From contig JAMLGI010000001.1 in assembly GCA_023958085.1 (NCBI GenBank), positions 1 to 64,000 on the forward strand: 64,000 bases of DNA, read 5' to 3'. The notes below the pieces were generated by a model. It was not told the origin of the DNA and did no database searches. It saw only the letters and a list, made by a program, of their open reading frames with translations. Position numbers and translations under genes: made by a program. This DNA is from Solirubrobacterales bacterium (GTDB lineage: Bacteria; Actinomycetota; Thermoleophilia; Solirubrobacterales; 70-9). This document shows, piece after piece, positions 1-64,000 of the stretch. The stretch's first letter is position 1. The number at the start of each line of letters is the position of its first letter.

Positions 1-1
1 C

Positions 2-382
2 TCGCTCGAGAACGTCACGACTCTGGTCACTCGCTCGGAGGACCTGGCTCGGGGTGAGGCTCGTGAGAGCTTCGATCTGGTCACCGCCCGGGCGGTCGCC
101 CCGCTGGATGCCCTGGCTGAACTCGGAGCTCCCCTGCTGAAGACGGGAGGCAGCCTTGTCGCCTGGAAGGGCGAGCCCGAACCGGAAGGAGAAGCGGCCG
201 TGCTGCGGACCTCCGACCGGACCGGAATGACGGTGGACCGGTCGGTGCCGGTTCGGCCGTACTCTTCAAGCCGGGAGCGGCGACTGTACATCCTGAAGAA
301 GATCGCCCCCACATCCGACAACCTGCCCCGCCGCCCCGGGCTTGCCCGCAAGCGCCCGCTGGCCGGACGGAGAAGCAACTGA
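2..382 (+). CDS. rsmG: 16S rRNA (guanine-527-N7)-methyltransferase, C-terminal part
   Basis: Partial gene whose start lies before the window; about 126 codons are visible. RsmG (GidB) uses S-adenosylmethionine to methylate G527 of 16S rRNA. The visible part has the family motif FDLVTARAVAPLDALAE, then LLKTGGSLVAWKG and the conserved C-terminal end PRRPGLARKRPL. The rsmG-parA-parB order is a common gene order near the replication origin, so this corner may be close to oriC; no dnaA or DnaA boxes are in view. The reading frame is clean to the stop codon. Confidence 0.9.
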   Translation, partial: SLENVTTLVTRSEDLARGEARESFDLVTARAVAPLDALAELGAPLLKTGGSLVAWKGEPEPEGEAAVLRTSDRTGMTVDRSVPVRPYSSSRERRLYILKKIAPTSDNLPRRPGLARKRPLAGRRSN

Positions 383-445
383 TCACGTGACAACAACTCA
401 AGGAAATGAAAGATTGACCGGAACCGGCCGGAAAGGCAGAGCCTC

Positions 446-1204
446 GTGGGACTGATCTACGCGATCGCCAATCAGAAGGGCGGGGTCGGCAAGACCACCA
501 CCGCCGTCAACCTCGGATCCGCCTTCGCCCGTCTCGGTCGAAGGGTCCTGGTGGTCGACCTCGACCAGCAGTGCAATGCCACGGTCGGCCTCGGTCTCGG
601 CCGCGACGACCGTCCCTCGAGCTACGAGGTCCTCGCCGGGGAGTCGACCGTCGCCGAGGCGGCTCGCTCGGCCGGACCGGAGAATCTCTGGGTGGTCCCG
701 GCCAGCCGCGACCTCGCCGGATCGGTGGTCGAGCTTCCCCGGCTGGATCAGCCAAACTTCCAGCTCAGCCGCCAGATGGGCGAGGTTGACGAAAGATTCG
801 ACATGATCCTGATCGACTGTCCTCCGGCGCTCGGTCCGGTAACCGTCAACGCCCTGGTCGCCTCCGATCGGGTGATCGTCCCGGTCCAGGCCGAGTATCT
901 GGCCCTGGAGGGACTGGTCGAGTTTCTCGACACCCTCTCCACCGTCCGTCGCGAGATGAATCCGAGCCTCGAACTGGCCGGGGTCCTGGTCACCATGCAT
1001 GACGAACGGACCAGGCTGGCCCAGGATGTGGAGCGCGAACTCCGCGACCACTTTTCCGAGACCGTATTCCGCACCGTGATCCCCCGGGCGGTCCGGGTGG
1101 CCGAGGCCCCCAGCTACGGGATCCCGGTCACCGAGTACGCTCCCGGGTCACGTGGATCGACCGCATACATCGCGCTGGCAGAGGAGGTGATCGAGCGTGG
1201 CTGA
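446..1204 (+). CDS. parA: Chromosome-partitioning ATPase ParA (Soj)
   Basis: A 252-aa deviant-Walker ATPase, the usual size for chromosomal ParA/Soj. It binds DNA nonspecifically in the ATP form and moves ParB-parS complexes apart. The N-terminus has the deviant P-loop KGGVGKTT (signature Lys11, P-loop Lys16). VDLDQQCNATVG follows at about residue 40, and the Walker B-like ILIDCPPALGP at about residue 122. The start is GTG at 446. The 3' end overlaps parB by 8 bp, so the two are translationally coupled. No convincing parS site is present in this window. Confidence 0.95.
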   Translation: MGLIYAIANQKGGVGKTTTAVNLGSAFARLGRRVLVVDLDQQCNATVGLGLGRDDRPSSYEVLAGESTVAEAARSAGPENLWVVPASRDLAGSVVELPRLDQPNFQLSRQMGEVDERFDMILIDCPPALGPVTVNALVASDRVIVPVQAEYLALEGLVEFLDTLSTVRREMNPSLELAGVLVTMHDERTRLAQDVERELRDHFSETVFRTVIPRAVRVAEAPSYGIPVTEYAPGSRGSTAYIALAEEVIERG

Positions 1205-2045
1205 AAAGCGGGGAATGGGCCGCGGGCTCGGGGCGATCCTGCCCCAGAGCGCGAACGGGCCCGACATGCGCGAACTTCCGGTTGAATCGATCAAGCCCAA
1301 TCCAGGCCAGCCCCGAACCCGGTTCGCGAAAGAGGCACTCCAGGCCCTGGCCGACTCGATCGCTGCATCCGGAGTGATCCAGCCGTTGATCGTCCGGCCG
1401 GCCGGCCGCGGTGGCTACGAGATCATCGCCGGAGAGCGGCGCTGGCGGGCGGCCCGGATCGCCGGGGTCGAGAAGGTACCCGTGGTGGTCCGTGACTCGG
1501 ACGAGGCGGACCGACTCGAAGTCGCCCTGATCGAGAACATGGTCCGGGAAAACCTGAACCCGGTCGAGGAGGCACGGGCCTGCGCCGCCCTGGTCGAGGA
1601 TCTCGGCCTGAGCAAGGAGGAACTTGGCCGACGGGTGGGCAGGTCCCGACCCCAGATCTCCAACCTGATCCGGCTGCTCGACCTCCCCGACGACGTTCTC
1701 GACCTGCTCGAACAGGGTGAACTGAGCGAAGGGCACGGCCGGGCGATCCTGCAGGTGCCGGACCACGACCGCAGAAGGGACCTGGCCCGCCGGGCCGTTC
1801 GGGAAGGATGGTCGGTCCGGCAGACCGAGGCCGGCGCCAGGGAGCTTGCCGAACCGGCCACCCGGAGCAAGGCCGGTCCCGGCCTCAGCGCGGAGGAAAG
1901 GGAGGCGATCGCTGCGATCACCGAGAAACTGGAGACCGCGCTGGATCACCCGGTCCGCCTCAAGCCACGCGGCGACCGTCTGGTCCTCGAGATCTCCCTG
2001 GACGAGCTGGAACAGGCGGTTGATCTGGCCGACCGGCTCGGGTAG
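1197..2045 (+). CDS. parB: Chromosome-partitioning protein ParB (Spo0J)
   Basis: A 282-aa ParB/Spo0J CTPase clamp that loads on parS and spreads. Visible parts are an N-terminal segment (GMGRGLGAILP) of the type that interacts with ParA, the N-terminal domain with the CTP-binding motif GERRWRAARI at about residue 80, and the box with NMVRENLNPVEEA. The helix-turn-helix is LSKEELGRRVGRSRPQISNLIRLL, and a short C-terminal dimerisation region ends the protein. The GTG start lies within the end of parA. Length and domain order are normal for a chromosomal ParB. Confidence 0.95.
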   Translation: MAEKRGMGRGLGAILPQSANGPDMRELPVESIKPNPGQPRTRFAKEALQALADSIAASGVIQPLIVRPAGRGGYEIIAGERRWRAARIAGVEKVPVVVRDSDEADRLEVALIENMVRENLNPVEEARACAALVEDLGLSKEELGRRVGRSRPQISNLIRLLDLPDDVLDLLEQGELSEGHGRAILQVPDHDRRRDLARRAVREGWSVRQTEAGARELAEPATRSKAGPGLSAEEREAIAAITEKLETALDHPVRLKPRGDRLVLEISLDELEQAVDLADRLG

Positions 2046-2072
2046 GTCCGCCGGTCCCGAGGTCTCGCCGCG

Positions 2073-2561
2073 CTACGAATCCTTGAGGAAGTCGTCCGGT
2101 GAGACGTCGTCGAGGAAGTCCTTGAATCGCTCGACCACCTGATCGTTGTCCTCAACCGCCTGATCGAACTCGATCGAGGACTCCTCGATCACGTCCTCGG
2201 AGACAAAGATCGGTGCTTCGACCCGGACGGCCAGCGCCAACGCATCCGAGGGCCGGGAGTCCAGTTCAATCTCGCTTCCGGAAACCGAAAGCGTGATCGA
2301 CGCGTAGAACGTGTTGTCGCGAAGTTCGTTGATCGAGATCCGCTCACAACTGGTGCCGACCTGGTCGAGCAGTTCGACCATCAGATCGTGGGTCATCGGC
2401 CGAGGTGTCTCGGCGCCCTGGAGCTTCATCAGGATCGCCGCAGCCTCCGGATGTCCGATCCAGATCGGCAGGAACCGGTTGTCGTCGATCGTCTTCAGCA
2501 ACACGATCGGCTGTTTGCCGACCATGTCGAAACTGACCCCGTAGATCTGAACCTCACGCAT
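2073..2561 (-). CDS. Bifunctional nuclease (BFN/DUF151) family protein
   Basis: A 162-aa protein starting MREVQIYGVSFDMV. It belongs to the DUF151/BFN family, members of which have reported RNase and DNase activity; in other bacteria the function is poorly defined. Recognisable parts are PIVLLKTIDDNRFLPIWIG at the N-terminus, the EAAAILMKLQG helix and the SRPSDALALAVR motif typical of the family. The tail is acidic. A longer start at 2633 is possible in frame, but the ATG at 2561 fits the family start and sits 9 nt after a perfect TATAAT box. The gene converges with parB. Confidence 0.85.
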   Translation of the reverse strand: MREVQIYGVSFDMVGKQPIVLLKTIDDNRFLPIWIGHPEAAAILMKLQGAETPRPMTHDLMVELLDQVGTSCERISINELRDNTFYASITLSVSGSEIELDSRPSDALALAVRVEAPIFVSEDVIEESSIEFDQAVEDNDQVVERFKDFLDDVSPDDFLKDS

Positions 2562-2570
2562 CGCCGACCG

Positions 2571-2576
2571 ATTATA
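2571..2576 (-). promoter_or_regulatory. -10 box TATAAT of the BFN gene, near-leaderless
   Basis: On the minus strand a perfect TATAAT lies 9 nt before the ATG at 2561. A transcript starting 6-8 nt after the box would begin at or just before the start codon. No Shine-Dalgarno sequence fits between them. Confidence 0.55.
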
Positions 2577-2671
2577 AATCGCGGGCCGTCCGATCCCCGG
2601 CCGACCACACCTCTTCGCTCCGCGGAAAGGCATCGACAGAGCTCCGGCAGTACAATCCCGCTTCCTCGCGA

Positions 2672-2745
2672 GGGCGATTAGCTCAGTCGGTTAGAGCGCA
2701 TCTCTGATAAGGATGAGGCCCCTGGTTCGAATCCAGGATCGCCCA
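2672..2745 (+). tRNA. tRNA-Ile (anticodon GAT)
   Basis: A 74-nt cloverleaf. The acceptor stem GGGCGAT pairs with ATCGCCC, with discriminator A. The D arm is GCTCAGTCGGTTAGAGC. The anticodon stem CATCT/GGATG encloses loop CTGATAA with anticodon GAT. The T arm has GGTTCGAATCC. CCA is not encoded. A TACAAT box at 2651-2656, 15 nt upstream, is a plausible -10. A structured repeat begins 3 nt after the 3' end. Confidence 0.97.
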
Positions 2746-2748
2746 CTC

Positions 2749-2870
2749 GGAACCACCAGAACGACGCCTGCCGCGTCACCACGGTCGGGATGACCGACTC
2801 GTGTACGTGGGTACTGTCGCCGGCCATCCCAACCGGGCTTCTTGCATCCGTCGCCCTGGAGGTCCCGAGT
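2749..2870 (-). repeat. Structured intergenic repeat family 2, copy A1
   Basis: A degenerate copy of the family described at 2881-3020. Outer arms are 2756-2766 and 2849-2859 (CCAGAACGACG with CGTCGCCCTGG). Inner arms are 2782-2792 and 2825-2835 (CGGTCGGGATG with CATCCCAACCG). Both stems differ in sequence from copy A2 but largely keep pairing. The copy starts directly after tRNA-Ile. Strand is given relative to the conserved module in copies B and C. Confidence 0.75.
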
Positions 2871-2880
2871 GTTGGCGGGC

Positions 2881-3020
2881 ACCGCCCCGGAACCACCAGA
2901 GCGGCGTCTGCGGCGTCACCCCGGACGGGACGAACAGCTCATGTACCCACGTACTATCGCGGCCCGTCCCGTCCGGGTTCCTTGTATCCATCCGCTCTGG
3001 CGATCCCGGTGCAGCACCCG
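2881..3020 (-). repeat. Structured intergenic repeat family 2, copy A2
   Basis: Positions 2881-2920 are the reverse complement of a 40-nt module also found at 10740-10779 and 53130-53169, with one mismatch. Nested inverted repeats follow. The outer arms are 2896-2904 (CCAGAGCGG) with 2992-3000. The inner 12-bp perfect arms are 2920-2931 (CCCGGACGGGAC) with 2966-2977. A small palindrome GGTGCAGCACC lies at 3008-3018. A further partial copy continues at about 3030-3070. No coding sequence is credible here. The gap 2746-3260 therefore holds repeats only. Confidence 0.85.
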
Positions 3021-3075
3021 GGGTTTGTCGTCGGCCATCCCGACCGGGCTTCCGGCATCCACCCGCCACAAACCA

Positions 3076-3193
3076 TTCTGGAGCCGATTTAGGCTGTATA
3101 GCCGCCACAATCGGCTCCAGAACGGGAGCGGGTACGCGATTTTCGGTTCTGGAGCCGATTTAGGCGAAATGGCCGCCACTATCGGCTCCAGAA
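3076..3193 (-). repeat. Paired 47-nt hairpin repeat (family 1), locus 1
   Basis: Two 47-nt hairpins at 3076-3122 and 3147-3193 with identical arms TTCTGGAGCCGAT and ATCGGCTCCAGAA, each enclosing 21 nt. The spacer between them is 24 nt. The same doublet, in the opposite orientation, occurs at 21669-21786 and 34523-34640 with identical dimensions. It lies between tRNA-Ile and the 3' end of ddl. Strand is relative to the other two loci. Confidence 0.95.
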
Positions 3194-3260
3194 TGGTTGG
3201 AGGGGGGCCGGTTGAGGGCGCGCTCGTTCGAGCCGGGGGTCCTCCGGGTCCTCCGGAGTC

Positions 3261-4193
3261 TCAGGTGATCTGGCGTTCCAGGGCGAGCTGGAGCAGGCGT
3301 TCGACCAGATCGGGGAAGGTGATCCCCGCAGTTTCGGCCGACTGAGGAAGCAGCGAGGTCTCGGTGAGCCCGGGTACCGCGTTGATCTCGAGGATCCAGG
3401 GCCCGTCCGCCCCGAGGATCAGGTCAACCCGGGCGAACCCCTCGCAACCGAGTGCGGTCCAGGCGGCCAGCCCGACTCGCTGAACCTCGGCGGCGAGGGC
3501 CGGATCCAGTTCGGCCGGGCAGGTGAATCCGGCTCCGCCAACCTCGTAGCGGGCCTCGAAATCAAAACCCTCCCGACCGTGAGTCGTCACCTCGAGCACC
3601 GGCAGCGCTTCGCCTCCGACAACCGAGACGGTCAGCTCCCTTCCGTCAATCCAGCGTTCGAACAGCGCCCGGCTGTCGTAGCTCAGGGCAGTGATCAGGG
3701 CACCCGGAAGCTCGGCCGGATCGCGGACCACCTTGATCCCGAGTGACGACCCCTGGGAGGCCGGCTTCGCCACGGCGGGCAGACCGAGCAGCTCGATTCC
3801 ACGGGGGAAGGTCGCGGCCGCCCCGAAATCCCGGATCGCCGCCTCGCTGTAGGTGAGCCAGTCCGGGGTCGGCAGCCCGGCCTCCCGCAGCAGGTGTTTG
3901 GCCAGGATCTTGTCCATGCAGCGCTGGCAGGAGGACGCGCCCGGGCCCGTATAGGGGATTCCGAGAATCTCGAGCAGGGACTGGATCGTGCCGTCCTCGC
4001 CGTCAACTCCGTGCAGCGCAATGAAGGCTACGTCGGGTCGGTCGGCTTCGAGCCGTTTCACCAGGTCGGGTCCCGGATCGAGCTCCATCACCTGATGTCC
4101 GAGACCGCTCAGGGCCTCGCTGACCCGCCCGCCAGACCGGAGCGAAACTCCTCGTTCAAGCGAACGCCCGCCCTGAAGCACAGCTACCTTCAT
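3261..4193 (-). CDS. ddl: D-alanine--D-alanine ligase
   Basis: A 310-aa ATP-grasp ligase that makes D-Ala-D-Ala for peptidoglycan precursors in the cytoplasm. Motifs in order: GGRSLERGVSL at the N-terminus, HGVDGEDGTIQ at about residue 60 and the ATP-grasp KPASQGSSLGIKVV at about residue 145. The metal-binding and active-site motif LEINAVPGLTETSLLPQSA is near the C-terminus. Length is normal. The start overlaps the stop of the upstream aminotransferase by 4 bp, so the two form an operon. The 3' end faces the paired hairpin repeat. Confidence 0.95.
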   Translation of the reverse strand: MKVAVLQGGRSLERGVSLRSGGRVSEALSGLGHQVMELDPGPDLVKRLEADRPDVAFIALHGVDGEDGTIQSLLEILGIPYTGPGASSCQRCMDKILAKHLLREAGLPTPDWLTYSEAAIRDFGAAATFPRGIELLGLPAVAKPASQGSSLGIKVVRDPAELPGALITALSYDSRALFERWIDGRELTVSVVGGEALPVLEVTTHGREGFDFEARYEVGGAGFTCPAELDPALAAEVQRVGLAAWTALGCEGFARVDLILGADGPWILEINAVPGLTETSLLPQSAETAGITFPDLVERLLQLALERQIT

Positions 4194-5500
4194 CGGCTCT
4201 CCTCCTCTGTCCTCGCTCCACTTTCCAGTCCCCCGATCGACTCGACCAGGTCCCGATGCTCCCGGGCCACAACCCCGATCCGGTGGATGCCCTCGGTGAT
4301 CTCGTCCTCGGAGACTCCCGAAAAGTTGAGCCGCATCGAACGATGTCCCCGCCCGTCAACGTAGGCCGAGGTGCCGGGAACGAACGCGACGCCCCGTTGG
4401 AGCGACTTGGCGAGCAGGTTCTCGGTGTCGATTCCCTCCGGCATCGTGGCCCAGAGAAACAGCCCCCCGTCGGGGTGGCTTCGGGTGTGACCCTCCGGGA
4501 AGTGTTCCTCGATCGCGGCGATCATCGTGTCCCTCCGGCCGCGGTAGATCAGGCGCAGCTCGTCGATGTAGGCCTGCCAGTTGTCGTCCCGGAAGTAGTG
4601 ACCGGCAAAGTCCTGGGTCAGGGTCGAGGTGCAGAGATCGGAGGCTCCCTTGCCCAGCACAACCTTCTCCCGGATCGGCCGCGGGGCCACGATCCAGCCC
4701 AGTCTCAAACCGGCCGAGAGAATCTTCGAGAAGGTTCCGAGGTAGACGACGTAGCCGCCGGCATCCAGGTTGTGCAGCGTGGGCAGTGGATCCCCGTCGA
4801 ACCGAAGCAGGCCGTACGGATTGTCCTCGACCACGATCACCTCGTACTCGGCAGCCAGTTCGACCAGGCGAATCCGGCGTTCGAGCGAGAGCGTCACTCC
4901 CGCCGGGTTCTGAAAGGTGGGCACCGAGTAGATGAACTTCGGTCGGCGGCCCTCGGCCGCCAGGGCCGCGAGGGTCTCCTCCAGCAGATCGATCCGCATC
5001 CCGTCGTGATCGCACTCGATCTGGCGAACATCCGCCTCGTAGGTGAGAAAGGTCGGCAGGGCCCCGGGGTAGGTGGGGGCATCGCAGATCAGCACGTCAC
5101 CCGGGTCCAGCAACACCTTGCTGATCAGGTCGATCGCCTGCTGACCACCGGTGGTGACGGTGACCTCGTGCGGATCCACCGTCATGTTCTCGGCGGCCAT
5201 CACTTTCACGATCTGTTCCCGCAGCAGCCCGGTGCCCTCGGTCGGCCCGTACTGAAGTGCCTCGGCCAGCGAGCTGCGGGCGATCCGGTTCATCTCGGCG
5301 GTGAAGGTGTCGGCCGGAAAGGTCGAGGTGTCGGGCAGGCCACCGGCGAGGGAGATCACCTCCGGCCGGGCCGTGATCTCCATCATGTCCCGCATCGCCG
5401 AGGAGCGCATCACTCTCGTCCTCCGGGCAAACAGGGCCGCGTATCGTTCGAGGTCCCGCGATCTCGTGCCGGGTCGCCGGGAGGATGGTTGCGCCGCCAT
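4190..5500 (-). CDS. PLP-dependent aminotransferase, class I/II (2-aminoadipate-type)
   Basis: A 436-aa fold-type I aminotransferase of the LysN/MocR-like group that lacks a DNA-binding domain. Visible features are SLAGGLPDTSTFP, the PLP phosphate-site region TTGGQQAIDL, the segment FQNPAG, the cofactor Asp/Tyr segment VVEDNPYGLLRF, and the PLP-binding lysine in GTFSKILSAGLRLGW. Substrate cannot be read from the sequence. Coupling to ddl might suggest an amino-acid role in cell-wall metabolism, but this is only inference. Minus-strand GAGGAG lies about 10 nt before the ATG at 5500. Confidence 0.88.
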   Translation of the reverse strand: MAAQPSSRRPGTRSRDLERYAALFARRTRVMRSSAMRDMMEITARPEVISLAGGLPDTSTFPADTFTAEMNRIARSSLAEALQYGPTEGTGLLREQIVKVMAAENMTVDPHEVTVTTGGQQAIDLISKVLLDPGDVLICDAPTYPGALPTFLTYEADVRQIECDHDGMRIDLLEETLAALAAEGRRPKFIYSVPTFQNPAGVTLSLERRIRLVELAAEYEVIVVEDNPYGLLRFDGDPLPTLHNLDAGGYVVYLGTFSKILSAGLRLGWIVAPRPIREKVVLGKGASDLCTSTLTQDFAGHYFRDDNWQAYIDELRLIYRGRRDTMIAAIEEHFPEGHTRSHPDGGLFLWATMPEGIDTENLLAKSLQRGVAFVPGTSAYVDGRGHRSMRLNFSGVSEDEITEGIHRIGVVAREHRDLVESIGGLESGARTEEESR

Positions 5501-5946
5501 TTTTCTATTCTCCTCTTATCGGCACTTTCGAGACAATCTGCCTTGGCCTCGGGCTGGGGATCGTCACCGGCATGGTTGCCGGCACCACCGGCCTGGAAGG
5601 TTCGGCCCGTGGCCGGATGGCCCTGCTCGCCGCGGTGATCGCCCTGGTCGCCGGATGGATCGTCACCTCCCTGGTCGACGGGGCGGTCGTCGTCGGTCTG
5701 CTGGTCTCGGCTCTGGCCGGGCTGCTTTCCTGTGCCGTGGTCAGCAGCGTGATCGCCGGAGCGACCCGGCGAGGCGGCACGGCGGCACTGGTCCTGATCG
5801 CGGTCTTCGTCGCCCTGGTCATCCTGGCGATAACTCTGATCTTCCCCTACTTTGCGCTGCTGCCTGCCGCCGGACTGATCTGGCTTGGGCTGACCCGCCG
5901 CCGCAAGGCGGCGCGCAAGCACGCCGGCCTGCGCATCCTGCGGTAG
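5485..5946 (+). CDS. Hypothetical small integral membrane protein
   Basis: A 153-aa protein with about four hydrophobic segments (residues 17-37, 45-65, 68-90 and 100-128) and a basic C-terminal tail RRRKAARKHAGLRILR. I do not recognise a family. It sits 6 bp ahead of the phosphodiesterase gene and may be cotranscribed with it. The ATG at 5485 follows GGGAGG immediately and lies inside the divergent aminotransferase gene. An internal ATG at 5572 is the alternative and would remove most of the first membrane segment. Confidence 0.6.
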   Translation: MVAPPFFYSPLIGTFETICLGLGLGIVTGMVAGTTGLEGSARGRMALLAAVIALVAGWIVTSLVDGAVVVGLLVSALAGLLSCAVVSSVIAGATRRGGTAALVLIAVFVALVILAITLIFPYFALLPAAGLIWLGLTRRRKAARKHAGLRILR

Positions 5947-5952
5947 AGGCCA

Positions 5953-7536
5953 ATGGCCCGCAAGCTGGTCCTGGCCTACGTCGACTCACTCCGAACCGAC
6001 ATGCTCGAGGCGACCATCGCCGCCGGTCGCGCCCCCACCCTTTCCCGCCTGGTCAAGCGTGGCACCCTGGTCCGGGACTGCGTCTCCTCCTTCCCCTCGG
6101 TCACCCCGGTGGCATCTGCCGAGATGGTCACCGGGGTCGCTTCCGATCAGCACTGGATTCCGGGGATGAACTGGTACCACCGGACCGAGCGCCGCTACGT
6201 CGAGTACGGATCCTCGATTGCCGCGACCCGGGCTTTCGGATTCTTCCGGTCGCTCCACGACCTCGTCTACAACATGAACCTGGCCCATCTCTCGCCGGCC
6301 GTCGAGACGGTCTTCGAGAGCCTTGACGACCGGGGCCTCGACACCGCCTCGACCCCGTTCCTGATCTACCGGGGCCGCCATCGGCATGACGTCACCCTCG
6401 CCGGGTTGACCGGCAAGGCGGTCGAGGCGGGCCTGCTCAAGTTCCACTACGGAACCTGGGGCCCGAAGGAGCTTTTCTACGGGGATCTCTACTCCTCGAT
6501 GGAGATCCCGTGCAAGGGCACCAACGTGCCGGGCCGGCGCGATCCGTACTCGGCCTGCTGTGCGGCCGAACTGATTGCCCGCGACCGGTTTGACTTCCTG
6601 CTGCTCTCCTTCCCCGACAACGACAACTACTCCCATCGCAAGGGCCCCGAAGCGTCCGGCGACTCGATCGAACGGGTGGACCTCTGTATGGCGGAGGTGG
6701 TCCGGGCGGCCGGCGGCACCGAGAAGTTCCTCGCCGAGTATGCCCTGGTCCTGCTGGCCGACCACGCCCACACCGCGGTTGACAGCGAACTGGATCTGAT
6801 CAGCTGGATGGCTGAGAGATGGCGGGTGCTCGGACCGTCTGATGATCGCCCCGAACGAGCCGAACTCGCGGTCAGTCCGACTTCCCGGGCGGCCGGGATC
6901 TATCTCCTTGAGGAGAGCACGAACCGCACCTCCCTGGCGGCACTCCACCGACAGGTGCGGGAGCACGCCGCTTCGCTCGACGGGGTCGAACTGACCGTCT
7001 GGATCGAGGATGCGGACGGCAGTCCGGTGGTTTCCGGTCCCGGCCGGACCGCCCCGGTCCCGGCCGGATCCTCGGTGGTGGTTTCGCGTTACGGTCGCCG
7101 CTTTGCCTTCCGGCCGTCACCGGTCTCCGGTCGACGGCGGAAGCGGGCCACGCCGGACCATGAAACGGTCGCCGACCGGCGCGGCAACGAGTGGGAGATC
7201 ACCGGCAACCAGGAGGCACTCGAGGCGCTGGTCGAGGATGGAGTGATCCGGACCCCGGTCTATCCCGACGCACTGGCCCGGCTCTGGGCGGCGGCTCGTT
7301 CTCCTCATTCGGGCGAGATCCTGATCTCGGTCGCGCCCGGCTTCGAGTGCGTCGACTGGGGCGGAGTGACCCACGTTCCCGGCGGTTCTCACGGTTCGCT
7401 GCGGCGTGAGGACTCGGAGGGACCGCTGCTGTTCTGTGGCTGTGGCCCGGATCTGCCGGATTCGACCCGGTCCGCCGCGGAGCCCTGGGCCCTGCGTGAC
7501 GTCGCCGGTGTGATCCGGGAGTTCTTCTCAGCTTGA
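5953..7536 (+). CDS. Alkaline phosphatase superfamily / type I phosphodiesterase
   Basis: A 527-aa metal-dependent hydrolase of the nucleotide pyrophosphatase/phosphodiesterase type. The N-terminus YVDSLRTDML carries the first metal-binding Asp. SSFPSVTPVASAEMVTGV contains the likely nucleophilic Ser/Thr region, LLLSFPDNDNYSH the next metal ligands, and VLLADHAHTAV the DH pair. GGSHGSL near the C-terminus supplies a further His. No signal peptide is visible, so it is probably cytoplasmic. The substrate is unknown. The gene converges on the YmdB-like gene with a 23-bp gap. Confidence 0.85.
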   Translation: MARKLVLAYVDSLRTDMLEATIAAGRAPTLSRLVKRGTLVRDCVSSFPSVTPVASAEMVTGVASDQHWIPGMNWYHRTERRYVEYGSSIAATRAFGFFRSLHDLVYNMNLAHLSPAVETVFESLDDRGLDTASTPFLIYRGRHRHDVTLAGLTGKAVEAGLLKFHYGTWGPKELFYGDLYSSMEIPCKGTNVPGRRDPYSACCAAELIARDRFDFLLLSFPDNDNYSHRKGPEASGDSIERVDLCMAEVVRAAGGTEKFLAEYALVLLADHAHTAVDSELDLISWMAERWRVLGPSDDRPERAELAVSPTSRAAGIYLLEESTNRTSLAALHRQVREHAASLDGVELTVWIEDADGSPVVSGPGRTAPVPAGSSVVVSRYGRRFAFRPSPVSGRRRKRATPDHETVADRRGNEWEITGNQEALEALVEDGVIRTPVYPDALARLWAAARSPHSGEILISVAPGFECVDWGGVTHVPGGSHGSLRREDSEGPLLFCGCGPDLPDSTRSAAEPWALRDVAGVIREFFSA

Positions 7537-7559
7537 TCCAGATGGCATGGCCGGGCAGA

Positions 7560-8339
7560 TCAGGGCGCCGGCACCATGAACGGTTCGATCGAGTCGGCCC
7601 GGCCGCGCCGGTTGATCTCCACCGCAGCACCCATCACCCAGACGTCGTTCTCAGCGGTCTCGAACCGGACCGGCATCCCGGTTCGAAGGCGTTCGATCGC
7701 CCCCTCCTTCCGGACACCGAGTACCGAGTCGCGCGCCCCGGTCATCCCGACATCGCTGATGAAAGCGGTGCCGCCTGGAAGCACCCGGCCGTCGGCGGTC
7801 GGTACGTGGGTGTGGGTACCGAGTACGGCCGCGGCACGGCCGTCCAGATACCAGCCCAGGGCCACCTTTTCGCTGGTCACCTCGGCGTGGAAGTCGACGA
7901 TCACCGCCTCGGCCCCCTCCTCGCCCAGCCGGTCCAGCAGCAGGTCGGCCTCGTCGAATGGCGAACGGGCGGCGTCCAGTCCGACCGTTCCGCTGAGGTT
8001 GACCACCCCGACCCTCATTCCGCCGGCGTCCAGGATGCAGTGCCCCCGGCCCGGGTTCGCTCGCCGGTAGTTCGCCGGCCGAATCACCCGCTCGGTCCGG
8101 TCGAGATACTCGTAGGCACTGCGGTGCCGGTAGGTGTGATTGCCAAGGGTGATCACGTCCGCCCCGAGATCGAATAGTTCCAGTCCGGTCTTCTCGGTTA
8201 TTCCCATTCCCCCGGCCGAGTTCTCCCCGTTCACGACCAGCAGATCCCAGGCGAATCGCTCCCGCAGCGAGGGAAGTGCCCGGGCCAGGCCCCGTCGCCC
8301 CGGGCTCCCGACCACGTCGCCGATAAACAGGAGTTTCAC
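7560..8339 (-). CDS. YmdB-family metallophosphoesterase (TIGR00282-like)
   Basis: A 259-aa calcineurin-like phosphoesterase. YmdB of Bacillus hydrolyses 2',3'-cyclic nucleotides in vitro. Ligand motifs are GDVVGSPGR at the N-terminus, NGENSAGGMGIT, GNHTYRH, VDFHAEVTSEK and GTHTHVPTADGR, in the normal order and length. The usual GNHxWD reads GNHTYR here, a mild substitution just outside the metal-binding Asn-His. The GTG start at 8339 lies exactly 6 nt after a TAGGCT box, so the mRNA is probably leaderless. Confidence 0.9.
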   Translation of the reverse strand: MKLLFIGDVVGSPGRRGLARALPSLRERFAWDLLVVNGENSAGGMGITEKTGLELFDLGADVITLGNHTYRHRSAYEYLDRTERVIRPANYRRANPGRGHCILDAGGMRVGVVNLSGTVGLDAARSPFDEADLLLDRLGEEGAEAVIVDFHAEVTSEKVALGWYLDGRAAAVLGTHTHVPTADGRVLPGGTAFISDVGMTGARDSVLGVRKEGAIERLRTGMPVRFETAENDVWVMGAAVEINRRGRADSIEPFMVPAP

Positions 8340-8345
8340 ACCGGA

Positions 8346-8351
8346 AGCCTA
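8346..8351 (-). promoter_or_regulatory. -10 box TAGGCT of a leaderless YmdB-family gene
   Basis: TAGGCT on the minus strand, then 6 nt, then the GTG at 8339. This is one of a set of TAnnnT-N6-start modules in the window, and no Shine-Dalgarno sequence is possible in the 6-nt gap. Confidence 0.6.
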
Positions 8352-8373
8352 CCCCGCCCCGACCGGGCGCCGA

Positions 8374-8389
8374 ATGTGTGCTGACACAT
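8374..8389. promoter_or_regulatory. Candidate operator, 16-bp perfect inverted repeat
   Basis: ATGTGT-GCTG-ACACAT, in the divergent region between the YmdB-family gene and the ABC exporter operon. It could be the site of a dimeric repressor for the exporter; no regulator gene is adjacent. Possible chance palindrome. Confidence 0.35.
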
Positions 8390-8445
8390 CCCCACGATGC
8401 ATCAGTACCTGTTCGGCCGCGCGGTTGACGTAGGTTTCCGGGGCG

Positions 8446-9180
8446 ATGGAAGCGTTCGAGCCACAATCAGCGCTGGCCGCCCGGGGGCTCGGCAAGCAGT
8501 TCGGGGATCGGGTGGCCCTTCGGAACGTCGATTTCTCGGTTGCCCCGGGGGAGGTGGTCGCGCTGATCGGACCGAACGGGGCCGGCAAGACCACCCTGCT
8601 CTCGATCCTCGCCGGGATCCAGCCCCCGGACCGGGGCGAGGTGCAGAGCAACGGGGTCGGCTGGGTGCCTCAGCAGCCGGCGCTCTACCGGCGCCTGACG
8701 GTGGCCGAGAATCTGATGCTTTTCGCCCGCCTGCAGTTCGCGGCGGGCCAGGGACGGATCGACCCGGCGGAAAGGGTTTCCCGGATGCTTGAGCTGACCG
8801 GACTCGCCGGTCGCCGGGGTGACCGGGTCGGGACCCTCTCCGGAGGCAACCAGCAGCGGGTGAACATCGCGATCGGCCTGATGGCGGAGCCGGGGGTGCT
8901 GCTGCTGGACGAGCCGGCGGTTGGCCTTGATCCCGCCCAGCGGGCCCGGCTCTGGGAGTTCATCCTCGGGCTGGTCGAGTCCGGAACCTCGGTTGCCTTC
9001 TCGACCCACGACATCCAGGAGGCCGATCGTTACGCCGCCCGGATCGTGGTTATCGCCGACGGCGAGGCGATCTTTTCCGGCTCGGCGGCCGACCTCCGCC
9101 AGGCGGTCGCGGCGAGCGGGGCCGGAATGCCGGATCTCGAATCTTCGTTCCTCGCCTTCCTTCACGCGGAGGGACACTGA
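8446..9180 (+). CDS. ABC transporter, ATP-binding protein
   Basis: A 244-aa ABC ATPase. Walker A is GPNGAGKTT at about residue 42, the Q-loop is GWVPQQPALYRRLT, the signature is LSGGNQQRV, Walker B is VLLLDEPAVGLDP and the switch is FSTHD. It lacks a membrane domain and pairs with the permease that begins 20 bp after its stop. This is the NatA/multidrug or Na-exporter type of ABC-2 system. The substrate cannot be deduced. Start ATG at 8446 after GGGGCG. Confidence 0.93.
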   Translation: MEAFEPQSALAARGLGKQFGDRVALRNVDFSVAPGEVVALIGPNGAGKTTLLSILAGIQPPDRGEVQSNGVGWVPQQPALYRRLTVAENLMLFARLQFAAGQGRIDPAERVSRMLELTGLAGRRGDRVGTLSGGNQQRVNIAIGLMAEPGVLLLDEPAVGLDPAQRARLWEFILGLVESGTSVAFSTHDIQEADRYAARIVVIADGEAIFSGSAADLRQAVAASGAGMPDLESSFLAFLHAEGH

Positions 9181-9199
9181 TGGAGTCCGGAGGGCCGGG

Positions 9200-10543
9200 A
9201 TGAGGTGGCTGCTGCTCAAGGACCTCCAGATCCTGTGGCGCTCCCCCGCCCAGTTTCTCCTGCTGGTGCTCTACCCGATCCTGATTGCCCTGCTGGTCGG
9301 TTTCGCCTTGACCCGGGGGCCGGAGCAGTCCACGGTGGCGCTCTACAATGCCGCCCCGCCGGGAGCCACTCTGGGAATCGAGAAGGCGAAGTTGAGTGGG
9401 GCCGAGATCCGGAATCAACTCTGCGAGCGGGTGGACTGCGTCGATGCCACCAGCCGCCAGGAGGCGCTGGACCTGGTCCGGTCCGGAACCGCCACCGCCG
9501 CGGTGATCCTGCCGGAGGAGCTCGCCTCGCAGATTCGATCGCTGGCTTCGATCTCCCCCCAGCGACCGAAGATCGAGATCGTGGTCAACGGCTCCGACAC
9601 GGTCGAGAACCAGGTCGTGGACGATCGGATCGACTCGATGCTGGCCGAAGCGAACCTGCTGATCGCGAAGCGTCTTGCCACCGGGGCGGTGAACTACCTC
9701 GACCTGCTCGGGTCCGGCGGGGAACTCGAGCTGCTCGGCAACCGGGTCGAGGTACTCGGCCTCTCCAGGGCCGCGACCACCCTCAGGGAGATCCGGGCCG
9801 AACTCCCGCCGGGGCCCGGCCGGGACAAGCTCGACCGGGCGATCGAGTTCGCTCGTCTGGCTGCCGCCAATCTCGACCTGGCCGAACCGATGCTGCGGGC
9901 GATCGCCCAGCCGATCGAGGCCGACAAGACCGAGGTGGGCGGCAGCGCGGCTTCACTCGACACCTTCGCGATCGCAGCCACCGCGGCACTCGCCCTGATG
10001 TTCGTGACGGTGCTGCTGGTGGCCGGCTCGCTGGCGCTCGAACGGGAGGAGAACGCCTTCACCCGTCTGGCTGCGGGTCTGACCACCCGTTCCCGCATCC
10101 TGGTGGCGAAGCTCGGACTCGGCACTGTGGTCGGCTTCGGGGTGGTTCTCCTCCTTCTGGTGGTGATGACCGCCTTCCTGCCGATCGAGTGGTCCCGGGC
10201 CCCGCTCTGGATCCTCGCCACGGTTCTCGCGGCCCTGGCTTTCGCCGCGGTCGGGGCCGCCCTCGGTGCTGTCACCAGGGAGGTGCGGGCGGCCAGTCTC
10301 GGAGCGATCATGATCTGCCTGCCACTGGCCCTGCTCTCGCTGGTGCCGGACGACGCGGTCGGAGCCCTGATCCAGACCGTGATCGGCCTGGTCACCGCGC
10401 TCTTCCCCTTTCGACCGGCCCTGGATGCGTTGAGTGGCGGGCTCGAGCTGGCCGGTCCCGGGATCTGGGTCAACCTGGCTCACCTGCTGGTCCTCACCTT
10501 GGCCTACGGAGCGGTCGCCCGTCTCGCCCTGCGACGCTTCTGA
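9200..10543 (+). CDS. ABC-2 type transporter permease
   Basis: A 447-aa permease starting MRWLLLKDLQILWRSP. An N-terminal membrane helix (about residues 19-38) is followed by an extracytoplasmic domain of roughly 230 residues, then about five membrane helices from residue 265 to the end. Between these helices is the typical cytoplasmic segment LALEREENAFTRLAAGLTT. This topology is that of NatB/YhgE-like ABC-2 exporters. A much longer in-frame ORF begins at 8921, inside the ATPase gene, but the ATG at 9200 is the sensible start. It forms an operon with the ATP-binding gene. Confidence 0.9.
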   Translation: MRWLLLKDLQILWRSPAQFLLLVLYPILIALLVGFALTRGPEQSTVALYNAAPPGATLGIEKAKLSGAEIRNQLCERVDCVDATSRQEALDLVRSGTATAAVILPEELASQIRSLASISPQRPKIEIVVNGSDTVENQVVDDRIDSMLAEANLLIAKRLATGAVNYLDLLGSGGELELLGNRVEVLGLSRAATTLREIRAELPPGPGRDKLDRAIEFARLAAANLDLAEPMLRAIAQPIEADKTEVGGSAASLDTFAIAATAALALMFVTVLLVAGSLALEREENAFTRLAAGLTTRSRILVAKLGLGTVVGFGVVLLLLVVMTAFLPIEWSRAPLWILATVLAALAFAAVGAALGAVTREVRAASLGAIMICLPLALLSLVPDDAVGALIQTVIGLVTALFPFRPALDALSGGLELAGPGIWVNLAHLLVLTLAYGAVARLALRRF

Positions 10544-10576
10544 ACCAGACCCGGCTTCACCGATGAGATGTTTGTC

Positions 10577-10779
10577 CCGTCCGGGTGACGCCGCAGACGC
10601 CGCTCCTTTGATGGTTTTCCGAGCGGACGGTCCAATACGCGGGTGCTGCACCGGGACCGTCCAGAGCGGATGGATGCAAGGAACCGGGAGGAAACGGCCC
10701 GCGATCGTACCCACGTACCTGAGCTGGTCGTTTCCTTCCGGTGACGCCGCAGACGCCGCTCTGGTGGTTCCGGGGCAGT
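10577..10779 (+). repeat. Structured intergenic repeat family 2, copies B1 and B2
   Basis: Copy B2 spans 10661-10779. Its outer arms are 10661-10669 (CCAGAGCGG) with 10756-10764, and its inner 13-bp arms are 10684-10696 with 10729-10741. The inner arm sequence differs from copy A2 but still pairs, with one G-T wobble. The conserved 40-nt module is 10740-10779. Copy B1 (10577-10662) is partial: it has the module start, then arms GGACGGTCC at 10625-10633 with 10654-10662 around a GGTGC-T-GCACC palindrome. The 257-bp gap holds only this repeat and the promoter of the next gene. Confidence 0.85.
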
Positions 10780-10788
10780 GCCCGCCTC

Positions 10789-10794
10789 TAGACT
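10789..10794 (+). promoter_or_regulatory. -10 box TAGACT, leaderless gene start
   Basis: TAGACT, then 6 nt, then ATG at 10801. The box lies 10 bp beyond the conserved repeat module, so the module would occupy the -20 to -60 zone of this promoter. Confidence 0.55.
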
Positions 10795-10800
10795 GCCTGC

Positions 10801-11364
10801 ATGGCACTCCGACGTAACGCTCCCGACAAAGTGAAACTGAAGCTGCGGGGCGACGGTGCCCCGCTCGGTGACCTCGGCAACGACCTGCTGCCGAAAGGGG
10901 AGCTGGACGGTCCGGCCTCCGCCTCCCTGATCCGGGACGCCGACGGACACTCCTTTCTCGACTGGTCCGGTGGCGACGGCACCGCCATGCTCGGGCATCC
11001 CGATCCGAAGGTGACCGAGGCAATGGTTGCGGCTGCGGTCGGGCGGCTGGGTGAACTCGACCGGGACAGTCATTCGCGGCTGGTCACGCTCACCGAGCGC
11101 CTGGCGAACGGGCTGGGTGACCTGGCCAACGATGCCCCCGGCGGCCTCGGCCTCGAGGTCCGGTCCTCACCCGGGCTGGTGTTCGTCAGCCTCAACTCCG
11201 GCTTCCCGGGTGCCTACGAATCCTTTCGCGGGGCCATGCTCAAGCGCGACATCTGGCTGCCTCTCACCCCGGAGGCCCCCTGGCTGATGACGCTCGACCA
11301 CGATTCCGCCGCGATCGACCGGACCGTGCTCGCCGCCGGTGACGCACTTGGAGAACTCGGTTGA
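10801..11364 (+). CDS. Glutamate-1-semialdehyde aminotransferase-like small domain without the PLP domain
   Basis: A 187-aa protein. Residues about 15-75 resemble the N-terminal small-domain segment of HemL/class III aminotransferases (DADGHSFLDWSGGDGTAMLGH, then PDPKVTEAM). Residues about 90-187 resemble the C-terminal segment (TLTERLANGLGDLA, FRGAMLKRDIWLPLTPEAP, HDSAAIDRTVLAAGDALGEL). The roughly 260-residue central domain with the PLP lysine is absent, yet the join is in frame and the ORF is clean. Both segments belong to the same small domain in the fold, so this may be a stable non-catalytic protein. It overlaps the next gene by 4 bp. Function unknown. Confidence 0.7.
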   Translation: MALRRNAPDKVKLKLRGDGAPLGDLGNDLLPKGELDGPASASLIRDADGHSFLDWSGGDGTAMLGHPDPKVTEAMVAAAVGRLGELDRDSHSRLVTLTERLANGLGDLANDAPGGLGLEVRSSPGLVFVSLNSGFPGAYESFRGAMLKRDIWLPLTPEAPWLMTLDHDSAAIDRTVLAAGDALGELG

Positions 11365-11987
11365 GCCCCGGGGGCAGAGCGCTCGTCCGGCTGGCCGACC
11401 GCATCAGGGCCGAGGGTGAGCCGCTGGCGCTCCGCGACGAGTGGAGTTCGACCGGCTCGGCGACCGGCGGAAGGCCCGGATACCGGGATGGCGATCCGCG
11501 CTTCGGGGAGCTTGCCGCGGCCGGCCCCCGGACCGCCGGCGACCCCGACCGGTACGCCTTCGTGGTGGAGGCGATCAGGGAGGGGTATCTCTGCCACTAC
11601 GGGACCTCAAGGCTGCTTGAGATGCCCGAACCGGATCTCGCCCTGCTGACCGGCGACCTGCTCTACGCGATCGGTCTGAGCGAGCTCTCCGGCCTCGACG
11701 ATCTCGAATCCACAGGGATCTTGTCGGATTTGATCCGGGTCGCGGCAGATCTTCAGGCAGCCGGCGAGCCCGATCGGGCGGCGGCTCTCTGGTCGGTCCA
11801 GATTATCGCTCTCTCATGCGGAAAACCGGATCGATACGAGGCTCGTCTGGAAGCCGTCGCCGAGGGTGACCCGGCGGCGCTGGAAGCGCTTTTCGAGTGG
11901 GCGAAATCAACCGCCGACCGGGTCGGTACCGGGTCGGAGTTCCGGAAAGGCTCCGAGCGAATACACTTCCGGCCGTCCAATCTCTGA
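11361..11987 (+). CDS. Hypothetical protein upstream of the cytochrome complex
   Basis: A 208-aa protein from a TTG start in a TTGA overlap with the preceding gene. It appears soluble and mostly helical, with a central alpha-rich stretch (YAFVVEAIREGYLCHYG; LLTGDLLYAIGLSELS; LIRVAADLQAAGEPDRAAALW) and no membrane segment or signal peptide. I do not recognise its family. Its place between the aminotransferase-like small protein and the Rieske gene, with only a 4-bp gap to the latter, suggests a single transcript with the qcr genes. Confidence 0.65.
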   Translation: MSPGGRALVRLADRIRAEGEPLALRDEWSSTGSATGGRPGYRDGDPRFGELAAAGPRTAGDPDRYAFVVEAIREGYLCHYGTSRLLEMPEPDLALLTGDLLYAIGLSELSGLDDLESTGILSDLIRVAADLQAAGEPDRAAALWSVQIIALSCGKPDRYEARLEAVAEGDPAALEALFEWAKSTADRVGTGSEFRKGSERIHFRPSNL

Positions 11988-11991
11988 AGCT

Positions 11992-12669
11992 GTGTCTGAT
12001 CCGTTGAACAAGAACGCCTCCGCGGGGGACGAGCCCCGCATCAACCTGCCCGAACCTCAGCCTCGCGGTTACTTCGAGGGTGAGTCGATGACCCGCCGCA
12101 AGGTGTTCACCGTCGCCAGTCAGGCGATCGGTGGCGTCGCCGGTGCCGCCGTGGTTCTCCCCGCGGTCGGCTTCGCGCTCGCGCCGCTTTTCACCCGTGG
12201 CGAGGAACGCTGGGAAGCGGTCGGTGCGCTCGACAACTTCGACGCCGAGACCTACACCCCGGTCGTCTTCACCGAGACCCCCGGGATCGGCGAATCCGGC
12301 AAGACCACGGCGTACGTTCGACAGGGCTCGGCCGACCACAACGAGAACCCGGACGAGTACATCGCGATCTCGACCCGCTGCGCCCACCTCGGTTGCCCGG
12401 TCCGGTTCGTCCAGGCCGCCAAGAACTTCATCTGCCCCTGCCACGGCGGTGTGTACAACTTCCTCGGCGAGCGGATCGGTGGCCCGCCGGTGCGCCCCCT
12501 GGACCGTTTCCAGGTCCGTCAGCGCAACGGTCAGGTTGAACTCGGCCCCCGCTACAGCGTGACCAACCAGCTCAAGCCGGTCCGCGCCCGCGACCCCGGG
12601 GAGTTCACCGGCGGCATCTGGGAGATCCTCTACCCGCCGCGTCCGTCCACCTTCCCCCCGCCCAAGTGA
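11992..12669 (+). CDS. qcrA: Rieske iron-sulfur protein of a cytochrome b6/bc complex
   Basis: A 225-aa Rieske protein. After a roughly 32-residue cytoplasmic lead comes TRRKVFTVASQAIGGVAG, a twin-arginine-like signal anchor, consistent with Tat export; tatA and tatC lie downstream. The 2Fe-2S ligands are in CAHLGC and CPCHGG, two Cys-x-His pairs with the accessory cysteines that form the structural disulfide. It hands electrons from menaquinol to the c-heme. The GTG start at 11992 is preferred over an upstream in-frame start at 11866, which lies inside the preceding gene. Confidence 0.93.
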   Translation: MSDPLNKNASAGDEPRINLPEPQPRGYFEGESMTRRKVFTVASQAIGGVAGAAVVLPAVGFALAPLFTRGEERWEAVGALDNFDAETYTPVVFTETPGIGESGKTTAYVRQGSADHNENPDEYIAISTRCAHLGCPVRFVQAAKNFICPCHGGVYNFLGERIGGPPVRPLDRFQVRQRNGQVELGPRYSVTNQLKPVRARDPGEFTGGIWEILYPPRPSTFPPPK

Positions 12670-12682
12670 GCCCGAGTAGCCC

Positions 12683-13627
12683 ATGAAGCTCCTTCCCACC
12701 AGAAAGTCGAAGCAGTCCGACGCCGAGCCCGAAGCCAACGGTGAAGACTCCGGGATGTCGGCCCGCGAGCTGGCGGTCCACCACAGCACCCACAAGGCGC
12801 AGGATGTCGCCGGCTGGGTCGACTCGCGGACCAACGCCACCGGGATCTACACGGCGATGCTCTCCCGGCACGTGCCGAAGGGGACCAACTGGTTCTACAC
12901 CCTCGGTTCGGCCACCATGTTCATCTTCGCCATGCAGGCGATCACCGGGGTCTTCCTGGCGATGTACTACGTACCCTCGATCACCCAGGCCTACGGTTCG
13001 ATCACCCATCTGACCAACGAGGTCTTCATGGGCGAGTTCGTCCGCGGGCTCCACAAGTGGGGCGCCTCGCTGATGATCATCCTGATCTTCCTGCACATGG
13101 GACGCACCTTCTTCTTCGGGGCCTACAAGTACCCGCGTGAACTCAACTGGATCATCGGCGTGGTGCTGTTGATCCTGACCACCGTGATGGGCCTCACCGG
13201 CTATCTGCTGCCGTTCGACCAGCGGTCCCTCTGGGCCACCGTGGTTGCCAACAACATCACCGGCACCGGCCCGATCGTCGGCCCCTACCTGGCGGACTTC
13301 CTCCGGGCCGGACCGGAAGTGGGTGCGACCACGCTCTCCCGCTTCTACTCGCTTCACATGATGGTGGTGCCGGGGCTGATCGCCGCCCTGATCGGCGCCC
13401 ACCTCTTCCTCGTGGTCAAGCTCGGCACCACCGCGCCACCCTGGGTCCGGGCCGGGCGCCCCAAGGGTTCCCGCCCGAGCGAAACCGTGGAAGCCGGAGT
13501 TCCGGCCACGGACGGTGCCGGGGTAACTGCGGAGGAAGCCTTGGCTCCGGCCGAGGTGGACTCACCGGCCGCCGTGGCCGATGATGCCGCTGAAGCCGGG
13601 ACCGACGGAGAGGAGGTGTCCTCGTGA
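12683..13627 (+). CDS. qcrB: Cytochrome b6-type subunit (cytochrome b N-terminal part)
   Basis: A 314-aa membrane subunit carrying the two b hemes. Helix B has HKWGASLMIILIFLH (13 residues between His) and helix D has HMMVVPGLIAALIGAH (14 between). This 13/14 spacing is the b6 pattern rather than the bc1 pattern. A charged N-terminal lead of about 60 residues precedes the first helix, and an Ala/Glu-rich tail of about 65 residues follows the last. The C-terminal half of cytochrome b is a separate gene that overlaps by 4 bp, as in b6f and Bacillus Qcr complexes. Confidence 0.92.
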   Translation: MKLLPTRKSKQSDAEPEANGEDSGMSARELAVHHSTHKAQDVAGWVDSRTNATGIYTAMLSRHVPKGTNWFYTLGSATMFIFAMQAITGVFLAMYYVPSITQAYGSITHLTNEVFMGEFVRGLHKWGASLMIILIFLHMGRTFFFGAYKYPRELNWIIGVVLLILTTVMGLTGYLLPFDQRSLWATVVANNITGTGPIVGPYLADFLRAGPEVGATTLSRFYSLHMMVVPGLIAALIGAHLFLVVKLGTTAPPWVRAGRPKGSRPSETVEAGVPATDGAGVTAEEALAPAEVDSPAAVADDAAEAGTDGEEVSS

Positions 13628-14328
13628 ACAGTCGCGAAAAGGAGGAGTACCTCCGCGAGTACGAGATCCTGAAGAAGAAGGGCAAGCCGTTCTTCCCCTA
13701 CGCGATCATGAAGGACTCGGTGATGATGCTGATCGTCGCCGCGGTCATGATCGTGATGTCGATCGTGATGGGGGCCGAGCAGGGTCCGAAGGCGGATCCG
13801 ACGACCACCACCTACGTGCCCCGGCCGGAGTGGTACTTCTTCTACCTGTTCGAGCTGCTCCGGGTGATCAAGCCGCCGGAGCTCACCCCGATCGCCACGA
13901 TCGGCATCCCCACCATCTGCATGGTTCTGCTCCTGCTGCTGCCGTTCTACGACCGCGGTGCCGAGCGGATTCCCTGGAAGCGCCCGATCGCTTCGGTCAC
14001 CGGCATCCTGGTGATGATCGCGATGGCCTACCTCACCTACATGGGCGCGGTTGCCGGCTCCCCGACCGAGATCGAGAAGCCGACCGCCTCGCAGTACGAG
14101 GCGGGCAAGCTGATCACCGCGGAGTCCGGCTGTCTGGCCTGCCACTCGATCGGCGAGAACGGGGCCCATGGCGGTCTTGGACCGGACCTCACCCACATTG
14201 GAGCGAAGCTCCCCCGTCAGGCGATCAAGCGTTCGGTCGCGGTCGGCCCGGGGATCATGCCGTCATTTGACGGACTGGGCGAGGAAAACCTGAACCAGGT
14301 CGCCGACTACCTCGCCTCGCTCGACTAG
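13624..14328 (+). CDS. qcrC: Cytochrome b subunit IV fused to a c-type cytochrome domain
   Basis: A 234-aa protein. Residues about 1-150 are subunit IV-like with three membrane helices and the Qo-site motif PEWYFFYLFELLRV. The C-terminal 90 residues form a small cytochrome c domain with heme motif CLACH and an axial Met candidate in GIMPSFDGL. Bacillus QcrC has the same fusion. It completes a menaquinol:cytochrome c oxidoreductase with the two preceding genes. The start is a GTG inside the end of qcrB, so translation is coupled. Confidence 0.92.
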   Translation: MNSREKEEYLREYEILKKKGKPFFPYAIMKDSVMMLIVAAVMIVMSIVMGAEQGPKADPTTTTYVPRPEWYFFYLFELLRVIKPPELTPIATIGIPTICMVLLLLLPFYDRGAERIPWKRPIASVTGILVMIAMAYLTYMGAVAGSPTEIEKPTASQYEAGKLITAESGCLACHSIGENGAHGGLGPDLTHIGAKLPRQAIKRSVAVGPGIMPSFDGLGEENLNQVADYLASLD

Positions 14329-14416
14329 CTGCCCGTATTCTCGGGAACGTGAACCGTTCGGGGTTCCAGCAGATCGAGCCGGTCGGCTCCCACCGGATCA
14401 CCGGCGGGAGGCGAGG

Positions 14417-15139
14417 ATGACCGACGCCCCTCCGGAACGGGGAGACGAGCAGTTCGCCGACGAGGTGAACACGATGTTCGATCGGATCAGCGGGGTGTAC
14501 GACCGGATGAACCGGGTGATGACCGCCGGACTCGACCAGAAGTGGCGCCGGCGGGCAGCCGAACGGGCCCGGCTCGAGCCGGGGATGAAGGCACTCGATC
14601 TCTGCTGCGGGACCGGGGACCTCAGTCTCGCCCTGGGCGAGAGAGTCGGGGCCGAAGGTGCCGTCACCGGAGCGGACTTCTCCCGCCCGATGCTGGAACT
14701 GGCCGAACAGAAAGCCGCAGCAGCCGGCCTTGCCCAGATCGATTTTCAGTGGGCCGATGCGCTCGATCTCCCGTTCAAAGACGAAAGCTTCGATGCGGTC
14801 ACGATCGCCTTCGGTGCCCGGAACCTGGCTGATCTCGACCGTGGTCTGGCGGAAATGAAACGGGTTCTGGTTCCCGGTGGCCGTCTGGTCATCCTCGAGA
14901 TCACCCAGCCCCGCCGTCAACCGTTGGCCGGCTTCTTCGCGCTCTGGTTCGACCGGATCGTGCCGCAGATCGGCAAGCTCGCCGGCGACTCCTCCGCCTA
15001 CACCTACCTGCCGGAATCGGTCCGCAGCTTTCCCGATGCCCCGGCTCTCGCCGACCGGATGCACGCCGCCGGGCTGCGTCACCTGCGCTGGACCCTGATG
15101 GCCGGCGGCATCATCGCGATTCACTCCGGCGTCCGATGA
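14417..15139 (+). CDS. menG: Demethylmenaquinone methyltransferase
   Basis: A 240-aa SAM methyltransferase of the UbiE/MenG family, catalysing the last step of menaquinone synthesis. Motif I is ALDLCCGTGDLSLALG, and the family motifs FDRISGVYDRMNRVMTAGLD and VTIAFGARNLADLDRGLAEM follow, then LVPGGRLVILEITQP. Length is normal. The last codons overlap the start of the polyprenyl synthase by 4 bp. Together with qcrABC upstream this is a quinone-centred respiratory block. ubiE is an alternative symbol, but nothing here suggests ubiquinone. Confidence 0.93.
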   Translation: MTDAPPERGDEQFADEVNTMFDRISGVYDRMNRVMTAGLDQKWRRRAAERARLEPGMKALDLCCGTGDLSLALGERVGAEGAVTGADFSRPMLELAEQKAAAAGLAQIDFQWADALDLPFKDESFDAVTIAFGARNLADLDRGLAEMKRVLVPGGRLVILEITQPRRQPLAGFFALWFDRIVPQIGKLAGDSSAYTYLPESVRSFPDAPALADRMHAAGLRHLRWTLMAGGIIAIHSGVR

Positions 15140-16125
15140 GCTCCCGTCCACCCCGGCCGGAACCGGTTACCGCGGTGATCGACACCGCCGGGAGCTGGCT
15201 CCCGCAGCGGATGGCCGAAGTCGAGACCGGTCTCTCCGAAGCGGCATCTCTTCGCGGCCCTCTCGCCTCCGACGCGGTAGCCACCCTCGAAGCCGGGGGC
15301 AAGCGGATGCGGCCGATGCTGGTGCTGCTCTGCGCCGGCCCGGAGGCCGGCGATGCCGCCGTCCGCTTCGGGGTTGCGGTCGAACTGATCCACATGGCCA
15401 GCCTGGTTCACGACGACGTGCTCGACCGGGCACCGCTGCGTCGCGGTCGCCCGACCGTCTATGCGAAGGCCGGCCGGGAGCGGGCGACCAAGCTCGGGGA
15501 CCGGCTCTTCGCAACCGCCTTCGGGTTGCTGGTCCGGGGCGGGGACAGCGATGCCGTGACCCGGCTCAGTGCCACCGCGGTCGATCTCGCCCGTGGCGAG
15601 CTGCTCCAGCGGCAGGGTGCCTGGAATCTGGCCCTGACCGAGTCCGAGTATCTGCGCCGCTGCGGCCTCAAGACCGGGCGTCTGTTCGAGGTTGCCTGCG
15701 AGCTCGGCCTCCAGTCGGTAAGCCCCGACCGACCGGATCGGATCCGGCAGATCGGACGCTTCGGACACCGGATCGGAACTGCCTTCCAGCTCCTCGATGA
15801 CGTGCTGGACATCGCCGGACCCGCGGAGCGAACCGGCAAGGCTCGCGGCACCGACCTGCTGGACGGCACCGTCACCCTGCCCCTGATCGAGGCGATCGCC
15901 CGCGATCCCGGCCTGGCCTCACTCGACCTCAGGGATCTCGACGAACCGGGAGCGGAGAAGGTCTGCGACCGGATCGCCGCCACCGGCGCCCTCGAAGCAA
16001 CCCGCCAACAGGCGATCGAGCTGATCGAGCGGGCCAAGCAGGGGCTGGAAGGCCTCACCTCCGACCCCGCCCAGCGTGACCTGCTCGAACTGATTGCCGA
16101 CGGGGTAGTCCAGCGCTACTCCTAG
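15136..16125 (+). CDS. Polyprenyl diphosphate synthase (menaquinone side chain type)
   Basis: A 329-aa trans-isoprenyl diphosphate synthase that condenses isopentenyl diphosphate onto an allylic primer. The first Asp-rich motif is in [15 protein letters not shown] (DDxxD) and the second in [25 protein letters not shown] precedes the first motif. The position directly after menG suggests it makes the menaquinone tail (hepta- to nonaprenyl), but chain length cannot be read with confidence. A terminator hairpin follows 24 bp after the stop. Confidence 0.9.
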
Positions 16126-16149
16126 CGGGCGTCTGGAGGTCCCTGCGAA

Positions 16150-16186
16150 CCACCCGCGTCGGCGGGTGGCCGGGTTTCTTGCTTTT
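16150..16186 (+). terminator. Terminator-like hairpin after the menaquinone operon
   Basis: An 8-bp perfect stem CCACCCGC-GTCG-GCGGGTGG at 16150-16169, followed by a T-containing tract ending in GCTTTT. It overlaps a 40-nt repeat shared with 19039-19078. Confidence 0.65.
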
Positions 16187-16199
16187 CGCACCGGGCGGG
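16160..16199 (+). repeat. 40-nt repeat (family 3), copy 1
   Basis: Positions 16160-16199 match the reverse complement of 19039-19078 with about two differences (one extra T in a T run and one end base). The shared text runs from the 3' arm of the hairpin through CTTGCTTTTCGCACCGGGCGGG. Both copies are intergenic, one before dcd and one after tRNA-Lys. Confidence 0.8.
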
Positions 16200-16226
16200 G
16201 GAAGAGGGTTCCTCCGGGGGCTCTGG

Positions 16227-16232
16227 GATACT
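16227..16232 (+). promoter_or_regulatory. Probable -10 box GATACT of leaderless dcd
   Basis: GATACT, then 6 nt, then ATG at 16239. It has five of six matches to TATACT and the same spacing as the other leaderless modules. Confidence 0.45.
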
Positions 16233-16238
16233 TCCGCC

Positions 16239-16805
16239 ATGGTTCTGAGTGACCGCACCATTGCGGAGCAGATCGAGGGAGGCAGGATCGAGATCGACCC
16301 CTTTGACCCGGGGATGATCCAGCCCTCCAGCATCGACCTGCGGGTCGACTCGCGCTACCGGGTTTTCAACAACAGCCGCTACCCGTACATCGACGTGCGC
16401 CAGCCGATGGAGGACCTGACCGAACTGGTGGACACCGGCCCCGACGAACCCTTCATCCTCCATCCGGGCGAGTTCGTGCTGGGGCAGACCCTCGAACGGG
16501 TCACCCTGCCGACCGATCTGGTTGCCCGGCTCGAAGGCAAGAGCTCGCTCGGACGGCTCGGCCTCCTGATCCACTCCACCGCCGGATTCGTCGACGCCGG
16601 ATTCTCCGGCAACCTCACCCTGGAACTTTCCAACGTGGCCAACCTGCCGATCACGATCTACCACGCGATGCCGATCGGCCAGCTCTCCTTCATGCAGATG
16701 GACCGGGCGGTCGAATCCGCCTACGGCAGTACCGAAAAGCACTCCAAGTACCAGGGACAGGCCGAGCCGACCGCCTCCCGCTACTACCTCAACTTCGAGA
16801 AGTAG
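16239..16805 (+). CDS. dcd: dCTP deaminase, probably dUMP-forming
   Basis: A 188-aa trimeric deaminase. It has the family core [63 protein letters not shown] and [14 protein letters not shown]. The sequence is close to what I recall of the mycobacterial Dcd, which is bifunctional and yields dUMP directly, so I infer the same activity rather than plain dUTP formation. The ATG at 16239 is chosen over 16179 because it matches the family N-terminus and sits 6 nt after a -10-like box. Confidence 0.92.
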
Positions 16806-16828
16806 CGGGACCCCGGGGCCGATCCCGG

Positions 16829-16834
16829 TAGGAT
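16829..16834 (+). promoter_or_regulatory. -10 box TAGGAT before tatA
   Basis: TAGGAT lies 7 nt before the GTG at 16842 (10 nt before the ATG at 16845). This is compatible with a leaderless transcript. Confidence 0.5.
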
Positions 16835-16841
16835 CTGCCCG

Positions 16842-17183
16842 GTGATGCCCAACATCGGCCCACTCGAGATCGCGATCGTCCTGATCATCGCGCTCCTGGT
16901 ATTCGGCCCCAAGCGGCTGCCCGGCCTCGGCCGCTCGCTGGGCCGTGGCCTGACCGAGTTCCGTGAAGGCCTGCAGAACATCGGCAATCCGGAGGATGAG
17001 GAAGAGGATGAGACCGAGGAGGACACCGCTCCGCCGCCGGCCCTCGAGTCCGGCCAGCCCGCGGACGTTCCGCCTTCGCAGGATGAGCCCGAGGTGACCG
17101 AGGTCACCGCCACCGGGGACCGGGGCGACGACGAGTCGGCGGCCACCCCCGACGGCGAGGCGGCACCGGACCGCAAAGCCTGA
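16842..17183 (+). CDS. tatA: Sec-independent translocase subunit TatA
   Basis: A 113-aa protein with the TatA plan. A short N-terminal membrane helix (IGPLEIAIVLIIALLVFGP) is followed by the amphipathic helix KRLPGLGRSLGRGLTEFREGL and a long acidic, disordered tail. It forms the pore with TatC for folded twin-arginine substrates; the Rieske protein upstream is a likely client. GTG at 16842 or ATG at 16845 are both possible starts. TatB is not separate here, so this protein may serve both roles. Confidence 0.9.
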   Translation: MMPNIGPLEIAIVLIIALLVFGPKRLPGLGRSLGRGLTEFREGLQNIGNPEDEEEDETEEDTAPPPALESGQPADVPPSQDEPEVTEVTATGDRGDDESAATPDGEAAPDRKA

Positions 17184-17194
17184 GGGGTTCCGCC

Positions 17195-17962
17195 TTGGGC
17201 AAGCTGAAGCCGGTCCAGCACGACGATCAGCTCAGCCTGGTCGATCACCTCGACGAGCTCCGCACCCGGCTGATCTGGTCGCTCGGCGCCCTGGTGATCG
17301 CCTTCGCGGTCTGCTTCTGGCAGTCCAGCCGGATCCTCGACATCGCGGCCGCTCCGCTGCCGGCCGCCTACCAGGCGTTGATCGTGCTGGCCCCGACCGA
17401 GGCCTTCATGACCACCTTGACGGTCAGCGTGTACGCGGCGATCATCGTCGCCTCCCCGTTCATCACCTACCAGCTTTTCGCCTACATCCTGCCGGCCTTC
17501 TCCCAACGGGAACGGCGGGCCATCCTGCCGGTCCTGATCACGATCCCGGCGCTGTTCGTCGCCGGAGTCGTCTTCGCCTACTTCGTGGTCCTGCCGGCCG
17601 CGATCAACTTCCTGCTCTCCTTCAACAGCGCCCAGTTCGAGGTGCAGCTCCGGGCCCGTGAGTACTACTCCTTCTTCTCGATGACCGTGCTTGCGGGCGG
17701 GATCGTGTTCCAGCTTCCGGTCGTCCTGCTCGCCCTGGTCCGCCTGCGGATCGTCTCGGTCGAGCAGCTCCGGCACAACCGCAGATACGCCTGGCTGGCG
17801 ATCGCAGTGATCGCCGCCGCACTGCCCGGAGTGGACCCGATCTCGATGCTGATCGAGATGGTGCCGCTCCTGATTCTCTACGAGTTGAGTATCTTGCTCG
17901 CTCGGGGGATCGGGCAGCCCAAGGAGGATCCGTCCGAAGAACTGACTATCCAGGAGCATTGA
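17195..17962 (+). CDS. tatC: Sec-independent translocase subunit TatC
   Basis: A 255-aa six-helix membrane protein that recognises twin-arginine signal peptides. It has the conserved N-terminus LVDHLDELRTRL with the functional Glu, the motif SPFITYQLFAYILPAFSQRERR, and FAYFVVLPAAINFLLSF. The TTG start is 12 bp after tatA, so the two form an operon. Length is normal. Confidence 0.93.
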   Translation: MGKLKPVQHDDQLSLVDHLDELRTRLIWSLGALVIAFAVCFWQSSRILDIAAAPLPAAYQALIVLAPTEAFMTTLTVSVYAAIIVASPFITYQLFAYILPAFSQRERRAILPVLITIPALFVAGVVFAYFVVLPAAINFLLSFNSAQFEVQLRAREYYSFFSMTVLAGGIVFQLPVVLLALVRLRIVSVEQLRHNRRYAWLAIAVIAAALPGVDPISMLIEMVPLLILYELSILLARGIGQPKEDPSEELTIQEH

Positions 17963-17966
17963 CGCG

Positions 17967-18824
17967 GTGAGCCAAGAACCGGAACATAGAATGCTTTTCG
18001 ACCTGCGGGGCCGGCGCAAGCGGGTGATCCAGGTGATCTACGTGATCCTCGCCGTGCTGATGGCGGCCTCGCTTCTGGTCATCGGCATGCCGGGTGGCCT
18101 CAACCCGTTCAACAGCGGTGGTGGCGTCGTCTCCCAGGATGCGGCCGAACTGGCGCTGAAACGGGCCGACAACCTGCAGCAGCAGCTCCAGAAGAACCCG
18201 AAGAACGAGAACGCCCAGGTTGAACTGATCCGGGCCCGGATCACCGCCGGCAACTCCCTGGTCAAGGTCGACGACAAGGGTCAGCAGAAGGTTGGCGACA
18301 AGGCCAACGCCCAGTACGATCTCGCCGCCGAAGCCTGGACCCGATACGTCAAACAGGCCAAGCAGCCCGACCCCTCGGTCGCGCAGCTGATGGCGAACAC
18401 CTTCTTCTCGCTCTCCCAGGGGTCCACCGTGGCCCAGTTCCAGGCCAACATCAAGGGCGCGGTCCAAGCCCAGAAGATCGTGGCGGAAAATGCTGTGAAG
18501 GAAGCCAACCAGGGCGGCCAGAGTCCGGTCGGCCCGTTGACCACCCTGGCCATGTACCAGTACTACGCCCAGGACTATGCGGCCGCCGAGGCGAGCCGTA
18601 AACAGGCTCTCGCTGCCGCCAACGGCAAGGCCGAAAAGCAGCAGATCGAAACCCAGCTCGACTCGGTCGAGAAGGACGCCAAGCGAATCGGCAAGCTGCT
18701 CCAGAAGGCCCAGAAGCAGGCCAAGCAGAGCGGCGGCCAGTCGCTCGAGAACCCGCTGGGCGGGCTCGGCTCCGGCAGCGGACTCGGCGGCGCAACCGCT
18801 CCTGACCCGGATCGACCACCCTGA
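17967..18824 (+). CDS. Hypothetical membrane-anchored helical (TPR-like) protein
   Basis: A 285-aa protein starting with GTG at 17967, 4 bp after tatC. A basic N-terminus is followed by one membrane helix (residues about 21-42, IQVIYVILAVLMAASLLVIG). A long helical region then has TPR-like segments (DAAELALKRADNLQQQLQKN; YDLAAEAWTRYVKQAKQ; YYAQDYAAAEASRKQAL). The end is rich in Gly and Ser. No catalytic motif is seen. It could be an envelope scaffold linked to Tat export by position only. Confidence 0.75.
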   Translation: MSQEPEHRMLFDLRGRRKRVIQVIYVILAVLMAASLLVIGMPGGLNPFNSGGGVVSQDAAELALKRADNLQQQLQKNPKNENAQVELIRARITAGNSLVKVDDKGQQKVGDKANAQYDLAAEAWTRYVKQAKQPDPSVAQLMANTFFSLSQGSTVAQFQANIKGAVQAQKIVAENAVKEANQGGQSPVGPLTTLAMYQYYAQDYAAAEASRKQALAAANGKAEKQQIETQLDSVEKDAKRIGKLLQKAQKQAKQSGGQSLENPLGGLGSGSGLGGATAPDPDRPP

Positions 18825-18873
18825 CCTCCGGCCAGGGCAGACCCGGGCCGGGCGAACCCGGCCAGGTTCCTTC

Positions 18874-18879
18874 TATAAT
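18874..18879 (+). promoter_or_regulatory. -10 box TATAAT of the tRNA-Lys gene
   Basis: A perfect TATAAT 33 nt before the first base of tRNA-Lys, in a short T-rich stretch. The -35 region is not clear. Confidence 0.55.
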
Positions 18880-18912
18880 CTTCCGACCGGTCCACCGGAC
18901 CGCGCATCACCC

Positions 18913-18985
18913 GGGCCGTTAGCTCAGCTGGTAGAGCAGGAGACTCTTAATCTCAAGGTCGAAGGTTCGATCCCTTCACGGCCCA
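18913..18985 (+). tRNA. tRNA-Lys (anticodon CTT)
   Basis: A 73-nt cloverleaf. The acceptor GGGCCGT pairs with ACGGCCC, with discriminator A. The D arm is GCTCAGCTGGTAGAGC. The anticodon loop CTCTTAA has anticodon CTT. The T arm is GAAGGTTCGATCCCTTC. CCA is not encoded. A small hairpin CCGCCA/TGGCGG at 18993-19013 follows. The bases directly after the tRNA (CTCGGAACC) match those after tRNA-Ile. Confidence 0.97.
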
Positions 18986-19038
18986 CTCGGAACCGCCACC
19001 CGCCCGCTGGCGGCGTCAGCAACTGAGGATCGGAACCT

Positions 19039-19078
19039 CCCGCCCGGTGCGAAAAGCAAGAACCCGGCCACCCGCCGG
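19039..19078 (-). repeat. 40-nt repeat (family 3), copy 2
   Basis: Reverse-complement copy of 16160-16199, here between tRNA-Lys and the secreted-protein gene. In this copy the left arm of the terminator hairpin is not preserved, so the repeat is not simply a terminator. Confidence 0.8.
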
Positions 19079-19142
19079 AGAAGCGCTGACGGTGCCGGTT
19101 TCGCTGCGGATTAAGATTTTCTCAAGGCGGGCCGCAACTTTC

Positions 19143-19217
19143 CGCAAACGGCGTGTTTGCGAATACTGAACCAGTTCGTTATCCTGTCTGCCGCTTCGAG
19201 TGTGACCCCTGTCACAC
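19143..19217 (+). promoter_or_regulatory. Upstream control region with a CRP-type site and a CGCAAAC/GTTTGCG palindrome
   Basis: Positions 19201-19216 read TGTGA-N6-TCACA, a perfect match to the CRP/GlxR-type consensus, within a 7-bp inverted repeat 19200-19217. Positions 19143-19161 are a second perfect inverted repeat, CGCAAAC-N5-GTTTGCG. The secreted-protein gene starts about 70 bp further on. The rest of the roughly 300-bp gap (18986-19285) holds the tRNA tail hairpin, repeat family 3 and an A/T-rich stretch at about 19110-19130. Confidence 0.55.
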
Positions 19218-19285
19218 CTCGATCGGCTTTCAAGCCAGGGTAAATAAATCGGCCGGGACGCGGCCACAACTCTTTAGGGAGATTG

Positions 19286-20308
19286 ATGATGAGGGAAGAT
19301 CTCGGCCGCACCGGTCGCGTATCCAACAAGGTCAAGGCGGCACTGGTCGCACTGATCGCCGTTTTCGCGATGGCCGGCTTCGGTGCCTCGCAGGCCAGCG
19401 CTGCCAAGCAGGTGAAGATCGACTTCACCGACAGCTGGATTGGCGTTGACGCGCTGCCCGGCGGCGGTGTCTTTCACGCCATTGATCCGGCCGACGATCC
19501 GCCGCTCACCGTCAGCCTCACCGGAAATCTCGCCGACAACGGCACCTTCACCACCCCGAAGTCCGCCTTCAACTTCCCGCCCCAGGTGATCCCGGTTGAG
19601 GGCTTCGGCAACATCAACCTCAACATCACCGCCGAGAACGACATCACCGGCACCTACAACCAGTCCACCGGCGCCTTCTCCGCCACCCTGCCGCTGAAGC
19701 TCGAGGTCGTCGCCCTGGACGGCGCCATGACCTGCTGGGTTCCGCTCAACATTCCGCTCGCAACCAGCGGCTCGAAGAACTTCGGCCCCGAGGGTGGCGA
19801 CAAGGCCGGCACCCCGTTCGCGAACGGCACCGGCGCCGCGCTCGGCTCCTGGACCGACGTCACCGTCGACAAGGTCACCGGCCCGAACGCCGAGCAGACC
19901 GAGGCCTGCCAGACGATCATCGGCGGACTGATGCAGTCGAACAGCATCACCTCCTTCGACGGCTCGATCTGGCTCGGCGGCACCGCCACCGTGACCGGTT
20001 CGAACGTGACCCCGGCCAAGGTCGGCAAGATCACCGCCGCCAAGAAGGGCAAGATCAAGAAGGGCAAGACCGCGACGATCAAGGTCCAGGTCAAGAACAC
20101 CGGCGGCACGACGCTCACCGGTAAGCTGGCGATCAAGTCCTCCAACAAGCAGGTCAAGGCGCCGAAGTCGGCCAAGCTGAACGTCAAGCCCGGCAAGACC
20201 CAGACCATCAAGGTCAAGGTCAAGGCTTCCAAGAAGGCCAAGGGCAAGGCGAAGATCACCTTCAGCGCCGGCGGCAAGAAGGCCGTCACCACCCTCTCCG
20301 TCAAGTAG
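19286..20308 (+). CDS. Secreted protein with a Lys-rich CARDB-like C-terminal domain
   Basis: A 340-aa exported protein. It has a signal peptide with a hydrophobic core AALVALIAVFAMAGF and probable cleavage after ASQASA. A beta-rich domain of about 200 residues follows (ending near GTATVTG). The C-terminal 95-residue domain is dominated by Lys, Thr and Val (KKGKTATIKVQVKNTGG; KKAKGKAKITFSAGGKKA) and resembles a CARDB/Ig-like fold. AGGGAG lies before the TTG/ATG cluster at 19283-19289. The next gene has the same plan. Extracellular or wall-bound role inferred; function unknown. Confidence 0.75.
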   Translation: MMREDLGRTGRVSNKVKAALVALIAVFAMAGFGASQASAAKQVKIDFTDSWIGVDALPGGGVFHAIDPADDPPLTVSLTGNLADNGTFTTPKSAFNFPPQVIPVEGFGNINLNITAENDITGTYNQSTGAFSATLPLKLEVVALDGAMTCWVPLNIPLATSGSKNFGPEGGDKAGTPFANGTGAALGSWTDVTVDKVTGPNAEQTEACQTIIGGLMQSNSITSFDGSIWLGGTATVTGSNVTPAKVGKITAAKKGKIKKGKTATIKVQVKNTGGTTLTGKLAIKSSNKQVKAPKSAKLNVKPGKTQTIKVKVKASKKAKGKAKITFSAGGKKAVTTLSVK

Positions 20309-20341
20309 CAACGCTCGGGACCCCAAAAGGGAGAAAGGATC

Positions 20342-20370
20342 GGCCGGCCCCCGACTTGAGGGGGTCGGCC
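20342..20370 (+). promoter_or_regulatory. Hairpin just before a start codon
   Basis: Arms GGCCGGCCCCC (20342-20352) and GGGGGTCGGCC (20360-20370) pair over 11 bp with one G-T wobble around a 7-nt loop. It ends 9 nt before the ATG at 20380 and lies 33 bp after the previous stop. It could be an attenuating terminator of the upstream gene or a structure that limits ribosome access. There is no U tract. Confidence 0.5.
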
Positions 20371-20379
20371 ACCACCACC

Positions 20380-21519
20380 ATGAACACACTCACCGCCCGT
20401 CACGGGCTTTCCAAGATCGTGCTCGCGCTCGCCGCTCTGGCGCTCGCCAGCTTCACCCTGGCCCTCGCGGCCAACAGCGCCAAGGCCGCCAATCCCGGCG
20501 ATCCCTTTGCCGTTGACTTCAACTACGCCGCCCTGACCACCGGGGCTGCCGGCAACGACATCGACTCGCTGGTCCTCAAGCCGAGTGACAATCTGGGAGC
20601 CCTCGAGGTCCGCGGGCAGTACAAGGATGCCGCCGGCAACTTCAACCTGCCGAAGGAAACCGGACTCACCTTTCCGGCGATCAGCGTTGCGGTCGGCCCG
20701 GTCACCGTGGACGGCGCGATCGCGCTGCTCGAGGACGGTGACGGCAACTACAACGAGGCCACCGGCGCGTTGACCATGAACACCAAGATCTCGCTGACCC
20801 TCGGGGTCGACGACATCCAGGCGCTCTCGGCCGAGATCGGATTCCCGATCCCCGGCGAAGGAGCGCTCACCTGCGCGATCGGTCCGCTCGACCTGAACCT
20901 CTCCACCGGAGGCAAGTGGCCGCATGACGCCAAGCCGTTCGGCAACAAGGCCGCCCTCCAGGACGGCTCGGTTGCGGGCTACTGGGATCACAAGCCGGAC
21001 GCCAACTCGGTCGGTGACCCGGGCAAGCAGTACCTCTGTGACCTGATCGGCGGACTGCTCGATCCGGTCGGCGGTCTCTGGCTGGCCAACGGAACCCTGG
21101 ACACGTACACGGAAGGCACCATGCCGGCCGCGTCCGATCCCAAGCCGATCCCGCCGGTCTGCGAGCCGCCGCTGGAGGGGACCTACCCCGACTGCCAGGA
21201 GCCTGTCGCCGTGCCGAAGGCCAAGATCACCAAGGTGAAGGTCTCCGGCGCCAAGATCAAGAAGGGCAAGAAGGGCAAGATCACGATCAAGGTGACCAAC
21301 AAGGGCAACGGTGTCGCCAAGAACGTGAAGGTGACCCTGAAGTCCAGCAACAAGCAGGTCAAGGTCCCCAAGTCGGTCAAGATCAAGAGCATCGCCGCCG
21401 GCAAGACCGCCACCATCAAGGTGACCGTCAAGACCACCAAGAAGGCCAAGGGCAAGGTCACGATCACCGCCAAGGCCGGAGGCAAGACCGGCAAGGGCAA
21501 GGTGACGATCAGGAAGTAG
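20380..21519 (+). CDS. Secreted protein with a Lys-rich CARDB-like C-terminal domain, paralogue
   Basis: A 379-aa exported protein from the ATG at 20380 (a TTG 24 bp upstream is less likely). The signal peptide is VLALAALALASFTLALAANS, with cleavage after NSAKA. A beta-rich domain of about 250 residues with acidic loops precedes a C-terminal domain of about 100 residues that is close to the end of the neighbouring gene, with shared phrases KSSNKQVK and KKAKGK. The two are likely tandem duplicates that diverged in the N-terminal domain. A strong terminator follows. Confidence 0.75.
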   Translation: MNTLTARHGLSKIVLALAALALASFTLALAANSAKAANPGDPFAVDFNYAALTTGAAGNDIDSLVLKPSDNLGALEVRGQYKDAAGNFNLPKETGLTFPAISVAVGPVTVDGAIALLEDGDGNYNEATGALTMNTKISLTLGVDDIQALSAEIGFPIPGEGALTCAIGPLDLNLSTGGKWPHDAKPFGNKAALQDGSVAGYWDHKPDANSVGDPGKQYLCDLIGGLLDPVGGLWLANGTLDTYTEGTMPAASDPKPIPPVCEPPLEGTYPDCQEPVAVPKAKITKVKVSGAKIKKGKKGKITIKVTNKGNGVAKNVKVTLKSSNKQVKVPKSVKIKSIAAGKTATIKVTVKTTKKAKGKVTITAKAGGKTGKGKVTIRK

Positions 21520-21580
21520 GCGGTACAGGGAGAGCGGCCCGGATCGGCAGGGAGAGAGCCGACCCGGACCGCACCGCTTC

Positions 21581-21617
21581 GAGAAACCCCCCGGTTCAAC
21601 CGGGGGGTTTCTCTTTT
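21581..21617 (+). terminator. Rho-independent terminator
   Basis: The 15-bp stem GAGAAACCCCCCGGT with ACCGGGGGGTTTCTC is closed by a 3-nt loop and followed by TTTT. It is 61 bp downstream of the secreted-protein stop codon and is the clearest terminator in the window. Confidence 0.9.
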
Positions 21618-21668
21618 CCCCAACCAGCCCAAACCCCCAACCGTTCAACCAACCCAAGTCCCCGACTG

Positions 21669-21786
21669 TTCTGGAGCCGATAGTGGCGGCAATGTCGCCC
21701 AAACCGGCTCCAGAACGGGGAGGGCGAGGTCACCTTCGGTTCTGGAGCCGATAGTGGCGGCTATTTGGCCACAACCGGCTCCAGAA
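21669..21786 (+). repeat. Paired 47-nt hairpin repeat (family 1), locus 2
   Basis: Hairpins at 21669-21715 and 21740-21786 with a 24-nt spacer and 71-bp period. Arms are TTCTGGAGCCGAT and ACCGGCTCCAGAA. Loop cores carry small inner stems (GGCG/CGCC in the first, TGGC/GCCA in the second). It sits after a terminator and 70 bp before tRNA-Phe. Confidence 0.95.
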
Positions 21787-21856
21787 CGGTGGGGGCGGGC
21801 GGGGGTCGTGGCCGTGGCGGCTCCGGGGGCATCCCGGTAGGCTTCACCCCTCGCAG

Positions 21857-21929
21857 GGCGAGGTAGCTCAGTTGGTAGAGCACACGACTGAAAATCGTGG
21901 TGTCGCCGGTTCGATCCCGGCCCTCGCCA
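21857..21929 (+). tRNA. tRNA-Phe (anticodon GAA)
   Basis: A 73-nt cloverleaf. The acceptor GGCGAGG pairs with CCTCGCC, with discriminator A. The D arm is GCTCAGTTGGTAGAGC. The anticodon stem CACGA/TCGTG encloses loop CTGAAAA with anticodon GAA. The T arm is GCCGGTTCGATCCCGGC. CCA is not encoded. Confidence 0.97.
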
Positions 21930-22018
21930 TCCCCGGTCTTCCGCCGACTTTCTGCGGTTCGACCGCAAAGTCGCTTCGGAGCGCTTCTTTTGTGTCCTTC
22001 CGGGTTTATGTTTGGGCA

Positions 22019-23086
22019 ATGATTTCCGGAGCGGCATCCCCCACAGCCCCTGCCCCGCCGACCATCCGACGAACGGCATCGATCCCGATCGCTGCCCTCG
22101 TGGCGCTGGTCGGTCTCGTCTGCCTGCTCGTCGGCCCGTCAGCGGCCGGCGCCGCCGTGGTTCCGGTCGACCTTGTGGCCAAGCAGAGCGTGGTCAAGGT
22201 CGCCCCCGGTGTGAAGATGCGGGCCTGGACCTTCAACGGGAGCGTGCCGGGGCCGGTGGTCCGGGTGACCGAGGGCGACACGATCCAGATCAACCTCACC
22301 AACGCCGACCAGGGAACCCCGGGCAAGAAGGTCAAGCAATGCACCAAGGTGCGGGTCAAGCAGCGGGTCAAGGGCAAAAAGAAGTTCAGGTGGATCACAA
22401 AGAAGCGTTGCCGCACGGTCAAGACCCCCGGCCGCAACGCCCAGCCGCACTCGATCGATTTTCACGCGGCCGAGATCGCACCCAGCCAGGCCTTCCGCTC
22501 AATTCCGCCCGGCCAGACCCACACCTTCAGCTTCGTCGCCAGTCGCCCGGGGGTGTACATGTACCACTGCGGCACGCCGATGATGCTCGAGCACATCGCG
22601 ATGGGAATGTACGGAGCGATCGTGGTCGATCCGGCCGTACCGCGCCCGGCCGCCTCCCGGGAGGTCACCATCGTCCAGAGCGAGTTCTACGGCAAGGTGA
22701 AGAACGGCTGGCTGGAGCCTGACCGTCACTCGATGATGGAAGGCACTCCCGCCTACGTCACCTTCAACGGCGAGGTCGGCAAGTACGTCCGGGACCCGAT
22801 CGACGTCCCGGTCGGGCTCAAGCCCGCCCCGCCGGTGAGGATCAACTTCGTCAACGCCGGGCCGAACAACTTCAGTGCCTTCCATCTGGTCGGGACGATC
22901 TTCGACGAGTACCTGCCTGACGGCCATGACTCCGGGCTGATCGAGGGGGTATCCACCCAGACGGTTGCCCCCGGCGGTGGCGGAATCTTCGAGGTCCGCT
23001 TCGCCGAGCCCGGCAAGTATCCGCTGGTCTCCCACTCGATGCGGGACATGGAGAAGGGTGCCATGGCGATGTTCGAGGCCGAGTAA
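22019..23086 (+). CDS. NirK-like two-domain multicopper oxidase, exported
   Basis: A 355-aa cupredoxin protein with an N-terminal signal (IPIAALVALVGLVCLLVG then AAGAA). The first cupredoxin domain has PHSIDFHAA and GVYMYHCGTPMMLEHIAMGMYG. These supply the type 1 copper His, Cys, His and Met and the Asp/His pattern of copper nitrite reductases. The second domain has FSAFHLVGTIFDEYL and a C-terminal PLVSHSMRDMEKGAMAMF. A basic insertion of about 35 residues with two Cys (KKVKQCTKVRVK to KKRCRTVKT) interrupts the first domain. Nitrite reductase activity is not certain; a related multicopper oxidase is possible. Confidence 0.82.
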   Translation: MISGAASPTAPAPPTIRRTASIPIAALVALVGLVCLLVGPSAAGAAVVPVDLVAKQSVVKVAPGVKMRAWTFNGSVPGPVVRVTEGDTIQINLTNADQGTPGKKVKQCTKVRVKQRVKGKKKFRWITKKRCRTVKTPGRNAQPHSIDFHAAEIAPSQAFRSIPPGQTHTFSFVASRPGVYMYHCGTPMMLEHIAMGMYGAIVVDPAVPRPAASREVTIVQSEFYGKVKNGWLEPDRHSMMEGTPAYVTFNGEVGKYVRDPIDVPVGLKPAPPVRINFVNAGPNNFSAFHLVGTIFDEYLPDGHDSGLIEGVSTQTVAPGGGGIFEVRFAEPGKYPLVSHSMRDMEKGAMAMFEAE

Positions 23087-23156
23087 CCCGACCGGGAGAG
23101 GATCCAGACCCGGATACATCGATCTGCGCGGCGCCGGGACGCCCTCCGGAGCCCGG

Positions 23157-23546
23157 CTAAATCACGGTGGTCGCCACCAGGTGCCCGGAGGAGCGTGCCA
23201 GACGTTCGTCCCGGGTCACCAGGCCGCAGTCGAGTGCTTCGGCCAGAGCCACGTAGGCGGCGTCGAATGCGGTGAGGTTTTCCCGCAGCTCGAATGCGCG
23301 GCGGCGTAGTGTCGCGGTCTGCTCCCAGCGCTGAAGTCGTAGATCCTCGAAGTCGGTCAGCGCATCCAGAGCCCGGGCCTCGCTCAAAACGCCGCCCAGT
23401 CTCAAGCCCCGCGCTGCCGAGACGAACTCGAAATCGATCAACATCGGGGCGTTGAGCTCCTCCCCGGACAGCAACGCACGTAACTCCGCGCTACCGTCGG
23501 GCACCGCCAGCGAGTCGACGATTGCGGAACAGTCGACAACGATCAT
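23157..23546 (-). CDS. PIN-domain toxin (VapC/FitB type)
   Basis: A 129-aa PIN-domain RNase toxin. The acidic active-site residues appear in MIVVDCSAIVD (Asp5), LIDFEFVSAA (Glu), FDAAYVALAEAL (Asp) and VTRDERLA (Asp). The start overlaps the antitoxin stop by 4 bp. It probably cleaves a tRNA or another structured RNA when released from the antitoxin. Length is typical. Confidence 0.9.
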   Translation of the reverse strand: MIVVDCSAIVDSLAVPDGSAELRALLSGEELNAPMLIDFEFVSAARGLRLGGVLSEARALDALTDFEDLRLQRWEQTATLRRRAFELRENLTAFDAAYVALAEALDCGLVTRDERLARSSGHLVATTVI

Positions 23547-23800
23547 TCCGGTTCGCGTCTGGTCAGGCCACCACCCCGAGCGTCACGCTCGGACCGGATA
23601 ATCCCGGTGGCGGAAGCGCTTGCGTGTTCCGAGCGTGCCGCGGCCCTTTCGAAAACCTCGGCGACGGTCGGGCGGGCCACCTCCCGCTCGATCAGTTCGA
23701 GCATGTAACTGTTCAGCGATTTGCCCCGGCTGGCCGCACGGGCCTTGAGTACCTGCCGGGCCTCGTCCGGCACGTTCCGGATCTGGACCAGTGAGCTCAT
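23543..23800 (-). CDS. Ribbon-helix-helix antitoxin (FitA/VapB type)
   Basis: An 85-aa antitoxin. The N-terminal ribbon MSSLVQIRNVPDEAR and helices LKARAASRGKSLNSYMLELIEREV form a FitA-like DNA-binding domain. The C-terminal half would wrap the toxin. It is the first gene of the pair. A perfect 7-bp inverted repeat covers its start codon and -10 region, consistent with autoregulation. Confidence 0.9.
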   Translation of the reverse strand: MSSLVQIRNVPDEARQVLKARAASRGKSLNSYMLELIEREVARPTVAEVFERAAARSEHASASATGIIRSERDARGGGLTRREPE

Positions 23801-23819
23801 GCATCCAAAATAGATGCAT
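23799..23819 (-). promoter_or_regulatory. Operator-promoter of the toxin-antitoxin pair
   Basis: Perfect palindrome ATGCATC-N7-GATGCAT. On the minus strand the 7-nt centre holds TATTTT, which ends exactly 6 nt before the ATG at 23800. The -10 box, the transcription start and the start codon therefore all lie inside one operator, on a leaderless mRNA. Confidence 0.7.
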
Positions 23820-23831
23820 ATCGGGCCAACG

Positions 23832-26111
23832 TTAAGCGGCCTCCGCAGAAACCATCGCCTCCAGCAGGTCGGCCGCTCCCTGCTTGAACAGGTGCTCGTT
23901 CAGGTTGCCGCACTTCGGGCTCTGGACACAGGAGGGGCAGCCCGCCTCGCAGGGACACTCGGCGATCAGTCGGGCGGCATCACCGGTCAGCCGCTCGAAC
24001 TCCCGGAAGCCGCGGCGAGTGAGGCCGATCCCGCCGGGGTGACCGTCGTAGATGAAGATGGTCGGTTCGCCGGTTTGGGGATGAAGGTTGGTCGAGAGGC
24101 CGCCGATGTCCCAGCGGTCACACATCGCGATCAGCGGCAGCACCGCGATCTGGGTGTGCTCGGCCGCATGGAGGGTCCCGAGCAGATCCTTCAGGGGCAG
24201 CTCACCGGACAGTCCGGTCGGCACCGGGTACCAGAGCCCCCGGGTCCGGAACTCCTGTTCCGGCAGGTTGAGTTCGATCAGGTCGATCGCTTCCTGATCG
24301 GCGGTCAGGATCCGCTGGAACCCGGTCACCCGGTCGGTCACCGTCAACTCCCCGAAACGGAGCTCGATCCCGCAGACCTTCCTTCGCTCCTGTTCCCGCT
24401 CGATGAAGATGTCACTCTCCAGTTTCGGCCGGGTGTACCACTCGCCGTCGAAGGAGCGGACCACCGCCTGCCCGAAATCCGGGTCCAGAGATTCGACCTC
24501 CCATGAGCTGCCGAGGTGCATGTAGATCGCGCCGGGATGGAGGGTAGTGAAGGCCCGGCCGAGCTCGACCGTCCCGATCACCTCGCCCGAGCCACGATCG
24601 ATCACCGCCACCGACTCGGCCGAGGAGAAACGGAGCGAAACGTCCCCCGCGGCGAATCGGGTCCGCCGCGGCACCAGTCCCCGACCACTCTTTCGCAACT
24701 CTCCGCGGGTCACCAGTGCTCCGGTCCGCCGGTCGAGATCATCCCCGAAGAACGCCTCGTCCTCACCGGTCAGGGGGAGCTCGAAGCCGGCCGCGATCAG
24801 GTGCCGATCGGCGATCTCCGGCGAGCGGGGGTCGAGGATCGCCGCTTCGACCGGCCGCTCAAGGAACTCGTCTGGATGGCGGCAGAAGTACTGGTCGAGG
24901 CCGTCCGGCCCGGCGATGTAGATCGCGAGGCCGCGGCTGTTACGACCGGCCCGGCCCCACATCTGCCGGAGACTGGCGACCGTGCCGGGGAAGGTGACGC
25001 AGATCGCCGCATCGAGGTGACCGATGTCGATCCCCAGCTCCAGGGCGTTGGTCGCGGCGACCGCCAACAGCTCTCCTCCCGCCAGCTCCGCCTCGATCTT
25101 CCGGCGCTGGGCCGGGGTGTAGCCGGCCCGGTAGGTAGCGATCCGCTTGGCGAGATCGGAGTGCCCCTTCGCGGTCAGCCGCTCCCGGGCGAACTTGTGA
25201 ATCAGTTCGATCCCGCGGCGGCTTCTCAGGAAGCAGATGGTCCGCACCCCGGCGATCACCAGGTCGGCGAGCAGGTCGGCCGCCTCGGCCAGGCTGGAAC
25301 GGCGGGCGCCGGTCGCGGGGTCGATCAGCGGCGGGTTCATCAACCTGATCTCCCGTCCGGCCGAGGGGGCACCGTCGAGGTCGACCAGCCCGAACGGGAG
25401 CCCGGTCAGTTCCTCGGCGAGTTCGACCGGGTTGGCGATCGTGGCCGAGGCGAGAAGAAATCCCGGCTCGCGGCCGTAGGCCCGGCAGATCCGCCTCAGC
25501 CGCCGGATCACGTTCGCCACGTGCGAACCGAACACCCCGCGGTAGGTGTGGGCCTCGTCGATCACCACCCACTCCAGGTTGGCCAGAAAGTCACCCCAGT
25601 TCCGGTGGTGGGGCAGGATCCCGACGTGCAGCATGTCGGGGTTGGTCAGGACCAGGTTGCTTCGCCGTCGGATCTGCGGCCGTTCCTCTCGCGGGGTGTC
25701 CCCGTCGTAGATCGCCGGTCGCAGTTCCGGTGGGGCCAGGTTCGCCAGGGCGCGGGCCTGGTCCTGGGCCAGCGCCTTGGTCGGGTAGAGGTAGAGCGCC
25801 CGGGCCTTCGGGTCGGGGGCGATCCGGTTCAGCACCGGCAGGTTGAAGGCCAGGGACTTTCCGGAGGCGGTCGCCGTTGCGATCACCAGGTTCTCGGTTG
25901 CGGCACGTCGGAAACAGTCGGCCTGGTGGCTGTAGAGCCGGGCGATCCCGTTCGCTTCGAGCGCGGCCGTCAGTCGTGGTTCCAGATCAGGCGGAAGCGG
26001 GGTCTCTTCGGCTCTCCCCCCTTCCTCCTCCGCGGTCGCGACGATCCGGCCATCGCGGCGGGCGGGATCGAGAGTGAGCGCCCAGGGGGAGGAGAGCAGC
26101 GAGTCGCTCAA
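23832..26111 (-). CDS. DEAD/DEAH-box helicase with C-terminal zinc-binding DUF1998-type domain (MrfA-like)
   Basis: A 759-aa superfamily 2 helicase like Bacillus MrfA/YprA and Hrq1, linked in Bacillus to repair of mitomycin lesions. Motifs: Q-region ARLYSHQADCFR, motif I ATASGKSLAFNLP, Ia YPTKALAQDQ, II VVIDEAHTYRGVFG, III LLASATIAN and VI QMWGRAGRNSRG. The C-terminal four-Cys cluster CPCEAGCPSCVQSPKCGNLN is the DUF1998/MZB zinc site. It is the second gene after folP, with a 4-bp overlap. Confidence 0.92.
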   Translation of the reverse strand: MSDSLLSSPWALTLDPARRDGRIVATAEEEGGRAEETPLPPDLEPRLTAALEANGIARLYSHQADCFRRAATENLVIATATASGKSLAFNLPVLNRIAPDPKARALYLYPTKALAQDQARALANLAPPELRPAIYDGDTPREERPQIRRRSNLVLTNPDMLHVGILPHHRNWGDFLANLEWVVIDEAHTYRGVFGSHVANVIRRLRRICRAYGREPGFLLASATIANPVELAEELTGLPFGLVDLDGAPSAGREIRLMNPPLIDPATGARRSSLAEAADLLADLVIAGVRTICFLRSRRGIELIHKFARERLTAKGHSDLAKRIATYRAGYTPAQRRKIEAELAGGELLAVAATNALELGIDIGHLDAAICVTFPGTVASLRQMWGRAGRNSRGLAIYIAGPDGLDQYFCRHPDEFLERPVEAAILDPRSPEIADRHLIAAGFELPLTGEDEAFFGDDLDRRTGALVTRGELRKSGRGLVPRRTRFAAGDVSLRFSSAESVAVIDRGSGEVIGTVELGRAFTTLHPGAIYMHLGSSWEVESLDPDFGQAVVRSFDGEWYTRPKLESDIFIEREQERRKVCGIELRFGELTVTDRVTGFQRILTADQEAIDLIELNLPEQEFRTRGLWYPVPTGLSGELPLKDLLGTLHAAEHTQIAVLPLIAMCDRWDIGGLSTNLHPQTGEPTIFIYDGHPGGIGLTRRGFREFERLTGDAARLIAECPCEAGCPSCVQSPKCGNLNEHLFKQGAADLLEAMVSAEAA

Positions 26112-27025
26112 GAGACAGCCGGCTCGCCGGCCGGGGGCTCCCGCCGGATCTCCTCCGCGATCCGCAGGCCCCGGTCGATCTCCATCTCACCCCGGAGTGC
26201 CGCCCTCACCTTGAGAAAGTCAACCGTACCGGCGACATCGTGGACCCGCAGCAGTCGGGCACCACGGTCCAGCCCGAAGGCCAGGGCCGCGAAGGTACCG
26301 GCGGCCCGCTCCGAGGGTCGCCGGTGGGCGATCGCCCCGATGAAGTCCTTGCGGGACACGGCCAGCATGACCGGCCGATCGAGCTCCGCCAGCCGGTCGA
26401 GGCCACGCAGTGCGTCCACTGTCTGCCGGGGGGTCTTGGCGAAGTCCGGACCTGGATCGATCACCACCTGCTCCCGGTCGATCCCGTGTTCGGCCAGCAG
26501 CGTCAGTCGCTCCTCGAAAAAGCCGGCCAGGTGATCGGCGATCCCGTCCGGGTAAAGCTCCTCGTCCCAGCGCTGGGTCTTCGGCGGAACCTCGGTGTGC
26601 ATCAGCACCACCCCGGAGCCGGCCGCGGCGCAGACCGCCAGCAGCTCCGGATTCCCGCCGCCGCTGATGTCGTTGATGATCGCCGCCCCTTGTTTCAGGG
26701 CAGCCTCGGCCACTTCGGGCTTGTAGGTGTCCACCGAGACGATCGCCCCGGTCGTCACTGCCGCCTCGATCACCGGCAGCACCCGGTTGATCTCCTCCGT
26801 GGCTGCCACCGCCGGCCGATTGGTCACGTTCGACTCGCCCCCGATCTCGATGATCCCGGCGCCGTCCTCGAGGTGCCGTTCGACCTGCCGGATCGATCCG
26901 GCCGTGGAACGGTCGCCACGATCGGAAAAGGAGTCCGGGGTGGCGTTGACCACGCCGACCACCACCGGGTTCCGGAGATCGAGTCCGCCCGCCGCGGTCC
27001 GTAAGGTTGTGCCGGCAGCGCCCAT
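26108..27025 (-). CDS. folP: Dihydropteroate synthase
   Basis: A 305-aa TIM-barrel enzyme joining p-aminobenzoate to dihydropterin pyrophosphate. Motifs are VVGVVNATPDSFSD, IIEIGGESNVTNRP, IVSVDTYKPEVAEAAL, INDISGG and AVSRKDFIGAI. The second motif is usually GGESTRPG, and the Ser-Arg-Lys-Ser-Phe loop reads SRKDF here. These variations leave some doubt between a true FolP and a FolP2-like paralogue. ATG at 27025 is chosen (a TTG at 27028 precedes it). Its start codon is only 8 bp from the divergent gpgS start. Confidence 0.82.
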   Translation of the reverse strand: MGAAGTTLRTAAGGLDLRNPVVVGVVNATPDSFSDRGDRSTAGSIRQVERHLEDGAGIIEIGGESNVTNRPAVAATEEINRVLPVIEAAVTTGAIVSVDTYKPEVAEAALKQGAAIINDISGGGNPELLAVCAAAGSGVVLMHTEVPPKTQRWDEELYPDGIADHLAGFFEERLTLLAEHGIDREQVVIDPGPDFAKTPRQTVDALRGLDRLAELDRPVMLAVSRKDFIGAIAHRRPSERAAGTFAALAFGLDRGARLLRVHDVAGTVDFLKVRAALRGEMEIDRGLRIAEEIRREPPAGEPAVS

Positions 27026-27033
27026 CAACGACG

Positions 27034-27969
27034 ATGCTAGACACCTTCGATCACACGGACTTCTCCGAGGCCGGACTTTCCGGCCGTATTCCCGGCACCG
27101 TCAGCGTGGTCATCCCGACCCGGGACTGCGCCCGGACCGTGGCCGGAATCATCGGGGAGCTGGCGCCACTCGCTGCCTCCGGACCGGTCAGTCAGATCCT
27201 GGTGGTGGACGCCGACTCGGAGGACGGCACCGCCGAACTTGCCCGGGAGGCCGGCGCCGAGGTCGTCTCCGAGAATGAGCTTCTGCCGGAGCAGGGCCCG
27301 GCCCGGGGCAAGGGCGACGCGATGTGGCGGGCCCTGGCTGCGGTCACCGGCGAGATCGTGGTCTACGTGGACGGCGATGTCGCCGACTTCGGGCCGCACT
27401 ATGTGACCGGGCTGCTCGGACCGATCGCACTCGCTGGCAAACGGTTCGTGAAGGGGCGCTACCGCCGTCCCTTCCGCCAGGGTGAAACCGAGGAACCGGC
27501 CGGTGGCGGCCGGGTGACCGAACTCGCCGCACGGCCGCTGCTGGCCCGGTTGGCCCCGGAGCTGCTGGCCTTTGATCAACCCCTGGCCGGCGAGGTTGCC
27601 GCCACCCGGGAGCTGCTGATACAGGTTCCGTATCTCACCGGGTACGGGGTCGAGATCGCGATGCTGATCGACGTCTGGGACCGGATCGGCCTCGGCGGGA
27701 TGGCCCAGGTGGAACTGGGAACCAAGCGCAACGCCCACCAGTCGCTGGCCGCGCTGGCCGGAATGTCGACCGAGGTGATTGCCGCCCTTGCCGGGGCGCT
27801 CGATCGGACCGGCCGCAGCGACACCGGCCGACTGATCACCGTCCCCGGGACCGACCCGGAGCTCATGGTCCGGCCCCCGTTCGAACTGCAGGCGATCCGC
27901 GATGCGAGCGATACACCCGGGGCAACTCCGGACTCCATCATCGAAGATCTGAACCGGGATCGTCGTTGA
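27034..27969 (+). CDS. gpgS: Glucosyl-3-phosphoglycerate synthase
   Basis: A 311-aa GT-A glycosyltransferase (GT81-like) that transfers glucose from an NDP-glucose to 3-phosphoglycerate. This is the first step to glucosylglycerate and, in mycobacteria, methylglucose lipopolysaccharide. It has VSVVIPTRDCARTV, the metal motif VYVDGDVADF, YVTGLLGPIAL, KGRYRRPF, GGGRVTELAARPLL, QPLAGEVAATRELL and GYGVEIAMLIDV. The Asp-Gly-Asp and donor-site segments are intact. The HAD gene downstream could be the matching phosphatase. Confidence 0.92.
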   Translation: MLDTFDHTDFSEAGLSGRIPGTVSVVIPTRDCARTVAGIIGELAPLAASGPVSQILVVDADSEDGTAELAREAGAEVVSENELLPEQGPARGKGDAMWRALAAVTGEIVVYVDGDVADFGPHYVTGLLGPIALAGKRFVKGRYRRPFRQGETEEPAGGGRVTELAARPLLARLAPELLAFDQPLAGEVAATRELLIQVPYLTGYGVEIAMLIDVWDRIGLGGMAQVELGTKRNAHQSLAALAGMSTEVIAALAGALDRTGRSDTGRLITVPGTDPELMVRPPFELQAIRDASDTPGATPDSIIEDLNRDRR

Positions 27970-28376
27970 TCGGTTGCGTCATTGACGCTTCCGGGTTGAT
28001 TCTTTCGCTGGTCGGAAAAGGCAGCGACGGCGAACTGATCCGGGATCGAGTTCGTTCGGATCAGTTGCACGCACCTCACCTGATCGACGCTGAAGTCGGA
28101 AACGTCCTGCGTGGTCATGAACGGGCCGGACTCATCAATCCCAGCGAGGCTCGGGCGGCCCTTCGCCTTGGGCCCGCGCTGATCGAGTACCGGTACCCGC
28201 ACTCCGGACAGTTGGCCGAGCGGGCCTGGGAACTGCGACACAACCTCAGCTTCTACGATGCTCTCTACGTTGCCTTGGCCGCGCGTCTCGAAATTCCGCT
28301 GGTGACGGCCGACCGTCGTCTCGGGCGAGCCCCCCGTCTGCCTTGCGAGGTGCAGCTCATCGCCGACGACCGATAG
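27966..28376 (+). CDS. Orphan PIN-domain protein (VapC-like)
   Basis: A 136-aa PIN domain with acidic residues in VIDASGLIL, LIDAEVGNVL, FYDALYVALAA and VTADRRLG. The TTG start overlaps the gpgS stop (TTGA). No antitoxin gene precedes it; the usual antitoxin place is taken by gpgS. It may be an orphan toxin, a toxin served by a distant antitoxin, or a housekeeping PIN nuclease. The ORF is complete and about normal length. Confidence 0.82.
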   Translation: MIGCVIDASGLILSLVGKGSDGELIRDRVRSDQLHAPHLIDAEVGNVLRGHERAGLINPSEARAALRLGPALIEYRYPHSGQLAERAWELRHNLSFYDALYVALAARLEIPLVTADRRLGRAPRLPCEVQLIADDR

Positions 28377-28448
28377 GGCGCGTTGAACCGCGCCGGGGGC
28401 GCACCGTCCGACCCGCATTTGCCCCGGTCCCGGTAGCGTTTCCGACCA

Positions 28449-29258
28449 ATGGCTCTTCGCTGCGTCTACACCGATCTCGACGGCACCCTGCTGGGCGCCG
28501 GCGCCTCCCTTTTCACCGACGAGGAGGGCAACTTCTCGATGTCCCAGGCCCGCGGCCTTGAGGCCTGTTCCCGAGCCGGGGTGGAGGTGGTGATCATGTC
28601 CGGCCGGCGGGAAGTCCAGGTTCACGAGGACGCCCGGATGATCGGCCAGACCTCCTACATCTTCGAGGCTGGCGCCGCCTTCTCGGTCGACCGGGAACGG
28701 TTCATGATGACCGGCGGGTTCGAACTGGACGAGGAACTCACCGTCTGCGAGCAACTCGACGAGCGCGGGGTGCCGGAGCTGCTGCTCGAACACTTCGGGC
28801 CGAAACTCGAGTACCACGACCCGTGGCATGTGGCCCGTGAGATGTCCCATCTCTTCCGCGGCGAGGTCGATCCGGACGAAGCCAACCGGCTGCTGGCGGA
28901 GCAGGGCCACGGAGACCTGCGCCTGCTCGACAACGGCGCGATCCGCACCCGGGTACCGGGGGTCGAGATCGCCCACTGCTATCACCTGGTCCCGAAGGAC
29001 GTCTCCAAGGCGGCGGCGGTCGCCGCCCACGCCCGGGTCCGCGGCTACGACACGAGCGAAACGATCGCGGTCGGAGACTCGCTGGAAGACCTCGAGGTCG
29101 CCCCCTCGGTCGGGACCTTCTTCATGGTCGCTAACGGTCCGGAGAAGGATGCCGGGGTGCGCCAGGCTCTCACCCGCTTCCCCAACGCCCGGGTGACCGA
29201 GGCCAGGAACGGTGCCGGCTTCTACGAGGCGGTAGTCGGCTCCCTGATGGGACCCTGA
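28449..29258 (+). CDS. HAD-superfamily phosphatase, candidate glucosyl-3-phosphoglycerate phosphatase
   Basis: A 269-aa HAD hydrolase of the Cof/mannosyl-3-phosphoglycerate phosphatase type. The nucleophile motif is YTDLDGTLLG, motif II is VIMSGRRE, the Lys is in KDVSKAAAV and motif IV is IAVGDSLEDLEVAPSVG. The C2-type cap lies between. It is 480 bp downstream of gpgS with only the PIN gene between them, so a role in glucosylglycerate synthesis is plausible. That is inference from position; sugar-phosphate phosphatase is the safe call. TAGCGT lies 9 nt before the ATG. Confidence 0.8.
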   Translation: MALRCVYTDLDGTLLGAGASLFTDEEGNFSMSQARGLEACSRAGVEVVIMSGRREVQVHEDARMIGQTSYIFEAGAAFSVDRERFMMTGGFELDEELTVCEQLDERGVPELLLEHFGPKLEYHDPWHVAREMSHLFRGEVDPDEANRLLAEQGHGDLRLLDNGAIRTRVPGVEIAHCYHLVPKDVSKAAAVAAHARVRGYDTSETIAVGDSLEDLEVAPSVGTFFMVANGPEKDAGVRQALTRFPNARVTEARNGAGFYEAVVGSLMGP

Positions 29259-29333
29259 CCCGGCTTCCGCGACGCGATCACCCGCCGGACAACGCGGCCC
29301 GGAAGGATCTCCCCGGCCACCACCGGGCTATCG

Positions 29334-29362
29334 CGGGAGAGAAACCTTCTGGTACTCTCCCG
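29334..29362 (+). promoter_or_regulatory. Inverted repeat upstream of the RCC1 protein gene
   Basis: CGGGAGAG at 29334-29341 pairs with CTCTCCCG at 29355-29362. It lies 70 bp before the RCC1 gene and 76 bp after the HAD gene. It could be a terminator of the latter (no T tract) or an operator. Confidence 0.4.
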
Positions 29363-29431
29363 TACACAGGGTCGCTCTCGAGTACTGGACAACTCACGGG
29401 CACTTCTCCAATCCTCACGGGAGGGAAGGTC

Positions 29432-32400
29432 ATGGTTGTTCAGGGTTCCACGATTCTCGGTTCGTTTCGGGTCGGCGTTTTCACCAGGAGAGCGCTCGTT
29501 CTGTCGGTACTGCTGGCGGGGCTGCTTCTCGCCTCCTGGTCACCCTCCGCGGTGGCCGCGCCGCTCAGCCTGACCTCGATCACAACCGGGGGTGATCACA
29601 CCTGCGGCCTGCGCCCCTCCGGTCAGGCTCTCTGCTGGGGCCAGAACCTGTACGGCACCCAGGGTGACGGCACCACCATCACCCGTCGTGCGCCCACCGC
29701 GGTTCCCGGCATGACCGACATGAAAGCGATCGAGACCGGCTACGACCACACCTGCGCGATCCGCCAGGACGGGCAGGCGTTCTGCTGGGGCAGCAACGCG
29801 GGCGGAAAGCTCGGTGACGGCACCACCGAAGATCGGCTCTCGCCGGTCCCGGTTGACGGCCTCGATGACGCGAAAGCGATCGCCGTCGGGCTGACCCGAA
29901 CCTGCGCGATCCGGGACTCCGGCCAGGCGGTCTGCTGGGGAAACAACCAGAATGGCCGCCTCGGTGACGGCACCACCACCGACCAGCCCTCACCGGTTCC
30001 GGTTGCGGGTCTGCCCGACGCCGAAGAGATCAGCGTTGGTGACAACACGATCTGCACGATCCGTGGCTCCGGCGGGCTGTCCTGCTGGAGCTCCGGCCCC
30101 GGAGGCATGTACACCGTGACGATTCCGGACGGCACGGCGAGAAGCGTCTCCGTGGGGAAGAACCACCTCTGTGCGATCCGGGATGACGGCCAGGCTCTCT
30201 GCTGGGGGGACAACTCTTCCGGCCAGATCGGTGACGGTTCGACTAGCGGTTCGGGGTCGCCGGTGCTGATCGCCGGCCTGGTCGACACCCGCTCGATTGC
30301 CGCCGGCGAATCCTCGACCTGCGCCGTCCGGGATACCGGCCAGACCCTCTGCTGGGGCTACGCCCTCGGTGGGCTTGGCACCGGGGAGCCCAACTTCACT
30401 CAGCGCATGACTCCGGGCCCGGTGATCGGGGTCAACGATGCCGCTTCGGTGGCGATCGGCCGGGCCCACATCTGTGCCCTGCTCCAGAGCGGCCAGGCTG
30501 CCTGCTGGGGCCAGGGAAGCTGGGGTCAGCTCGGCCACAACGATCCCGACCGCAACCGGAACCCGATGGCGGTGGAGAACCTCACCGACGCCGCGAGAAT
30601 CAGCGCCGGAGATTCCGGCACCTGTGCGGTCCGGGGCTCCGGGCAGGTCGACTGCTGGGGGTCTACGCCACGTGCCCCGGGAGATCCGATGAATCGTCTG
30701 ACCCCGGCCGCGGTCCAGGGACTCGGGGACGCGGACACCGTGAGCACCGGCGCCGATTTTGCCTGTGCGGTACGCAGCTCGGGACAGGCCGTCTGTTGGG
30801 GCGATGACTACTTCGGTCAACTCGGGGATGGAGCGGTCCCCGGACATCTGACTCCCGGACCGGTCCAGAATCTGACCGACGCGGTCTCGATCGACTCAGC
30901 GACCTTTCACGCCTGCGCGGTCCGGCGGGGCGGCGAGGCGCTCTGCTGGGGGTACAACTCCAGCGGTCAGCTGGGAACAGGCAACACGACCAACACCGCC
31001 CTGCCGACCGCGGTGTCCGGTGTTACCGACGCCAAGGCGATCGCTACCGGCGGCGGTCACAGCTGTGCCCTTCGCCGGACGGGGACGGTCGCCTGTTGGG
31101 GTGCGAACGGTGATGGGCAGCTCGGCGATGGAACCACCACGAACCGGCTCTCGCCGGTGGCCGTACAGGGCCTCACGGACGCCCGGGGGATCGCGGTTGG
31201 CGGCAGTCATTCATGCGCGGTGCGCCGGTCCGGCCAGGTGGTCTGCTGGGGCAGGAACGTGTTCGGCCAGATCGGGGACGGCCTCACCTACGGCCCGGCC
31301 GGTGACGGCAGCAGCCAGTGGCACCGCGTGGTCCCGACCCCGGTTCTCGACCTGGCCGACGCGACGACGGTGACCGCCGGGGGCCGTCACAGCTGTGCGA
31401 TCCGTCGTTCCGGTGAGGCACTCTGCTGGGGAGACAACGATTACGGCCAGACCGGGACCCGCCGCGGAGACGCCAACCTGCCCGCTCCGAGTGGCCTCAC
31501 GCCCGCCCCGGTCGAGGGCCTCGTCGACACCGAGTCGATCAGTGCCGGGAACGATCACACCTGCGCGATCCGGACTTCAGGCGAGGCGCTCTGCTGGGGT
31601 CGCAATCAGTACGGCCAGCTGGGGGATGGGGCCGGCCGATTCGGCGCGGACTCCATGGCCCCGGTCGAGGTCGGGCCACCGGTCTTTGAGCTGGCGATGA
31701 GCTTCGTCGGGGCCGGTCAGGGCCGGGTGACCAGCAGTCCGGCCGGGATCGACTGCGGGAACGTCTGTGGCTCGGAGTTCGATGAGGGAACGGAGGTCAC
31801 CCTCACCGCCGCCCCGGCCGGAGACTCCACCTTCACCGGCTGGTCGGGCGACTGCGCCGGAACCGGCTCGACCTGCCAGGTGACTCTCGGCGAAGCCCGC
31901 TCCGTCACCGCCGGGTTCGGTCAGGCATCCGATCCCGACCCTGATCCCGATCCCGACCCCGACCCTGACCCCGATCCCGATCCGGGCCCCGGACCAGGCC
32001 CCGATCCCGTCCCCGATCCCGATCCCGGGCCCGATCCGACTCCCGATCCGACCCCCGACCCCGGTGCGCCGGGCACCGATACCCGACCCGAGACCGGCAA
32101 GCCCGATGGCGCAGTCGCCATCTTCGACGGCAAGCGGCTGCACGTTCGGCTCAAGTGCGGCCCGCAGTACCGGCCCCGGTGCAACATGGTCGCGGTCCCG
32201 GTCACCCGGAAGAAGCGCGGCAAGCAGATGGCGAAACCGGTGCGCCGAAAGGTCCGGGCCGGAAAATGGGTCCGGATCACCTTCGCAATCAAGCCGAAGT
32301 ACCGGCCGAGGGTGAAACAGATGTCGCGTCGGAAGACAAAGACCCTCTTCGTCCAGCAGAAGATCCGTTCGAAACTGGTCGGCAAGCGGAAGTTCACCGG

Positions 32401-32452
32401 CAAGAAGCCCCGGGTCGTCTACCACCGCTACCGGGTTCGCAGCGCCGGCTGA
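29432..32452 (+). CDS. Large secreted RCC1-repeat (beta-propeller) protein
   Basis: A 1006-aa exported protein with a signal peptide ending near AVAAP after a hydrophobic core VLLAGLLLASW. Residues about 48-750 hold 14 RCC1-type repeats of about 50 residues, each with a paired-Cys signature such as CAIRDSGQAVCWG. A divergent InlB-type B-repeat follows (GQGRVTSSPAGIDCGNVCGS; FTGWSGDCAG). A Pro-Asp/Gly linker of about 55 residues comes next, and then a Lys/Arg-rich C-terminal region of about 115 residues. A GGGAGGG Shine-Dalgarno precedes the ATG. Probable surface protein; the ligand is unknown. Confidence 0.88.
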   Translation: MVVQGSTILGSFRVGVFTRRALVLSVLLAGLLLASWSPSAVAAPLSLTSITTGGDHTCGLRPSGQALCWGQNLYGTQGDGTTITRRAPTAVPGMTDMKAIETGYDHTCAIRQDGQAFCWGSNAGGKLGDGTTEDRLSPVPVDGLDDAKAIAVGLTRTCAIRDSGQAVCWGNNQNGRLGDGTTTDQPSPVPVAGLPDAEEISVGDNTICTIRGSGGLSCWSSGPGGMYTVTIPDGTARSVSVGKNHLCAIRDDGQALCWGDNSSGQIGDGSTSGSGSPVLIAGLVDTRSIAAGESSTCAVRDTGQTLCWGYALGGLGTGEPNFTQRMTPGPVIGVNDAASVAIGRAHICALLQSGQAACWGQGSWGQLGHNDPDRNRNPMAVENLTDAARISAGDSGTCAVRGSGQVDCWGSTPRAPGDPMNRLTPAAVQGLGDADTVSTGADFACAVRSSGQAVCWGDDYFGQLGDGAVPGHLTPGPVQNLTDAVSIDSATFHACAVRRGGEALCWGYNSSGQLGTGNTTNTALPTAVSGVTDAKAIATGGGHSCALRRTGTVACWGANGDGQLGDGTTTNRLSPVAVQGLTDARGIAVGGSHSCAVRRSGQVVCWGRNVFGQIGDGLTYGPAGDGSSQWHRVVPTPVLDLADATTVTAGGRHSCAIRRSGEALCWGDNDYGQTGTRRGDANLPAPSGLTPAPVEGLVDTESISAGNDHTCAIRTSGEALCWGRNQYGQLGDGAGRFGADSMAPVEVGPPVFELAMSFVGAGQGRVTSSPAGIDCGNVCGSEFDEGTEVTLTAAPAGDSTFTGWSGDCAGTGSTCQVTLGEARSVTAGFGQASDPDPDPDPDPDPDPDPDPGPGPGPDPVPDPDPGPDPTPDPTPDPGAPGTDTRPETGKPDGAVAIFDGKRLHVRLKCGPQYRPRCNMVAVPVTRKKRGKQMAKPVRRKVRAGKWVRITFAIKPKYRPRVKQMSRRKTKTLFVQQKIRSKLVGKRKFTGKKPRVVYHRYRVRSAG

Positions 32453-32472
32453 GACCCCGTCCGGACGAACAT

Positions 32473-32493
32473 CCCCCGGGCCACCCCCGGGGG
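32473..32493 (+). terminator. Possible terminator hairpin after the RCC1 gene
   Basis: CCCCCGGG at 32473-32480 pairs with CCCGGGGG at 32486-32493 around a 5-nt loop, 20 bp after the stop codon. There is no U tract, so rho-independent function is uncertain. Confidence 0.4.
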
Positions 32494-32572
32494 CGTGGCA
32501 CCCTGTCCCCAGCCTGCAGCAAGTGGGAAATGAGGGGTGCTACGGCTCGCCCACCCGGATGGGGGAGACAGA

Positions 32573-32752
32573 ATGAGTCACGCTGCTTTGCGTTCACGGG
32601 TCAGGGTTCCGACCGGCTTGGGCATCGCACGATCCCTGATCCTTGCGGTGGCGTTGGCGGAAGTTCTGGGTGTGACCCTGGTGACCGCCGACCGGGCGAT
32701 CGCATCCGCCCCGGAGATCGCCTGCGAGGTCGAGTTGCTTACGGAGGGCTAG
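32573..32752 (+). pseudogene. C-terminal fragment of a PIN-domain toxin gene
   Basis: The last 35-40 codons read LAVALAEVLGVTLVTADRA, then APEIACEVELL. This matches the C-terminal third of VapC-type PIN proteins and the end of the orphan PIN gene at 28.3 kb (LVTADRR, CEVQLI). The N-terminal two thirds with the first Asp are missing, and the first 20 codons look unrelated. It is probably the relic of a decayed toxin-antitoxin locus. Confidence 0.6.
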
Positions 32753-32802
32753 GCGGTAAGGATCAGGCCCGCTTGGCGAGCCTGATCCTCACCGCTGGCC
32801 GG

Positions 32803-33873
32803 TCAGAGCACCGAGGCGATGCGGCGGATGCCCTCGTTGATCCGATCGTCCGGGACCGAGGCGAAGGAGAAGCGGACGCTGCTCCCGCCGCCATCCAGCA
32901 TGAAGGCGGGGCCGGCCAGGAAGGGGGCACCGGCCTCCTTGGCCCGGGCGGCGAGTGCCACCGCATCGGTGCCTTCGGCCAGGTCGGCCCAGAGGAAGTA
33001 GCCGCCGCCGGGGATCACGAACCGGGATTCCGGCAGATGCTCGTTCAGGCCGGCGACCAGGGCGTCACGCCGCTTCCGGAGTTCCACCTTCACGAAAGCG
33101 ATGTTCTCGTCCAGAGCCCCGGAGCGGCCAAGCTCGGCGGCGATCGCCCCGGCCAGCATGTTCGGGGAGATGTAGGTCTCGTTGGCGACCTCGGCCAGCT
33201 CGGCGATCGGTCCGGTCGGGCCGGCCAGATAGCCGACCCTCACCCCGGGGGAGATCGTCTTTGAGAACGAGGAGGCGTGGATCACCCGGTCGGACCGATC
33301 CATCGAGAGCATGGTCGGCGGCGGCTCCTCGCCAAACGGCAGCTCGCGGTACGGGTCGTCCTCGAAAATCCAGAAGCCGTGCTCCTCGGAAAGGGCGATC
33401 AGCCGCTCCCGTTTCTCAAGCGACAGGGTGCAGCCAGCCGGGTTGTGGAAGTTGGGAATGATGTGGGCCAGCTTGATCGGCCCCTCGGCCAGGGCCGCTT
33501 CGACCGCGTCCAGATCAATCCCGTCGGACTCCAGCGCCACCGGCACGAACTCGACCCCGAGCTGCTTCAGCAGCAGCAGGGTACGGTCGTAGCTCGGCTG
33601 CTCGACGATCACCCGGTCGCCCGGACCGAGCAGATGCCGGAAGACCATCGCTCCCGCCTCCAGCGAACCGTTGGTCGCCATCACCTGTTCGGCGGCAATC
33701 CCGTGCCGGTCCGCGATCCACTCGCAGAGCGCCGGATGCCCGATCCCGACCCCGTAGGAGAGCGCCGTTTTCCAGTCGTCCTCGAGCACCCGGGTGGTGG
33801 CCTTGCGAACGGCCTCCACCGGGATCAGGTCTGGGCTGGGGGCTCCTCGGGTGAAGTTGATGATTTCGGCCAT
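32803..33873 (-). CDS. PLP-dependent aminotransferase, class I/II
   Basis: A 356-aa fold-type I aminotransferase. It has FTRGAPSPDLIPVEA, TNGSLEAGAMV (PLP phosphate region), FHNPAGCTLS, FWIFEDDPYRELPFG and the PLP lysine in SSFSKTISPGVRVGY. It resembles the aminotransferase half of MocR regulators and 2-aminoadipate aminotransferases. It is a distant paralogue of the gene at 4190-5500. The substrate is unknown. TAGAAT lies 7 nt before the ATG at 33873, suggesting a leaderless mRNA. A hairpin-forming stretch at 32757-32785 lies after its stop. Confidence 0.87.
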   Translation of the reverse strand: MAEIINFTRGAPSPDLIPVEAVRKATTRVLEDDWKTALSYGVGIGHPALCEWIADRHGIAAEQVMATNGSLEAGAMVFRHLLGPGDRVIVEQPSYDRTLLLLKQLGVEFVPVALESDGIDLDAVEAALAEGPIKLAHIIPNFHNPAGCTLSLEKRERLIALSEEHGFWIFEDDPYRELPFGEEPPPTMLSMDRSDRVIHASSFSKTISPGVRVGYLAGPTGPIAELAEVANETYISPNMLAGAIAAELGRSGALDENIAFVKVELRKRRDALVAGLNEHLPESRFVIPGGGYFLWADLAEGTDAVALAARAKEAGAPFLAGPAFMLDGGGSSVRFSFASVPDDRINEGIRRIASVL

Positions 33874-33880
33874 GAGTCCG

Positions 33881-33886
33881 ATTCTA
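33881..33886 (-). promoter_or_regulatory. -10 box TAGAAT of a near-leaderless aminotransferase gene
   Basis: TAGAAT on the minus strand, 7 nt before the ATG at 33873. No Shine-Dalgarno sequence is possible in the gap. Confidence 0.5.
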
Positions 33887-33936
33887 GAGGCAGGATTCAG
33901 CCGTGGTGTCAGTGGGGCGCGGTAACGTCGGTCCCG

Positions 33937-34493
33937 TTGCCACCCGTCCCCACCGAAACTCGCGACGCATCCGGTCCGGCCTCCTTCTCGGCAGAAACCC
34001 GGGAGTGGCTCGATCGGGCGGCTCTGTCTGACCGCAAGTCGCTCGGTCAGTACATGACCCCTCGGGTGGTGCGGGAGGCCCTGATTGACCGGCTCGATCT
34101 GTTCGACGGGATGCGGGTACTCGATCCGGGGGTCGGCACCGGTGAGTTCCTGAGGGCGATCCGGGAGCGAGAACCACCCGTCACCCCAAGCCGCAGTACA
34201 TCCGGGGGACCGAACCGCTGACCGGTCCCGCCCTAGTGGTCAACCGGGTGGTCGGGGCGGTCGGCCGCGGGGAGTTGAGGGGGGCGTTGGTCCCGGACGG
34301 GACGGAGTTCATCGCCGAAAACCACATCAACGTGATCCGGCCCAGGGCCGGGGTGACGTCCCGGTCCAACTGGCCGGATCTGCTGGCGGCGATCGACTCC
34401 CCGGGAGCAGCCAGGCGGATCAGGCTGCTGACCGGCAACACCCAGATCTCGGCCACCGAACTGACCCACCTGCTGCCCCTGGACGGCCCCTGA
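33937..34493 (+). pseudogene. N6-adenine DNA methyltransferase pseudogene with internal deletion
   Basis: The N-terminal piece (33937 to about 34172) has SDRKSLGQYMTPRVVREAL and the SAM motif MRVLDPGVGTGEFLRAI. In a different frame, from about 34182 to 34493, the sequence reads HPKPQYIRGTEPLTGPALVVNR, then EFIAENHINVIRP and TELTHLLPLDGP, the C-terminal recognition part of such enzymes. The middle of the protein, including the catalytic NPPY region, is absent and the frame changes at the join. This is a deleted, non-functional gene. TTG at 33937 is the likely old start. Confidence 0.8.
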
Positions 34494-34522
34494 AGTCGGC
34501 AAACCGGCAAGGCCACCACCCC

Positions 34523-34640
34523 TTCTGGAGCCGATTGTGGAGCCTATGTGGCCAAAACCGGCTCCAGAACGGTTGTGACTTCATCCCCCTGCCTTCTGGA
34601 GCCGATTGTGGAGCCCATGTGGCCTTTATCGGCTCCAGAA
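34523..34640 (+). repeat. Paired 47-nt hairpin repeat (family 1), locus 3
   Basis: Hairpins at 34523-34569 and 34594-34640 with a 24-nt spacer and 71-bp period, as at the other two loci. Cores read TGTGGAGCC-YATGTGGCC in both copies, so these two are closer to each other than to copies elsewhere. It lies between the methyltransferase pseudogene and the 3' end of sucD. Confidence 0.95.
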
Positions 34641-34681
34641 TGGGAGCGGGTGGTTGGTTCAGGGCCTATCGAGACAGGCCC

Positions 34682-35557
34682 TTAGAGGGCCTGGAGCTTC
34701 TCGACCGCGATCCGGGCGGCCTCGGTCGGGCTTTCGCCGACCCGCACACCCTTGGCTTCCAGGGCCTCCTGCTTCGCCCGGGCGGTGCCGGAAGAGCCGG
34801 AGATGATCGCTCCGGCGTGACCCATCTGCTTTCCGGGCGGGGCGGTGAAACCGGCGATGTAGGCGACCACCGGCTTGGTGATCTTGTCGGCGATGAAGTC
34901 CGCCGCCCGTTCCTCGGCGTCGCCGCCGATCTCCCCGACCATCACGATCAGGTCGGTCTCCTCGTCGTTCTCGAACCGGGTGAGGATGTCGATGAAGTCG
35001 GAGCCGACGATCGGATCGCCGCCGATCCCGACGATCGAGGAGTTGCCCTCGCCGGCCTGCTTCAGTTCGTTGCCGATCTGGTAGGTGAGGGTGCCGGACT
35101 TGGAGACCACACCGATCCGGCCGCGATCGAAGAACTGGGCCGGGATGATCCCCACGTTCGCCTTCTCCGGGGAGAGCACTCCGGGACAGTTCGGGCCGAT
35201 CAGGGTGACCCCCTGTTCCTTCGCCTTCCAGTAGGTCGGCAGCATGTCCATCACCGGGATGCCCTCGGTGATCGCGATCACCGTCTCCACCCCGGAATCG
35301 ATCGCCTCGTTGATCGCGGCGGCGGCGAACCGGGCCGGCACGAAGATCATCGAGGTGTTCGCCCCGGCCTCCTCGACCGACTCCCGGATCGTGTTGTAGA
35401 CCGGCACGCCCTCGACCTCCTGGCCGCCCTTGCCCGGAGTGACCCCGGCAACCAGGTCGGTGCCGTACTCGCGGTTGCGGAGGCCATGGAAGGAACCCTC
35501 GCGTCCGGTCAGCCCGGACACGACCAGTTTCGTCTCTTTGTCAATGATGATGCTCAT
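34682..35557 (-). CDS. sucD: Succinyl-CoA ligase (ADP/GDP-forming), alpha subunit
   Basis: A 291-aa alpha subunit. It binds CoA and carries the phosphohistidine in [12 protein letters not shown]. Other markers are [40 protein letters not shown] and EIGGDAEE. With SucB-derived succinyl-CoA it makes succinate and nucleoside triphosphate in the TCA cycle. It is the second gene after sucC with a 10-bp gap. Length is normal. Confidence 0.96.
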
Positions 35558-35567
35558 CGAAAGCCCC

Positions 35568-36731
35568 TCAGTTGGTGGCGGCCAACTCGACGACGCGCTT
35601 CGCCGCGCCGAGCATGGTTGCCTCGTGGTGGAGATTGGAAAGTCCGGCTTCGCCCAGCAGGGCGAGTCCTTCCTCGGAGTTGGTCCCGTCCAGCCGGACC
35701 ACCAGGGGAAGCTCTAGACCGATCTTGTTGGTCGCCTCGATGATCCCCCGGGCGACCTCGTCGCAGCGGGTGATCCCGCCGAAGATGTTGAACAGGATCG
35801 CCTTCACCTGCGGATTCGAGGTGATGACCTCAAGCGCGTCGATGATCGCCTCCGCCTTGGAGCCGCCACCAGCGTCGAGGAAGTTGGCCGGCGAGCCGCC
35901 CGCCTGGGCGACCACATCGAGAGTGGACATGCAGAGCCCCGCACCGTTGCCGAGGACGCCGATGTCCCCGTCGAGCGAGACATAGGTGAGCCCTCGTTCC
36001 TTCGCCATCTTCTCCTGCTCGTCCAGATCCTCGCCGGCGGCGGCTTCGGCCAGTTCGGGGTGGCGGAAGAGCGAGTTCCCGTCGATCGTGACCTTGGCGT
36101 CGAGCAGCACCACCTCGCCGGCCCGATTCAGGATCAGCGGGTTGACCTCGATCAGGGTGGCGTCCTCGGCCCGGGCTGTCGCGACCAGCTGAACCAGCAT
36201 CGCCGCGACCTGATCGGCGGCCTCGGCCGGAATCTGTGCCCTGGCCACGATCGCCTCGGCGGTCCCGGCGTCCAGCCCGGCGATCGGGTCGACATGCTCC
36301 CTGACCAGGGCGTCCGGGTCGGAGGCGGCGATCGCCTCGACGTCCATCCCGCCCATCCGGGAAAGCATCACCATCAGCTTCTTGGCGGAGCGGTCGAGGA
36401 TCACCGAGGCGTAGAACTCGGCCTCGATCTCCGAGCCGGCCTCGACCCAGAGTTCGTGAACCCGGAACGGGCCCTCTCCGTGCGGGCCGGTGATGTCCAT
36501 GCCGAGAATCGCCTCGGCATGCTGCCGGGCCTCGTCTGCGTTCCCGGCGAGCTTGATCCCGCCGGCCTTGCCGCGACCGCCGATCAGCACCTGGGCCTTG
36601 ATCGCGACCGGGTAGCCGTGGCTTTCGGCGGCTTCGACCGCCGCCTCGACGGTTGGTGCGTGTGAGCCTTCGGGGACGGGCAGACCGTGACGGGCAAACA
36701 GCTGCTTGCCCTGGTATTCGAGAAGATCCAT
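35568..36731 (-). CDS. sucC: Succinyl-CoA ligase, beta subunit
   Basis: A 387-aa ATP-grasp beta subunit starting [22 protein letters not shown]. It has [16 protein letters not shown] (nucleotide site), EINPLILN (metal site), [33 protein letters not shown] and [16 protein letters not shown]. An upstream in-frame start at 36863 adds 44 residues with no family similarity, so the ATG at 36731 is used. It forms the sucCD operon. Confidence 0.96.
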
Positions 36732-36949
36732 GACCTCTGATTGGTTGCTGGCAGGAGGCTGCCGGAGCCCGGAATCGGGCTGTTCAAGCCGACAGGGCAG
36801 GTTATCCGACCACCGGGCCGTGGCGTCATCCCGCCCCCGACGACCCGCCCCTGCGGCCGCCATCCGGGTTGCCGATTCGGTTCGACCGCAATATGCTGAT
36901 CCCGCCCGTGGTCTCGTCGACCGGGTTCAAACTCCGAAGGGGGACACAC

Positions 36950-37474
36950 ATGTGGAAGTTCAGGAAGTTGCCGATGGCCCTCGCCGCCGTTCTGCTGGGC
37001 GCCATCGCCTGGTCGGGCTGTGGCGAAACCACCGTTTCGCAGGATGAACTGACCGGCGCGATCAAGACCCAGTACAAGGAGAAGACCGGGGCGACGATCA
37101 CCGAGATCAGTTGTGACGAGGTCAAGGCCGAGAAGGGTGCCAAGCTCAGTTGTGATGCGACCAACAACTCGAAGGCCGAACTCCACATCACCGGCGAGGT
37201 GACCGGTGTCAACGAGGACGACAAGGCCGAGTTCGACTGGAAGCTCGCCAGCGCAAAGGTACCCGGAGACCTCTTCGAACAGACCTCCATTCAGCTGCTC
37301 GAAAGCCAGCTCGGAGTCTCGGCCAGCAGCGTGTCCTGCCCCGAGATGATCGAGATCAAGGTCGGCAACAAGGTGGACTGCAAGGTCACCGAGGAGAACG
37401 GCACCGAGCATGAGGCCGTCCTGACTCTGACCGACGGTCAGGGTGGTTTCCGCATCGCGATGAAGTCCGAGTAG
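36950..37474 (+). CDS. Lipoprotein with two DUF4333-like repeats
   Basis: A 174-aa exported lipoprotein. The signal is KFRKLPMALAAVLLGAIAWSG and the lipobox Cys24 is in WSGCGET. Two similar units follow. Unit 1 (about 28-95) has ITEISCDEVKAEKGAKLSCDA and unit 2 (about 96-174) has VSSVSCPEMIEIKVGNKVDCKV, each with a Cys pair as in DUF4333 domains. The role is unknown. AAGGGGG lies about 8 nt before the ATG at 36950. Confidence 0.82.
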   Translation: MWKFRKLPMALAAVLLGAIAWSGCGETTVSQDELTGAIKTQYKEKTGATITEISCDEVKAEKGAKLSCDATNNSKAELHITGEVTGVNEDDKAEFDWKLASAKVPGDLFEQTSIQLLESQLGVSASSVSCPEMIEIKVGNKVDCKVTEENGTEHEAVLTLTDGQGGFRIAMKSE

Positions 37475-37563
37475 GTCCGGGCCGAGGCGGTCCGCCGCCC
37501 CCGGCCGGTCGTGGTCGGGGGCGAAGCAGCAGGAAAATCGATCCGACATAATGTCGGGTCCTT

Positions 37564-38250
37564 ATGCCGCTTCCCAGCCTGAAAAATATCGAGTGGGTAA
37601 CCACGGACTGCTACGGAACCCTGATCGACTGGGAGAAGGGCATCGCGACCGCCTGTGCGGAGGAGGCCGAAAAGGACGGTTTCAGCTTTGAGACCGAACC
37701 CTTCCTCGAGCGTTTCTTCGAGGTCCAGGCCGAGATCATGGCCGGCTCCTACGAACTTTACGCCGAGGTGCTGCGCCGCACGATCATCAAGGTGGCGGGC
37801 GAGATCGGCTGGGAGGTCGAACCCTCCCGGGCCCAGTTCCTGCCCGACAGCATCGCCTGGTGGAAGCCGTTCCGGGAGTCGAACGCGGCCATGGACCGCC
37901 TCGCCAAGAAGTACAACGTCGGGATCATCTCCAACATCGACGACAAGATGCTCGGCATCTCCCGTCGCCACCTGCGGACCGAGCTCGACCTGGTCGTGAC
38001 CGCCCAGCAGGTTCGCAGCTACAAGCCCGACAACACGCACTTCAAGGAGTGCGCCCGCCGGATCGGCGGCAAGAAGGGCTGGCTTCACATCGGTTGTGAC
38101 TACGACACCGACGTCGCGCCCCTGCTGAAGATGAAGGTGCCGGTGATCTGGGTCAACCGCCACGACGAGAAGCTCGGAGGACGCAAGCGGCCGTCCCTGA
38201 TCGTCAAGAATTTCCGTGAAGCAGTGAAGAAGCTCGGCGCCGGCAGCTGA
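37564..38250 (+). CDS. HAD-superfamily hydrolase, haloacid dehalogenase-like
   Basis: A 228-aa HAD enzyme with nucleophile motif VTTDCYGTLIDWEKG, a helical cap, motif II VGIISNIDDKML, Lys in SYKPDNTHF and the acidic motif HIGCDYDTDVAP. The pattern fits type II haloacid dehalogenases and related phosphatases. There is no signal peptide. The substrate is not predictable. The gene stands alone; CATAAT at 37548-37553 is a possible -10 box. Confidence 0.87.
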   Translation: MPLPSLKNIEWVTTDCYGTLIDWEKGIATACAEEAEKDGFSFETEPFLERFFEVQAEIMAGSYELYAEVLRRTIIKVAGEIGWEVEPSRAQFLPDSIAWWKPFRESNAAMDRLAKKYNVGIISNIDDKMLGISRRHLRTELDLVVTAQQVRSYKPDNTHFKECARRIGGKKGWLHIGCDYDTDVAPLLKMKVPVIWVNRHDEKLGGRKRPSLIVKNFREAVKKLGAGS

Positions 38251-38295
38251 GGGGTGACGGTCGGGTCGCCGGGCCCCTTCGCCCGCTTCGGCGGC

Positions 38296-38778
38296 TCAGT
38301 CCAGGTCGAGGGTGTAGAAGAAATCCGGTGCCTCGCCCCACTTGGCCGGGTTGTGGCCGGGGGTGAAACCGAGTGACTCGTAGAGCGCCACGGCGGGGCC
38401 GTTCTCGCGGTTGGCATCGAGCTGGATCCGGGCGCAGCCCCGGGCCCGCACCCGGGCGAGGACACCCTCCATCAGGATCCGGCCCAGGCCGCGGCCCCGG
38501 GCCGTCCCGTCCACGTACACATCCTCAAGCCAGGCATCCTCGGCGCCGCTGCCGTTCCAGACCGAAACCCGGTACCGGATCTGGGCGAATCCGGCGGCCG
38601 GTTCCCCCGCCAGCAGGAACTCGGTCGCGTCATCCTCCAGAAGCATGCCCAGCACCGAATCGATCTCGGCTCCGGTCGGTCTGTCGCTGGCCAGAAAGTC
38701 ACGAAACCCGGCGATCAGGACGCCCAGTTCGGAGCGATCAGCCGGACCGGCGATCCGCAATGGAGTTTCCGGTCCCAT
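38296..38778 (-). CDS. GNAT-family N-acetyltransferase
   Basis: A 160-aa acetyltransferase. The acetyl-CoA loop motif is DVYVDGTARGRGLGRILMEG, followed by CARIQLDANRENGPAVALYESLGF, the typical GNAT motif A/B pair. The N-terminal half has LLEDDATEFLLAGEPAAGFAQIRY. The acceptor is unknown. The start shares one base with the stop codon of the upstream sulfatase-like gene, so they form an operon. Confidence 0.9.
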   Translation of the reverse strand: MGPETPLRIAGPADRSELGVLIAGFRDFLASDRPTGAEIDSVLGMLLEDDATEFLLAGEPAAGFAQIRYRVSVWNGSGAEDAWLEDVYVDGTARGRGLGRILMEGVLARVRARGCARIQLDANRENGPAVALYESLGFTPGHNPAKWGEAPDFFYTLDLD

Positions 38779-41018
38779 CAGTTCTGACCGGACTCGTCGT
38801 CGGGCGGGATCGGTCTGCTGCCGTCGTAGAGCAGCCGCAGCCGTCGGGCCTGATCCTCGACCAGGTAGATGTCAACCCGGTTGAATCCGGCCTTCAGTGA
38901 GTCCGGGGGAAGCAGAATCGAGTAGCCGGGAGCTTCCCGGATGCCGTCCTTGAAGGTCACCCCGACCGCCTCGATCTTTCCGTCCACGGCCACCGCGAGT
39001 ACCCGGTTCGATCCGATCTTGCGGGTACCGCCCCGTTGGAGCAGGCCGAACAGGGTGGGCCGGTCCGGCCTGTACTCCTTGACCTGGTTGGGGCGCTCGG
39101 GCGAGACCTCGTAGGGGCCCCGAGATGGGTTCACGGTCAGGTCCCGGACCCGTCTTCCGATCAGCTGCTCGTGCCAGGGTCCGAACTGGTACACCGGCTG
39201 CCAGCCACCACCGGTGCCGAACAGCCGCGCGATCCGGCTGATCATCTGATTCCGCTGCCGCACAACCCGGACCAGCGACCCGGATGCCTGACCGGTGGGT
39301 GAGTTCAGCACGGTCACCCGGTCCGGGGGACAGTCCGCCGGTTTCCACGGGTACTCGATCCCGAGCTGGTCCGAGATCAGACCGAGCACCTGGGTGGCGC
39401 AGGTGTGCCGCTCGACCTGTCTCGGCCGGGTCTGTCCGGGTGCCTTCACGAACAGTGGGACCGAGGCGATCTGTCCGAGATTCCCCGGTTCGGCGGTGCG
39501 GCGCTGGACCTTCGGCGTGAACGCTGCCCCATGGTCCGCGGCGACGATCACCATCGCCCGATCCCACAGCCCGGTGGCCTTCAGCCGGTTGATGATCCGG
39601 CCCAGCAGGGTGTCGGTGTAGCCGGTCTCGAGCAGATGCCGCTGCAGGGCGATGTCGGTCACCTTCCCCCAGGTCTGCCAGGCGCCGTCGTTGGGCAGCA
39701 GCCCGGACCACTCGCTGGCGAGAATGCTGTAGCGCTGGCCGGCCGGGATGTGCCGCCACGGGTAGTGAGGTTTCTCGATGTGAATCAGATCCAGGGTCCG
39801 GTCCTGACCCGGCTTCAGATCGCGGTTGAATCGCTCGACCCGCACCAGCTCATCGGCACCCAGCTTCCCGGTGAACAGGCGGCCGAGTCGCCGCGCCCCG
39901 CCCTGGCCGCTGCGGAACTGGCCGCTGGTTCCGGTCGCGCCCTCCTCACCCAGGGCGCCGGGAGCACTGGTCTGGACCTCGTCGGTGGTCCCGGTGGTCG
40001 CGGAGTCGTCTTCTGGAGCGTTTCCGAAATCGTTGAAGGTCTGAGTGATGTCCGGCAGGTTGCGGGTCAGTGAGTCCGGCAGGAGGAGGTAGCGCGAGGC
40101 GATCCAGAGGTCGCTGAACAGGTCGTCGAGGCTGCCGGTGGGGATCGCCGGTTCGTTCGGGCAGAGCTTTTCCGGGCAGATCCTGGTGGCCGACTCCATC
40201 ACGTTCATCCGGTACGAGCCGCCGAGCAGGGTGAAGATGCTGCGTGGATAGTCGGCCGCGATCGGCAGGTCGTCATGGCTCGGCTCCTGTCCGGCGAACA
40301 GGGCAGGAACCGCCATCGGGGTGTAGGCGGCGGCCCCGGTCGCGTTGCGGTACCAGGTGGAGTGATCCGCGATCTCGGCGAAGGCGGGAAAGCGGGAGGC
40401 GTCGATCTCCCCGTCCGGAGTTTCCAGGCTGGAGAGCGGCAGCTCGTCGACGATCACCATCACCACCGGAACCGGGCGGCTCACCTTCGCCGCGACCGGC
40501 TCGGGCTGCTCCCGGGGCAGGATCAACCTCGAGGTCGGGGTGAAAAAGAAGAAGACGGGCAGCACCACCAGCGGGGCGATGGTGAGGATGTCCATGAAGG
40601 ACCGCGGGAAACGCCAGCGGGTGGTGGCATACACCCCGGCGGCAGCGACCAGCAGGGAGAGCGCGATCAGGAGGCCGGCGGGCCAGCTCAGCCAGTCCTT
40701 CAGCAGGTGAAGCAGAAATGCCCCTCCGGTCAGGGTCATCAGAAGGAGATGGAGGCCCCACTGGAGATCCCGGTTGATCAGCCGGGCCAGGGCTTCGAGC
40801 GCGAGCGCGAGCAGCGGTGGCCCCAGGGTCCAGATGAAGACGTAGGCGATGATCTGCCCGGCCGTGTTGCCCCGGGCGACGAAGAACTCGGGGTTGCTGC
40901 CGAGCAGCGAGAGCATCGGCTGCACCATGGCCAGCACCCAGAGGGCGAGCAGGTGGGCGCCCCCGAGCAGCAGAGACGGACGCTCCGGGCGTCCGGCGGA
41001 CTTGATCGCTTCGGTCAC
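38778..41018 (-). CDS. Membrane-anchored sulfatase/phosphoglycerol-transferase-like protein
   Basis: A 746-aa protein. Five hydrophobic helices (about residues 18-36, 56-80, 88-108, 112-130 and 145-160) anchor an external alkaline-phosphatase-superfamily domain. The first metal motif is VVMVIVDELPLSSL, the nucleophile region is NATGAAAYTPMAVPALFAG, and VIVAADHGAAFTPK carries the Asp-His. The layout recalls LtaS-type lipoteichoic acid synthases and membrane sulfatases. The formylglycine motif CxPxR is not at the nucleophile, so phosphotransfer to surface polymers is more likely than sulfate hydrolysis. GTG start. Confidence 0.82.
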   Translation of the reverse strand: MTEAIKSAGRPERPSLLLGGAHLLALWVLAMVQPMLSLLGSNPEFFVARGNTAGQIIAYVFIWTLGPPLLALALEALARLINRDLQWGLHLLLMTLTGGAFLLHLLKDWLSWPAGLLIALSLLVAAAGVYATTRWRFPRSFMDILTIAPLVVLPVFFFFTPTSRLILPREQPEPVAAKVSRPVPVVMVIVDELPLSSLETPDGEIDASRFPAFAEIADHSTWYRNATGAAAYTPMAVPALFAGQEPSHDDLPIAADYPRSIFTLLGGSYRMNVMESATRICPEKLCPNEPAIPTGSLDDLFSDLWIASRYLLLPDSLTRNLPDITQTFNDFGNAPEDDSATTGTTDEVQTSAPGALGEEGATGTSGQFRSGQGGARRLGRLFTGKLGADELVRVERFNRDLKPGQDRTLDLIHIEKPHYPWRHIPAGQRYSILASEWSGLLPNDGAWQTWGKVTDIALQRHLLETGYTDTLLGRIINRLKATGLWDRAMVIVAADHGAAFTPKVQRRTAEPGNLGQIASVPLFVKAPGQTRPRQVERHTCATQVLGLISDQLGIEYPWKPADCPPDRVTVLNSPTGQASGSLVRVVRQRNQMISRIARLFGTGGGWQPVYQFGPWHEQLIGRRVRDLTVNPSRGPYEVSPERPNQVKEYRPDRPTLFGLLQRGGTRKIGSNRVLAVAVDGKIEAVGVTFKDGIREAPGYSILLPPDSLKAGFNRVDIYLVEDQARRLRLLYDGSRPIPPDDESGQN

Positions 41019-41104
41019 AGGGTCAGCAGCCTAATGGTCACAACCGGCCTGCCGTTCGGCTCCCGGGGATGGCATCCGGGTGACGGACCGGGTCGGGGCG
41101 GACA

Positions 41105-42886
41105 TCACTTCAGGTGGATCACCCGGGAGCTGCCGGTTGGCCGACCCTGGCTGTCCAGCCCCTCGACCCGGATGAAGGGGCGGCCGACGGGGACCGCGGT
41201 GAAGGTCTCGAACCCGACCCGGTTGCGATCCGCGATTCGCTTCAGCCGGTTGGCCACGGTCCCGCCGAACACCCTCCACTTGCGGGTCTCGGTGTCACCG
41301 TTGCGGCTGATCCAGAGCCGGATCTGTTTCGCGCCGTGCCTGCGGGCAACCACCGCCGGCCTGGTCTGCGGGTCCCCGTGCCAGCCGGCCCGGTAGGCCC
41401 GGTAGTAGGTGCCGATCCCGAGGACTCGGGCGTCGAACAGCATGCTCCCGCCGGAACCGTACTCACTGACCAGGGGCTGTCCCCCCCAGCCGACCAGGGA
41501 GTTGCCGCCGGCCAGGGCCTGTACGTTGCCCTGGGTCGAGGCCAGCGGCCTCGCCGGATTCAGGAACTCCCGCTCGACCCGGGCGGTCTTTCGCCTCGGA
41601 TCGAGCTTCAGGATCAGGCCTCGGGACTGGCTCCGCCAGGGCTTCGCGGCCACCGGCGAGTCGGCATTGTCGAAAACCGAGATCCGGTTCCCGGAAAGAG
41701 GCTGTGAGTCGTGCTGCCAGGAGAAACGGGCGTTCGGACCGAGCCTGAACGTGCTGTGACGGCGCCCGAGTCGCCAGATCACCCGACCGGTTCGGCGGCT
41801 CACCTTGTAGATGGTGTTGGTGCTGCGGCCCGAGATCATCACGTTGCCGTCCGGGGTGTCGATGATCGTGTTGATGTGGAAGTAGTCGAGTGGGCTGCCG
41901 GGACGTTTCGCCTTCACCGCGTACGTGTCGGTGACCGGAACGTGATCGAGGCTGTGCCACTCCCAGATCACCCGGCCGGTCTTCAGGTCGATCTCCTGGG
42001 CGATCGAGTCGAGGACCTGGCTGCGGCTGGTGCGTCCCAGTTTCCTCAGGTCACGGATCCGGGAACGGTAGGCGGTGACGTAGGCAGTTCCGCGCCGGGT
42101 CAGCCGGAACTCATGGGTGTCTGCCGGGTAGCCGTTCCCGGGCGTGATCCGACGGATGATCCGGTAGCTGGTGTCGGCGATCAGGTAGGTGTTCCGGGTC
42201 AGCCCCGAACCTCGGGTCGGGATCTCCACCCAGGTCAGGACCGGTTTGCCGTTCCAGTACTGGCGTCGAAAGTCGGTGGTCCGCCCGGGCCGGAACCAGA
42301 TCGGTTCCCCGTCGGCCGCGTAGATCACGTTGCCGGCATCCTTGGACCCGATGAACAGGGGCAGCTCCGATGCCCGACCGCGGTTCAGTTCGATCTTGAG
42401 GCGGGGCGGGGCCAGCCCGGGGCGGGTCACGTATCCCTTGAATCCGGTCCTCGGTCGGGCGCCCGGTTTCACCCTGCCGGCGCGTTTGAGGGCGAGATTC
42501 CCGGTGCGGAAGCTGTACTCCCCGCGGGAGGCCCCGTAGATGCTCAGGCCGGTCCTCACCCGGACGCTTTCGGCCGGTTGAAGCGGACGTTTCAGGACGA
42601 GGCTGAAGCCCCGCCGGTCACCATGCCATTTCTTCGCGAAGCCGTGGCTGCCGGATCGGGATCCGCGGACGGAGATCGCTCCCGATCGTTCCGGCCGGAT
42701 GCCACGAAAGGAGATCTCGGACCAGATCGAGGCGTTCTTCGCGGTCGGCCCGGGGGTCGCGGTCACCGCCGCCCGGACTGACGCGGGGGTGGCGGCGATC
42801 AGGAATGCTGCCGCGGCGAGCAGAAGCACGGCAAGTGAGCCTGCGAGCCGATTCCGGGTGATACGTCGGGATGCCAGAGTGGACAT
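41105..42886 (-). CDS. Arylsulfotransferase (ASST)-family secreted protein
   Basis: A 593-aa exported protein starting MSTLASRRITRNR with signal core LAVLLLAAAAFLIAATPA. The middle and C-terminal part form the ASST beta-propeller (GNVMISGRSTNTIYKVSRRTG; FSWQHDSQPL; ISVFDNADSP; VIWEWHSLDHVP). A His candidate for the sulfo-enzyme intermediate is in WQHDSQ. An extra N-terminal domain of about 120 residues and a C-terminal basic region are present. GGAAAGGAG lies before the ATG at 42886, which is preferred over an upstream in-frame start. Confidence 0.85.
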   Translation of the reverse strand: MSTLASRRITRNRLAGSLAVLLLAAAAFLIAATPASVRAAVTATPGPTAKNASIWSEISFRGIRPERSGAISVRGSRSGSHGFAKKWHGDRRGFSLVLKRPLQPAESVRVRTGLSIYGASRGEYSFRTGNLALKRAGRVKPGARPRTGFKGYVTRPGLAPPRLKIELNRGRASELPLFIGSKDAGNVIYAADGEPIWFRPGRTTDFRRQYWNGKPVLTWVEIPTRGSGLTRNTYLIADTSYRIIRRITPGNGYPADTHEFRLTRRGTAYVTAYRSRIRDLRKLGRTSRSQVLDSIAQEIDLKTGRVIWEWHSLDHVPVTDTYAVKAKRPGSPLDYFHINTIIDTPDGNVMISGRSTNTIYKVSRRTGRVIWRLGRRHSTFRLGPNARFSWQHDSQPLSGNRISVFDNADSPVAAKPWRSQSRGLILKLDPRRKTARVEREFLNPARPLASTQGNVQALAGGNSLVGWGGQPLVSEYGSGGSMLFDARVLGIGTYYRAYRAGWHGDPQTRPAVVARRHGAKQIRLWISRNGDTETRKWRVFGGTVANRLKRIADRNRVGFETFTAVPVGRPFIRVEGLDSQGRPTGSSRVIHLK

Positions 42887-43038
42887 CGACACTCCTTTCC
42901 GGGAAAGGGGTGGGCGAGGGGGGAAGTGAGGGGCAAGGGGTTTCGGGTCCGTGGAGCGACCCGCCTCACTCATTCAAGAACACGGTAGCGATTCGAGTTG
43001 CGGCCGGCGGATCGCCCGGAAGTTGCCTTCGTCCGGAC

Positions 43039-43572
43039 TCAGAAGGCGCGAAAACCGGGGGTGCGAACCAGCTTGACCGGTCTGAACGCATGCCCCGACT
43101 CGACCAGGAACCGCACCCCGTCCCTGCCCTCGACCGCAAGTACCGCCCCTTCCCGGTTACGCCAGGCGAGCGCCACCAGCAGCGCGTAGCCGGCGCCGAT
43201 CACCGCAACCTCCGGAAAGGCTGCGCCGACCACCCCGGCCAGGGCCACCGCGGCAAGAATCGGCCAGAGGCGCATCCATGCGACCCGGGCGGGAGACGGC
43301 AGCCCGACCCCCGGGGTACGCGCGGTGACGGTCCGGGCCGAGCTCAGCGCCTCGCGCACACTCTCGGCCGAGCGGTCACTGCCCCCGATCGAAAGGCCGA
43401 TCCAGGCGGCCACCAGCCACCAGACTCCGCCGACCACAAGCAGGGTGGGACTGAACTGCCTTTCCGCTCCGATCACTGCCAGGGCACCGAGTGCCGTGGC
43501 CCCGCCCGCGGTGAGCAGGACGGTTGATCTCAGAAGCTCGGCGTACGGCAACGGTTCACCCGTCGGGCTCAC
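43039..43572 (-). CDS. Hypothetical membrane protein downstream of otsB
   Basis: A 177-aa protein from the GTG at 43572 (VSPTGEPLPYAELL), overlapping the end of otsB by 17 bp. There are two hydrophobic hairpins: TVLLTAGGATALGALAVIG with LLVVGGVWWLVAAWIGLSI, and LWPILAAVALAGVVGAAFP with VIGAGYALLVALAW. The C-terminus reads REGAVLAVEGRDGVRFLVES. I do not recognise the family. A longer in-frame reading up to 44040 exists but runs across otsB and is discounted. Confidence 0.7.
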   Translation of the reverse strand: MSPTGEPLPYAELLRSTVLLTAGGATALGALAVIGAERQFSPTLLVVGGVWWLVAAWIGLSIGGSDRSAESVREALSSARTVTARTPGVGLPSPARVAWMRLWPILAAVALAGVVGAAFPEVAVIGAGYALLVALAWRNREGAVLAVEGRDGVRFLVESGHAFRPVKLVRTPGFRAF

Positions 43573-44365
43573 CCTGGACGAGTCGGGCGAGATCAACCAG
43601 CATCGCGATCCACTGTTCCGGTTCGTCGAGGACCAGATCGGCCATCTCGACCAGCTCGTCCGGACCCTCGTTCGAGGCGATCGCCACAACTGCAAGCCGG
43701 TCGATCCGTCCCTCCTCTTGAAGTTCCCGCAGCCGGATCGCCGCCTCGAGGTCGGTGCGATCGTCCCCGGCGAACGCCACCGCCGGCCACTCGCTTCCTT
43801 CCAGCAGCGAGTCGACCGCGCCGGCCTTGCCGGCCATCCCCGGCGGCCGCAGCTCCAGCACCTTGCGTCCCCAGTGGGTGTCGAGTCCGGATCGTTCCGC
43901 CCGCTCGGCGATTCCGTGGACCATGTCCTCGGTGCGGCCGTCGGCCCCCCGCCAGTGAAGGGCCTGGATCGAACCCTTGTCCTCGATCCGGATCTTCGCC
44001 ACGACCCAGGCGGCATCGTCGTTCTCCCGGATGAAGTCACGGGCCAGCCGGCGCTTCTCCTCCTCGATCACCGGGAACGGTTCCTCCTCCCCGGGATGGA
44101 GCAGGCCGAGGCCGTGATTGCCGAAGTAGGTGACCCTGTCGGTACCGACCAGCTTGCGGGCGGTGCGGGTCGGGCGGCCGGTCACGCAGGCAACCAGGCC
44201 GAGATGGTCGGCCAGGGTCTCGAGGCTGTCCCGGGCAACGGCCGGGACCCGGGCACGGTCCGGACGTTCAACGATCCGGCAGAGGGTGCCGTCGACATCG
44301 GTCAGCAGGGCCGAACGGGACGGTTCTTCGAGCAGGATGGTCAGTACCGAGTCGGATGTTCCCAT
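43556..44365 (-). CDS. otsB: Trehalose-6-phosphate phosphatase
   Basis: A 269-aa HAD phosphatase completing trehalose synthesis. It has LLTDVDGTLCRIVERP (nucleophile Asp), VACVTGRPTRTARKLVG, YFGNHGLGLL, ELRPPGMAGKAGAVDSLL (Lys) and AFAGDDRTDLEAAI, the OtsB pattern. No otsA lies in the window, so the trehalose-phosphate synthase is elsewhere. With gpgS it indicates compatible-solute or sugar-polymer synthesis. TAGGCT lies 8 nt before the ATG. Confidence 0.9.
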   Translation of the reverse strand: MGTSDSVLTILLEEPSRSALLTDVDGTLCRIVERPDRARVPAVARDSLETLADHLGLVACVTGRPTRTARKLVGTDRVTYFGNHGLGLLHPGEEEPFPVIEEEKRRLARDFIRENDDAAWVVAKIRIEDKGSIQALHWRGADGRTEDMVHGIAERAERSGLDTHWGRKVLELRPPGMAGKAGAVDSLLEGSEWPAVAFAGDDRTDLEAAIRLRELQEEGRIDRLAVVAIASNEGPDELVEMADLVLDEPEQWIAMLVDLARLVQGEPDG

Positions 44366-44460
44366 GGAGCGAGAGCCTATCCCGGATCGAAGACCTCCCC
44401 GTGGAGCGCCGGCCGGTCGAGGCCGGACCGGGCGGTTCCGGGGACCTCGACTCCTCCTTC

Positions 44461-44466
44461 TAGTAT
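44461..44466 (+). promoter_or_regulatory. -10 box TAGTAT, leaderless TauE-like gene
   Basis: TAGTAT, then 6 nt, then ATG at 44473. Same spacing as the other leaderless modules. Confidence 0.6.
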
Positions 44467-44472
44467 CGCCGG

Positions 44473-44838
44473 ATGAACCGAAGGCGGATAGCCGGTCTCG
44501 CCCTGGTCGGCACGGCGGCCGGAACCTTCAGCGGCCTGTTCGGGGTCGGCGGCGGGGCGATCATCGTGCCGCTGCTGATCGCCCTGTTCGGTTACGGCGA
44601 ACGGCGGGCGACCGGCACCAGTCTCGCCGCGATCATCCTGGTTGCGATCTTCGCCGCCGCGGCTCATGGGGGGATCTACGGCAACCTCGATCTTCGGACC
44701 GGTCTGATCCTCAGCGTCCCGGCGGTGGCTGGAGTGGTTGCCGGGACCGCGGTCCAGCAGCGTCTGCCGGAACGCACCATCTCGATCATCTTCTCGATTC
44801 TGCTGGTCGTCGTCGCGATCGAGATGGTGTTCGGATGA
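44473..44838 (+). CDS. Half-size TauE/SafE-family membrane protein, first
   Basis: A 121-aa protein with about four hydrophobic segments and the family glycine motif FSGLFGVGGGAIIVPLLI, then GYGERRATGTSLAAIILVAIFAAAAHGG and a final helix IIFSILLVVVAIEMVFG. TauE/SafE exporters of sulfite or sulfonates are usually about 250 aa with two such halves. Here each half is its own gene, the second starting 32 bp downstream. They probably act as a heterodimer. Confidence 0.85.
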   Translation: MNRRRIAGLALVGTAAGTFSGLFGVGGGAIIVPLLIALFGYGERRATGTSLAAIILVAIFAAAAHGGIYGNLDLRTGLILSVPAVAGVVAGTAVQQRLPERTISIIFSILLVVVAIEMVFG

Positions 44839-44869
44839 GCCGCCGTCCCGGGCTGCGGAAGGGATCGGC

Positions 44870-45292
44870 ATGGACCTGATCCTGGCCGGAGTCATCTGCC
44901 TCCTCGGCGGCATGGTTGGTGGCCTGGTCGGGGTCGGTGGCGGGGCCATCTTCGTGCCCGCGATGACCGTGTTCATCGGGCTGGGACAGGTGGAAGCCGA
45001 GGCGACTTCGCTGCTGATGATCGCCTTCGTTTCGGTTTTCGGAACCTGGCGTCACCGGCGCTACGGCAACGTCGACCTTCGGGATGCGGCGGTGGTCGGC
45101 CTGCTCTCGGCGCCGGGGGTGATGATCGGGGTGGTGGTGGCCAACGCGGTCCCGGAACGGGCGCTCAGGATCGGCTTCGCCGCGCTCGCCCTGTTCATGG
45201 CCTGGCGGCTGATGCGGCGGGCCTTCGCCGCCCCCGATCAACCGGGGGGCACCCGTCCGACCGCGCCCGACCGGCCCGGACGGCAGCGGTGA
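44870..45292 (+). CDS. Half-size TauE/SafE-family membrane protein, second
   Basis: A 140-aa protein with LGGMVGGLVGVGGGAIFVPAMTVF, then QVEAEATSLLMIAFVSVFGTWRH and VVANAVPERALRIGFAALALFMAWRLM. It mirrors the first half-protein; the shared YGN(V/L)DLR motif follows the second helix in both. A Pro-rich polar tail ends it. The ATG at 44870 is preceded by GGAAGGG. It overlaps the ArfB-like gene by 4 bp. Confidence 0.85.
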   Translation: MDLILAGVICLLGGMVGGLVGVGGGAIFVPAMTVFIGLGQVEAEATSLLMIAFVSVFGTWRHRRYGNVDLRDAAVVGLLSAPGVMIGVVVANAVPERALRIGFAALALFMAWRLMRRAFAAPDQPGGTRPTAPDRPGRQR

Positions 45293-45702
45293 GGACCGGG
45301 ATCCGACCCCGGGGCGGTCCCTTCATTCCGCTCGGGGAGATCCTGATGCGGGCCTCCCGTTCCACCGGTCCGGGCGGCCAGCACGCCAACGTCACCGCCT
45401 CCCGGATCGAGGCGGTCTTCCGGGTCGCGGACTCGCTGGCCCTCAACCCCGACCAGAAGGCCCGGATCGAGCGGCGGCTGGGGCCGGTGGTCACCGCGAC
45501 CGCCCAGGACGCCCGCTCCCAGATCCGCAACCGGGAGCTGGCGCTTGAGCGCCTGGAATCGAAGCTGGCCGGCGGTCTCGCGGTCCGCCGCCGCCGCCGT
45601 CCAACCCGACCGACCGGCGCCTCCCGCAGAAAACGTCTCGACGCCAAGCGGCGCCTGTCAGAAAAGAAGCGCTCCCGCCGACCTCCCGGTGAGGATGACT
45701 AG
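45289..45702 (+). CDS. arfB: ArfB/YaeJ-like peptidyl-tRNA hydrolase (class I release-factor domain)
   Basis: A 137-aa protein with the GGQ catalytic motif in SRSTGPGGQHANVTASRIEAVF and a basic C-terminal tail (RRRRRPTRPTGASRRKRLD to KKRSRRPPGEDD). That tail would enter the empty mRNA channel. ArfB releases peptides on stalled ribosomes lacking a stop codon. Size and plan fit. It starts inside the last codons of the second TauE-like gene. Confidence 0.88.
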   Translation: MRTGIRPRGGPFIPLGEILMRASRSTGPGGQHANVTASRIEAVFRVADSLALNPDQKARIERRLGPVVTATAQDARSQIRNRELALERLESKLAGGLAVRRRRRPTRPTGASRRKRLDAKRRLSEKKRSRRPPGEDD

Positions 45703-45754
45703 CGGCGCCCGTCCGGGTTCGCCGTCCTGACCGTCACCTAATCTCGGAGGGGCA

Positions 45755-47152
45755 ATGATCTTCATCGGCATCGTCACCGGACTACTGATCGGCGGCCTCG
45801 GCACGTTCCTGTTGCTGTCGCGTCGTTCAAGACAGATCGAGATCGAGAACACGTCGTTGAACGGAAAGCTCGTGCGGAGTGAGGACCATCTGCTGGCCCG
45901 GGAGGACGCCCACCAGGCGGAACTCGCGCACCGGGACGAGATGCTGAGGACGGCAGCCGAGAACCATCAGCGTGAGATCGCGCGGCTTCAGGCGGACGAG
46001 GAGCGCATGAGGGAGCAGATGACCGCGATCTCCGGCGAGGTGCTGGAGCGAACCTCGAAGCAACTCGACGACCGGATCAATGAACGCCAGAAGCTGGAAC
46101 GAGAGCGGGCAAAGAACGAACTGGACCAGCGCACCACTGCGATCAAGAGCTCGGTCGAACCGGTGGCCGAGAAGCTCGGCGAGATGCAGAAGACGGTGAG
46201 CGAACTCGAGAAGGAACGGGCCAAGGCTCACACTGAGCTCGGTGAACAGATCGGCTTCCTCAAGGGAGGAGTTCAGGATCTCGCCCGGCGGGCAGGCGGG
46301 TTGACCGAGGCTCTGAAGAAGCCGTCCGGGCGCGGATCCTGGGGGGAGATTCAGCTGCAGAACGTGCTCGAGATGGCCGGCATGGTGGAGCACTGCGATT
46401 TTGAACAGCAGGTCACGGTGGAGGATGATGGTTCCCGCCTCCGTCCCGACGTGACCGTGAACATGCCGGGAGAACGGATCGTGGTGGTTGACGCCAAGGT
46501 GCCGATGGAGGCCTTCCTTCAGGCACAGGAGGCGACCGATGACGAGACCCGGGACGCCTTTCTGGCGCAGCACGCCCAACAGGTGCGCAGTCACGTCTCG
46601 CAGCTGCGCAAGAAGGAGTATCAGGCGCAGTTCGACCGCAGCCCGGAGCTGGTGGTCATGTTTGTGCCCAGCGAGGGGATCTACCATTCGGCCCTCGCCC
46701 AGGACTCATCCCTGCTCGAGTACGGCCTGACCGAAAAGGTGCTGATCGCGACCCCGACCACCCTGATCGGGATCCTCCAGGCGATCAACTACGGCTGGGG
46801 GCAGGACCGAATCGCCCGATCCGCGGAGGAGATCGCCAACGCCGGACGAGAGCTCCACAAGCGGATCCTGACCTTCACCGAGCATTTCGCCAAGATGGGC
46901 CGCCAGCTTGGTTCGGCCACCGGGAGCTACAACGCGGCAGTTGGTTCCTTCGAACGGATGGTGGTTCCGCAGCTCAGGCGAATCGAGGACGCGGGAGCGA
47001 AGTCCGCCAAGGAGCTGGCGGTCCCGGAGAGCATTGATGTAACCCCCGCAGAACTCAACGCGGATATCTCCCTCCCGGATCCGGGTGATTCCGGGGATCT
47101 GGCTGCCGGCGAGATCGAGGCCCTGCCGGAAACGGCATCTCCTCAGCAGTAG
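45755..47152 (+). CDS. rmuC: DNA recombination protein RmuC
   Basis: A 465-aa protein. An N-terminal membrane helix (IFIGIVTGLLIGGLGTFLLL) is followed by a long coiled coil (about residues 30-165) and then the RmuC nuclease-like core. The core shows KPSGRGSWGEIQLQNVLE, VTVNMPGERIVVVDAKVPMEAF, VVMFVPSEGIYHSAL and VLIATPTTLIGILQAINYGW. In E. coli it limits DNA inversion and rearrangement. GGAGGGG precedes the ATG, so this gene has a normal leader. Confidence 0.93.
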   Translation: MIFIGIVTGLLIGGLGTFLLLSRRSRQIEIENTSLNGKLVRSEDHLLAREDAHQAELAHRDEMLRTAAENHQREIARLQADEERMREQMTAISGEVLERTSKQLDDRINERQKLERERAKNELDQRTTAIKSSVEPVAEKLGEMQKTVSELEKERAKAHTELGEQIGFLKGGVQDLARRAGGLTEALKKPSGRGSWGEIQLQNVLEMAGMVEHCDFEQQVTVEDDGSRLRPDVTVNMPGERIVVVDAKVPMEAFLQAQEATDDETRDAFLAQHAQQVRSHVSQLRKKEYQAQFDRSPELVVMFVPSEGIYHSALAQDSSLLEYGLTEKVLIATPTTLIGILQAINYGWGQDRIARSAEEIANAGRELHKRILTFTEHFAKMGRQLGSATGSYNAAVGSFERMVVPQLRRIEDAGAKSAKELAVPESIDVTPAELNADISLPDPGDSGDLAAGEIEALPETASPQQ

Positions 47153-47227
47153 CCTGGGCTGGGTTCAGGGTGCGTTCCGGACTCTGGGCCGGGCGGAAGA
47201 TGGAGTGACCGGATCGGCCGTCCGGGT

Positions 47228-48139
47228 TCAGCCGATCCCGTGTTCGAGGGCGCCCTTGATCTGGGCGTCGAGGGCGTTCAGGCGGTAGAGGGCGATCGCC
47301 TCGGGGGAGGGGAAGTGGCGGAGGCGCAGCGGGTCGGTGCCGTGGTGGCACATGACGGAGGAGAGCAGGGCGTCCAGTTCGGCCGGTCCGATCCCGGCTT
47401 CGAGCACGGCCGGGGTCCGCGCTGCCGCGCCGATCAGCTCCGCTCCGAGCTGGAGGTGGCCGAGCGCCTGGCCGCGGGTGGTCAGGCCGAGTTCCGCCCC
47501 GTAGGTGAACTCGGCGGTCTTGCCGACGTCGTGGATCAGGGCGGCCGCCATCAACAGGTCCGAGTTCAACCTCGGGTGAAGGATGCAGGTCTCGGTGACC
47601 AGGGTCCCGACCGCGACGGTGTGTTCGAGCAGACCGCCGATGTAGGCGTGGTGTCCGGCCCGGGTGCAGGGGGCACGGCGGAAACCGATGGCGACCCCGC
47701 CATCCTCCGGGCCGGCATCAGAGAAAAGAAGCTGGGTGACCAGGGCCCGGAAGCCCGGGTGATGGACCTCCCGGGTCAGGTGTTCGAGGAAGCCCTCCAG
47801 CTCCTCCCGGTCGCGGTAGCTGGCCGGCAGGAACGCGGTCGGGTCGATCTCCGCCGGATCGACCCGGCGGACCGCATCGAGTTCGACCGAGATCCGGCCC
47901 CGGAACTGCTCGGCCCGCCCGCGGACCTCGATCACGTCACCGCGATCAAAACCGAGTCCGATCCGGTCCGCTTCCCGAAACAGCCGGGCGGGGATCGAGC
48001 CGCTGCGATCGCGCAGCTCGAGGGTCAGGTAGGCCGAACCGTTCTTCGCCGTCTGCCGATCCTTGCGGACGCAGGCGTAGCGGCCGGTGAACACCCGGCC
48101 CGGGGTCAGCTCGGCGACGGTCGGGGTGGTCTCGGTCAC
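47228..48139 (-). CDS. YhaM-like 3'-5' exoribonuclease (OB fold plus HD domain)
   Basis: A 303-aa protein with an N-terminal OB-fold (GRVFTGRYACVRKDRQTAKNG; DVIEVRGRAEQFRGRISVEL) and an HD domain with HHAYIGGLLEHTVAVG, AAALIHDVGKTAEF and MCHHG as metal ligands. This is the plan of Bacillus YhaM. The GTG at 48139 sits 6 nt after CAGGAT, a one-mismatch -10 box, and is preferred to the in-frame ATG at 48211. Confidence 0.87.
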   Translation of the reverse strand: MTETTPTVAELTPGRVFTGRYACVRKDRQTAKNGSAYLTLELRDRSGSIPARLFREADRIGLGFDRGDVIEVRGRAEQFRGRISVELDAVRRVDPAEIDPTAFLPASYRDREELEGFLEHLTREVHHPGFRALVTQLLFSDAGPEDGGVAIGFRRAPCTRAGHHAYIGGLLEHTVAVGTLVTETCILHPRLNSDLLMAAALIHDVGKTAEFTYGAELGLTTRGQALGHLQLGAELIGAAARTPAVLEAGIGPAELDALLSSVMCHHGTDPLRLRHFPSPEAIALYRLNALDAQIKGALEHGIG

Positions 48140-48215
48140 GTCCCTATCCTGACCGACCGCACCGGCGTCCGACCGCACCGGCCGGGAAGTTGCCGGGCCG
48201 GGGTCCGGCATGGTC

Positions 48216-48221
48216 TAGATT
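48216..48221 (+). promoter_or_regulatory. -10 box TAGATT of the leaderless PAC2 gene
   Basis: TAGATT, then 6 nt, then ATG at 48228. Confidence 0.6.
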
Positions 48222-48227
48222 GAACCG

Positions 48228-49094
48228 ATGGATCAACTGCGCTGGGAGACGACTCCACCCCGCCTGCGTCGGCCGATCATGGTCTGTGCATTCCGGGGCT
48301 GGAACGATGCTGCCTCGGCCGCCTCGACCGCGCTCGAGACTCTGGCCGACTCCCTCGAGGTGGACGTCCTGGCCGAGGTCGACCCGGAGGAGTTCTACGA
48401 CTTCCAGGCCAACCGGCCGACGATCACCTTTGCCGACAGCCGTCACCGCCGGATCGAGTGGCCCGGAAACACGCTGATCGCGGCGCGGGCTGAAGCGGCC
48501 GAACGGGATCTGGTCCTGTTCGACGGAACCGAACCGAATCTCAAGTGGCGCACCTACGCGGACCTGATCGTCGAGACCGCGGAACGATTCGAGGTCGAGT
48601 TGGTGGTGATACTCGGGGCGTTGCTGGCCGAGGTCGCCCACAGCCTGCCGGTTCCGGTGACCGGTATCGGCACCGAGGAGTCCCTGATCCGGGAACTGGA
48701 TCTGGAGCGTTCGAGCTACGAGGGCCCGACCGGGATCGCCGGGGTGATCCATGACCGCTGCTGCAAGGCGGGTCTCGGCTCGGTTTCACTCTGGGCGGCA
48801 GTGCCTCACTACGTCGCCACGGTGCCGAACCCGAAGGCCGCGCTGGCACTCAGCGAGCGCCTGGAAAGGATCACCGGGGTCGCCGCAGACAACTCCGGGC
48901 TCGAGTTCGAGACCGGTTCCTACGAGGAGCAGATCACCAAGGCGGTGGCTGCCGATCCGGAGGTGGAGTTGCTGGTTCACCGGATCGAGTCCGAGCAGCG
49001 CGACGGCAGCCAGCCGGATGAGGAAGAGGTTCCGAGCGGCGACGCTCTCGCGCTCGAGTTCCAGCGTTTCCTTCGCCAACGCGGATCGCAGTAG
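48228..49094 (+). CDS. PAC2-family protein (proteasome assembly chaperone-like)
   Basis: A 288-aa PAC2-fold protein. Markers are RRPIMVCAFRGWNDAASAAS, YDFQANRPTITF, DLVLFDGTEPNLKWRTYADL, VVILGALLAEVAHSLP and EGPTGIAGVIHDRC. These are the pattern of the actinobacterial PAC2 family, linked to the proteasome by fold only. Its molecular role in bacteria is not settled. The first residues MDQLRWE follow a leaderless promoter. Confidence 0.88.
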   Translation: MDQLRWETTPPRLRRPIMVCAFRGWNDAASAASTALETLADSLEVDVLAEVDPEEFYDFQANRPTITFADSRHRRIEWPGNTLIAARAEAAERDLVLFDGTEPNLKWRTYADLIVETAERFEVELVVILGALLAEVAHSLPVPVTGIGTEESLIRELDLERSSYEGPTGIAGVIHDRCCKAGLGSVSLWAAVPHYVATVPNPKAALALSERLERITGVAADNSGLEFETGSYEEQITKAVAADPEVELLVHRIESEQRDGSQPDEEEVPSGDALALEFQRFLRQRGSQ

Positions 49095-49120
49095 TCCCGC
49101 GCCGCGGGTCCGGACCCGGG

Positions 49121-52100
49121 TCAGGCTTCAGCTGCGGGACAGACCAGCCGGAAGTCGCACCAGCTGCAGACCGACGGCGACGGCTTCGGCTCGAAGTCCT
49201 GGGTGAGTACGCCCTCGCCCACCTCCAGCACGGTGCGCTCGACCCGTTCCCGGTCGTCCGGCTCCGGGACGACCGTCTCCCTGATCCCCTCCATCACGTA
49301 GTAGTAGGCACCCGACCCGATCTCCAGATTCCAGGCTTCGGCGGCACCCAGCCGGTAGAGCGCCAGCTGCAGATCACCGCCGTGCCGTTCGCTCTCGATC
49401 CGCTCGCCGGTCTTGTAGTCGACCACCTCGTGGCTCCCGTCCGGCAGGCGATCAACCCGGTCGACCCGGCCACGCAACCAGTGGGAGCCGATCCGGAACT
49501 CGAACTGGCGTTCCAGGTGAACCGGGACCGCTTCCGAGGCCCGCTCGTTCGCCTCGTATGTTCGCATCGCCTGCCGGGCCCGGTCGAGAAACTGAAGCTC
49601 GTCATCGGAGTCCCCGAAGCCGCCGCGACGCCAACCGTCTTCGAGCAGTTCCGCCAGGGCCCCGGACTCCGGCCCACCGCGATCCGGCCCGCCGACCAGG
49701 GCCGGTTCATGGAAACGCTGAAGCACGTTGTGGATCAGGATCCCGAAACGCATGTTCACGGTCGGCGGACGGGGAATCGCAAAAACCCGAGCGAACTTGT
49801 ACTTGAGCGGGCAGGTCAGGTACAGGTCGAGGTCGGTTGCCGAGAGGCGGAGGTCGTCGCCGCGGCGGGGCAGGAAGGCGGCCAGCGACGGTTCGCGACG
49901 GGCCTCGCTCAACCGGCGTCGATCTTCCCGGTCGCGCTCCCCGGCCAAGAGCCAGGAGTCCAGGGTGGAACGGTCCAGCTCGGCCAGCTGGGCCGGGGTG
50001 GCAACCTGGCCGAGTAGCCCGTTGATCGCCTCGATCGCCTCCCGGTCGGATCCCCCGGCCGGGCGCTGGGCCAGCGCGGCCAGCTTCAGCAGCTCCAGGT
50101 AGCGGGCGACCGCCCGGTTGACGTCCTCCGGGGTGTCGAGCCGTGGCTCGTTCAGCTCCGAGCCGGTCCGCCAGGAGGCCTCCACCACCTCGTCCCGCAG
50201 TACCCGCCAGCCCGCGTGGAGATCCTCTCCGGGGCCGAAGAGCTCCTCGTCATGGATCTCCTCGATCGCGCCCCCCGCGTCGAGTGCCGCCCTGACCGGA
50301 TCTCCCGGGTTGATGCCGGACGGTTCCGGGCCGACCCGGGAGAGCACGACCTCGTTCCCGGCCGAGGTGACGGCGGTGGCGAGGGCGCCCCGGGGGATCG
50401 GTTCGCTGCCGTCCAGGCCCAGCACGTAGATCCAGTCCCACTCGCGGCCCTTGATCCCGTCGAGATCGAGGATCGGCACCCCACCGGTGTCCGGCAGGCC
50501 GGCGACCGGCTCGACCGAGAGTCCCCCGTCGGCCAGCGCGTACAGATAGCGGCTGAAGTCCCGGGTGGAGGCGAGCGGTTCCCGCCGGCTGAAGGCGGTG
50601 GCCAGATCGGCGAGGCGGGAAAGGCCGAGCAGCCGTTCGGCGGTTTCGGGACGGGCCGCGAACAGTCGCTGCCGGCGGAAGCCGACCCGTTCGATCAGCC
50701 GCCGGACGAACTCGTCCGGGCGGCGGCTGTCCAGCACCCGGGCGGCGGCCCGGTAGAGGGCGAGAAAGGCCTCAAGCCGCTGGCGGGCCTCGGGTGGCAT
50801 CCGGGGACTCTCCAGGGCGGCCTCGCAGGCGTCGACCAGGTCGATCTTGCGGCGCTTGGCGATCGTGGTGAGGGTGGCCAGGTCGACCGAGCGCAGGCCG
50901 GTCGGGGGTCGGGTCAGCGCCCTGGTCACGGCCCGGGCGTCGGTCGGGTCGCAGAGTGCACCGAGCCAGGCCATCGTGTCCCGCACCTCGGGTTGGCGAA
51001 ACAGCGCCCCGCCGCCGAGCCGGGTCGGGATCCCGCGCTCGGCGAGGGTGGCGGAAATCTTCCCGCCGGAGAGATCGACGTCCGGGACCGCGATTGCGAT
51101 CCCGTTGGGCGTCGCCCCCCCGGCCAGGCGGTGTTCGATCTCCCGGGCCACTGCCTGGGCCTCCGCCTGGGGGGAGCCCGAGCGCCAGAACCGGACCGGC
51201 ATCGCGGTCTGCTCTCCCGACCCCGGCTCCCAGTCGGCGGCCGCGCTTTCGCCCAGAATCGCCCGGGCGACCGTGATCCGGCCCGGCGGCAGACGCCAGG
51301 CGACGGTCGCCTCGGCTCGTTCCACCCCGGGGAAGGCGCCTTCAAACCTCGCCTCGGCACCGGGACCGAACCGGGCCCGGTCCGGATCGATCGAGGCGAC
51401 CACCGATTCCGGTCGGACCCGCTCGGCCAGCACCGCCAGCAGCTCCGCCCGGGTCGGGGTGAGGTCCTCCAGCTCGTCGATCACCAGATGCGGGTGGAGA
51501 TCGGTGACCGCCGCGGCCACCGGATCGTTCGCAGTCAGAAGACCGGCCGCAAGACGGGGCAGGTCGGTGCGATCGATCAGTCCCAGATCGCCCAGGATCC
51601 GGTCGTGGGCTTCGACCAGTCCGGCCAGGTCCGCGGGAACCGGGGCGCCTTCCTGCCGGATCCGGTCGATCCGGGCGATCAGTGATCGCAGCAGGGCGGC
51701 CGGGTTGCCGCGGATCTGGTGATTTCGCAGCGGCAGTTCATCCAGCCGGACCAGCAGCATGGCCAGCCGTTCGGCCCGGCCCACCACCTCGAACCCGGGG
51801 CCGGTCCCGGACTCAACCGGCCAGCGTCGAAGCAGCCGCTCGGCGAAGTCCTCCCAGGTGAGCGCCACCACCTCCTCAAATGGCTGTTCGATCCGGCGTT
51901 CAAGTTCGGTCCGGTGCTCACCGGCCGCCCTGACCGTCGAGGTAACCACCGCGACCCGGGAAGGATCCAGCCCCCGCTCCCCGGTCAGGCGGACCACCCG
52001 CTCCCTCAGGGCGCTGCTCTTCCCGGTACCGGCCGGTCCGGTCAGCAGCAGGGCACCGCGTTCGAGGTCCACCGCCCGCCCGGGTCCGGTGGCGCCGGCT

Positions 52101-52132
52101 CGGTCGGGACTGTGGTCGGTGGGCGGGCTCAC
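49121..52132 (-). CDS. UvrD-like helicase fused to a PD-(D/E)XK nuclease with Fe-S cysteines (AddB/AdnA-like)
   Basis: A 1003-aa repair protein. Walker A is LLLTGPAGTGKSSALRERVV at about residue 33 and the Walker B-like segment is LVIDELEDLTPTRAELL. Motif V appears as DGIKGREWDWIYVLGLDG, but a clear motif VI (VAxTRA) is missing, so helicase activity may be weak. The C-terminal nuclease has TCPLKYKFARVFAIP, FGILIHNVLQRF, VVDYKTGERI and CSWCDFRLVCP. Four Cys fit an Fe-S staple. It could be the AdnA or AddB partner of a two-subunit complex, but no partner gene is adjacent. Confidence 0.87.
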   Translation of the reverse strand: MSPPTDHSPDRAGATGPGRAVDLERGALLLTGPAGTGKSSALRERVVRLTGERGLDPSRVAVVTSTVRAAGEHRTELERRIEQPFEEVVALTWEDFAERLLRRWPVESGTGPGFEVVGRAERLAMLLVRLDELPLRNHQIRGNPAALLRSLIARIDRIRQEGAPVPADLAGLVEAHDRILGDLGLIDRTDLPRLAAGLLTANDPVAAAVTDLHPHLVIDELEDLTPTRAELLAVLAERVRPESVVASIDPDRARFGPGAEARFEGAFPGVERAEATVAWRLPPGRITVARAILGESAAADWEPGSGEQTAMPVRFWRSGSPQAEAQAVAREIEHRLAGGATPNGIAIAVPDVDLSGGKISATLAERGIPTRLGGGALFRQPEVRDTMAWLGALCDPTDARAVTRALTRPPTGLRSVDLATLTTIAKRRKIDLVDACEAALESPRMPPEARQRLEAFLALYRAAARVLDSRRPDEFVRRLIERVGFRRQRLFAARPETAERLLGLSRLADLATAFSRREPLASTRDFSRYLYALADGGLSVEPVAGLPDTGGVPILDLDGIKGREWDWIYVLGLDGSEPIPRGALATAVTSAGNEVVLSRVGPEPSGINPGDPVRAALDAGGAIEEIHDEELFGPGEDLHAGWRVLRDEVVEASWRTGSELNEPRLDTPEDVNRAVARYLELLKLAALAQRPAGGSDREAIEAINGLLGQVATPAQLAELDRSTLDSWLLAGERDREDRRRLSEARREPSLAAFLPRRGDDLRLSATDLDLYLTCPLKYKFARVFAIPRPPTVNMRFGILIHNVLQRFHEPALVGGPDRGGPESGALAELLEDGWRRGGFGDSDDELQFLDRARQAMRTYEANERASEAVPVHLERQFEFRIGSHWLRGRVDRVDRLPDGSHEVVDYKTGERIESERHGGDLQLALYRLGAAEAWNLEIGSGAYYYVMEGIRETVVPEPDDRERVERTVLEVGEGVLTQDFEPKPSPSVCSWCDFRLVCPAAEA

Positions 52133-52138
52133 AGTCTC

Positions 52139-52191
52139 AAACTACCCAACGGGACCCGGCTTCGGCACCGGTCGCCGCCCCGCATTACGAT
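52139..52191. promoter_or_regulatory. Divergent pair of leaderless promoters
   Basis: Minus strand: TAGTTT at 52139-52144 ends 6 nt before the GTG at 52132 of the helicase-nuclease. Plus strand: TACGAT at 52186-52191 ends 6 nt before the GTG at 52198 of the phosphatase. The 41 bp between the two boxes must hold both -35 regions, which therefore overlap or nearly do. Confidence 0.6.
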
Positions 52192-52197
52192 GCCGTC

Positions 52198-53040
52198 GTG
52201 AGCTCCACCTTGAAGGATGAGGCCCTGGCCGCCGACTGGCCGGCGATCTGCCGTCGGATCGTCGAAGGCCAGCGGAAACTGTTCGAGAGCCAGCCGACGA
52301 TCGCCGATCGTGAGCTTTACGAAGGCACGGTCGGGGAGGGCGGCGACCGGACCCTGGTGATCGACCGCCAATGCGAGGACATCGTTTTCGGCGAGCTTGA
52401 GCGCCTGGCCGAGTCCCGTGGCGCCGCCTTCACCGCGATCTCGGAGGAACGCGGCGCCGTTCAGTTCAACGGCGGCGGGGAGACCTGGGTGGTGATCGAT
52501 CCAATCGACGGCTCGCTCAACGTCCGCCGCACCATCCCCCAGCACAGCCTCTCGCTGGCGGTGGCCACCGCCCCGAACATGGGGGCGGTCCAGTTCGGCT
52601 ACGTGTACGACTTCGGTGCCGGCCACGAGTTTCTGGCCCACGCCGGGCAGGGGGCGGAGCTGAACGGTGTCCCGATCCGGGCCCAGACCCGGGAGCCGAT
52701 GGAGATAGTCGGGATCGAAAGCGCCGAACCGGGGGCGATGACCCCGGTGCTGGAACGCCTGGTCGGCAGGGTCTACCGGATGCGCTGTCTCGGCTCACTG
52801 GCGCTGACCGTCTGTTTTGTGGCGGCCGGGCGGTTTGACGGGATGCTCTCGCCCCAGCCCTCACGTTCGGTGGACGTCGCCGCCGCCCAGCTGATCGCCC
52901 GGGAGGCAGGGGCCCTGGTTGAACTCGGCGAGGACGGCCTGACCGAGGCCGGACTCGATCTCGATCAACGCTTCCCGGTCACCGCCGCCGGCACCGCCGA
53001 AGGCCTGCGGATCCTGCTCGAAGCCACCAACCCCCGCTAG
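52198..53040 (+). CDS. Inositol monophosphatase-family phosphatase
   Basis: A 280-aa Mg-dependent sugar phosphatase. The metal motif is VVIDPIDGSLNVRR (DPxDG), the earlier Glu is in AISEERGAVQ and the C-terminal motif is SRSVDVAAAQLIAREAGAL, where the more usual WD is VD. There is no signal peptide. Substrates may be inositol phosphate, fructose-1,6-bisphosphate or another sugar phosphate; the sequence does not decide. Leaderless GTG start. Confidence 0.88.
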   Translation: MSSTLKDEALAADWPAICRRIVEGQRKLFESQPTIADRELYEGTVGEGGDRTLVIDRQCEDIVFGELERLAESRGAAFTAISEERGAVQFNGGGETWVVIDPIDGSLNVRRTIPQHSLSLAVATAPNMGAVQFGYVYDFGAGHEFLAHAGQGAELNGVPIRAQTREPMEIVGIESAEPGAMTPVLERLVGRVYRMRCLGSLALTVCFVAAGRFDGMLSPQPSRSVDVAAAQLIAREAGALVELGEDGLTEAGLDLDQRFPVTAAGTAEGLRILLEATNPR

Positions 53041-53063
53041 CCCTCCACCAGCCCCGCCCCCAA

Positions 53064-53169
53064 GCTTCGAGGGGAGACCTGTCAGTCGCATGGAGCGACA
53101 AAGCTCCCCTCGATGGCCGGGCGGCCTTCGGTGACGCCGCAGACGCCGCTCTGGTGGTTCCGGGGCAGT
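53064..53169 (+). repeat. Structured intergenic repeat family 2, copy C (hybrid)
   Basis: The 40-nt module at 53130-53169 is identical to that at 10740-10779. Upstream of it, the variable stem is replaced by a new hairpin: TCGAGGGGAG (53067-53076) with CTCCCCTCGA (53104-53113), enclosing a second stem GTCGC-N5-GCGAC at 53084-53098. The distal outer arm CCAGAGCGG is missing in this copy. Confidence 0.8.
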
Positions 53170-53202
53170 ACTCGCTCTCTGTGAGCGACGTCACGCAAAA
53201 CA

Positions 53203-53216
53203 GGAACACCTGTTCG
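53203..53216 (+). promoter_or_regulatory. Weak candidate SOS/LexA-like box
   Basis: GGAAC-N4-GTTCG is one base from the CGAAC-N4-GTTCG box of Gram-positive LexA. It lies 12 bp before a possible -10 (TACACT at 53228-53233), where a repressor would cover the -35 region. A one-mismatch match of this length is expected about once or twice by chance in 64 kb. Confidence 0.25.
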
Positions 53217-53284
53217 TATTGAGCTGCTACACTTCAGATGTTCTTAGAAGTAAGTAATATGTTTTCAATACCAAGGAGCCAGTG

Positions 53285-53926
53285 ATGAGCACCGAAGAAA
53301 CCAAGACCAAGGCCACCACCAAGACCGCCGCGAAGAAGCCGGCCGCGAAGAAGGCCCCGGCGAAGAAGGCCGCCAAGCCCCGCACCGCCGCCCAGCTCCG
53401 CGCCGAGTCCGAGAAGAAGGCCGTTCACGCCGCCAGGCTGGATGCCGAGACCGCCCGCGAGCGCCTCAACGAGATCGAGGAAGTCGCCGTCGACTACGCC
53501 AAGAAGGGTCTCGACGTGCCGGTCGGAGCCGCCCTCAACCTGGTCGACCGGGTCAACGAGGTGGTCGAGGACTGGACCGACCAGACCTCCGCCGAGAAGA
53601 AGGTCAAGGGCTACCGGGCCGACTTCACCAAGTCGCTGAAGCGGGCCGAGCGCCGCGGCACCACCACCCGCCGCAAGGCCACCCGTGAGATCAAGAAGAA
53701 CCGGACCAAGCTCGAGAAGCGGGTCCGCCAGCAGCGCAACTCCCTCGAGAAGCAGATCAAGGCGACCAACAAGGACGTCAACAAGCGGATCAACGAGCGG
53801 GTTGAGGTAGTATCCAAGCGTGCCGCACAGGCGCAGGAGGACGTGACCCGGGTTGCCGGGGAGCGGGGCAAGCAGGCCCAGGACCTCGTCAACAAGGTCA
53901 CGGAGCAGCTCACCTCGCTGGTCTGA
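53285..53926 (+). CDS. Histone H1-like/coiled-coil DNA-binding protein
   Basis: A 213-aa basic protein. Residues about 5-40 are a Lys/Ala/Pro tail (TKTAAKKPAAKKAPAKKAAK) like bacterial histone H1-like proteins. Residues about 45-213 are a long amphipathic, coiled-coil-rich region with a DUF-like middle (AVDYAKKGLDVPVGAALNLVDRVNEVV). It may coat DNA, or act as a phasin-like granule protein, since phasins also join coiled coils to such tails. AAGGAG lies 8 nt before the ATG. The 240-bp upstream region holds repeat copy C and an A/T-rich promoter zone. Confidence 0.75.
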   Translation: MSTEETKTKATTKTAAKKPAAKKAPAKKAAKPRTAAQLRAESEKKAVHAARLDAETARERLNEIEEVAVDYAKKGLDVPVGAALNLVDRVNEVVEDWTDQTSAEKKVKGYRADFTKSLKRAERRGTTTRRKATREIKKNRTKLEKRVRQQRNSLEKQIKATNKDVNKRINERVEVVSKRAAQAQEDVTRVAGERGKQAQDLVNKVTEQLTSLV

Positions 53927-54021
53927 GACAGATTTAGCCCGGACGCCGACGGAGAGCGGCGGACGGAGAAGATCGGCTGACCTCATACCTCGTCAGTCGA
54001 TGTAGTACCTCTCCTCCCTCG

Positions 54022-54048
54022 CCAACGGCCCCTCCTCGGGGCCGTTGG
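54022..54048. terminator. Hairpin terminator between convergent genes
   Basis: Perfect 11-bp stem CCAACGGCCCC-TCCTC-GGGGCCGTTGG. It lies between the stop codons of the histone-like gene and the small secreted-protein gene and could serve both strands. The flanks have only short T/A runs. Confidence 0.65.
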
Positions 54049-54067
54049 TATTTGGTGACGGGGAGGA

Positions 54068-54493
54068 TCAGCGGCGGGGCAGGCAGTTGAGGGTAATCGT
54101 GTAGCCGTAAACCCCGTCATCGGTCGAGAGCCGGAACCGGTAGCCGCGGGGGGCGCCCGACCGGCCGAGGATCGAGGTCCGCTGAATCTCGAAGGCCCGT
54201 GGTCCAAGTCCGGTGATCGCCGGGTCGAAGCCGAACGGGGCCCGGGCCGGGCAGAGGATCTCCCCCTCGGCCTCGGTGAAGTTCCCGTCTCCTCCGGTGA
54301 TGTCGTTGGACCGGATGCCGCCCCGGACCTCAACCACCCGTCCCAGGGCCCGGGCCCCGACGCTGTCCGCCTTGAGGTCCTGACGGCCGACCGTGAACCG
54401 TCCCGGCAGGGCGGTCGCGGTGCCGCCGATCGCCACGATCAGGGCGATGATCGCCACGACCATCGCCGGGGAGGGACGGGGGATGCGTTTCAT
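54068..54493 (-). CDS. Small secreted protein with PSPAMVVA-type N-terminus
   Basis: A 141-aa protein. It begins MKRIPRPSPAMVVAIIALIVAIGG, a hydrophobic signal/anchor I associate with many secreted proteins of Solirubrobacterales. The rest is beta-rich with two Cys (ILCPARAPF and TLNCLPRR) that could form a disulfide. Function unknown. It lies 30 bp downstream of the 953-aa secreted-protein gene and is probably in the same transcript as the sigma factor. Confidence 0.75.
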   Translation of the reverse strand: MKRIPRPSPAMVVAIIALIVAIGGTATALPGRFTVGRQDLKADSVGARALGRVVEVRGGIRSNDITGGDGNFTEAEGEILCPARAPFGFDPAITGLGPRAFEIQRTSILGRSGAPRGYRFRLSTDDGVYGYTITLNCLPRR

Positions 54494-54522
54494 CTGGGTC
54501 CTCGCTTCCTGCTTGTGCCGGA

Positions 54523-57384
54523 CTACCTGCCGGGATACACGATGACCGATCGCGGCCCCGATGTCGAGCCGAGGTAGGGCCAGCCCTGCTCACCGAGGGC
54601 GAGCGCCCGGAAGATGATCCGCTGGGCCGAACTGATCGTGCGGAACCGGTAGCGGAACCGGAACCGGCCACCCGGTCCGGTCCGGAGCACCTCCACCGGC
54701 CGCCAGCGGCGGCGGTCGGGATCGAGGTACTGGATCGTGACCAGCTTGCCCCAGGCCGGCAGCAGCGCCCCGCGGGTGGCCACCCGGCCCCGCATGGTCA
54801 CGGTCCCCCCGTTCCGCAGCCGGGTCGGACGGAGATTCATCCGGATCCGGCCGCGGGAGTTCAGCCGCAGCCGGGGTCCCCCGGCCCGGGAGCGGGTCGC
54901 GGTCCCGGCGTAGCCGACCCGGACCCGGCGACCGGGTCCCCCCTTCAGGCGCAGGGCGAAGCGGCCGCTGCCGTCGGTCCGGATCCGGGTGACCCGGCGG
55001 GCCGGTCGGCTGCCGCGGTCGAGCGTCTCGGTCACGGTCAGGCTCGCCCCCGGCAAGCCCTGGCCGGCCGAGGTCAACCGGCCGGTCAGCAGCACCCGGC
55101 GGGACGGTCCACCGCTCGCCCGGATCCGCTGCCGGGGGCCGAGCCCGGCCCGGAGCCTCACCCGCTCCTTCAGGGGGAGCCGGAGCAGCATCGGGGAGCC
55201 GTCCCCGGCCCGGTCACCGGCGCCGCTGTTCCCGGCCCGGTCGTACCCGGTCGCCCGCAACTCGTAACTCCCCGCGGCCAGATCGTCGGAGGGGATCCGG
55301 GCCCGGAACCGGGACTCGCCCCCGGCCTCGGTGCGGAGCGGGGTGAAGACTCCGCCGCTGCCGGCCCGGCGGTAACCGATCACCACCCCGGCCGGTCCGG
55401 AATCGACGTCCTCGGCGAGCACCTCGACCCGTTCCGGTTCGGCCGGATCCCGTTCCCGGACGAAGGTCAGCCGGGGAGCCGTGGTGTCGATCCGGACCAC
55501 CGCCTCGCCCGGAGGTTCGTGGCGCCCACCGCCCGCGGCGGGTTCGCCGTCGTTGGCGTTTCCGGCCAGATCCCGGGCCCAGTACCGGACCAGGTTGCGT
55601 CCCTCGGCGGTGATCGTGAACCCGGCCCCGGGTCCGGCCACCCGGTAGGGCGAGTGGCCCTCGGCCTGGATCACCGTCTCGGGGCTGCCGTCGTCCTCCG
55701 CGGGCCGGGCGTTCATCCCGGAAAGCGGGTCGGTGGCGGCCGCGGTCACGGTCACCGCCCGGTTGCTCCAACCGGTCGGAACCCCGTCGAGCGTCACCCG
55801 GGGTGGGGTCCGGTCGACCCGGACCGCGGTGCTGCCGGGGGCGGTTGAGGAAACCGCGGCCCCGGAACTGGCGACCGCCGAGATCCAGTGGCTGCCCTCG
55901 GCCAGCCCCGGGATCGAGCCGATCCGGTCCTCGGCCCCGCCGCCCAGGGCGTACTGGGGGGCGAGACAGATCCCGGTCGGGCAGGGGGCCGTGGGTCCGT
56001 CGGCCGAGACCGCAATCGCGTAGCCGCCGATCCCGGAAGGCCCGCCCGGGGAGGCCTGCTCGATCGGCTGGCGGAGGGGCAGCTCGTCCGCGGAGATCCA
56101 GCCCGCGGGCGGTTCGGGAGCGACGTTCCCCGGTGGCCGGTCGTCGAAGCGGAGGGTCGTGCGGGCCGGGGCGCCGAGGTTGCCGGCCGAGTCCCGCAGC
56201 CGGAGCTCGAGTTCGTACTCGCCCGGAGCGGGCACGCTCAGCGGCCCCAGCTCGCCGGCCCGCGCCGGTTCCAGTTCGCCCTCGCTCGCCGGCTCCCGGC
56301 CGTCCGGGCCGAGCAGCCGGTAGCTGCCGCCGGCGAGCGGCGAGAGCTGATCTCCCGGCTCCTCCCAGGTGAACTCGAACCGGTTTTCGGGCCGCCACCC
56401 GCTGCCGCCGACCGGGCTCAGCCCGATCGGGGCGGCCGGGGGCTGGTTGTCGATCAGGATCGTCCGGGTCGGGCCGCAGCCCCGGTTGGGCCAGCCCCCG
56501 CCGGTGGCCAGGTCCGCGGCACAGAAACGGAGCCGGTTCTCGCCCTCCCGGAAGGGCGCCCCGGCGGTGTCGAGCGTCTCGGTCAGCTCGACCCGGGGCG
56601 GACAGGGCACGGTCGAGGTGACGTAGTCACCGGCCCCGACCAGCCCGGGACAGCCGACCGAGCCGAGCGCCCGGGAGACCCCGTTGACCTCGGCCCAGAT
56701 CCGGCCGACCCCGCCGCCGTCGTCGGTGGCTGCCAGGCTCGCCGCCGCGCTGCCCCGATGCCACCGCTCGTCGGCCCAGCCCCAGATCGTCCCGCCCGAA
56801 GCGACCACCGGGTAGCCCCGGTCCTCCAAGGTGAACTCGGCATTGAAAACCTCGATGAAGGCCTTGACCGAACCGCTCAGGTTGGCGCAGCCCGAGGTGC
56901 TGCGGCAGACCAGTCGGGCAGCGACCCGCTCCAGCCGACGGACCGGGTCGCTCCAGCCGACGGTCACCCGGGAGCCGTCGTGCGGCCGGCCCTCGTCGAG
57001 CAGCAGCCCGTCCGGGCCGTCCCGCCCGACCGGGGCGGCGACGATCCCGTTCGCGTCCTTCATCTTCAGGTCGAAAGCGGTGGCGCTGATCCCGGCCCCA
57101 GCGGGCGCGTCCCAGGCGAACTGGCCACCGACCCCGTCGGCCAGGGAGGGACCGGAGCGATCCTGGTAGACGCCAATCCGTCCCGACCCACCGCTGAGAC
57201 AGCCGGATGTGAAGTCGACCCGATCGGCACCGAAAATTGACACGATCCCGTCAAAACCACTCTGCCCAGCTCCAGCACACTGCCGCACCGTGTACTCACC
57301 GGCCTGAACCGAACCGGCCCATGCTCCGGCCAGCAGCACCCCTGCCGCGGCCAGCCGGCCGGCGAACCAGCCCACCCGCCTCAT
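54523..57384 (-). CDS. Large secreted multidomain protein (Ig/fibronectin-like)
   Basis: A 953-aa exported protein starting MRRVGWFAGRLAAAGVLLAG, with cleavage near SVQAG. The N-terminal 270 residues are Cys-containing and lectin-like. After NQPPAAPIGLSPVGG come several beta-sandwich units of the kind seen in actinobacterial surface proteins (YELELRLRDSAGNLGAP; SYELRATGYDRAGNSGAG). The C-terminus is a carboxypeptidase-regulatory-like, Arg-rich region. Its ATG overlaps the sigma-factor stop (ATGA), so it is translationally coupled to it. The ORF runs open upstream to 57933, but that is a shadow of the sigma gene. Confidence 0.82.
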   Translation of the reverse strand: MRRVGWFAGRLAAAGVLLAGAWAGSVQAGEYTVRQCAGAGQSGFDGIVSIFGADRVDFTSGCLSGGSGRIGVYQDRSGPSLADGVGGQFAWDAPAGAGISATAFDLKMKDANGIVAAPVGRDGPDGLLLDEGRPHDGSRVTVGWSDPVRRLERVAARLVCRSTSGCANLSGSVKAFIEVFNAEFTLEDRGYPVVASGGTIWGWADERWHRGSAAASLAATDDGGGVGRIWAEVNGVSRALGSVGCPGLVGAGDYVTSTVPCPPRVELTETLDTAGAPFREGENRLRFCAADLATGGGWPNRGCGPTRTILIDNQPPAAPIGLSPVGGSGWRPENRFEFTWEEPGDQLSPLAGGSYRLLGPDGREPASEGELEPARAGELGPLSVPAPGEYELELRLRDSAGNLGAPARTTLRFDDRPPGNVAPEPPAGWISADELPLRQPIEQASPGGPSGIGGYAIAVSADGPTAPCPTGICLAPQYALGGGAEDRIGSIPGLAEGSHWISAVASSGAAVSSTAPGSTAVRVDRTPPRVTLDGVPTGWSNRAVTVTAAATDPLSGMNARPAEDDGSPETVIQAEGHSPYRVAGPGAGFTITAEGRNLVRYWARDLAGNANDGEPAAGGGRHEPPGEAVVRIDTTAPRLTFVRERDPAEPERVEVLAEDVDSGPAGVVIGYRRAGSGGVFTPLRTEAGGESRFRARIPSDDLAAGSYELRATGYDRAGNSGAGDRAGDGSPMLLRLPLKERVRLRAGLGPRQRIRASGGPSRRVLLTGRLTSAGQGLPGASLTVTETLDRGSRPARRVTRIRTDGSGRFALRLKGGPGRRVRVGYAGTATRSRAGGPRLRLNSRGRIRMNLRPTRLRNGGTVTMRGRVATRGALLPAWGKLVTIQYLDPDRRRWRPVEVLRTGPGGRFRFRYRFRTISSAQRIIFRALALGEQGWPYLGSTSGPRSVIVYPGR

Positions 57385-58712
57385 GGCCCGAACTCCCCGC
57401 CACCACCGACCGGAACTCCGCCCCCGGAACCGCCGGACGGAGATGCGGCCGGGGCCGGAGTCGAAGTCGGGACCGGCCCGCTCGGTACCGGGGTGCCGGC
57501 CGCCTCGGGGCTGAACTCGGTCTCGGTCGCGGTCGGCGCGGGGGCCGGTCCCGGAACCGGTTCCGATCGGCCGGGGGGAGGTTTCGGCCGGGTTGCTGGC
57601 CGGGCCGACGGTCTCTCGGTCCGGACCGCGGCCCTCGCCGACTTCACGTCCACCGGAGCCGTCGCTGCAACGGGCCGCGTCCGGGTCGGCTCGGCCCGCC
57701 GCTCGGTCCGTTCCCCGTCCCGGTTCGGGATCATCGGTGCCGGCAGCACCCCGGTTGCGACACAGACCGCGGCCGTGCCGGCAGTTCCCGCGCAGATCGC
57801 GGCCAGCTTCACCGCGGCGGTCGGGACCGTCCCGCGCGCCGAACCCGAGGCCACTCCCGCCCCCGCGGGGTCGCCGATCGCCGCGTGAAGTCTGCCGTGG
57901 AGGTTCACCGCCAGTTCCTGGATCCGTTCCCACACTCCCCGCGAGGCGGGAAGCAGCGGCAGCAGCGCCGCGGCCGCCCGCGGGGCGGCCCGGTAGGTCC
58001 GGAGGGTGGCCCGGCAGCGGCCGCAGGCCGCCAGGTGATCCTCGACCTCGGTCAGTCTCGAGCGGTCAAGCTCACCGTCACAGCAGGCCGAGAGCAGCGG
58101 TTCGACCAGGGCACACCGGTCCCCGGTCTCGCTGGCCCGGAAGGCCGAACGGAAACTGCTCCTGCCCTCGGCCAGGCAACGGTTCACCTTGGTCCGGGTC
58201 CAGTCGTTCATCGCCCCGATCTCGGCGTAGCTGTAACCCTCGGCCAACTGGGTCAGGGCCTTCAGCTCGTTCGGCTTGAGTCGGGCCAGGGCCTCCCGGC
58301 TGCGGGCGATCTTCTCCCGGCCGACCACCTGCTCGCCGATGTCTTCCCGCCCGGAAGGGATCAGATCAACCCAGTCCTGGTCCGGCTCGATCGAGGCCGG
58401 ACGGCACAGCATCCGCTCCCGTTCCCGGCGCACCGCGAGCGCCTCGTGCTTGATCACGGTCCGGGCCCACGGGACCAACTCCCGGAGGTCGGTCGAGGGC
58501 GCCTTCTCCAGCAGGATCTCGAGGCCACGCTGGAAGGCGTCCTCGGCATCGTCGGTGCAGATCGAGTACCGCCGTGCGGTCGATCTCAGCACCGGACCGT
58601 GGCTGCGGATCAACTCGACCGCCGCCCGCTTGCGGGCTGCCACCCCGTCCGACCCGTCCGACCTCGCCGTTTCCGGTTCGGTCGTCAACTCCTGTACGAC
58701 TGTTCCCTCCAT
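57381..58712 (-). CDS. ECF-type sigma factor fused to a zinc-finger anti-sigma domain and membrane segment
   Basis: A 443-aa protein. Sigma region 2 (about residues 25-100) has ARRYSICTDDAEDAFQRGLE, and region 4 has ARLKPNELKALTQLAEGYSYA then IGAMNDWTRTKVNRCLAEGR. A zf-HC2/ZAS-like segment follows with LLSACCDGEL and the HxxxCxxC motif HLAACGRC. A membrane-spanning candidate (VKLAAICAGTAGTAAVCVATGVL) and a Pro/Thr-rich tail of about 130 residues end it. Normally sigma and anti-sigma are separate proteins. ATG at 58712; an in-frame TTG at 58793 is possible. Confidence 0.85.
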   Translation of the reverse strand: MEGTVVQELTTEPETARSDGSDGVAARKRAAVELIRSHGPVLRSTARRYSICTDDAEDAFQRGLEILLEKAPSTDLRELVPWARTVIKHEALAVRRERERMLCRPASIEPDQDWVDLIPSGREDIGEQVVGREKIARSREALARLKPNELKALTQLAEGYSYAEIGAMNDWTRTKVNRCLAEGRSSFRSAFRASETGDRCALVEPLLSACCDGELDRSRLTEVEDHLAACGRCRATLRTYRAAPRAAAALLPLLPASRGVWERIQELAVNLHGRLHAAIGDPAGAGVASGSARGTVPTAAVKLAAICAGTAGTAAVCVATGVLPAPMIPNRDGERTERRAEPTRTRPVAATAPVDVKSARAAVRTERPSARPATRPKPPPGRSEPVPGPAPAPTATETEFSPEAAGTPVPSGPVPTSTPAPAASPSGGSGGGVPVGGGGEFGP

Positions 58713-58819
58713 GGGAAACCCCCCAGCTCCTGGACTCGCTGTGCCAATCTGACTAGCCGCGCCGGTCCACGATTTCCAACCGTCTGTAACCAACCCTCAG
58801 GTGGGGGCTGTTCGGGCAG

Positions 58820-58938
58820 GAAATCCGCAAAACGGCACATTTGCAGCGTTAAGCAGAGCCGCGGGAAAACTCGCCCCCTCTCCCGCAGCACAGAAATCCG
58901 CAAATTGCGGAAAACCTGATAATCCCGCGCAAATTGCG
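58820..58938 (-). promoter_or_regulatory. A/T-rich control region of the sigma operon with repeated CGCAAA motifs
   Basis: Two exact 12-bp direct repeats GAAATCCGCAAA at 58820-58831 and 58893-58904. The second is part of a perfect palindrome TCCGCAA-A-TTGCGGA (58897-58911). A further CGCAA-A-TTGCG palindrome lies at 58928-58938. A related CGCAAAC/GTTTGCG pair occurs at 19143-19161. The gap 58713-59055 has no credible gene. Confidence 0.55.
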
Positions 58939-59055
58939 TGTTTATGACCCGGGCCCGACCGTCACTCTGTCCGGAATCCGGATGTTTGCTGCCGATTCCG
59001 GCCGGGCTGCCTGACCCGGTCCCGGCGGATTACCCGGCCGGTCTTGTCGGCCGAT

Positions 59056-59962
59056 TCAGCGATTCTCGGCGTTGTAGATCAGTCGCCGGAAGTGGCTGCC
59101 GAACCAGGGGCTTCCCATGCGGCCACTCGGCCAGCCCATGCTGGTCAGGCCGTCGACGATCCAGTCGGTGCCGCCGTTCCCGTCGTCGTAGGCGGACATC
59201 CAGGGTCCGCCGCTGCTGCCCCCGGCCATGTTGCACCAGGCGTTGATCCCGGGCCAGGCGCCCCAGGTCCGTCGGTCAGCGCACATCCGAACCTCTCGGG
59301 CCCGGTTCGATCCCGCCGGATAGCCGTAGATGTAGGTGCGGCCGTAGCGACGCGGGAAGGACCTGTAGGTCAGTGCTCCGGTCACATCCCCGATCCGTCG
59401 CCCGGCTGCGGAGCGGCGGGTGACGACCACCCCCATGTCGTAGGCGGACATCGCGACATCGGAGTAGTTAGCCCAGGGCCCGGTCACCCAGGCGGTCTTC
59501 TCGGTCCAGGTCCCGTAGGGGCGCCGGCCGCGATGGTAGGACGGCACGAAGGCGATGTAGTTCGACCATCTGCCTTCGTGTTTCAGGCAGTGGCCCGCGG
59601 TCAGGACCAGCCGACGGCTCGGCGTGTTGATCACCGCTCCCGAGCAGATGTACTCGCTGCCCCCCAGCGGAAGAAGAGACGGCCGATCTCGGGATCGGCG
59701 TTCCAGCCGAACTGGTGGCGCAGCCCGGCTGTGAGGGGAACCGGCCCGATTCCCCCGGGAGCGTCGGATCCGGCCTGCGCGCTGCCTCCACCGCCCGGGC
59801 CATCCGCTTCGGGGTCCAGTAGGCCCTGACCGCGGCGGCATCCGGTCCGGCCTGCAGGTGCTTCGAGGGTGAGGCCGCCGCCGTTGACGCCGCAAGGCTG
59901 GCCAAGGTGAACCCGGCGAGCAGAGCGAAGGCGATGCGAAGGATGCCGCTTGAGAGTTCCAT
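59056..59962 (-). pseudogene. Secreted trypsin-like serine protease, broken by two single-base frameshifts
   Basis: Reading from the ATG at 59962: signal peptide [17 protein letters not shown], then a propeptide-like YWTPKRMARAVEAARRPDP. The frame is lost at a run of five G (near 59752-59756), resumes as GIGPVPLTAGLRHQFGWNADP, and is lost again at a run of six G (near 59661-59666). It then continues as GGSEYICSGAVINT, LVLTAGHC (His), SAYDMGVV (Asp) and NMAGGSSGGPW (Ser). Adding one G to each run restores one ORF of about 300 aa. This is either a recent pseudogene or two homopolymer sequencing errors. Confidence 0.8.
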
Positions 59963-60063
59963 GGGTCCAGGGTCGGGAACAGACCCAGTCTCTGACATCC
60001 GGGCCGCCACCGCAACCCCCGGTTTCCGTTCGACCGCGACCCCGGGCCTCGATCCTCCTTCAA

Positions 60064-60069
60064 TACGAT
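60064..60069 (+). promoter_or_regulatory. -10 box TACGAT of a leaderless epimerase gene
   Basis: TACGAT, then 6 nt, then ATG at 60076. It heads the three-gene sugar cluster. Confidence 0.6.
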
Positions 60070-60075
60070 GGCCAC

Positions 60076-61023
60076 ATGACCACCTGCGTTGTGACCGGCG
60101 GAGCCGGGTTTGTCGGATCCCACCTCTGTGAGGCCCTGCTCGGCAAGGGTTACCGGGTGATCTGTCTGGACAGCCTGGATACCGGCTCGCTGAAGAACAT
60201 CGAGCACATCCGTTCACCCGAGTTCACCTTCCTCAACTGTGACATCACCGAACAGGTCTGGATCGACGGGGACGTGGACTACGTGTACCACCTCGCCTCG
60301 CCCGCCAGCCCGATCGACTACGCCCGGCTGCCGCTCCACACGCTCAAGGTGGGGGCCCAGGGCACCTGGCACATGCTCGGGGTGGCCAAGTTCAAACGGG
60401 CCCGGTTTCTGCTCGCCTCCACCTCCGAGGTGTACGGCGATCCCCAGGAGCATCCCCAGACCGAGGGTTACTGGGGTCACGTCAACCCGATCGGCCCGCG
60501 CGGGGTTTACGACGAGGCAAAGCGTTACGCCGAGGCCCTGACCATGGCCTACCACCGTCAGCAGGGGGTGGACACCGCGATCGTGCGGATCTTCAACACC
60601 TACGGCTCCCGGATGCGGGCCAACGACGGGCGGGCGATCCCCACCTTCTTCCGCCAGGCCCTGAGGGAGCAGCCGCTGACCGTGTTCGGCGATGGCTCCC
60701 AGACCCGCTCCTTCTGCTTTGTGGACGACCTGGTCCGCGGGTTGATCCTGCTGGCCGAGTCCGAGGAGCACCTGCCGGTCAACATCGGCAACCCGGACGA
60801 GTTCACCCTGCTCGAACTTGCCGAGGCGGTGATTCAGGCGACCGGATCCAGGTCCGAGGTGGTGTTCGAACCACTGCCGACCGACGACCCGAAGGTCCGC
60901 CGGCCGGACATCTCCCGGGCAGTCGAGACGCTCGGATGGCAGCCCGAGGTCAAGCTGGCCGACGGTCTGACCCGCACCCTCGGTGACGCCGGTCGGGAGC
61001 GACTGATCGGTGACGACCGGTAG
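60076..61023 (+). CDS. UDP-glucuronate decarboxylase-like NAD-dependent epimerase
   Basis: A 315-aa short-chain dehydrogenase-type sugar enzyme. It has the NAD motif [12 protein letters not shown], the UXS-like segment [51 protein letters not shown] (catalytic Tyr-x3-Lys) and [16 protein letters not shown]. These match UDP-xylose synthase, so the product may be UDP-xylose, though an epimerase cannot be excluded. It is the first gene of a cluster with a second epimerase and a glycosyltransferase. Confidence 0.88.
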
Positions 61024-61032
61024 CGGTCGACC

Positions 61033-61971
61033 GTGACCGCGATGATCGAGTCGCGGCGCATCCTGGTTCCCGGGGCCGGAGGATTCTTCGGGGGCTGGAT
61101 CCTCGATGCCCTGGAGCGGGCCGGCCACCGGGTGACCGGACTCGGCCGCGACGAGCTTGACCTGAGTGATCCGGCTGCGGTCGGTGAGACGGTGGGGAAG
61201 GCCGCGCCGGAGGTGATTGTGAACGCGGTCGGGATCTCCTCGCCGCGAACCTGCCGTGAAGACCCTGCCGCCTGCTTCACCGCGAACACCGGAGCCGTCC
61301 TCAACCTGCTGGAGGCGATCCGGACCCGGGCTCCGGAGAGTCGGCTGGTCGCTCTTTCCTCGGCCGCGGTCTACGGGCCGGGCACCGGCGAACCGCTCGT
61401 TGAACGTGATCCGCTCACCCCGCACTCGATCTACGGCTCCTCCAAACTTGCAGCCGAGGTGCTGGTCGGACAGTACGCGCGGGAAGGAAAGGTGAGTGCG
61501 ACCACCCTGCGCGTCTTCAACCTGGTCGGTCCCGGCCAGCCGGCCGACCAGGCCGCGGCCGAGTTTGCCCTGGCAACCGGCATCGCCCTGCGCGAAGGGC
61601 GCAGCGAGGCGAGCATCACGGTCGGTGATCCCGAAATCGCCCGGGACTTCACCGATGTGCGGGACGCGGCCCGGGCAGTGACCGCCGCGATCGAAACCCC
61701 GGGCCGGTTCAACCTCTGCACCGGGAGCGCGGTGTCGCTTCGGGATCTGGCGACCGCCCTGACCGGGATCGCCCGGCGTCAGGATCCGTACTTCGAAGTG
61801 AAACTGGATCCCGACCCGGCCCGGATCGTTCCCGGGGATGCCCGGGTGCTGTCCGGCGCCCCCGACCGGCTCCGGGAAGCCACCGGCTGGGTCCCGGAGA
61901 TCACGCTCCGGCAGAGCCTCGCCGATTTGCTTTCCTCCGGGCAGGACGGGGATATTCACGGCAGTGAGTAG
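61033..61971 (+). CDS. NAD-dependent epimerase/dehydratase (nucleotide-sugar reductase type)
   Basis: A 312-aa extended short-chain dehydrogenase with LVPGAGGFFGGWILDALERAG (NAD site), VNAVGISSPRTCREDP, ALSSAAVYGPGTGEPL, SIYGSSKLAAEVL (Tyr-x3-Lys) and RVFNLVGPGQ. It recalls GDP-4-dehydro-6-deoxymannose reductases and dTDP-sugar reductases. Starts at GTG 61033 or ATG 61042. It overlaps the glycosyltransferase by 8 bp. The exact sugar is not readable. Confidence 0.85.
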   Translation: MTAMIESRRILVPGAGGFFGGWILDALERAGHRVTGLGRDELDLSDPAAVGETVGKAAPEVIVNAVGISSPRTCREDPAACFTANTGAVLNLLEAIRTRAPESRLVALSSAAVYGPGTGEPLVERDPLTPHSIYGSSKLAAEVLVGQYAREGKVSATTLRVFNLVGPGQPADQAAAEFALATGIALREGRSEASITVGDPEIARDFTDVRDAARAVTAAIETPGRFNLCTGSAVSLRDLATALTGIARRQDPYFEVKLDPDPARIVPGDARVLSGAPDRLREATGWVPEITLRQSLADLLSSGQDGDIHGSE

Positions 61972-63424
61972 CCGTGGGCGCCGACCCGATCCGACCGATT
62001 CCGCCGGTCCCGCCGGTCCTGAAGTTGAGCACCGGCTTGCCTGGCGGACCCTGCTGATCGCCACAGTTCCGATCGCGGCCGCGCTCTATCTCGGGATCGT
62101 GACCGGAGTGTTCGCCCAGCTCCTCTCGATCGGGGTGACCGCGTTGATCCTCGGACTGCCGCTGGCAGTCGGGGTCGGCCTGCTGGTCGGCTGGGTCTCG
62201 AGTCAGGGTGCCGCCGCGATCGAGGAGGGCAGCGGCCTCGGGCAGGTCCGGGAGGCTCTGGTGACCCTGGGTGCCCGGCCCGATCCGGAGCAGCCGGAAC
62301 GGTTCGAGCTGCTCCACTCCGGCCTCGGTCCGGACCCCTCCCCGGGGGACGTCGCGGTGATCAACCTCGCCCGGCGTCTGGCAGATCGTGGTCACCGGCC
62401 ACGGCTGGTGGTTATCGAAGGCGAGATTCCTCGGCGCGACTGGCGGGATCGGCTGGCAGCCAGTCCCGAGGTGGGCCCGTACATCCGGTATCTCGAAACG
62501 GTCTTCCCCGGCGGCAACGGGGGTGAGCTGGTACTGAACCCGGCCGACCGGCTGATCGCCACCGACTGGCGGGCGGCCCACACCGCCGATGCGCTGAGCC
62601 TGGAGCTCGGCGGCCTCCCCTTCACCCATCTGATTCGTGAGTACGCACCGTTCCGGTACGCGATGGGGAGTTTCGCCGCGCTGGCCGACGCCGCCTACGA
62701 ACTGCCCCACCGGGCGGTCTTTCTCGACCGGCTGTTGATGAAGTACTTCGCCGACCAGCGTCTGGGCGTGTTCGCCGCCGGTCCCCGACTTGGCTTGAGG
62801 GAGGCGGTGGCCACCGACGAGCCGACCCTGCCGGTCCGTCCGCGGAGTGCCGGACAGATCGCCGGAACCGACCGGCCGCGGCTGCTGATCTCCTCGCGGC
62901 CGGAGGAGGACGGTTCCGGAAACATGTACGACCTGGCGATCCTTGCCCTCGACCGGGCCGTCCTGAACGGCCACTTCCGAAGCTGGGATCTGGCCGCGAT
63001 CGGCATCGGCGGGGAGCAAACCGCGATCATCCTGCCGCGCTCCAGCGCCCGGCTCCGCGTGCTGCCGGAGCAGGCCGCGGTCGGCCGGGCCGCAATGCTC
63101 CCCGAGTTCGATGTCGGGGTGGCGCTGCGCTACTCGCCCGGGCTCGGCCCGGTCCCGGTCGAGATGGCGGCCGCCGGGATGTCGGTGGTCACATCCACCT
63201 TTGGCGGGAAGGACGAGGTTGCCCTGGGTGAGATCTCCCCGAACCTGATCCCGGCCGAACCCCGGATCGAAGAGATCGTCAACGCCCTGGGTGAGGCCGA
63301 ACGCCGCAGCGTCGATCACGCCGGCCGGATCGAGGGCTCGGCGGTCGCGTGGCCCGCCTCCTGGGATGAGGCCTTCGATGACCGGACCATGTCCGTGATC
63401 GAGGGTCTGGCGTCACGGCGGTGA
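61964..63424 (+). CDS. Membrane-associated glycosyltransferase (WsaF/rhamnosyltransferase-like)
   Basis: A 486-aa protein. Two N-terminal membrane helices (LLIATVPIAAALYLGIVTGVF and VTALILGLPLAVGVGLLVGW) precede a GT-B-type domain. The domain has GDVAVINLARRLADRGHRP, IATDWRAAHTADAL, LIREYAPFRYAMGS and a C-terminal VGVALRYSPGLGPVPVEMAAAGM-type donor-site segment. This resembles WsaF-like rhamnosyltransferases. The GTG at 61964 is inside the preceding gene. With the two sugar enzymes it points to cell-surface glycan synthesis. Confidence 0.8.
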   Translation: MSSRGRRPDPTDSAGPAGPEVEHRLAWRTLLIATVPIAAALYLGIVTGVFAQLLSIGVTALILGLPLAVGVGLLVGWVSSQGAAAIEEGSGLGQVREALVTLGARPDPEQPERFELLHSGLGPDPSPGDVAVINLARRLADRGHRPRLVVIEGEIPRRDWRDRLAASPEVGPYIRYLETVFPGGNGGELVLNPADRLIATDWRAAHTADALSLELGGLPFTHLIREYAPFRYAMGSFAALADAAYELPHRAVFLDRLLMKYFADQRLGVFAAGPRLGLREAVATDEPTLPVRPRSAGQIAGTDRPRLLISSRPEEDGSGNMYDLAILALDRAVLNGHFRSWDLAAIGIGGEQTAIILPRSSARLRVLPEQAAVGRAAMLPEFDVGVALRYSPGLGPVPVEMAAAGMSVVTSTFGGKDEVALGEISPNLIPAEPRIEEIVNALGEAERRSVDHAGRIEGSAVAWPASWDEAFDDRTMSVIEGLASRR

Positions 63425-63628
63425 CCCGGCCGGCCCGGAAATTCCGCCGCCCCGGGTCGGGGCACCACAACTTCCAGTGAACAGGAGTGTTCTGTCACCA
63501 GTAATACAACTCATCCCCTCGAGATTCACTCGATCCGGGAAGGGTTGGAGCGGAACCCGGTAGGGTGTCGCCTACGATCCACCCGGCAACGGGGGGAGGA
63601 GATCATGTACCACTCACAAGGAGATTCG

Positions 63629-64000
63629 ATGAACGTTTCATCTACGGGCCTTTCGCGGCTCGGCAAGGCCAAGGCCTTGACGCTTGCGGCGTTGGTCGCG
63701 GCGTTCGGGATGCTCGCCCTGGCGGGCAGCTCGAAGGCGGCCCCGGTTGATCACACGATCACCATTGACAAGGGCAAGCTGACCCTCGGCGCTGTTTTCC
63801 CGAACAACACGATCATTCCGGCCGATGTGCCCGGGCCCCTCACACCGCTGATCAATAACGGTTCGCCGAACGGTGAGATCAAGGTTACGGTTGACGGCAG
63901 TGCCGCCAGCGTGACCGCCGCCAACTTCAAGATTCCGGCGGTCTGGGTTCCGAAGCCGGGTGACCCGAACACCCACGTGCCGATTCTGGTCAAGGCGCCG
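63629..64000 (+). CDS. Secreted protein, N-terminal part
   Basis: 124 codons are visible; the gene runs past the window end. The signal peptide is AKALTLAALVAAFGMLALAG with cleavage near SSKAA. The mature part begins with a beta-rich sequence (HTITIDKGKLTLGAVFP; GEIKVTVDGSAASVTAANFKIP). It resembles the two secreted proteins at 19-21 kb in its signal and start, but the domain is not the same. AAGGAG lies 5 nt before the ATG, a normal leader. The 200-bp region before it (63425-63628) has a small GTAGG/CCTAC hairpin and no gene. Confidence 0.78.
   Translation, partial: MNVSSTGLSRLGKAKALTLAALVAAFGMLALAGSSKAAPVDHTITIDKGKLTLGAVFPNNTIIPADVPGPLTPLINNGSPNGEIKVTVDGSAASVTAANFKIPAVWVPKPGDPNTHVPILVKAP

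What the first reader, a model, noticed from the sequence alone, without database searches (positions are those of the whole stretch)
2749..3020. Second structured repeat whose stems change together between copies
Copies A1 and A2 here and B2 at 10661-10779 share a plan of outer stem, conserved linker and inner stem. The inner stem reads GGTCGGGATG/CATCCCAACC in A1, GGACGGGAC/GTCCCGTCC in A2 and GGAGGAAACG/CGTTTCCTTCC in B2. The outer stem changes from CCAGAGCGG/CCGCTCTGG to CCAGAACGACG/CGTCGCCCTGG. Both strands changing in step is the mark of a conserved secondary structure. The central GTAC-N4-GTAC core appears in both orientations (GTACCCACGTAC and GTACGTGGGTAC).
Basis: seen in the sequence. 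Interest (0 to 1): 0.78.

Follow-up and report, generated by a model that had tools for sequence, protein, structure and literature searches.

The report
Hairpin repeats behind Solirubrobacterales stop codons
A group of little-known soil and wastewater bacteria carries dozens of related long hairpins directly behind the ends of housekeeping and tRNA genes, and the hairpin shape has been kept by matched changes on the strand opposite to the gene, so it is a genuine, so far unnamed structured repeat family whose job is not yet known.

Summary
A1, A2 and B2 belong to a ~141-nt structured repeat: 55 places in the window's 2.44-Mb genome and many more in genus mates. On 45 aligned copies, 33 of 44 pairs have changes on both sides, 217 cells against 72.7 expected by shuffling; a tree-aware null leaves 8 of 54 structure pairs and no other pair significant.

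New here: (1) copies start mostly 1-8 nt behind a stop codon or tRNA end, in one orientation; TAG is over-represented (45 of 62 against 64 of 252). (2) The strand that folds best is the one opposite to that gene: 134 of 135 copies, controls unbiased. (3) Seventeen loci carry a copy in two or more species. (4) Exact core matches lie only in Solirubrobacterales; weaker relatives occur in a sister genus.

Closest known kind: GTAG-tagged REP palindromes; differences are size, conserved internal loops, strand bias, no Y1 transposase. Best mechanism (about 0.35): a 3'-boundary hairpin that meets polymerases or transcripts running into the gene from outside. RNA versus single-stranded DNA is unresolved; no transcript data.

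The parts
2739..2879 (-). copy A1 (better-folding strand given; adjacent gene tRNA-Ile is on +)
   Evidence: R2 83.6 bits, R3 79.4 bits; -97.0 kcal/mol on -, -69.7 on +
2877..3020 (-). copy A2, tandem to A1
   Evidence: R2 113.7 bits, R3 104 bits; -97.9 on -, -70.5 on +
3026..3060 (+). partial third copy, right arm only
   Evidence: 89% identical to 2815-2849 (family D2)
10640..10783 (+). copy B2, inverted relative to A1/A2 (better-folding strand given); 17 nt before the ATG at 10801, not behind a stop codon
   Evidence: R2 122.3 bits on -, R3 106.3 on +; -101.6 on +, -77.8 on -; context
10563..10605 (-). fragment B1: one arm only, 93% identical to A2 positions 12-55
53130..53162 (-). fragment: left arm only, identical to A2 positions 1-33
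2672..2745 (+). tRNA-Ile; the A1 hairpin follows its 3' end directly
   Evidence: 15 of 15 genus mates in which this tRNA was found have no copy here

Best explanation
A family of about 141-nt imperfect palindromes, related in habit to REP/BIME repeats, that sits as a boundary element directly behind gene 3' ends. Shown: one long hairpin with two conserved purine-rich internal loops on the better-folding ('R') strand (RAGGA against GACGAAG; GAU against UGA around a 4-bp apical stem), stems that vary in step, fixed orientation to the neighbouring gene, retention at the same genes across species. Shown in part: spread and homogenisation inside genomes. Inferred: the R strand is opposite to the neighbouring gene, so it is what a polymerase or transcript running into that gene from its 3' side would carry; I propose that the hairpin stops, marks or destroys such incoming antisense or read-through RNA at the gene boundary. 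A role as an ordinary sense terminator is less likely because most copies lie within 8 nt of the stop codon, where ribosomes are reported to repress terminators.
For: Covariation. Orientation: upstream gene in the same sense for 75, opposite for 8, none found for 2 of 85 core-type copies; 37, 10 and 3 of the 50 others. Distance mostly 1-8 nt. Strand: R strand more stable in 134 of 135; controls: tRNAs fold better as sense 9 of 9, other gene ends antisense-better 122 of 216, strong ones 27 of 63. Arm-to-arm comparison with neutral scoring: on the gene-sense strand A.C 337 against G.U 34 (outer stem) and 64 against 12 (inner stem), 78 copies. Counted as gains on a tree, R-strand G.U 76 against A.C 44, p 0.004; with pairs chosen on the gene-sense fold 60 against 40, p 0.057. 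Same loop types, strand bias and stop-codon position in sister genus g11. Loci shared between species: 17, including rpoD; the S7 end is shared by G001 and three g11 loci. Terminators several bp behind a gene are almost fully repressed in E. coli (PMC4824070, abstract).
Against: No transcription data. In 53 of the 85 core-type copies the gene on the other side points the same way, so nothing obvious transcribes the R strand there, and no promoter is conserved in the flanks. No U-tract follows the R hairpin (4 of 72 have 5 T in 8; control 21 of 336). R is also more stable under DNA parameters (132 of 135), so single-stranded DNA is not excluded. Most of the wobble excess sits in about seven fixed columns. 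B2 in the window is not behind a stop codon. Nine of 12 copies 26-130 nt behind a gene already follow a classical terminator.
Confidence: 0.35

Rival explanations
1. Mobile repeat recognised as folded single-stranded DNA (REP/IS200-like or attC-like): the R strand is the strand an enzyme binds, and stop-codon placement reflects a TAG-like target.
For: TAG over-represented at the junction, 45 of 62 against 64 of 252; GTAG REPs are reported often to supply the TAG stop of flanking ORFs (PMC3733652 section 15); copy gained at tRNA-Ile in this genome only; near-identical copies at different genes; R also favoured under DNA parameters.
Against: Y1 transposase domain absent from this genome and from all element-rich mates, 1 of 18 genomes in all and that one element-poor; no integron integrase over cut-off in any of 18; no target duplication seen in the junction listing (by eye); on contig C1, whose start carries rsmG-parA-parB, orientations are 6 and 6, so no tie to replication direction is visible (the origin position is my inference).
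Confidence: 0.25
2. Gene-sense 3' hairpin: transcription terminator or exonuclease block that protects the upstream mRNA, like REP in operons.
For: Position and orientation behind genes; sense hairpin still strong, mean -73.6 kcal/mol; conventional terminators are rare downstream of copies, 11 of 82; housekeeping genes.
Against: Strand bias favours the other strand in 134 of 135; conventional terminators are about as rare behind other gene ends (20 of 234); some copies lie inside apparent operons (mIHF then gmk; PhoU-like then Pit-like; gmk, PhoU and Pit named from sequence by recall); ribosome repression near stop codons (PMC4824070 abstract).
Confidence: 0.2
3. Independent small RNA with stable transcript.
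For: Structure and conserved loops.
Against: Copies share the hairpin only; flanks diverge at its base and show no common promoter (by eye); no Rfam match at gathering score in the window besides tRNAs.
Confidence: 0.08
4. No selection: arms kept alike by hairpin-templated repair (quasipalindrome correction) and gene conversion.
For: Homogenised inner parts with locus-type bases, chimeras L014 and L016, inner types swapped at the same locus (one search lists core and non-core types at one locus).
Against: Unpaired internal loops are the most conserved parts, which such repair would erase; strand-biased wobble; retention at the same genes.
Confidence: 0.07

Closest known systems
GTAG-tagged REP repeats and their dimers (BIME/REPIN), Di Nocera 2013, PMC3733652 (abstract, passages, section 15 read)
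   Same: Dispersed intergenic palindromes, mostly close to the 3' end of upstream genes; tag often supplies the TAG stop; many subfamilies, loops and stems vary
   Different: About 141 nt instead of 20-40; conserved internal loops; fixed orientation; better fold on the strand opposite to the gene; no Y1 transposase in element-rich genomes
CGTC-tagged REP repeats (same paper)
   Same: No dedicated transposase; located behind genes; CGTC occurs in our loop I on the gene-sense strand
   Different: 8-9 bp stems with 4-5 nt loops; the families in that paper come from five phyla without Actinobacteria
ERIC and other long imperfect palindromic repeats (recalled; listed in papers, not read)
   Same: Long palindrome of >100 nt, dispersed, transcribed when inside operons (recalled)
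   Different: No sequence relation tested; fixed stop-codon position and strand bias not known to me for ERIC
Integron attC sites (recalled)
   Same: Follow stop codons; bottom strand folds
   Different: No integron integrase, no cassette arrays; housekeeping genes and tRNAs carry the elements

Membership tests
GTAG REP | unpaired GTAG tag at one end of the palindrome | tested here: not met
   Junctions show NTAG with any N, and TAA or TGA in 17 of 62
GTAG REP | 20-40 bp unit | tested here: not met
   models of 141 positions
GTAG REP | located mainly behind genes, close to the stop | tested here: met
GTAG REP / IS200-IS605 | Y1 (RAYT) transposase in the genome | tested here: not met
   PF01797: 1 of 18 genus genomes, not this one
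CGTC REP | 8-9 bp stem, 4-5 nt loop, CCA tail | tested here: not met
   structure; features from PMC3733652
MITE | terminal inverted repeats plus target duplication | tested here: inconclusive
   Base stem acts as inverted repeat; no duplication seen by eye, no empty site compared base by base
Integron attC | integron integrase in the genome | tested here: not met
   TIGR02249 over cut-off in 0 of 18
Intrinsic terminator | U-tract directly behind the hairpin | tested here: not met
   R side 4 of 72; gene-sense side no T-run in the flanks listed (by eye)
Known Rfam family | score at gathering threshold | tested here: not met
   window: tRNAs only; three relatives' loci: nothing near a gathering score
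Structured RNA | transcript of the folding strand | not testable with these tools
   no transcriptome held

The most novel reading that the evidence does not exclude
A lineage-specific class of outward-facing boundary RNAs: a structured element with protein- or RNA-recognised purine loops, placed exactly at gene 3' ends and read on the antisense strand, that guards housekeeping genes against incoming transcription, and that has spread and been exchanged between genes as a module while its position is inherited.
Probability: 0.2. Interest if true: 0.8.

Novelty: new variant of a known kind. Interest (0 to 1): 0.56.

Why it matters
Intergenic palindromes are usually filed as junk or as transposon debris. 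Here a dense, natural experiment (dozens of copies per genome in the richest cases, 13 of 18 genus genomes, a sister genus) shows selection on shape, on internal loops and on one strand, tied to gene ends. If the strand bias reflects RNA, it points to a 3'-boundary device that acts against antisense transcription; if single-stranded DNA, to a mobilisation system without a known enzyme. Either can be tested with strand-specific RNA ends or resequencing.

Tried and rejected
Y1/RAYT mobilisation: domain absent where copies abound. Integron attC: no integrase over cut-off (weaker hits are the general tyrosine-recombinase signal, also found in all 14 control genomes). Lagging-strand model: 6 and 6 orientations on C1. 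Intrinsic terminator read on the R strand: no U-tract. Stop codon paired into the base stem as a general rule: only 10 of 84 fully paired, so dropped, although it holds for the rpoD copies of G003, G011 and G013 and by eye for several g11 copies. First model R1 lost the inner stem and was not used further. Exact-core scan of viral contigs: none. Paper searches on Solirubrobacter(ales) with palindromic repeats or structured RNAs, stem-loop intergenic repeats, MITE with stop codon, and actinobacterial terminators found nothing on this family; searches gave related work. Open-access library only. Of papers, I read the abstract, passages and section 15 of PMC3733652 and the abstract of PMC4824070; the others I saw in search listings only.

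Rows dropped: near-identical copies; A2 was built from 45 of the copies then in hand, leaving out the chimeras L014 and L016, tandem units with another base and copies cut by contig ends; copies scored on both strands were kept once, on the better strand; elements without a readable gene end (103 of 135 kept); two of 80 non-redundant copies without a recognisable loop.

Full report
WHAT IS THERE. The window lies at the start of contig C1 of a 2.44-Mb, 31-contig genome, in a genus whose named members are Solirubrobacterales assemblies. A1 follows tRNA-Ile directly, A2 follows A1, B2 lies 7.6 kb away in inverse orientation. A search of the own genome with A2 gave 44 matches at E up to 1, from full copies to one-armed fragments. 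A covariance model R2 built from 45 full-length copies of several species finds 55 distinct places in this genome when each place is counted once.

THE STRUCTURE. The element is one long hairpin: paired base, outer stem, internal loop I, variable inner stem, internal loop II, 4-bp apical stem with 4-nt loop. On alignment A2 (45 rows) 87.6% of cells pair, 33 of 44 pairs show changes on both sides, 217 such cells against 72.7 with s.d. 7.0 in shuffles and 54-69 with slid partners. On alignment A5, 50 rows read on the other strand, 39 of 53 pairs and 307 cells against 96.6 with s.d. 10.0. A tree-aware null of my own in the style of R-scape gives 8 of 54 structure pairs at E below 0.05 and no non-structure pair. 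The conserved letters are in the unpaired loops; on the R strand RAGGA is found in 129 and GACGMHG in 130 of 135 copies with lenient windows; these copies were found by a model that contains the loops, so the counts describe and do not test. Fifty of the 135 lack the first core motif within 5 mismatches; most of these use other inner domains, including apical stems TTGAC/GTCAA and GGAC/GTCC.

WHERE IT SITS. Genes were called with a simple GC3-based script, so contexts are approximate. Of 85 core-type copies 75 have the upstream gene in the same sense, 8 opposite, 2 none; of 50 others 37, 10 and 3. Most start 1-8 nt behind the stop codon or close behind a tRNA. Stop codons next to core-type copies: TAG 45, TAA 11, TGA 6; background in the same loci TGA 153, TAG 64, TAA 35 (p 1e-14). 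Neighbouring genes include RpoD, ribosomal protein S7, actinobacterial IHF, Era, NDK, ketol-acid reductoisomerase, GMP synthase, AdoHcy hydrolase, PPK2 and PriA. Twelve copies lie 26-130 nt behind the gene; in nine of these a classical GC hairpin with T-run lies in between. B2 is an exception: 17 nt before a start codon, though CTAG precedes its base.

THE STRAND. Energies on the two strands differ strongly: R strand better in 85 of 85 core-type and 49 of 50 other copies. Controls: tRNAs better as sense in 9 of 9, other gene ends 122 of 216, gene interiors 106 of 216, strongly folding gene ends 27 of 63. The cause is G.U pairs on the R strand where the gene strand has A.C. About seven columns hold most of this; counted as separate gains on a tree, 76 against 44, or 60 against 40 with a pair set biased the other way. 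Known mutation biases of transcribed or leading strands would, by my reasoning, give the opposite sign. The bias is also seen with DNA energy parameters (132 of 135), so RNA and single-stranded DNA cannot be told apart.

HISTORY. Blast with one copy finds 7 of 61 genomes (own included), all in the genus. R3, the R-strand model, finds 20 of 201 genomes of the order at E up to 1e-6: 13 of the genus, 6 of genus g11, 1 of g12. Nine loci from that search were read (seven in g11, one in g12, one long variant in the own genus); all fold better on the R strand, and most of those in g11 abut a stop codon and keep GA-type loops. Five genus members have no match. Seventeen loci carry a copy in two or more species; a few groups may join paralogous acyl-CoA dehydrogenases or thiolases. 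An orthologous copy is the best match in the other genome in 29 of 120 cases against 10.7 expected, mean identity 71% against 65%, so positions are inherited or re-used while content is partly exchanged. At tRNA-Ile the copies are a gain of this genome: none in the 15 mates where the tRNA was found, where gene order also differs. Copies 96-100% alike over 111 nt lie at different genes with different outermost base stems, which suggests gene conversion of the inner part; this is inference.

READING. The shape, the strand and the gene-end position are shown; function is inferred. I favour a boundary hairpin met by transcription coming from outside the gene, at about 0.35, over a DNA-mobilisation element (0.25), a sense 3' hairpin (0.2), a free small RNA (0.08) and no selection (0.07). 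The closest described kind are GTAG REP repeats, which also sit at gene ends and often supply the TAG stop (PMC3733652, section 15); size, loops, strand bias and missing transposase keep this outside that family.

Noticed in passing
window 3073-3126, 3146-3198, 21668-21790, 34519-34648: A second palindromic repeat, TTCTGGAGCCG..CGGCTCCAGAA, about 47-50 nt, often next to the main element; 30 distinct exact-form copies in the fetched loci, no strand bias (other strand better in 14).
   Followed up: partly
L203, L205, L262, L216 and others, 150 nt behind the element: Intergenic regions of genus mates hold further long, nearly perfect hairpins of other sequence, in rows behind the element.
   Followed up: no
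L014 and L016 (own genome): Chimeric copies whose left arm is of one subtype and right arm of another, joined at the apical core.
   Followed up: partly
L211, L219, L232, L253, L258, L174: Other inner domains inside the same outer stem and loop I, for example GGTTCGGGAACGTACNNNNGTACGCCCCCTTCACC.
   Followed up: partly
L210, L257, L275, L280, L230: The rpoD 3' end carries a copy in five genus members; in three of them the stop codon is fully paired in the hairpin base.
   Followed up: partly
window 2073-2745: tRNA-Ile and the gene next to it stand in another order and orientation than in most genus mates.
   Followed up: no
G000 contigs C9, C12, C17, C23; several G011 and G015 contigs: Assembly contigs start or end at copies of the element.
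   Followed up: no

Follow-up and report, generated by a model that had tools for sequence, protein, structure and literature searches.

Palindrome doublets in the window

The DNA analysed here, referred to as the window, is a stretch of 64 kb from a Solirubrobacterales MAG (G000; 2.44 Mb, 31 contigs, 95% complete). Between positions 2073 and 4193 it carries bfn and ddl in tandem with a tRNA-Ile gene between them; in most relatives the two genes are convergent, and the region is a local rearrangement. The same gap contains the first of three hairpin doublets (A, B and C), which consist of the following parts:

3040 to 3075 (outer limit approximate), minus strand: doublet A, right flank, G-rich (family consensus CGGTTNGGGG)
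3076 to 3122, minus strand: doublet A, hairpin 2, 47 nt (direct reading, pattern and profile)
3123 to 3146, minus strand: doublet A, spacer, 24 nt
3147 to 3193, minus strand: doublet A, hairpin 1, 47 nt (direct reading, pattern and profile)
3194 to 3230 (outer limit approximate), minus strand: doublet A, left flank, C-rich and belonging to the outer inverted repeat, with CCCCNAACCG beside the hairpin (43-locus consensus)
21669 to 21715, plus strand: doublet B, hairpin 1
21716 to 21739, plus strand: doublet B, spacer, 24 nt
21740 to 21786, plus strand: doublet B, hairpin 2
34523 to 34569, plus strand: doublet C, hairpin 1
34570 to 34593, plus strand: doublet C, spacer, 24 nt
34594 to 34640, plus strand: doublet C, hairpin 2

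A sequence-only reading of the window had placed the doublets at 3076-3193, 21669-21786 and 34523-34640. These coordinates proved exact, and the 47-nt hairpins, 24-nt spacers and 71-bp period that it reported were verified for all three. Its claim that doublet A is inverted relative to B and C also held, the asymmetric core orientation assigning A to the minus strand. The left arm was correctly given as TTCTGGAGCCGAT, but the right arm needed a small correction, as it is sometimes ACCGGCTCCAGAA, with one mismatch. At up to two mismatches, TTCTGGAGCCGAT matched the window 18 times against 2.06 expected, a number reached by none of 100 shuffles. In each hairpin TTCTGGAGCCGAT on the left and AYCGGCTCCAGAA on the right enclose a core of 21 nt, whose consensus is roughly [TA]GTGG[CA]GGC[CT]ATNTCGCCTAA. 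In this consensus GTGG, the apical AT and GCC are near-invariant and the remaining positions variable. Rfam covariance models at the gathering score matched nothing in the window except tRNAs, hence no known family covers the hairpins.

The flank consensus drawn from 43 loci revealed an outer inverted repeat that is common to the loci, C-rich upstream and G-rich downstream, and fades over about 60 nt. Over the 20 nt ahead of the doublet, C accounts for 49% and G for 17%, with the mirror image after it, and these flanks are present at convergent, tandem and divergent gene settings alike. The consensus (CCG / CGG) contains no GTAG/CGTC tag. In a locus-by-locus comparison, own flanks paired no better than flanks taken from different loci (permutation p about 0.5 to 0.9), which indicates that the flanks are a shared consensus and not a case of locus-specific covariation. 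The idea that the spacer arose by simple tandem duplication of the flank was rejected, the similarity being weak only (downstream p 0.009, upstream p 0.003). Compensatory changes in the inner stem were not found across the copies, as is expected if the sequence of the double-stranded DNA counts more than pairing. Single-stranded folding of the doublet A region gave -98.2 kcal/mol for RNA (z -10.2 against shuffles) and a z of -9.4 for DNA. The predicted minimum-energy form pairs the two 47-nt units with each other in a single long hairpin, with the spacer close to the tip; two separate hairpins per doublet are a possible predicted form.

Copies and genomic context in the host genome

The strict hairpin pattern occurred at 58 places in G000, compared to 0 for the reversed control. 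A hairpin covariance model, followed by a weight-matrix rescan of the stretches around its matches and with contig C29 left out, yielded 44 loci, namely 28 doublets and 16 singles. With singles at only 16 of the 44 loci, the predominance of single hairpins that would have refuted a fixed doublet unit did not occur, and the fixed spacer length with free sequence noted in the window applies genome-wide: the period is 71 bp in 23 of the 28 doublets, 70 bp in three, 72 bp in one and 69 bp in one, hence never more than 2 bp off, while mean spacer identity is 32%, where composition alone predicts 28%. Within a doublet the two cores point the same way (head-to-tail), and the hairpins resemble each other beyond chance (z about 5). 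The simplest account of the single hairpins would be recombination between the two direct repeats. The excluded contig C29 duplicates part of C7 (44600-53400) and ends exactly at a hairpin, probably as an assembly break or strain variant.

The copies do not resemble two other known types of repeat. A CRISPR array consists of near-identical repeats with several unique spacers, whereas here no locus has more than two repeats, the 44 loci are scattered and the cores vary. DNA uptake sequences have many unpaired copies of a short word: in the window and in the G000 regions around matches, the arm at 0-1 mismatch was present only in hairpins.

All 43 loci scored with a simple codon-based gene caller were intergenic; the genes on either side were convergent at 17 of them, tandem at 20 and divergent at 6. 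A Pfam scan of 40 neighbouring proteins identified no transposase, and the neighbours were mostly ordinary chromosomal genes. The named relatives determined by SucD are Solirubrobacterales MAGs, including 67-14 and HKST-UBA63. The syntenic intergenic regions examined in relatives contain no G000-type hairpins and are mostly shorter. The rsmI-metG gap measures 216 bp with its doublet and 19-84 bp in the genus where the genes are adjacent, and the ddl-bfn gap 699 bp, including the tRNA gene and other repeats, against 13-87 bp in most relatives. No clean empty site was alignable base by base to give an exact joint, and no target duplication was seen. In the ddl-bfn region of G001 and G011 (L110, L111), different hairpins occupy the place of doublet A; they have different arms and a common apex GTCGC..TTCGC..CTCCCCATCCAGAGG, and a related motif is present in G013 (L113).

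A common spacer subfamily was found in four doublets of G000 (C3:180214, C17:17462, C10:18304 and C14:33351). In the closest pair among them 23 of 24 spacer bases are equal and the upstream flanks are unrelated, as would be expected had the dimer been copied whole; gene conversion would look identical.

Related families and possible helical spacing

The arms TTCTGGAGCCGAT were absent from 17 genomes of the same genus and from every other genome searched. The G000 hairpin pattern had no copy in genome_contigs, where this genome's own records were possibly excluded, and the IMG/VR viral contigs contained neither the G000 nor the G022 arm set. One weak match, L037 in G029 (another genus of the same family), combines the same core with other arms and an adjoining second hairpin; the heterodimers of G029 are present in two copies with a spacing of 62.0 bp and related spacers. 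Arm-agnostic models (R2 and R3), which place made-up random complementary arms around real cores and served as search profiles only, detected such hairpins in 27 of 201 Solirubrobacterales genomes, mostly as singles. Across the order the hairpins have other arms and a similar apex. Weak matches to the first model in G025 and G027 (L039, L040) were discarded as unlike the family and near-identical to each other; they are probably coding sequence. In G132, 22 matches were obtained, many of them equal-scoring, and L294 comprises two different hairpins about 170 bp apart, perhaps as one longer repeat. Scanned de novo over roughly 140-200 kb apiece, G003, G010, G018, G020, G027 and G109 yielded no comparable doublets.

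A scan without core information first uncovered a separate high-copy doublet family in G022, which represents a third genus beside those of G000 and G029. Its arms are GTGAGGCGGAT, and the strict pattern for them occurs at 62 places. Twenty-one doublets are spaced at 51 bp and three, one with a decayed partner, at 61 bp, with no other values; the spacers of 8 or 18 nt differ in sequence. The orientation is head-to-tail in 15 of the 16 classifiable doublets, and the flanks are likewise C-rich upstream and G-rich downstream.

The spacings of 51, 61-62 and 71 bp are separated by steps of 9 to 11 bp, or roughly one B-DNA turn. Jitter in G000 amounts to one or two bases, and the sole larger shift, in G022, is exactly 10. 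The earlier proposal that a protein or structure measures the distance agrees with the spacings in G000 and with their quantisation at 51 and 61 bp in a second genus. This pattern suggests that both palindromes are read from one face of the double-stranded DNA helix, a double-stranded reader being favoured mainly because RNA or single-stranded DNA gives no evident reason for a 10-nt step. The ladder is based on two high-copy families and one low-copy family and is suggestive, not proven; as only two genomes carry many doublets, few independent spacings lie behind it. A second family of G022, with arms ACGTTCAGCCC, core TTCGAAAAACG and centre spacings of 58, 62, 61 and 62, is off the ladder, so that not every hairpin pair is phase-locked. 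Its loci are:

L231: 16824-16926
L232: 9474-9580
L242: 11343-11449
L246: 13139-13244

Interpretation and comparison with known repeats

The best overall explanation, which we regard as about evenly poised between right and wrong, is a REP-like head-to-tail dimer that is helically phased and moved or bound by a putative protein. In this reading the element is non-coding, amplified and intergenic, and usually takes the form of two imperfect palindromes of 47 nt, arranged head to tail inside the C-rich/G-rich outer inverted repeat. Its spacing would be held near whole helical turns, about 5, 6 or 7 (51, 61-62 or 71 bp), in which case one protein complex most likely makes contact with the two palindromes together, along a single face of the double-stranded DNA. 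This putative complex, a transposase or recombinase acting in trans, would copy or convert the dimer between intergenic sites. The copy number, geometry, orientation and intergenic placement, the recurrence in other genera with other arms, the lack of a detectable Y1 transposase and the spacers common to loci with unrelated upstream flanks are observations; the acting protein, its reading of double-stranded DNA (not of single-stranded DNA or RNA) and the mobility are inferred.

Helical phasing, strict arm conservation, the intergenic position of every scored locus and the likeness of the hairpins within a doublet would equally suit a non-mobile DNA-binding site serving the host (nucleoid, gyrase or SMC type), at which a dimeric protein bridges the phased palindromes while selection and gene conversion keep the copies alike. 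We consider this unlikely, given that the arms are lacking in 17 same-genus genomes and the high-copy form is present in few genomes of the order, a patchy occurrence unusual for a housekeeping site, and that the syntenic regions examined in relatives lack these hairpins. A role at the RNA level, as bidirectional terminator or 3'-end protector, is decidedly unlikely, although stable hairpins preceded on both strands by a tract rich in C and poor in G resemble a Rho-type signal, in accordance with the mirrored flank composition, the very stable fold (z -10) and the location of 17 of 43 loci between convergent genes. A 10-nt spacing step is unexpected for RNA, the hairpins have no following U tract, six loci were called divergent, and doublet B is already preceded by a separate intrinsic-terminator-like stem with a T-run.

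REP/REPIN doublets, named by the sequence-only reading as the nearest known parallel, retain that place (PMC3116915, PMC3733652, PMC8266576); the involvement of a RAYT was not supported. An ordinary RAYT/REPIN system, its transposase lost or missed through an assembly gap or a divergent Y1, would account for the features shared with REPINs (PMC3116915), namely the dimeric unit, the constant spacer length and the intergenic habit. It would also accommodate the predicted folding of the whole doublet into one long hairpin, which may be a REPIN-like alternative and counts against the helically phased, protein-bound dimer. Such a system is nevertheless improbable: PF01797 (Y1/RAYT) had no match in G000 (95% complete, hence a gap is possible), G022, G029, G067 and G132, with control genomes positive, the GTAG/CGTC tag is absent, and the dimers are head-to-tail instead of inverted. 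No candidate for the acting protein was found.

REPINs are REP doublets that form hairpins and, like the doublets described here, they are short intergenic palindromes with the doublet as the likely unit and a spacer that keeps its length while its sequence drifts; unlike these, they are inverted and tied to RAYTs, whereas here each hairpin is palindromic by itself, the cores are head-to-tail and no RAYT was found (PMC3116915). For GTAG/CGTC REP dimers, the portions of the account considered here give head-to-tail dimers as absent or rare and describe no quantisation of spacing by about 10 bp, and the doublets of G000 differ from them also by the missing GTAG/CGTC tag (PMC3733652). With REP/BIME and TnpA-REP of E. 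coli they share an imperfect palindrome with internal mismatches and many intergenic copies, but BIMEs pair a REP with an inverted REP, carry a GTAG motif and are accompanied by a TnpA-REP gene (PMC8266576). The element resembles a REPIN, yet is not one by definition, as the tag, the Y1 gene and the inverted dimer were not found. Its classification as a REP-like dimeric palindromic element with helically phased head-to-tail geometry, recurring in another genus with unrelated stems, has in our judgement an even chance of being correct. Possible, though rather doubtful, is an undescribed Solirubrobacterales class of dimeric palindromes with replaceable stems, a conserved apex and whole-turn spacing, spread by an enzyme that acts on double-stranded DNA and is unrelated to RAYTs. 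Literature searches on helical phasing of intergenic palindromes and on REP elements in Solirubrobacter or Thermoleophilia retrieved nothing relevant. REP-type repeats are widespread, and most of what has been established about their spread and their readers comes from RAYT systems, whose action is on single strands. A different machinery, one that reads double strands, would be indicated by a head-to-tail dimer that follows a spacing ladder of about 10 bp where no RAYT is detectable.

Other repeats were also observed. The window contains interspersed repeats at 2748-3020, 10563-10791 and 53125-53180, with BLAST depths of up to 12, 10 and 5 among the G000 stretches compared, and a longer repeat with GAGCGGATGGATGCAAGGAA follows some of the single hairpins (C1:479867, C4:93895 and C7:104006).
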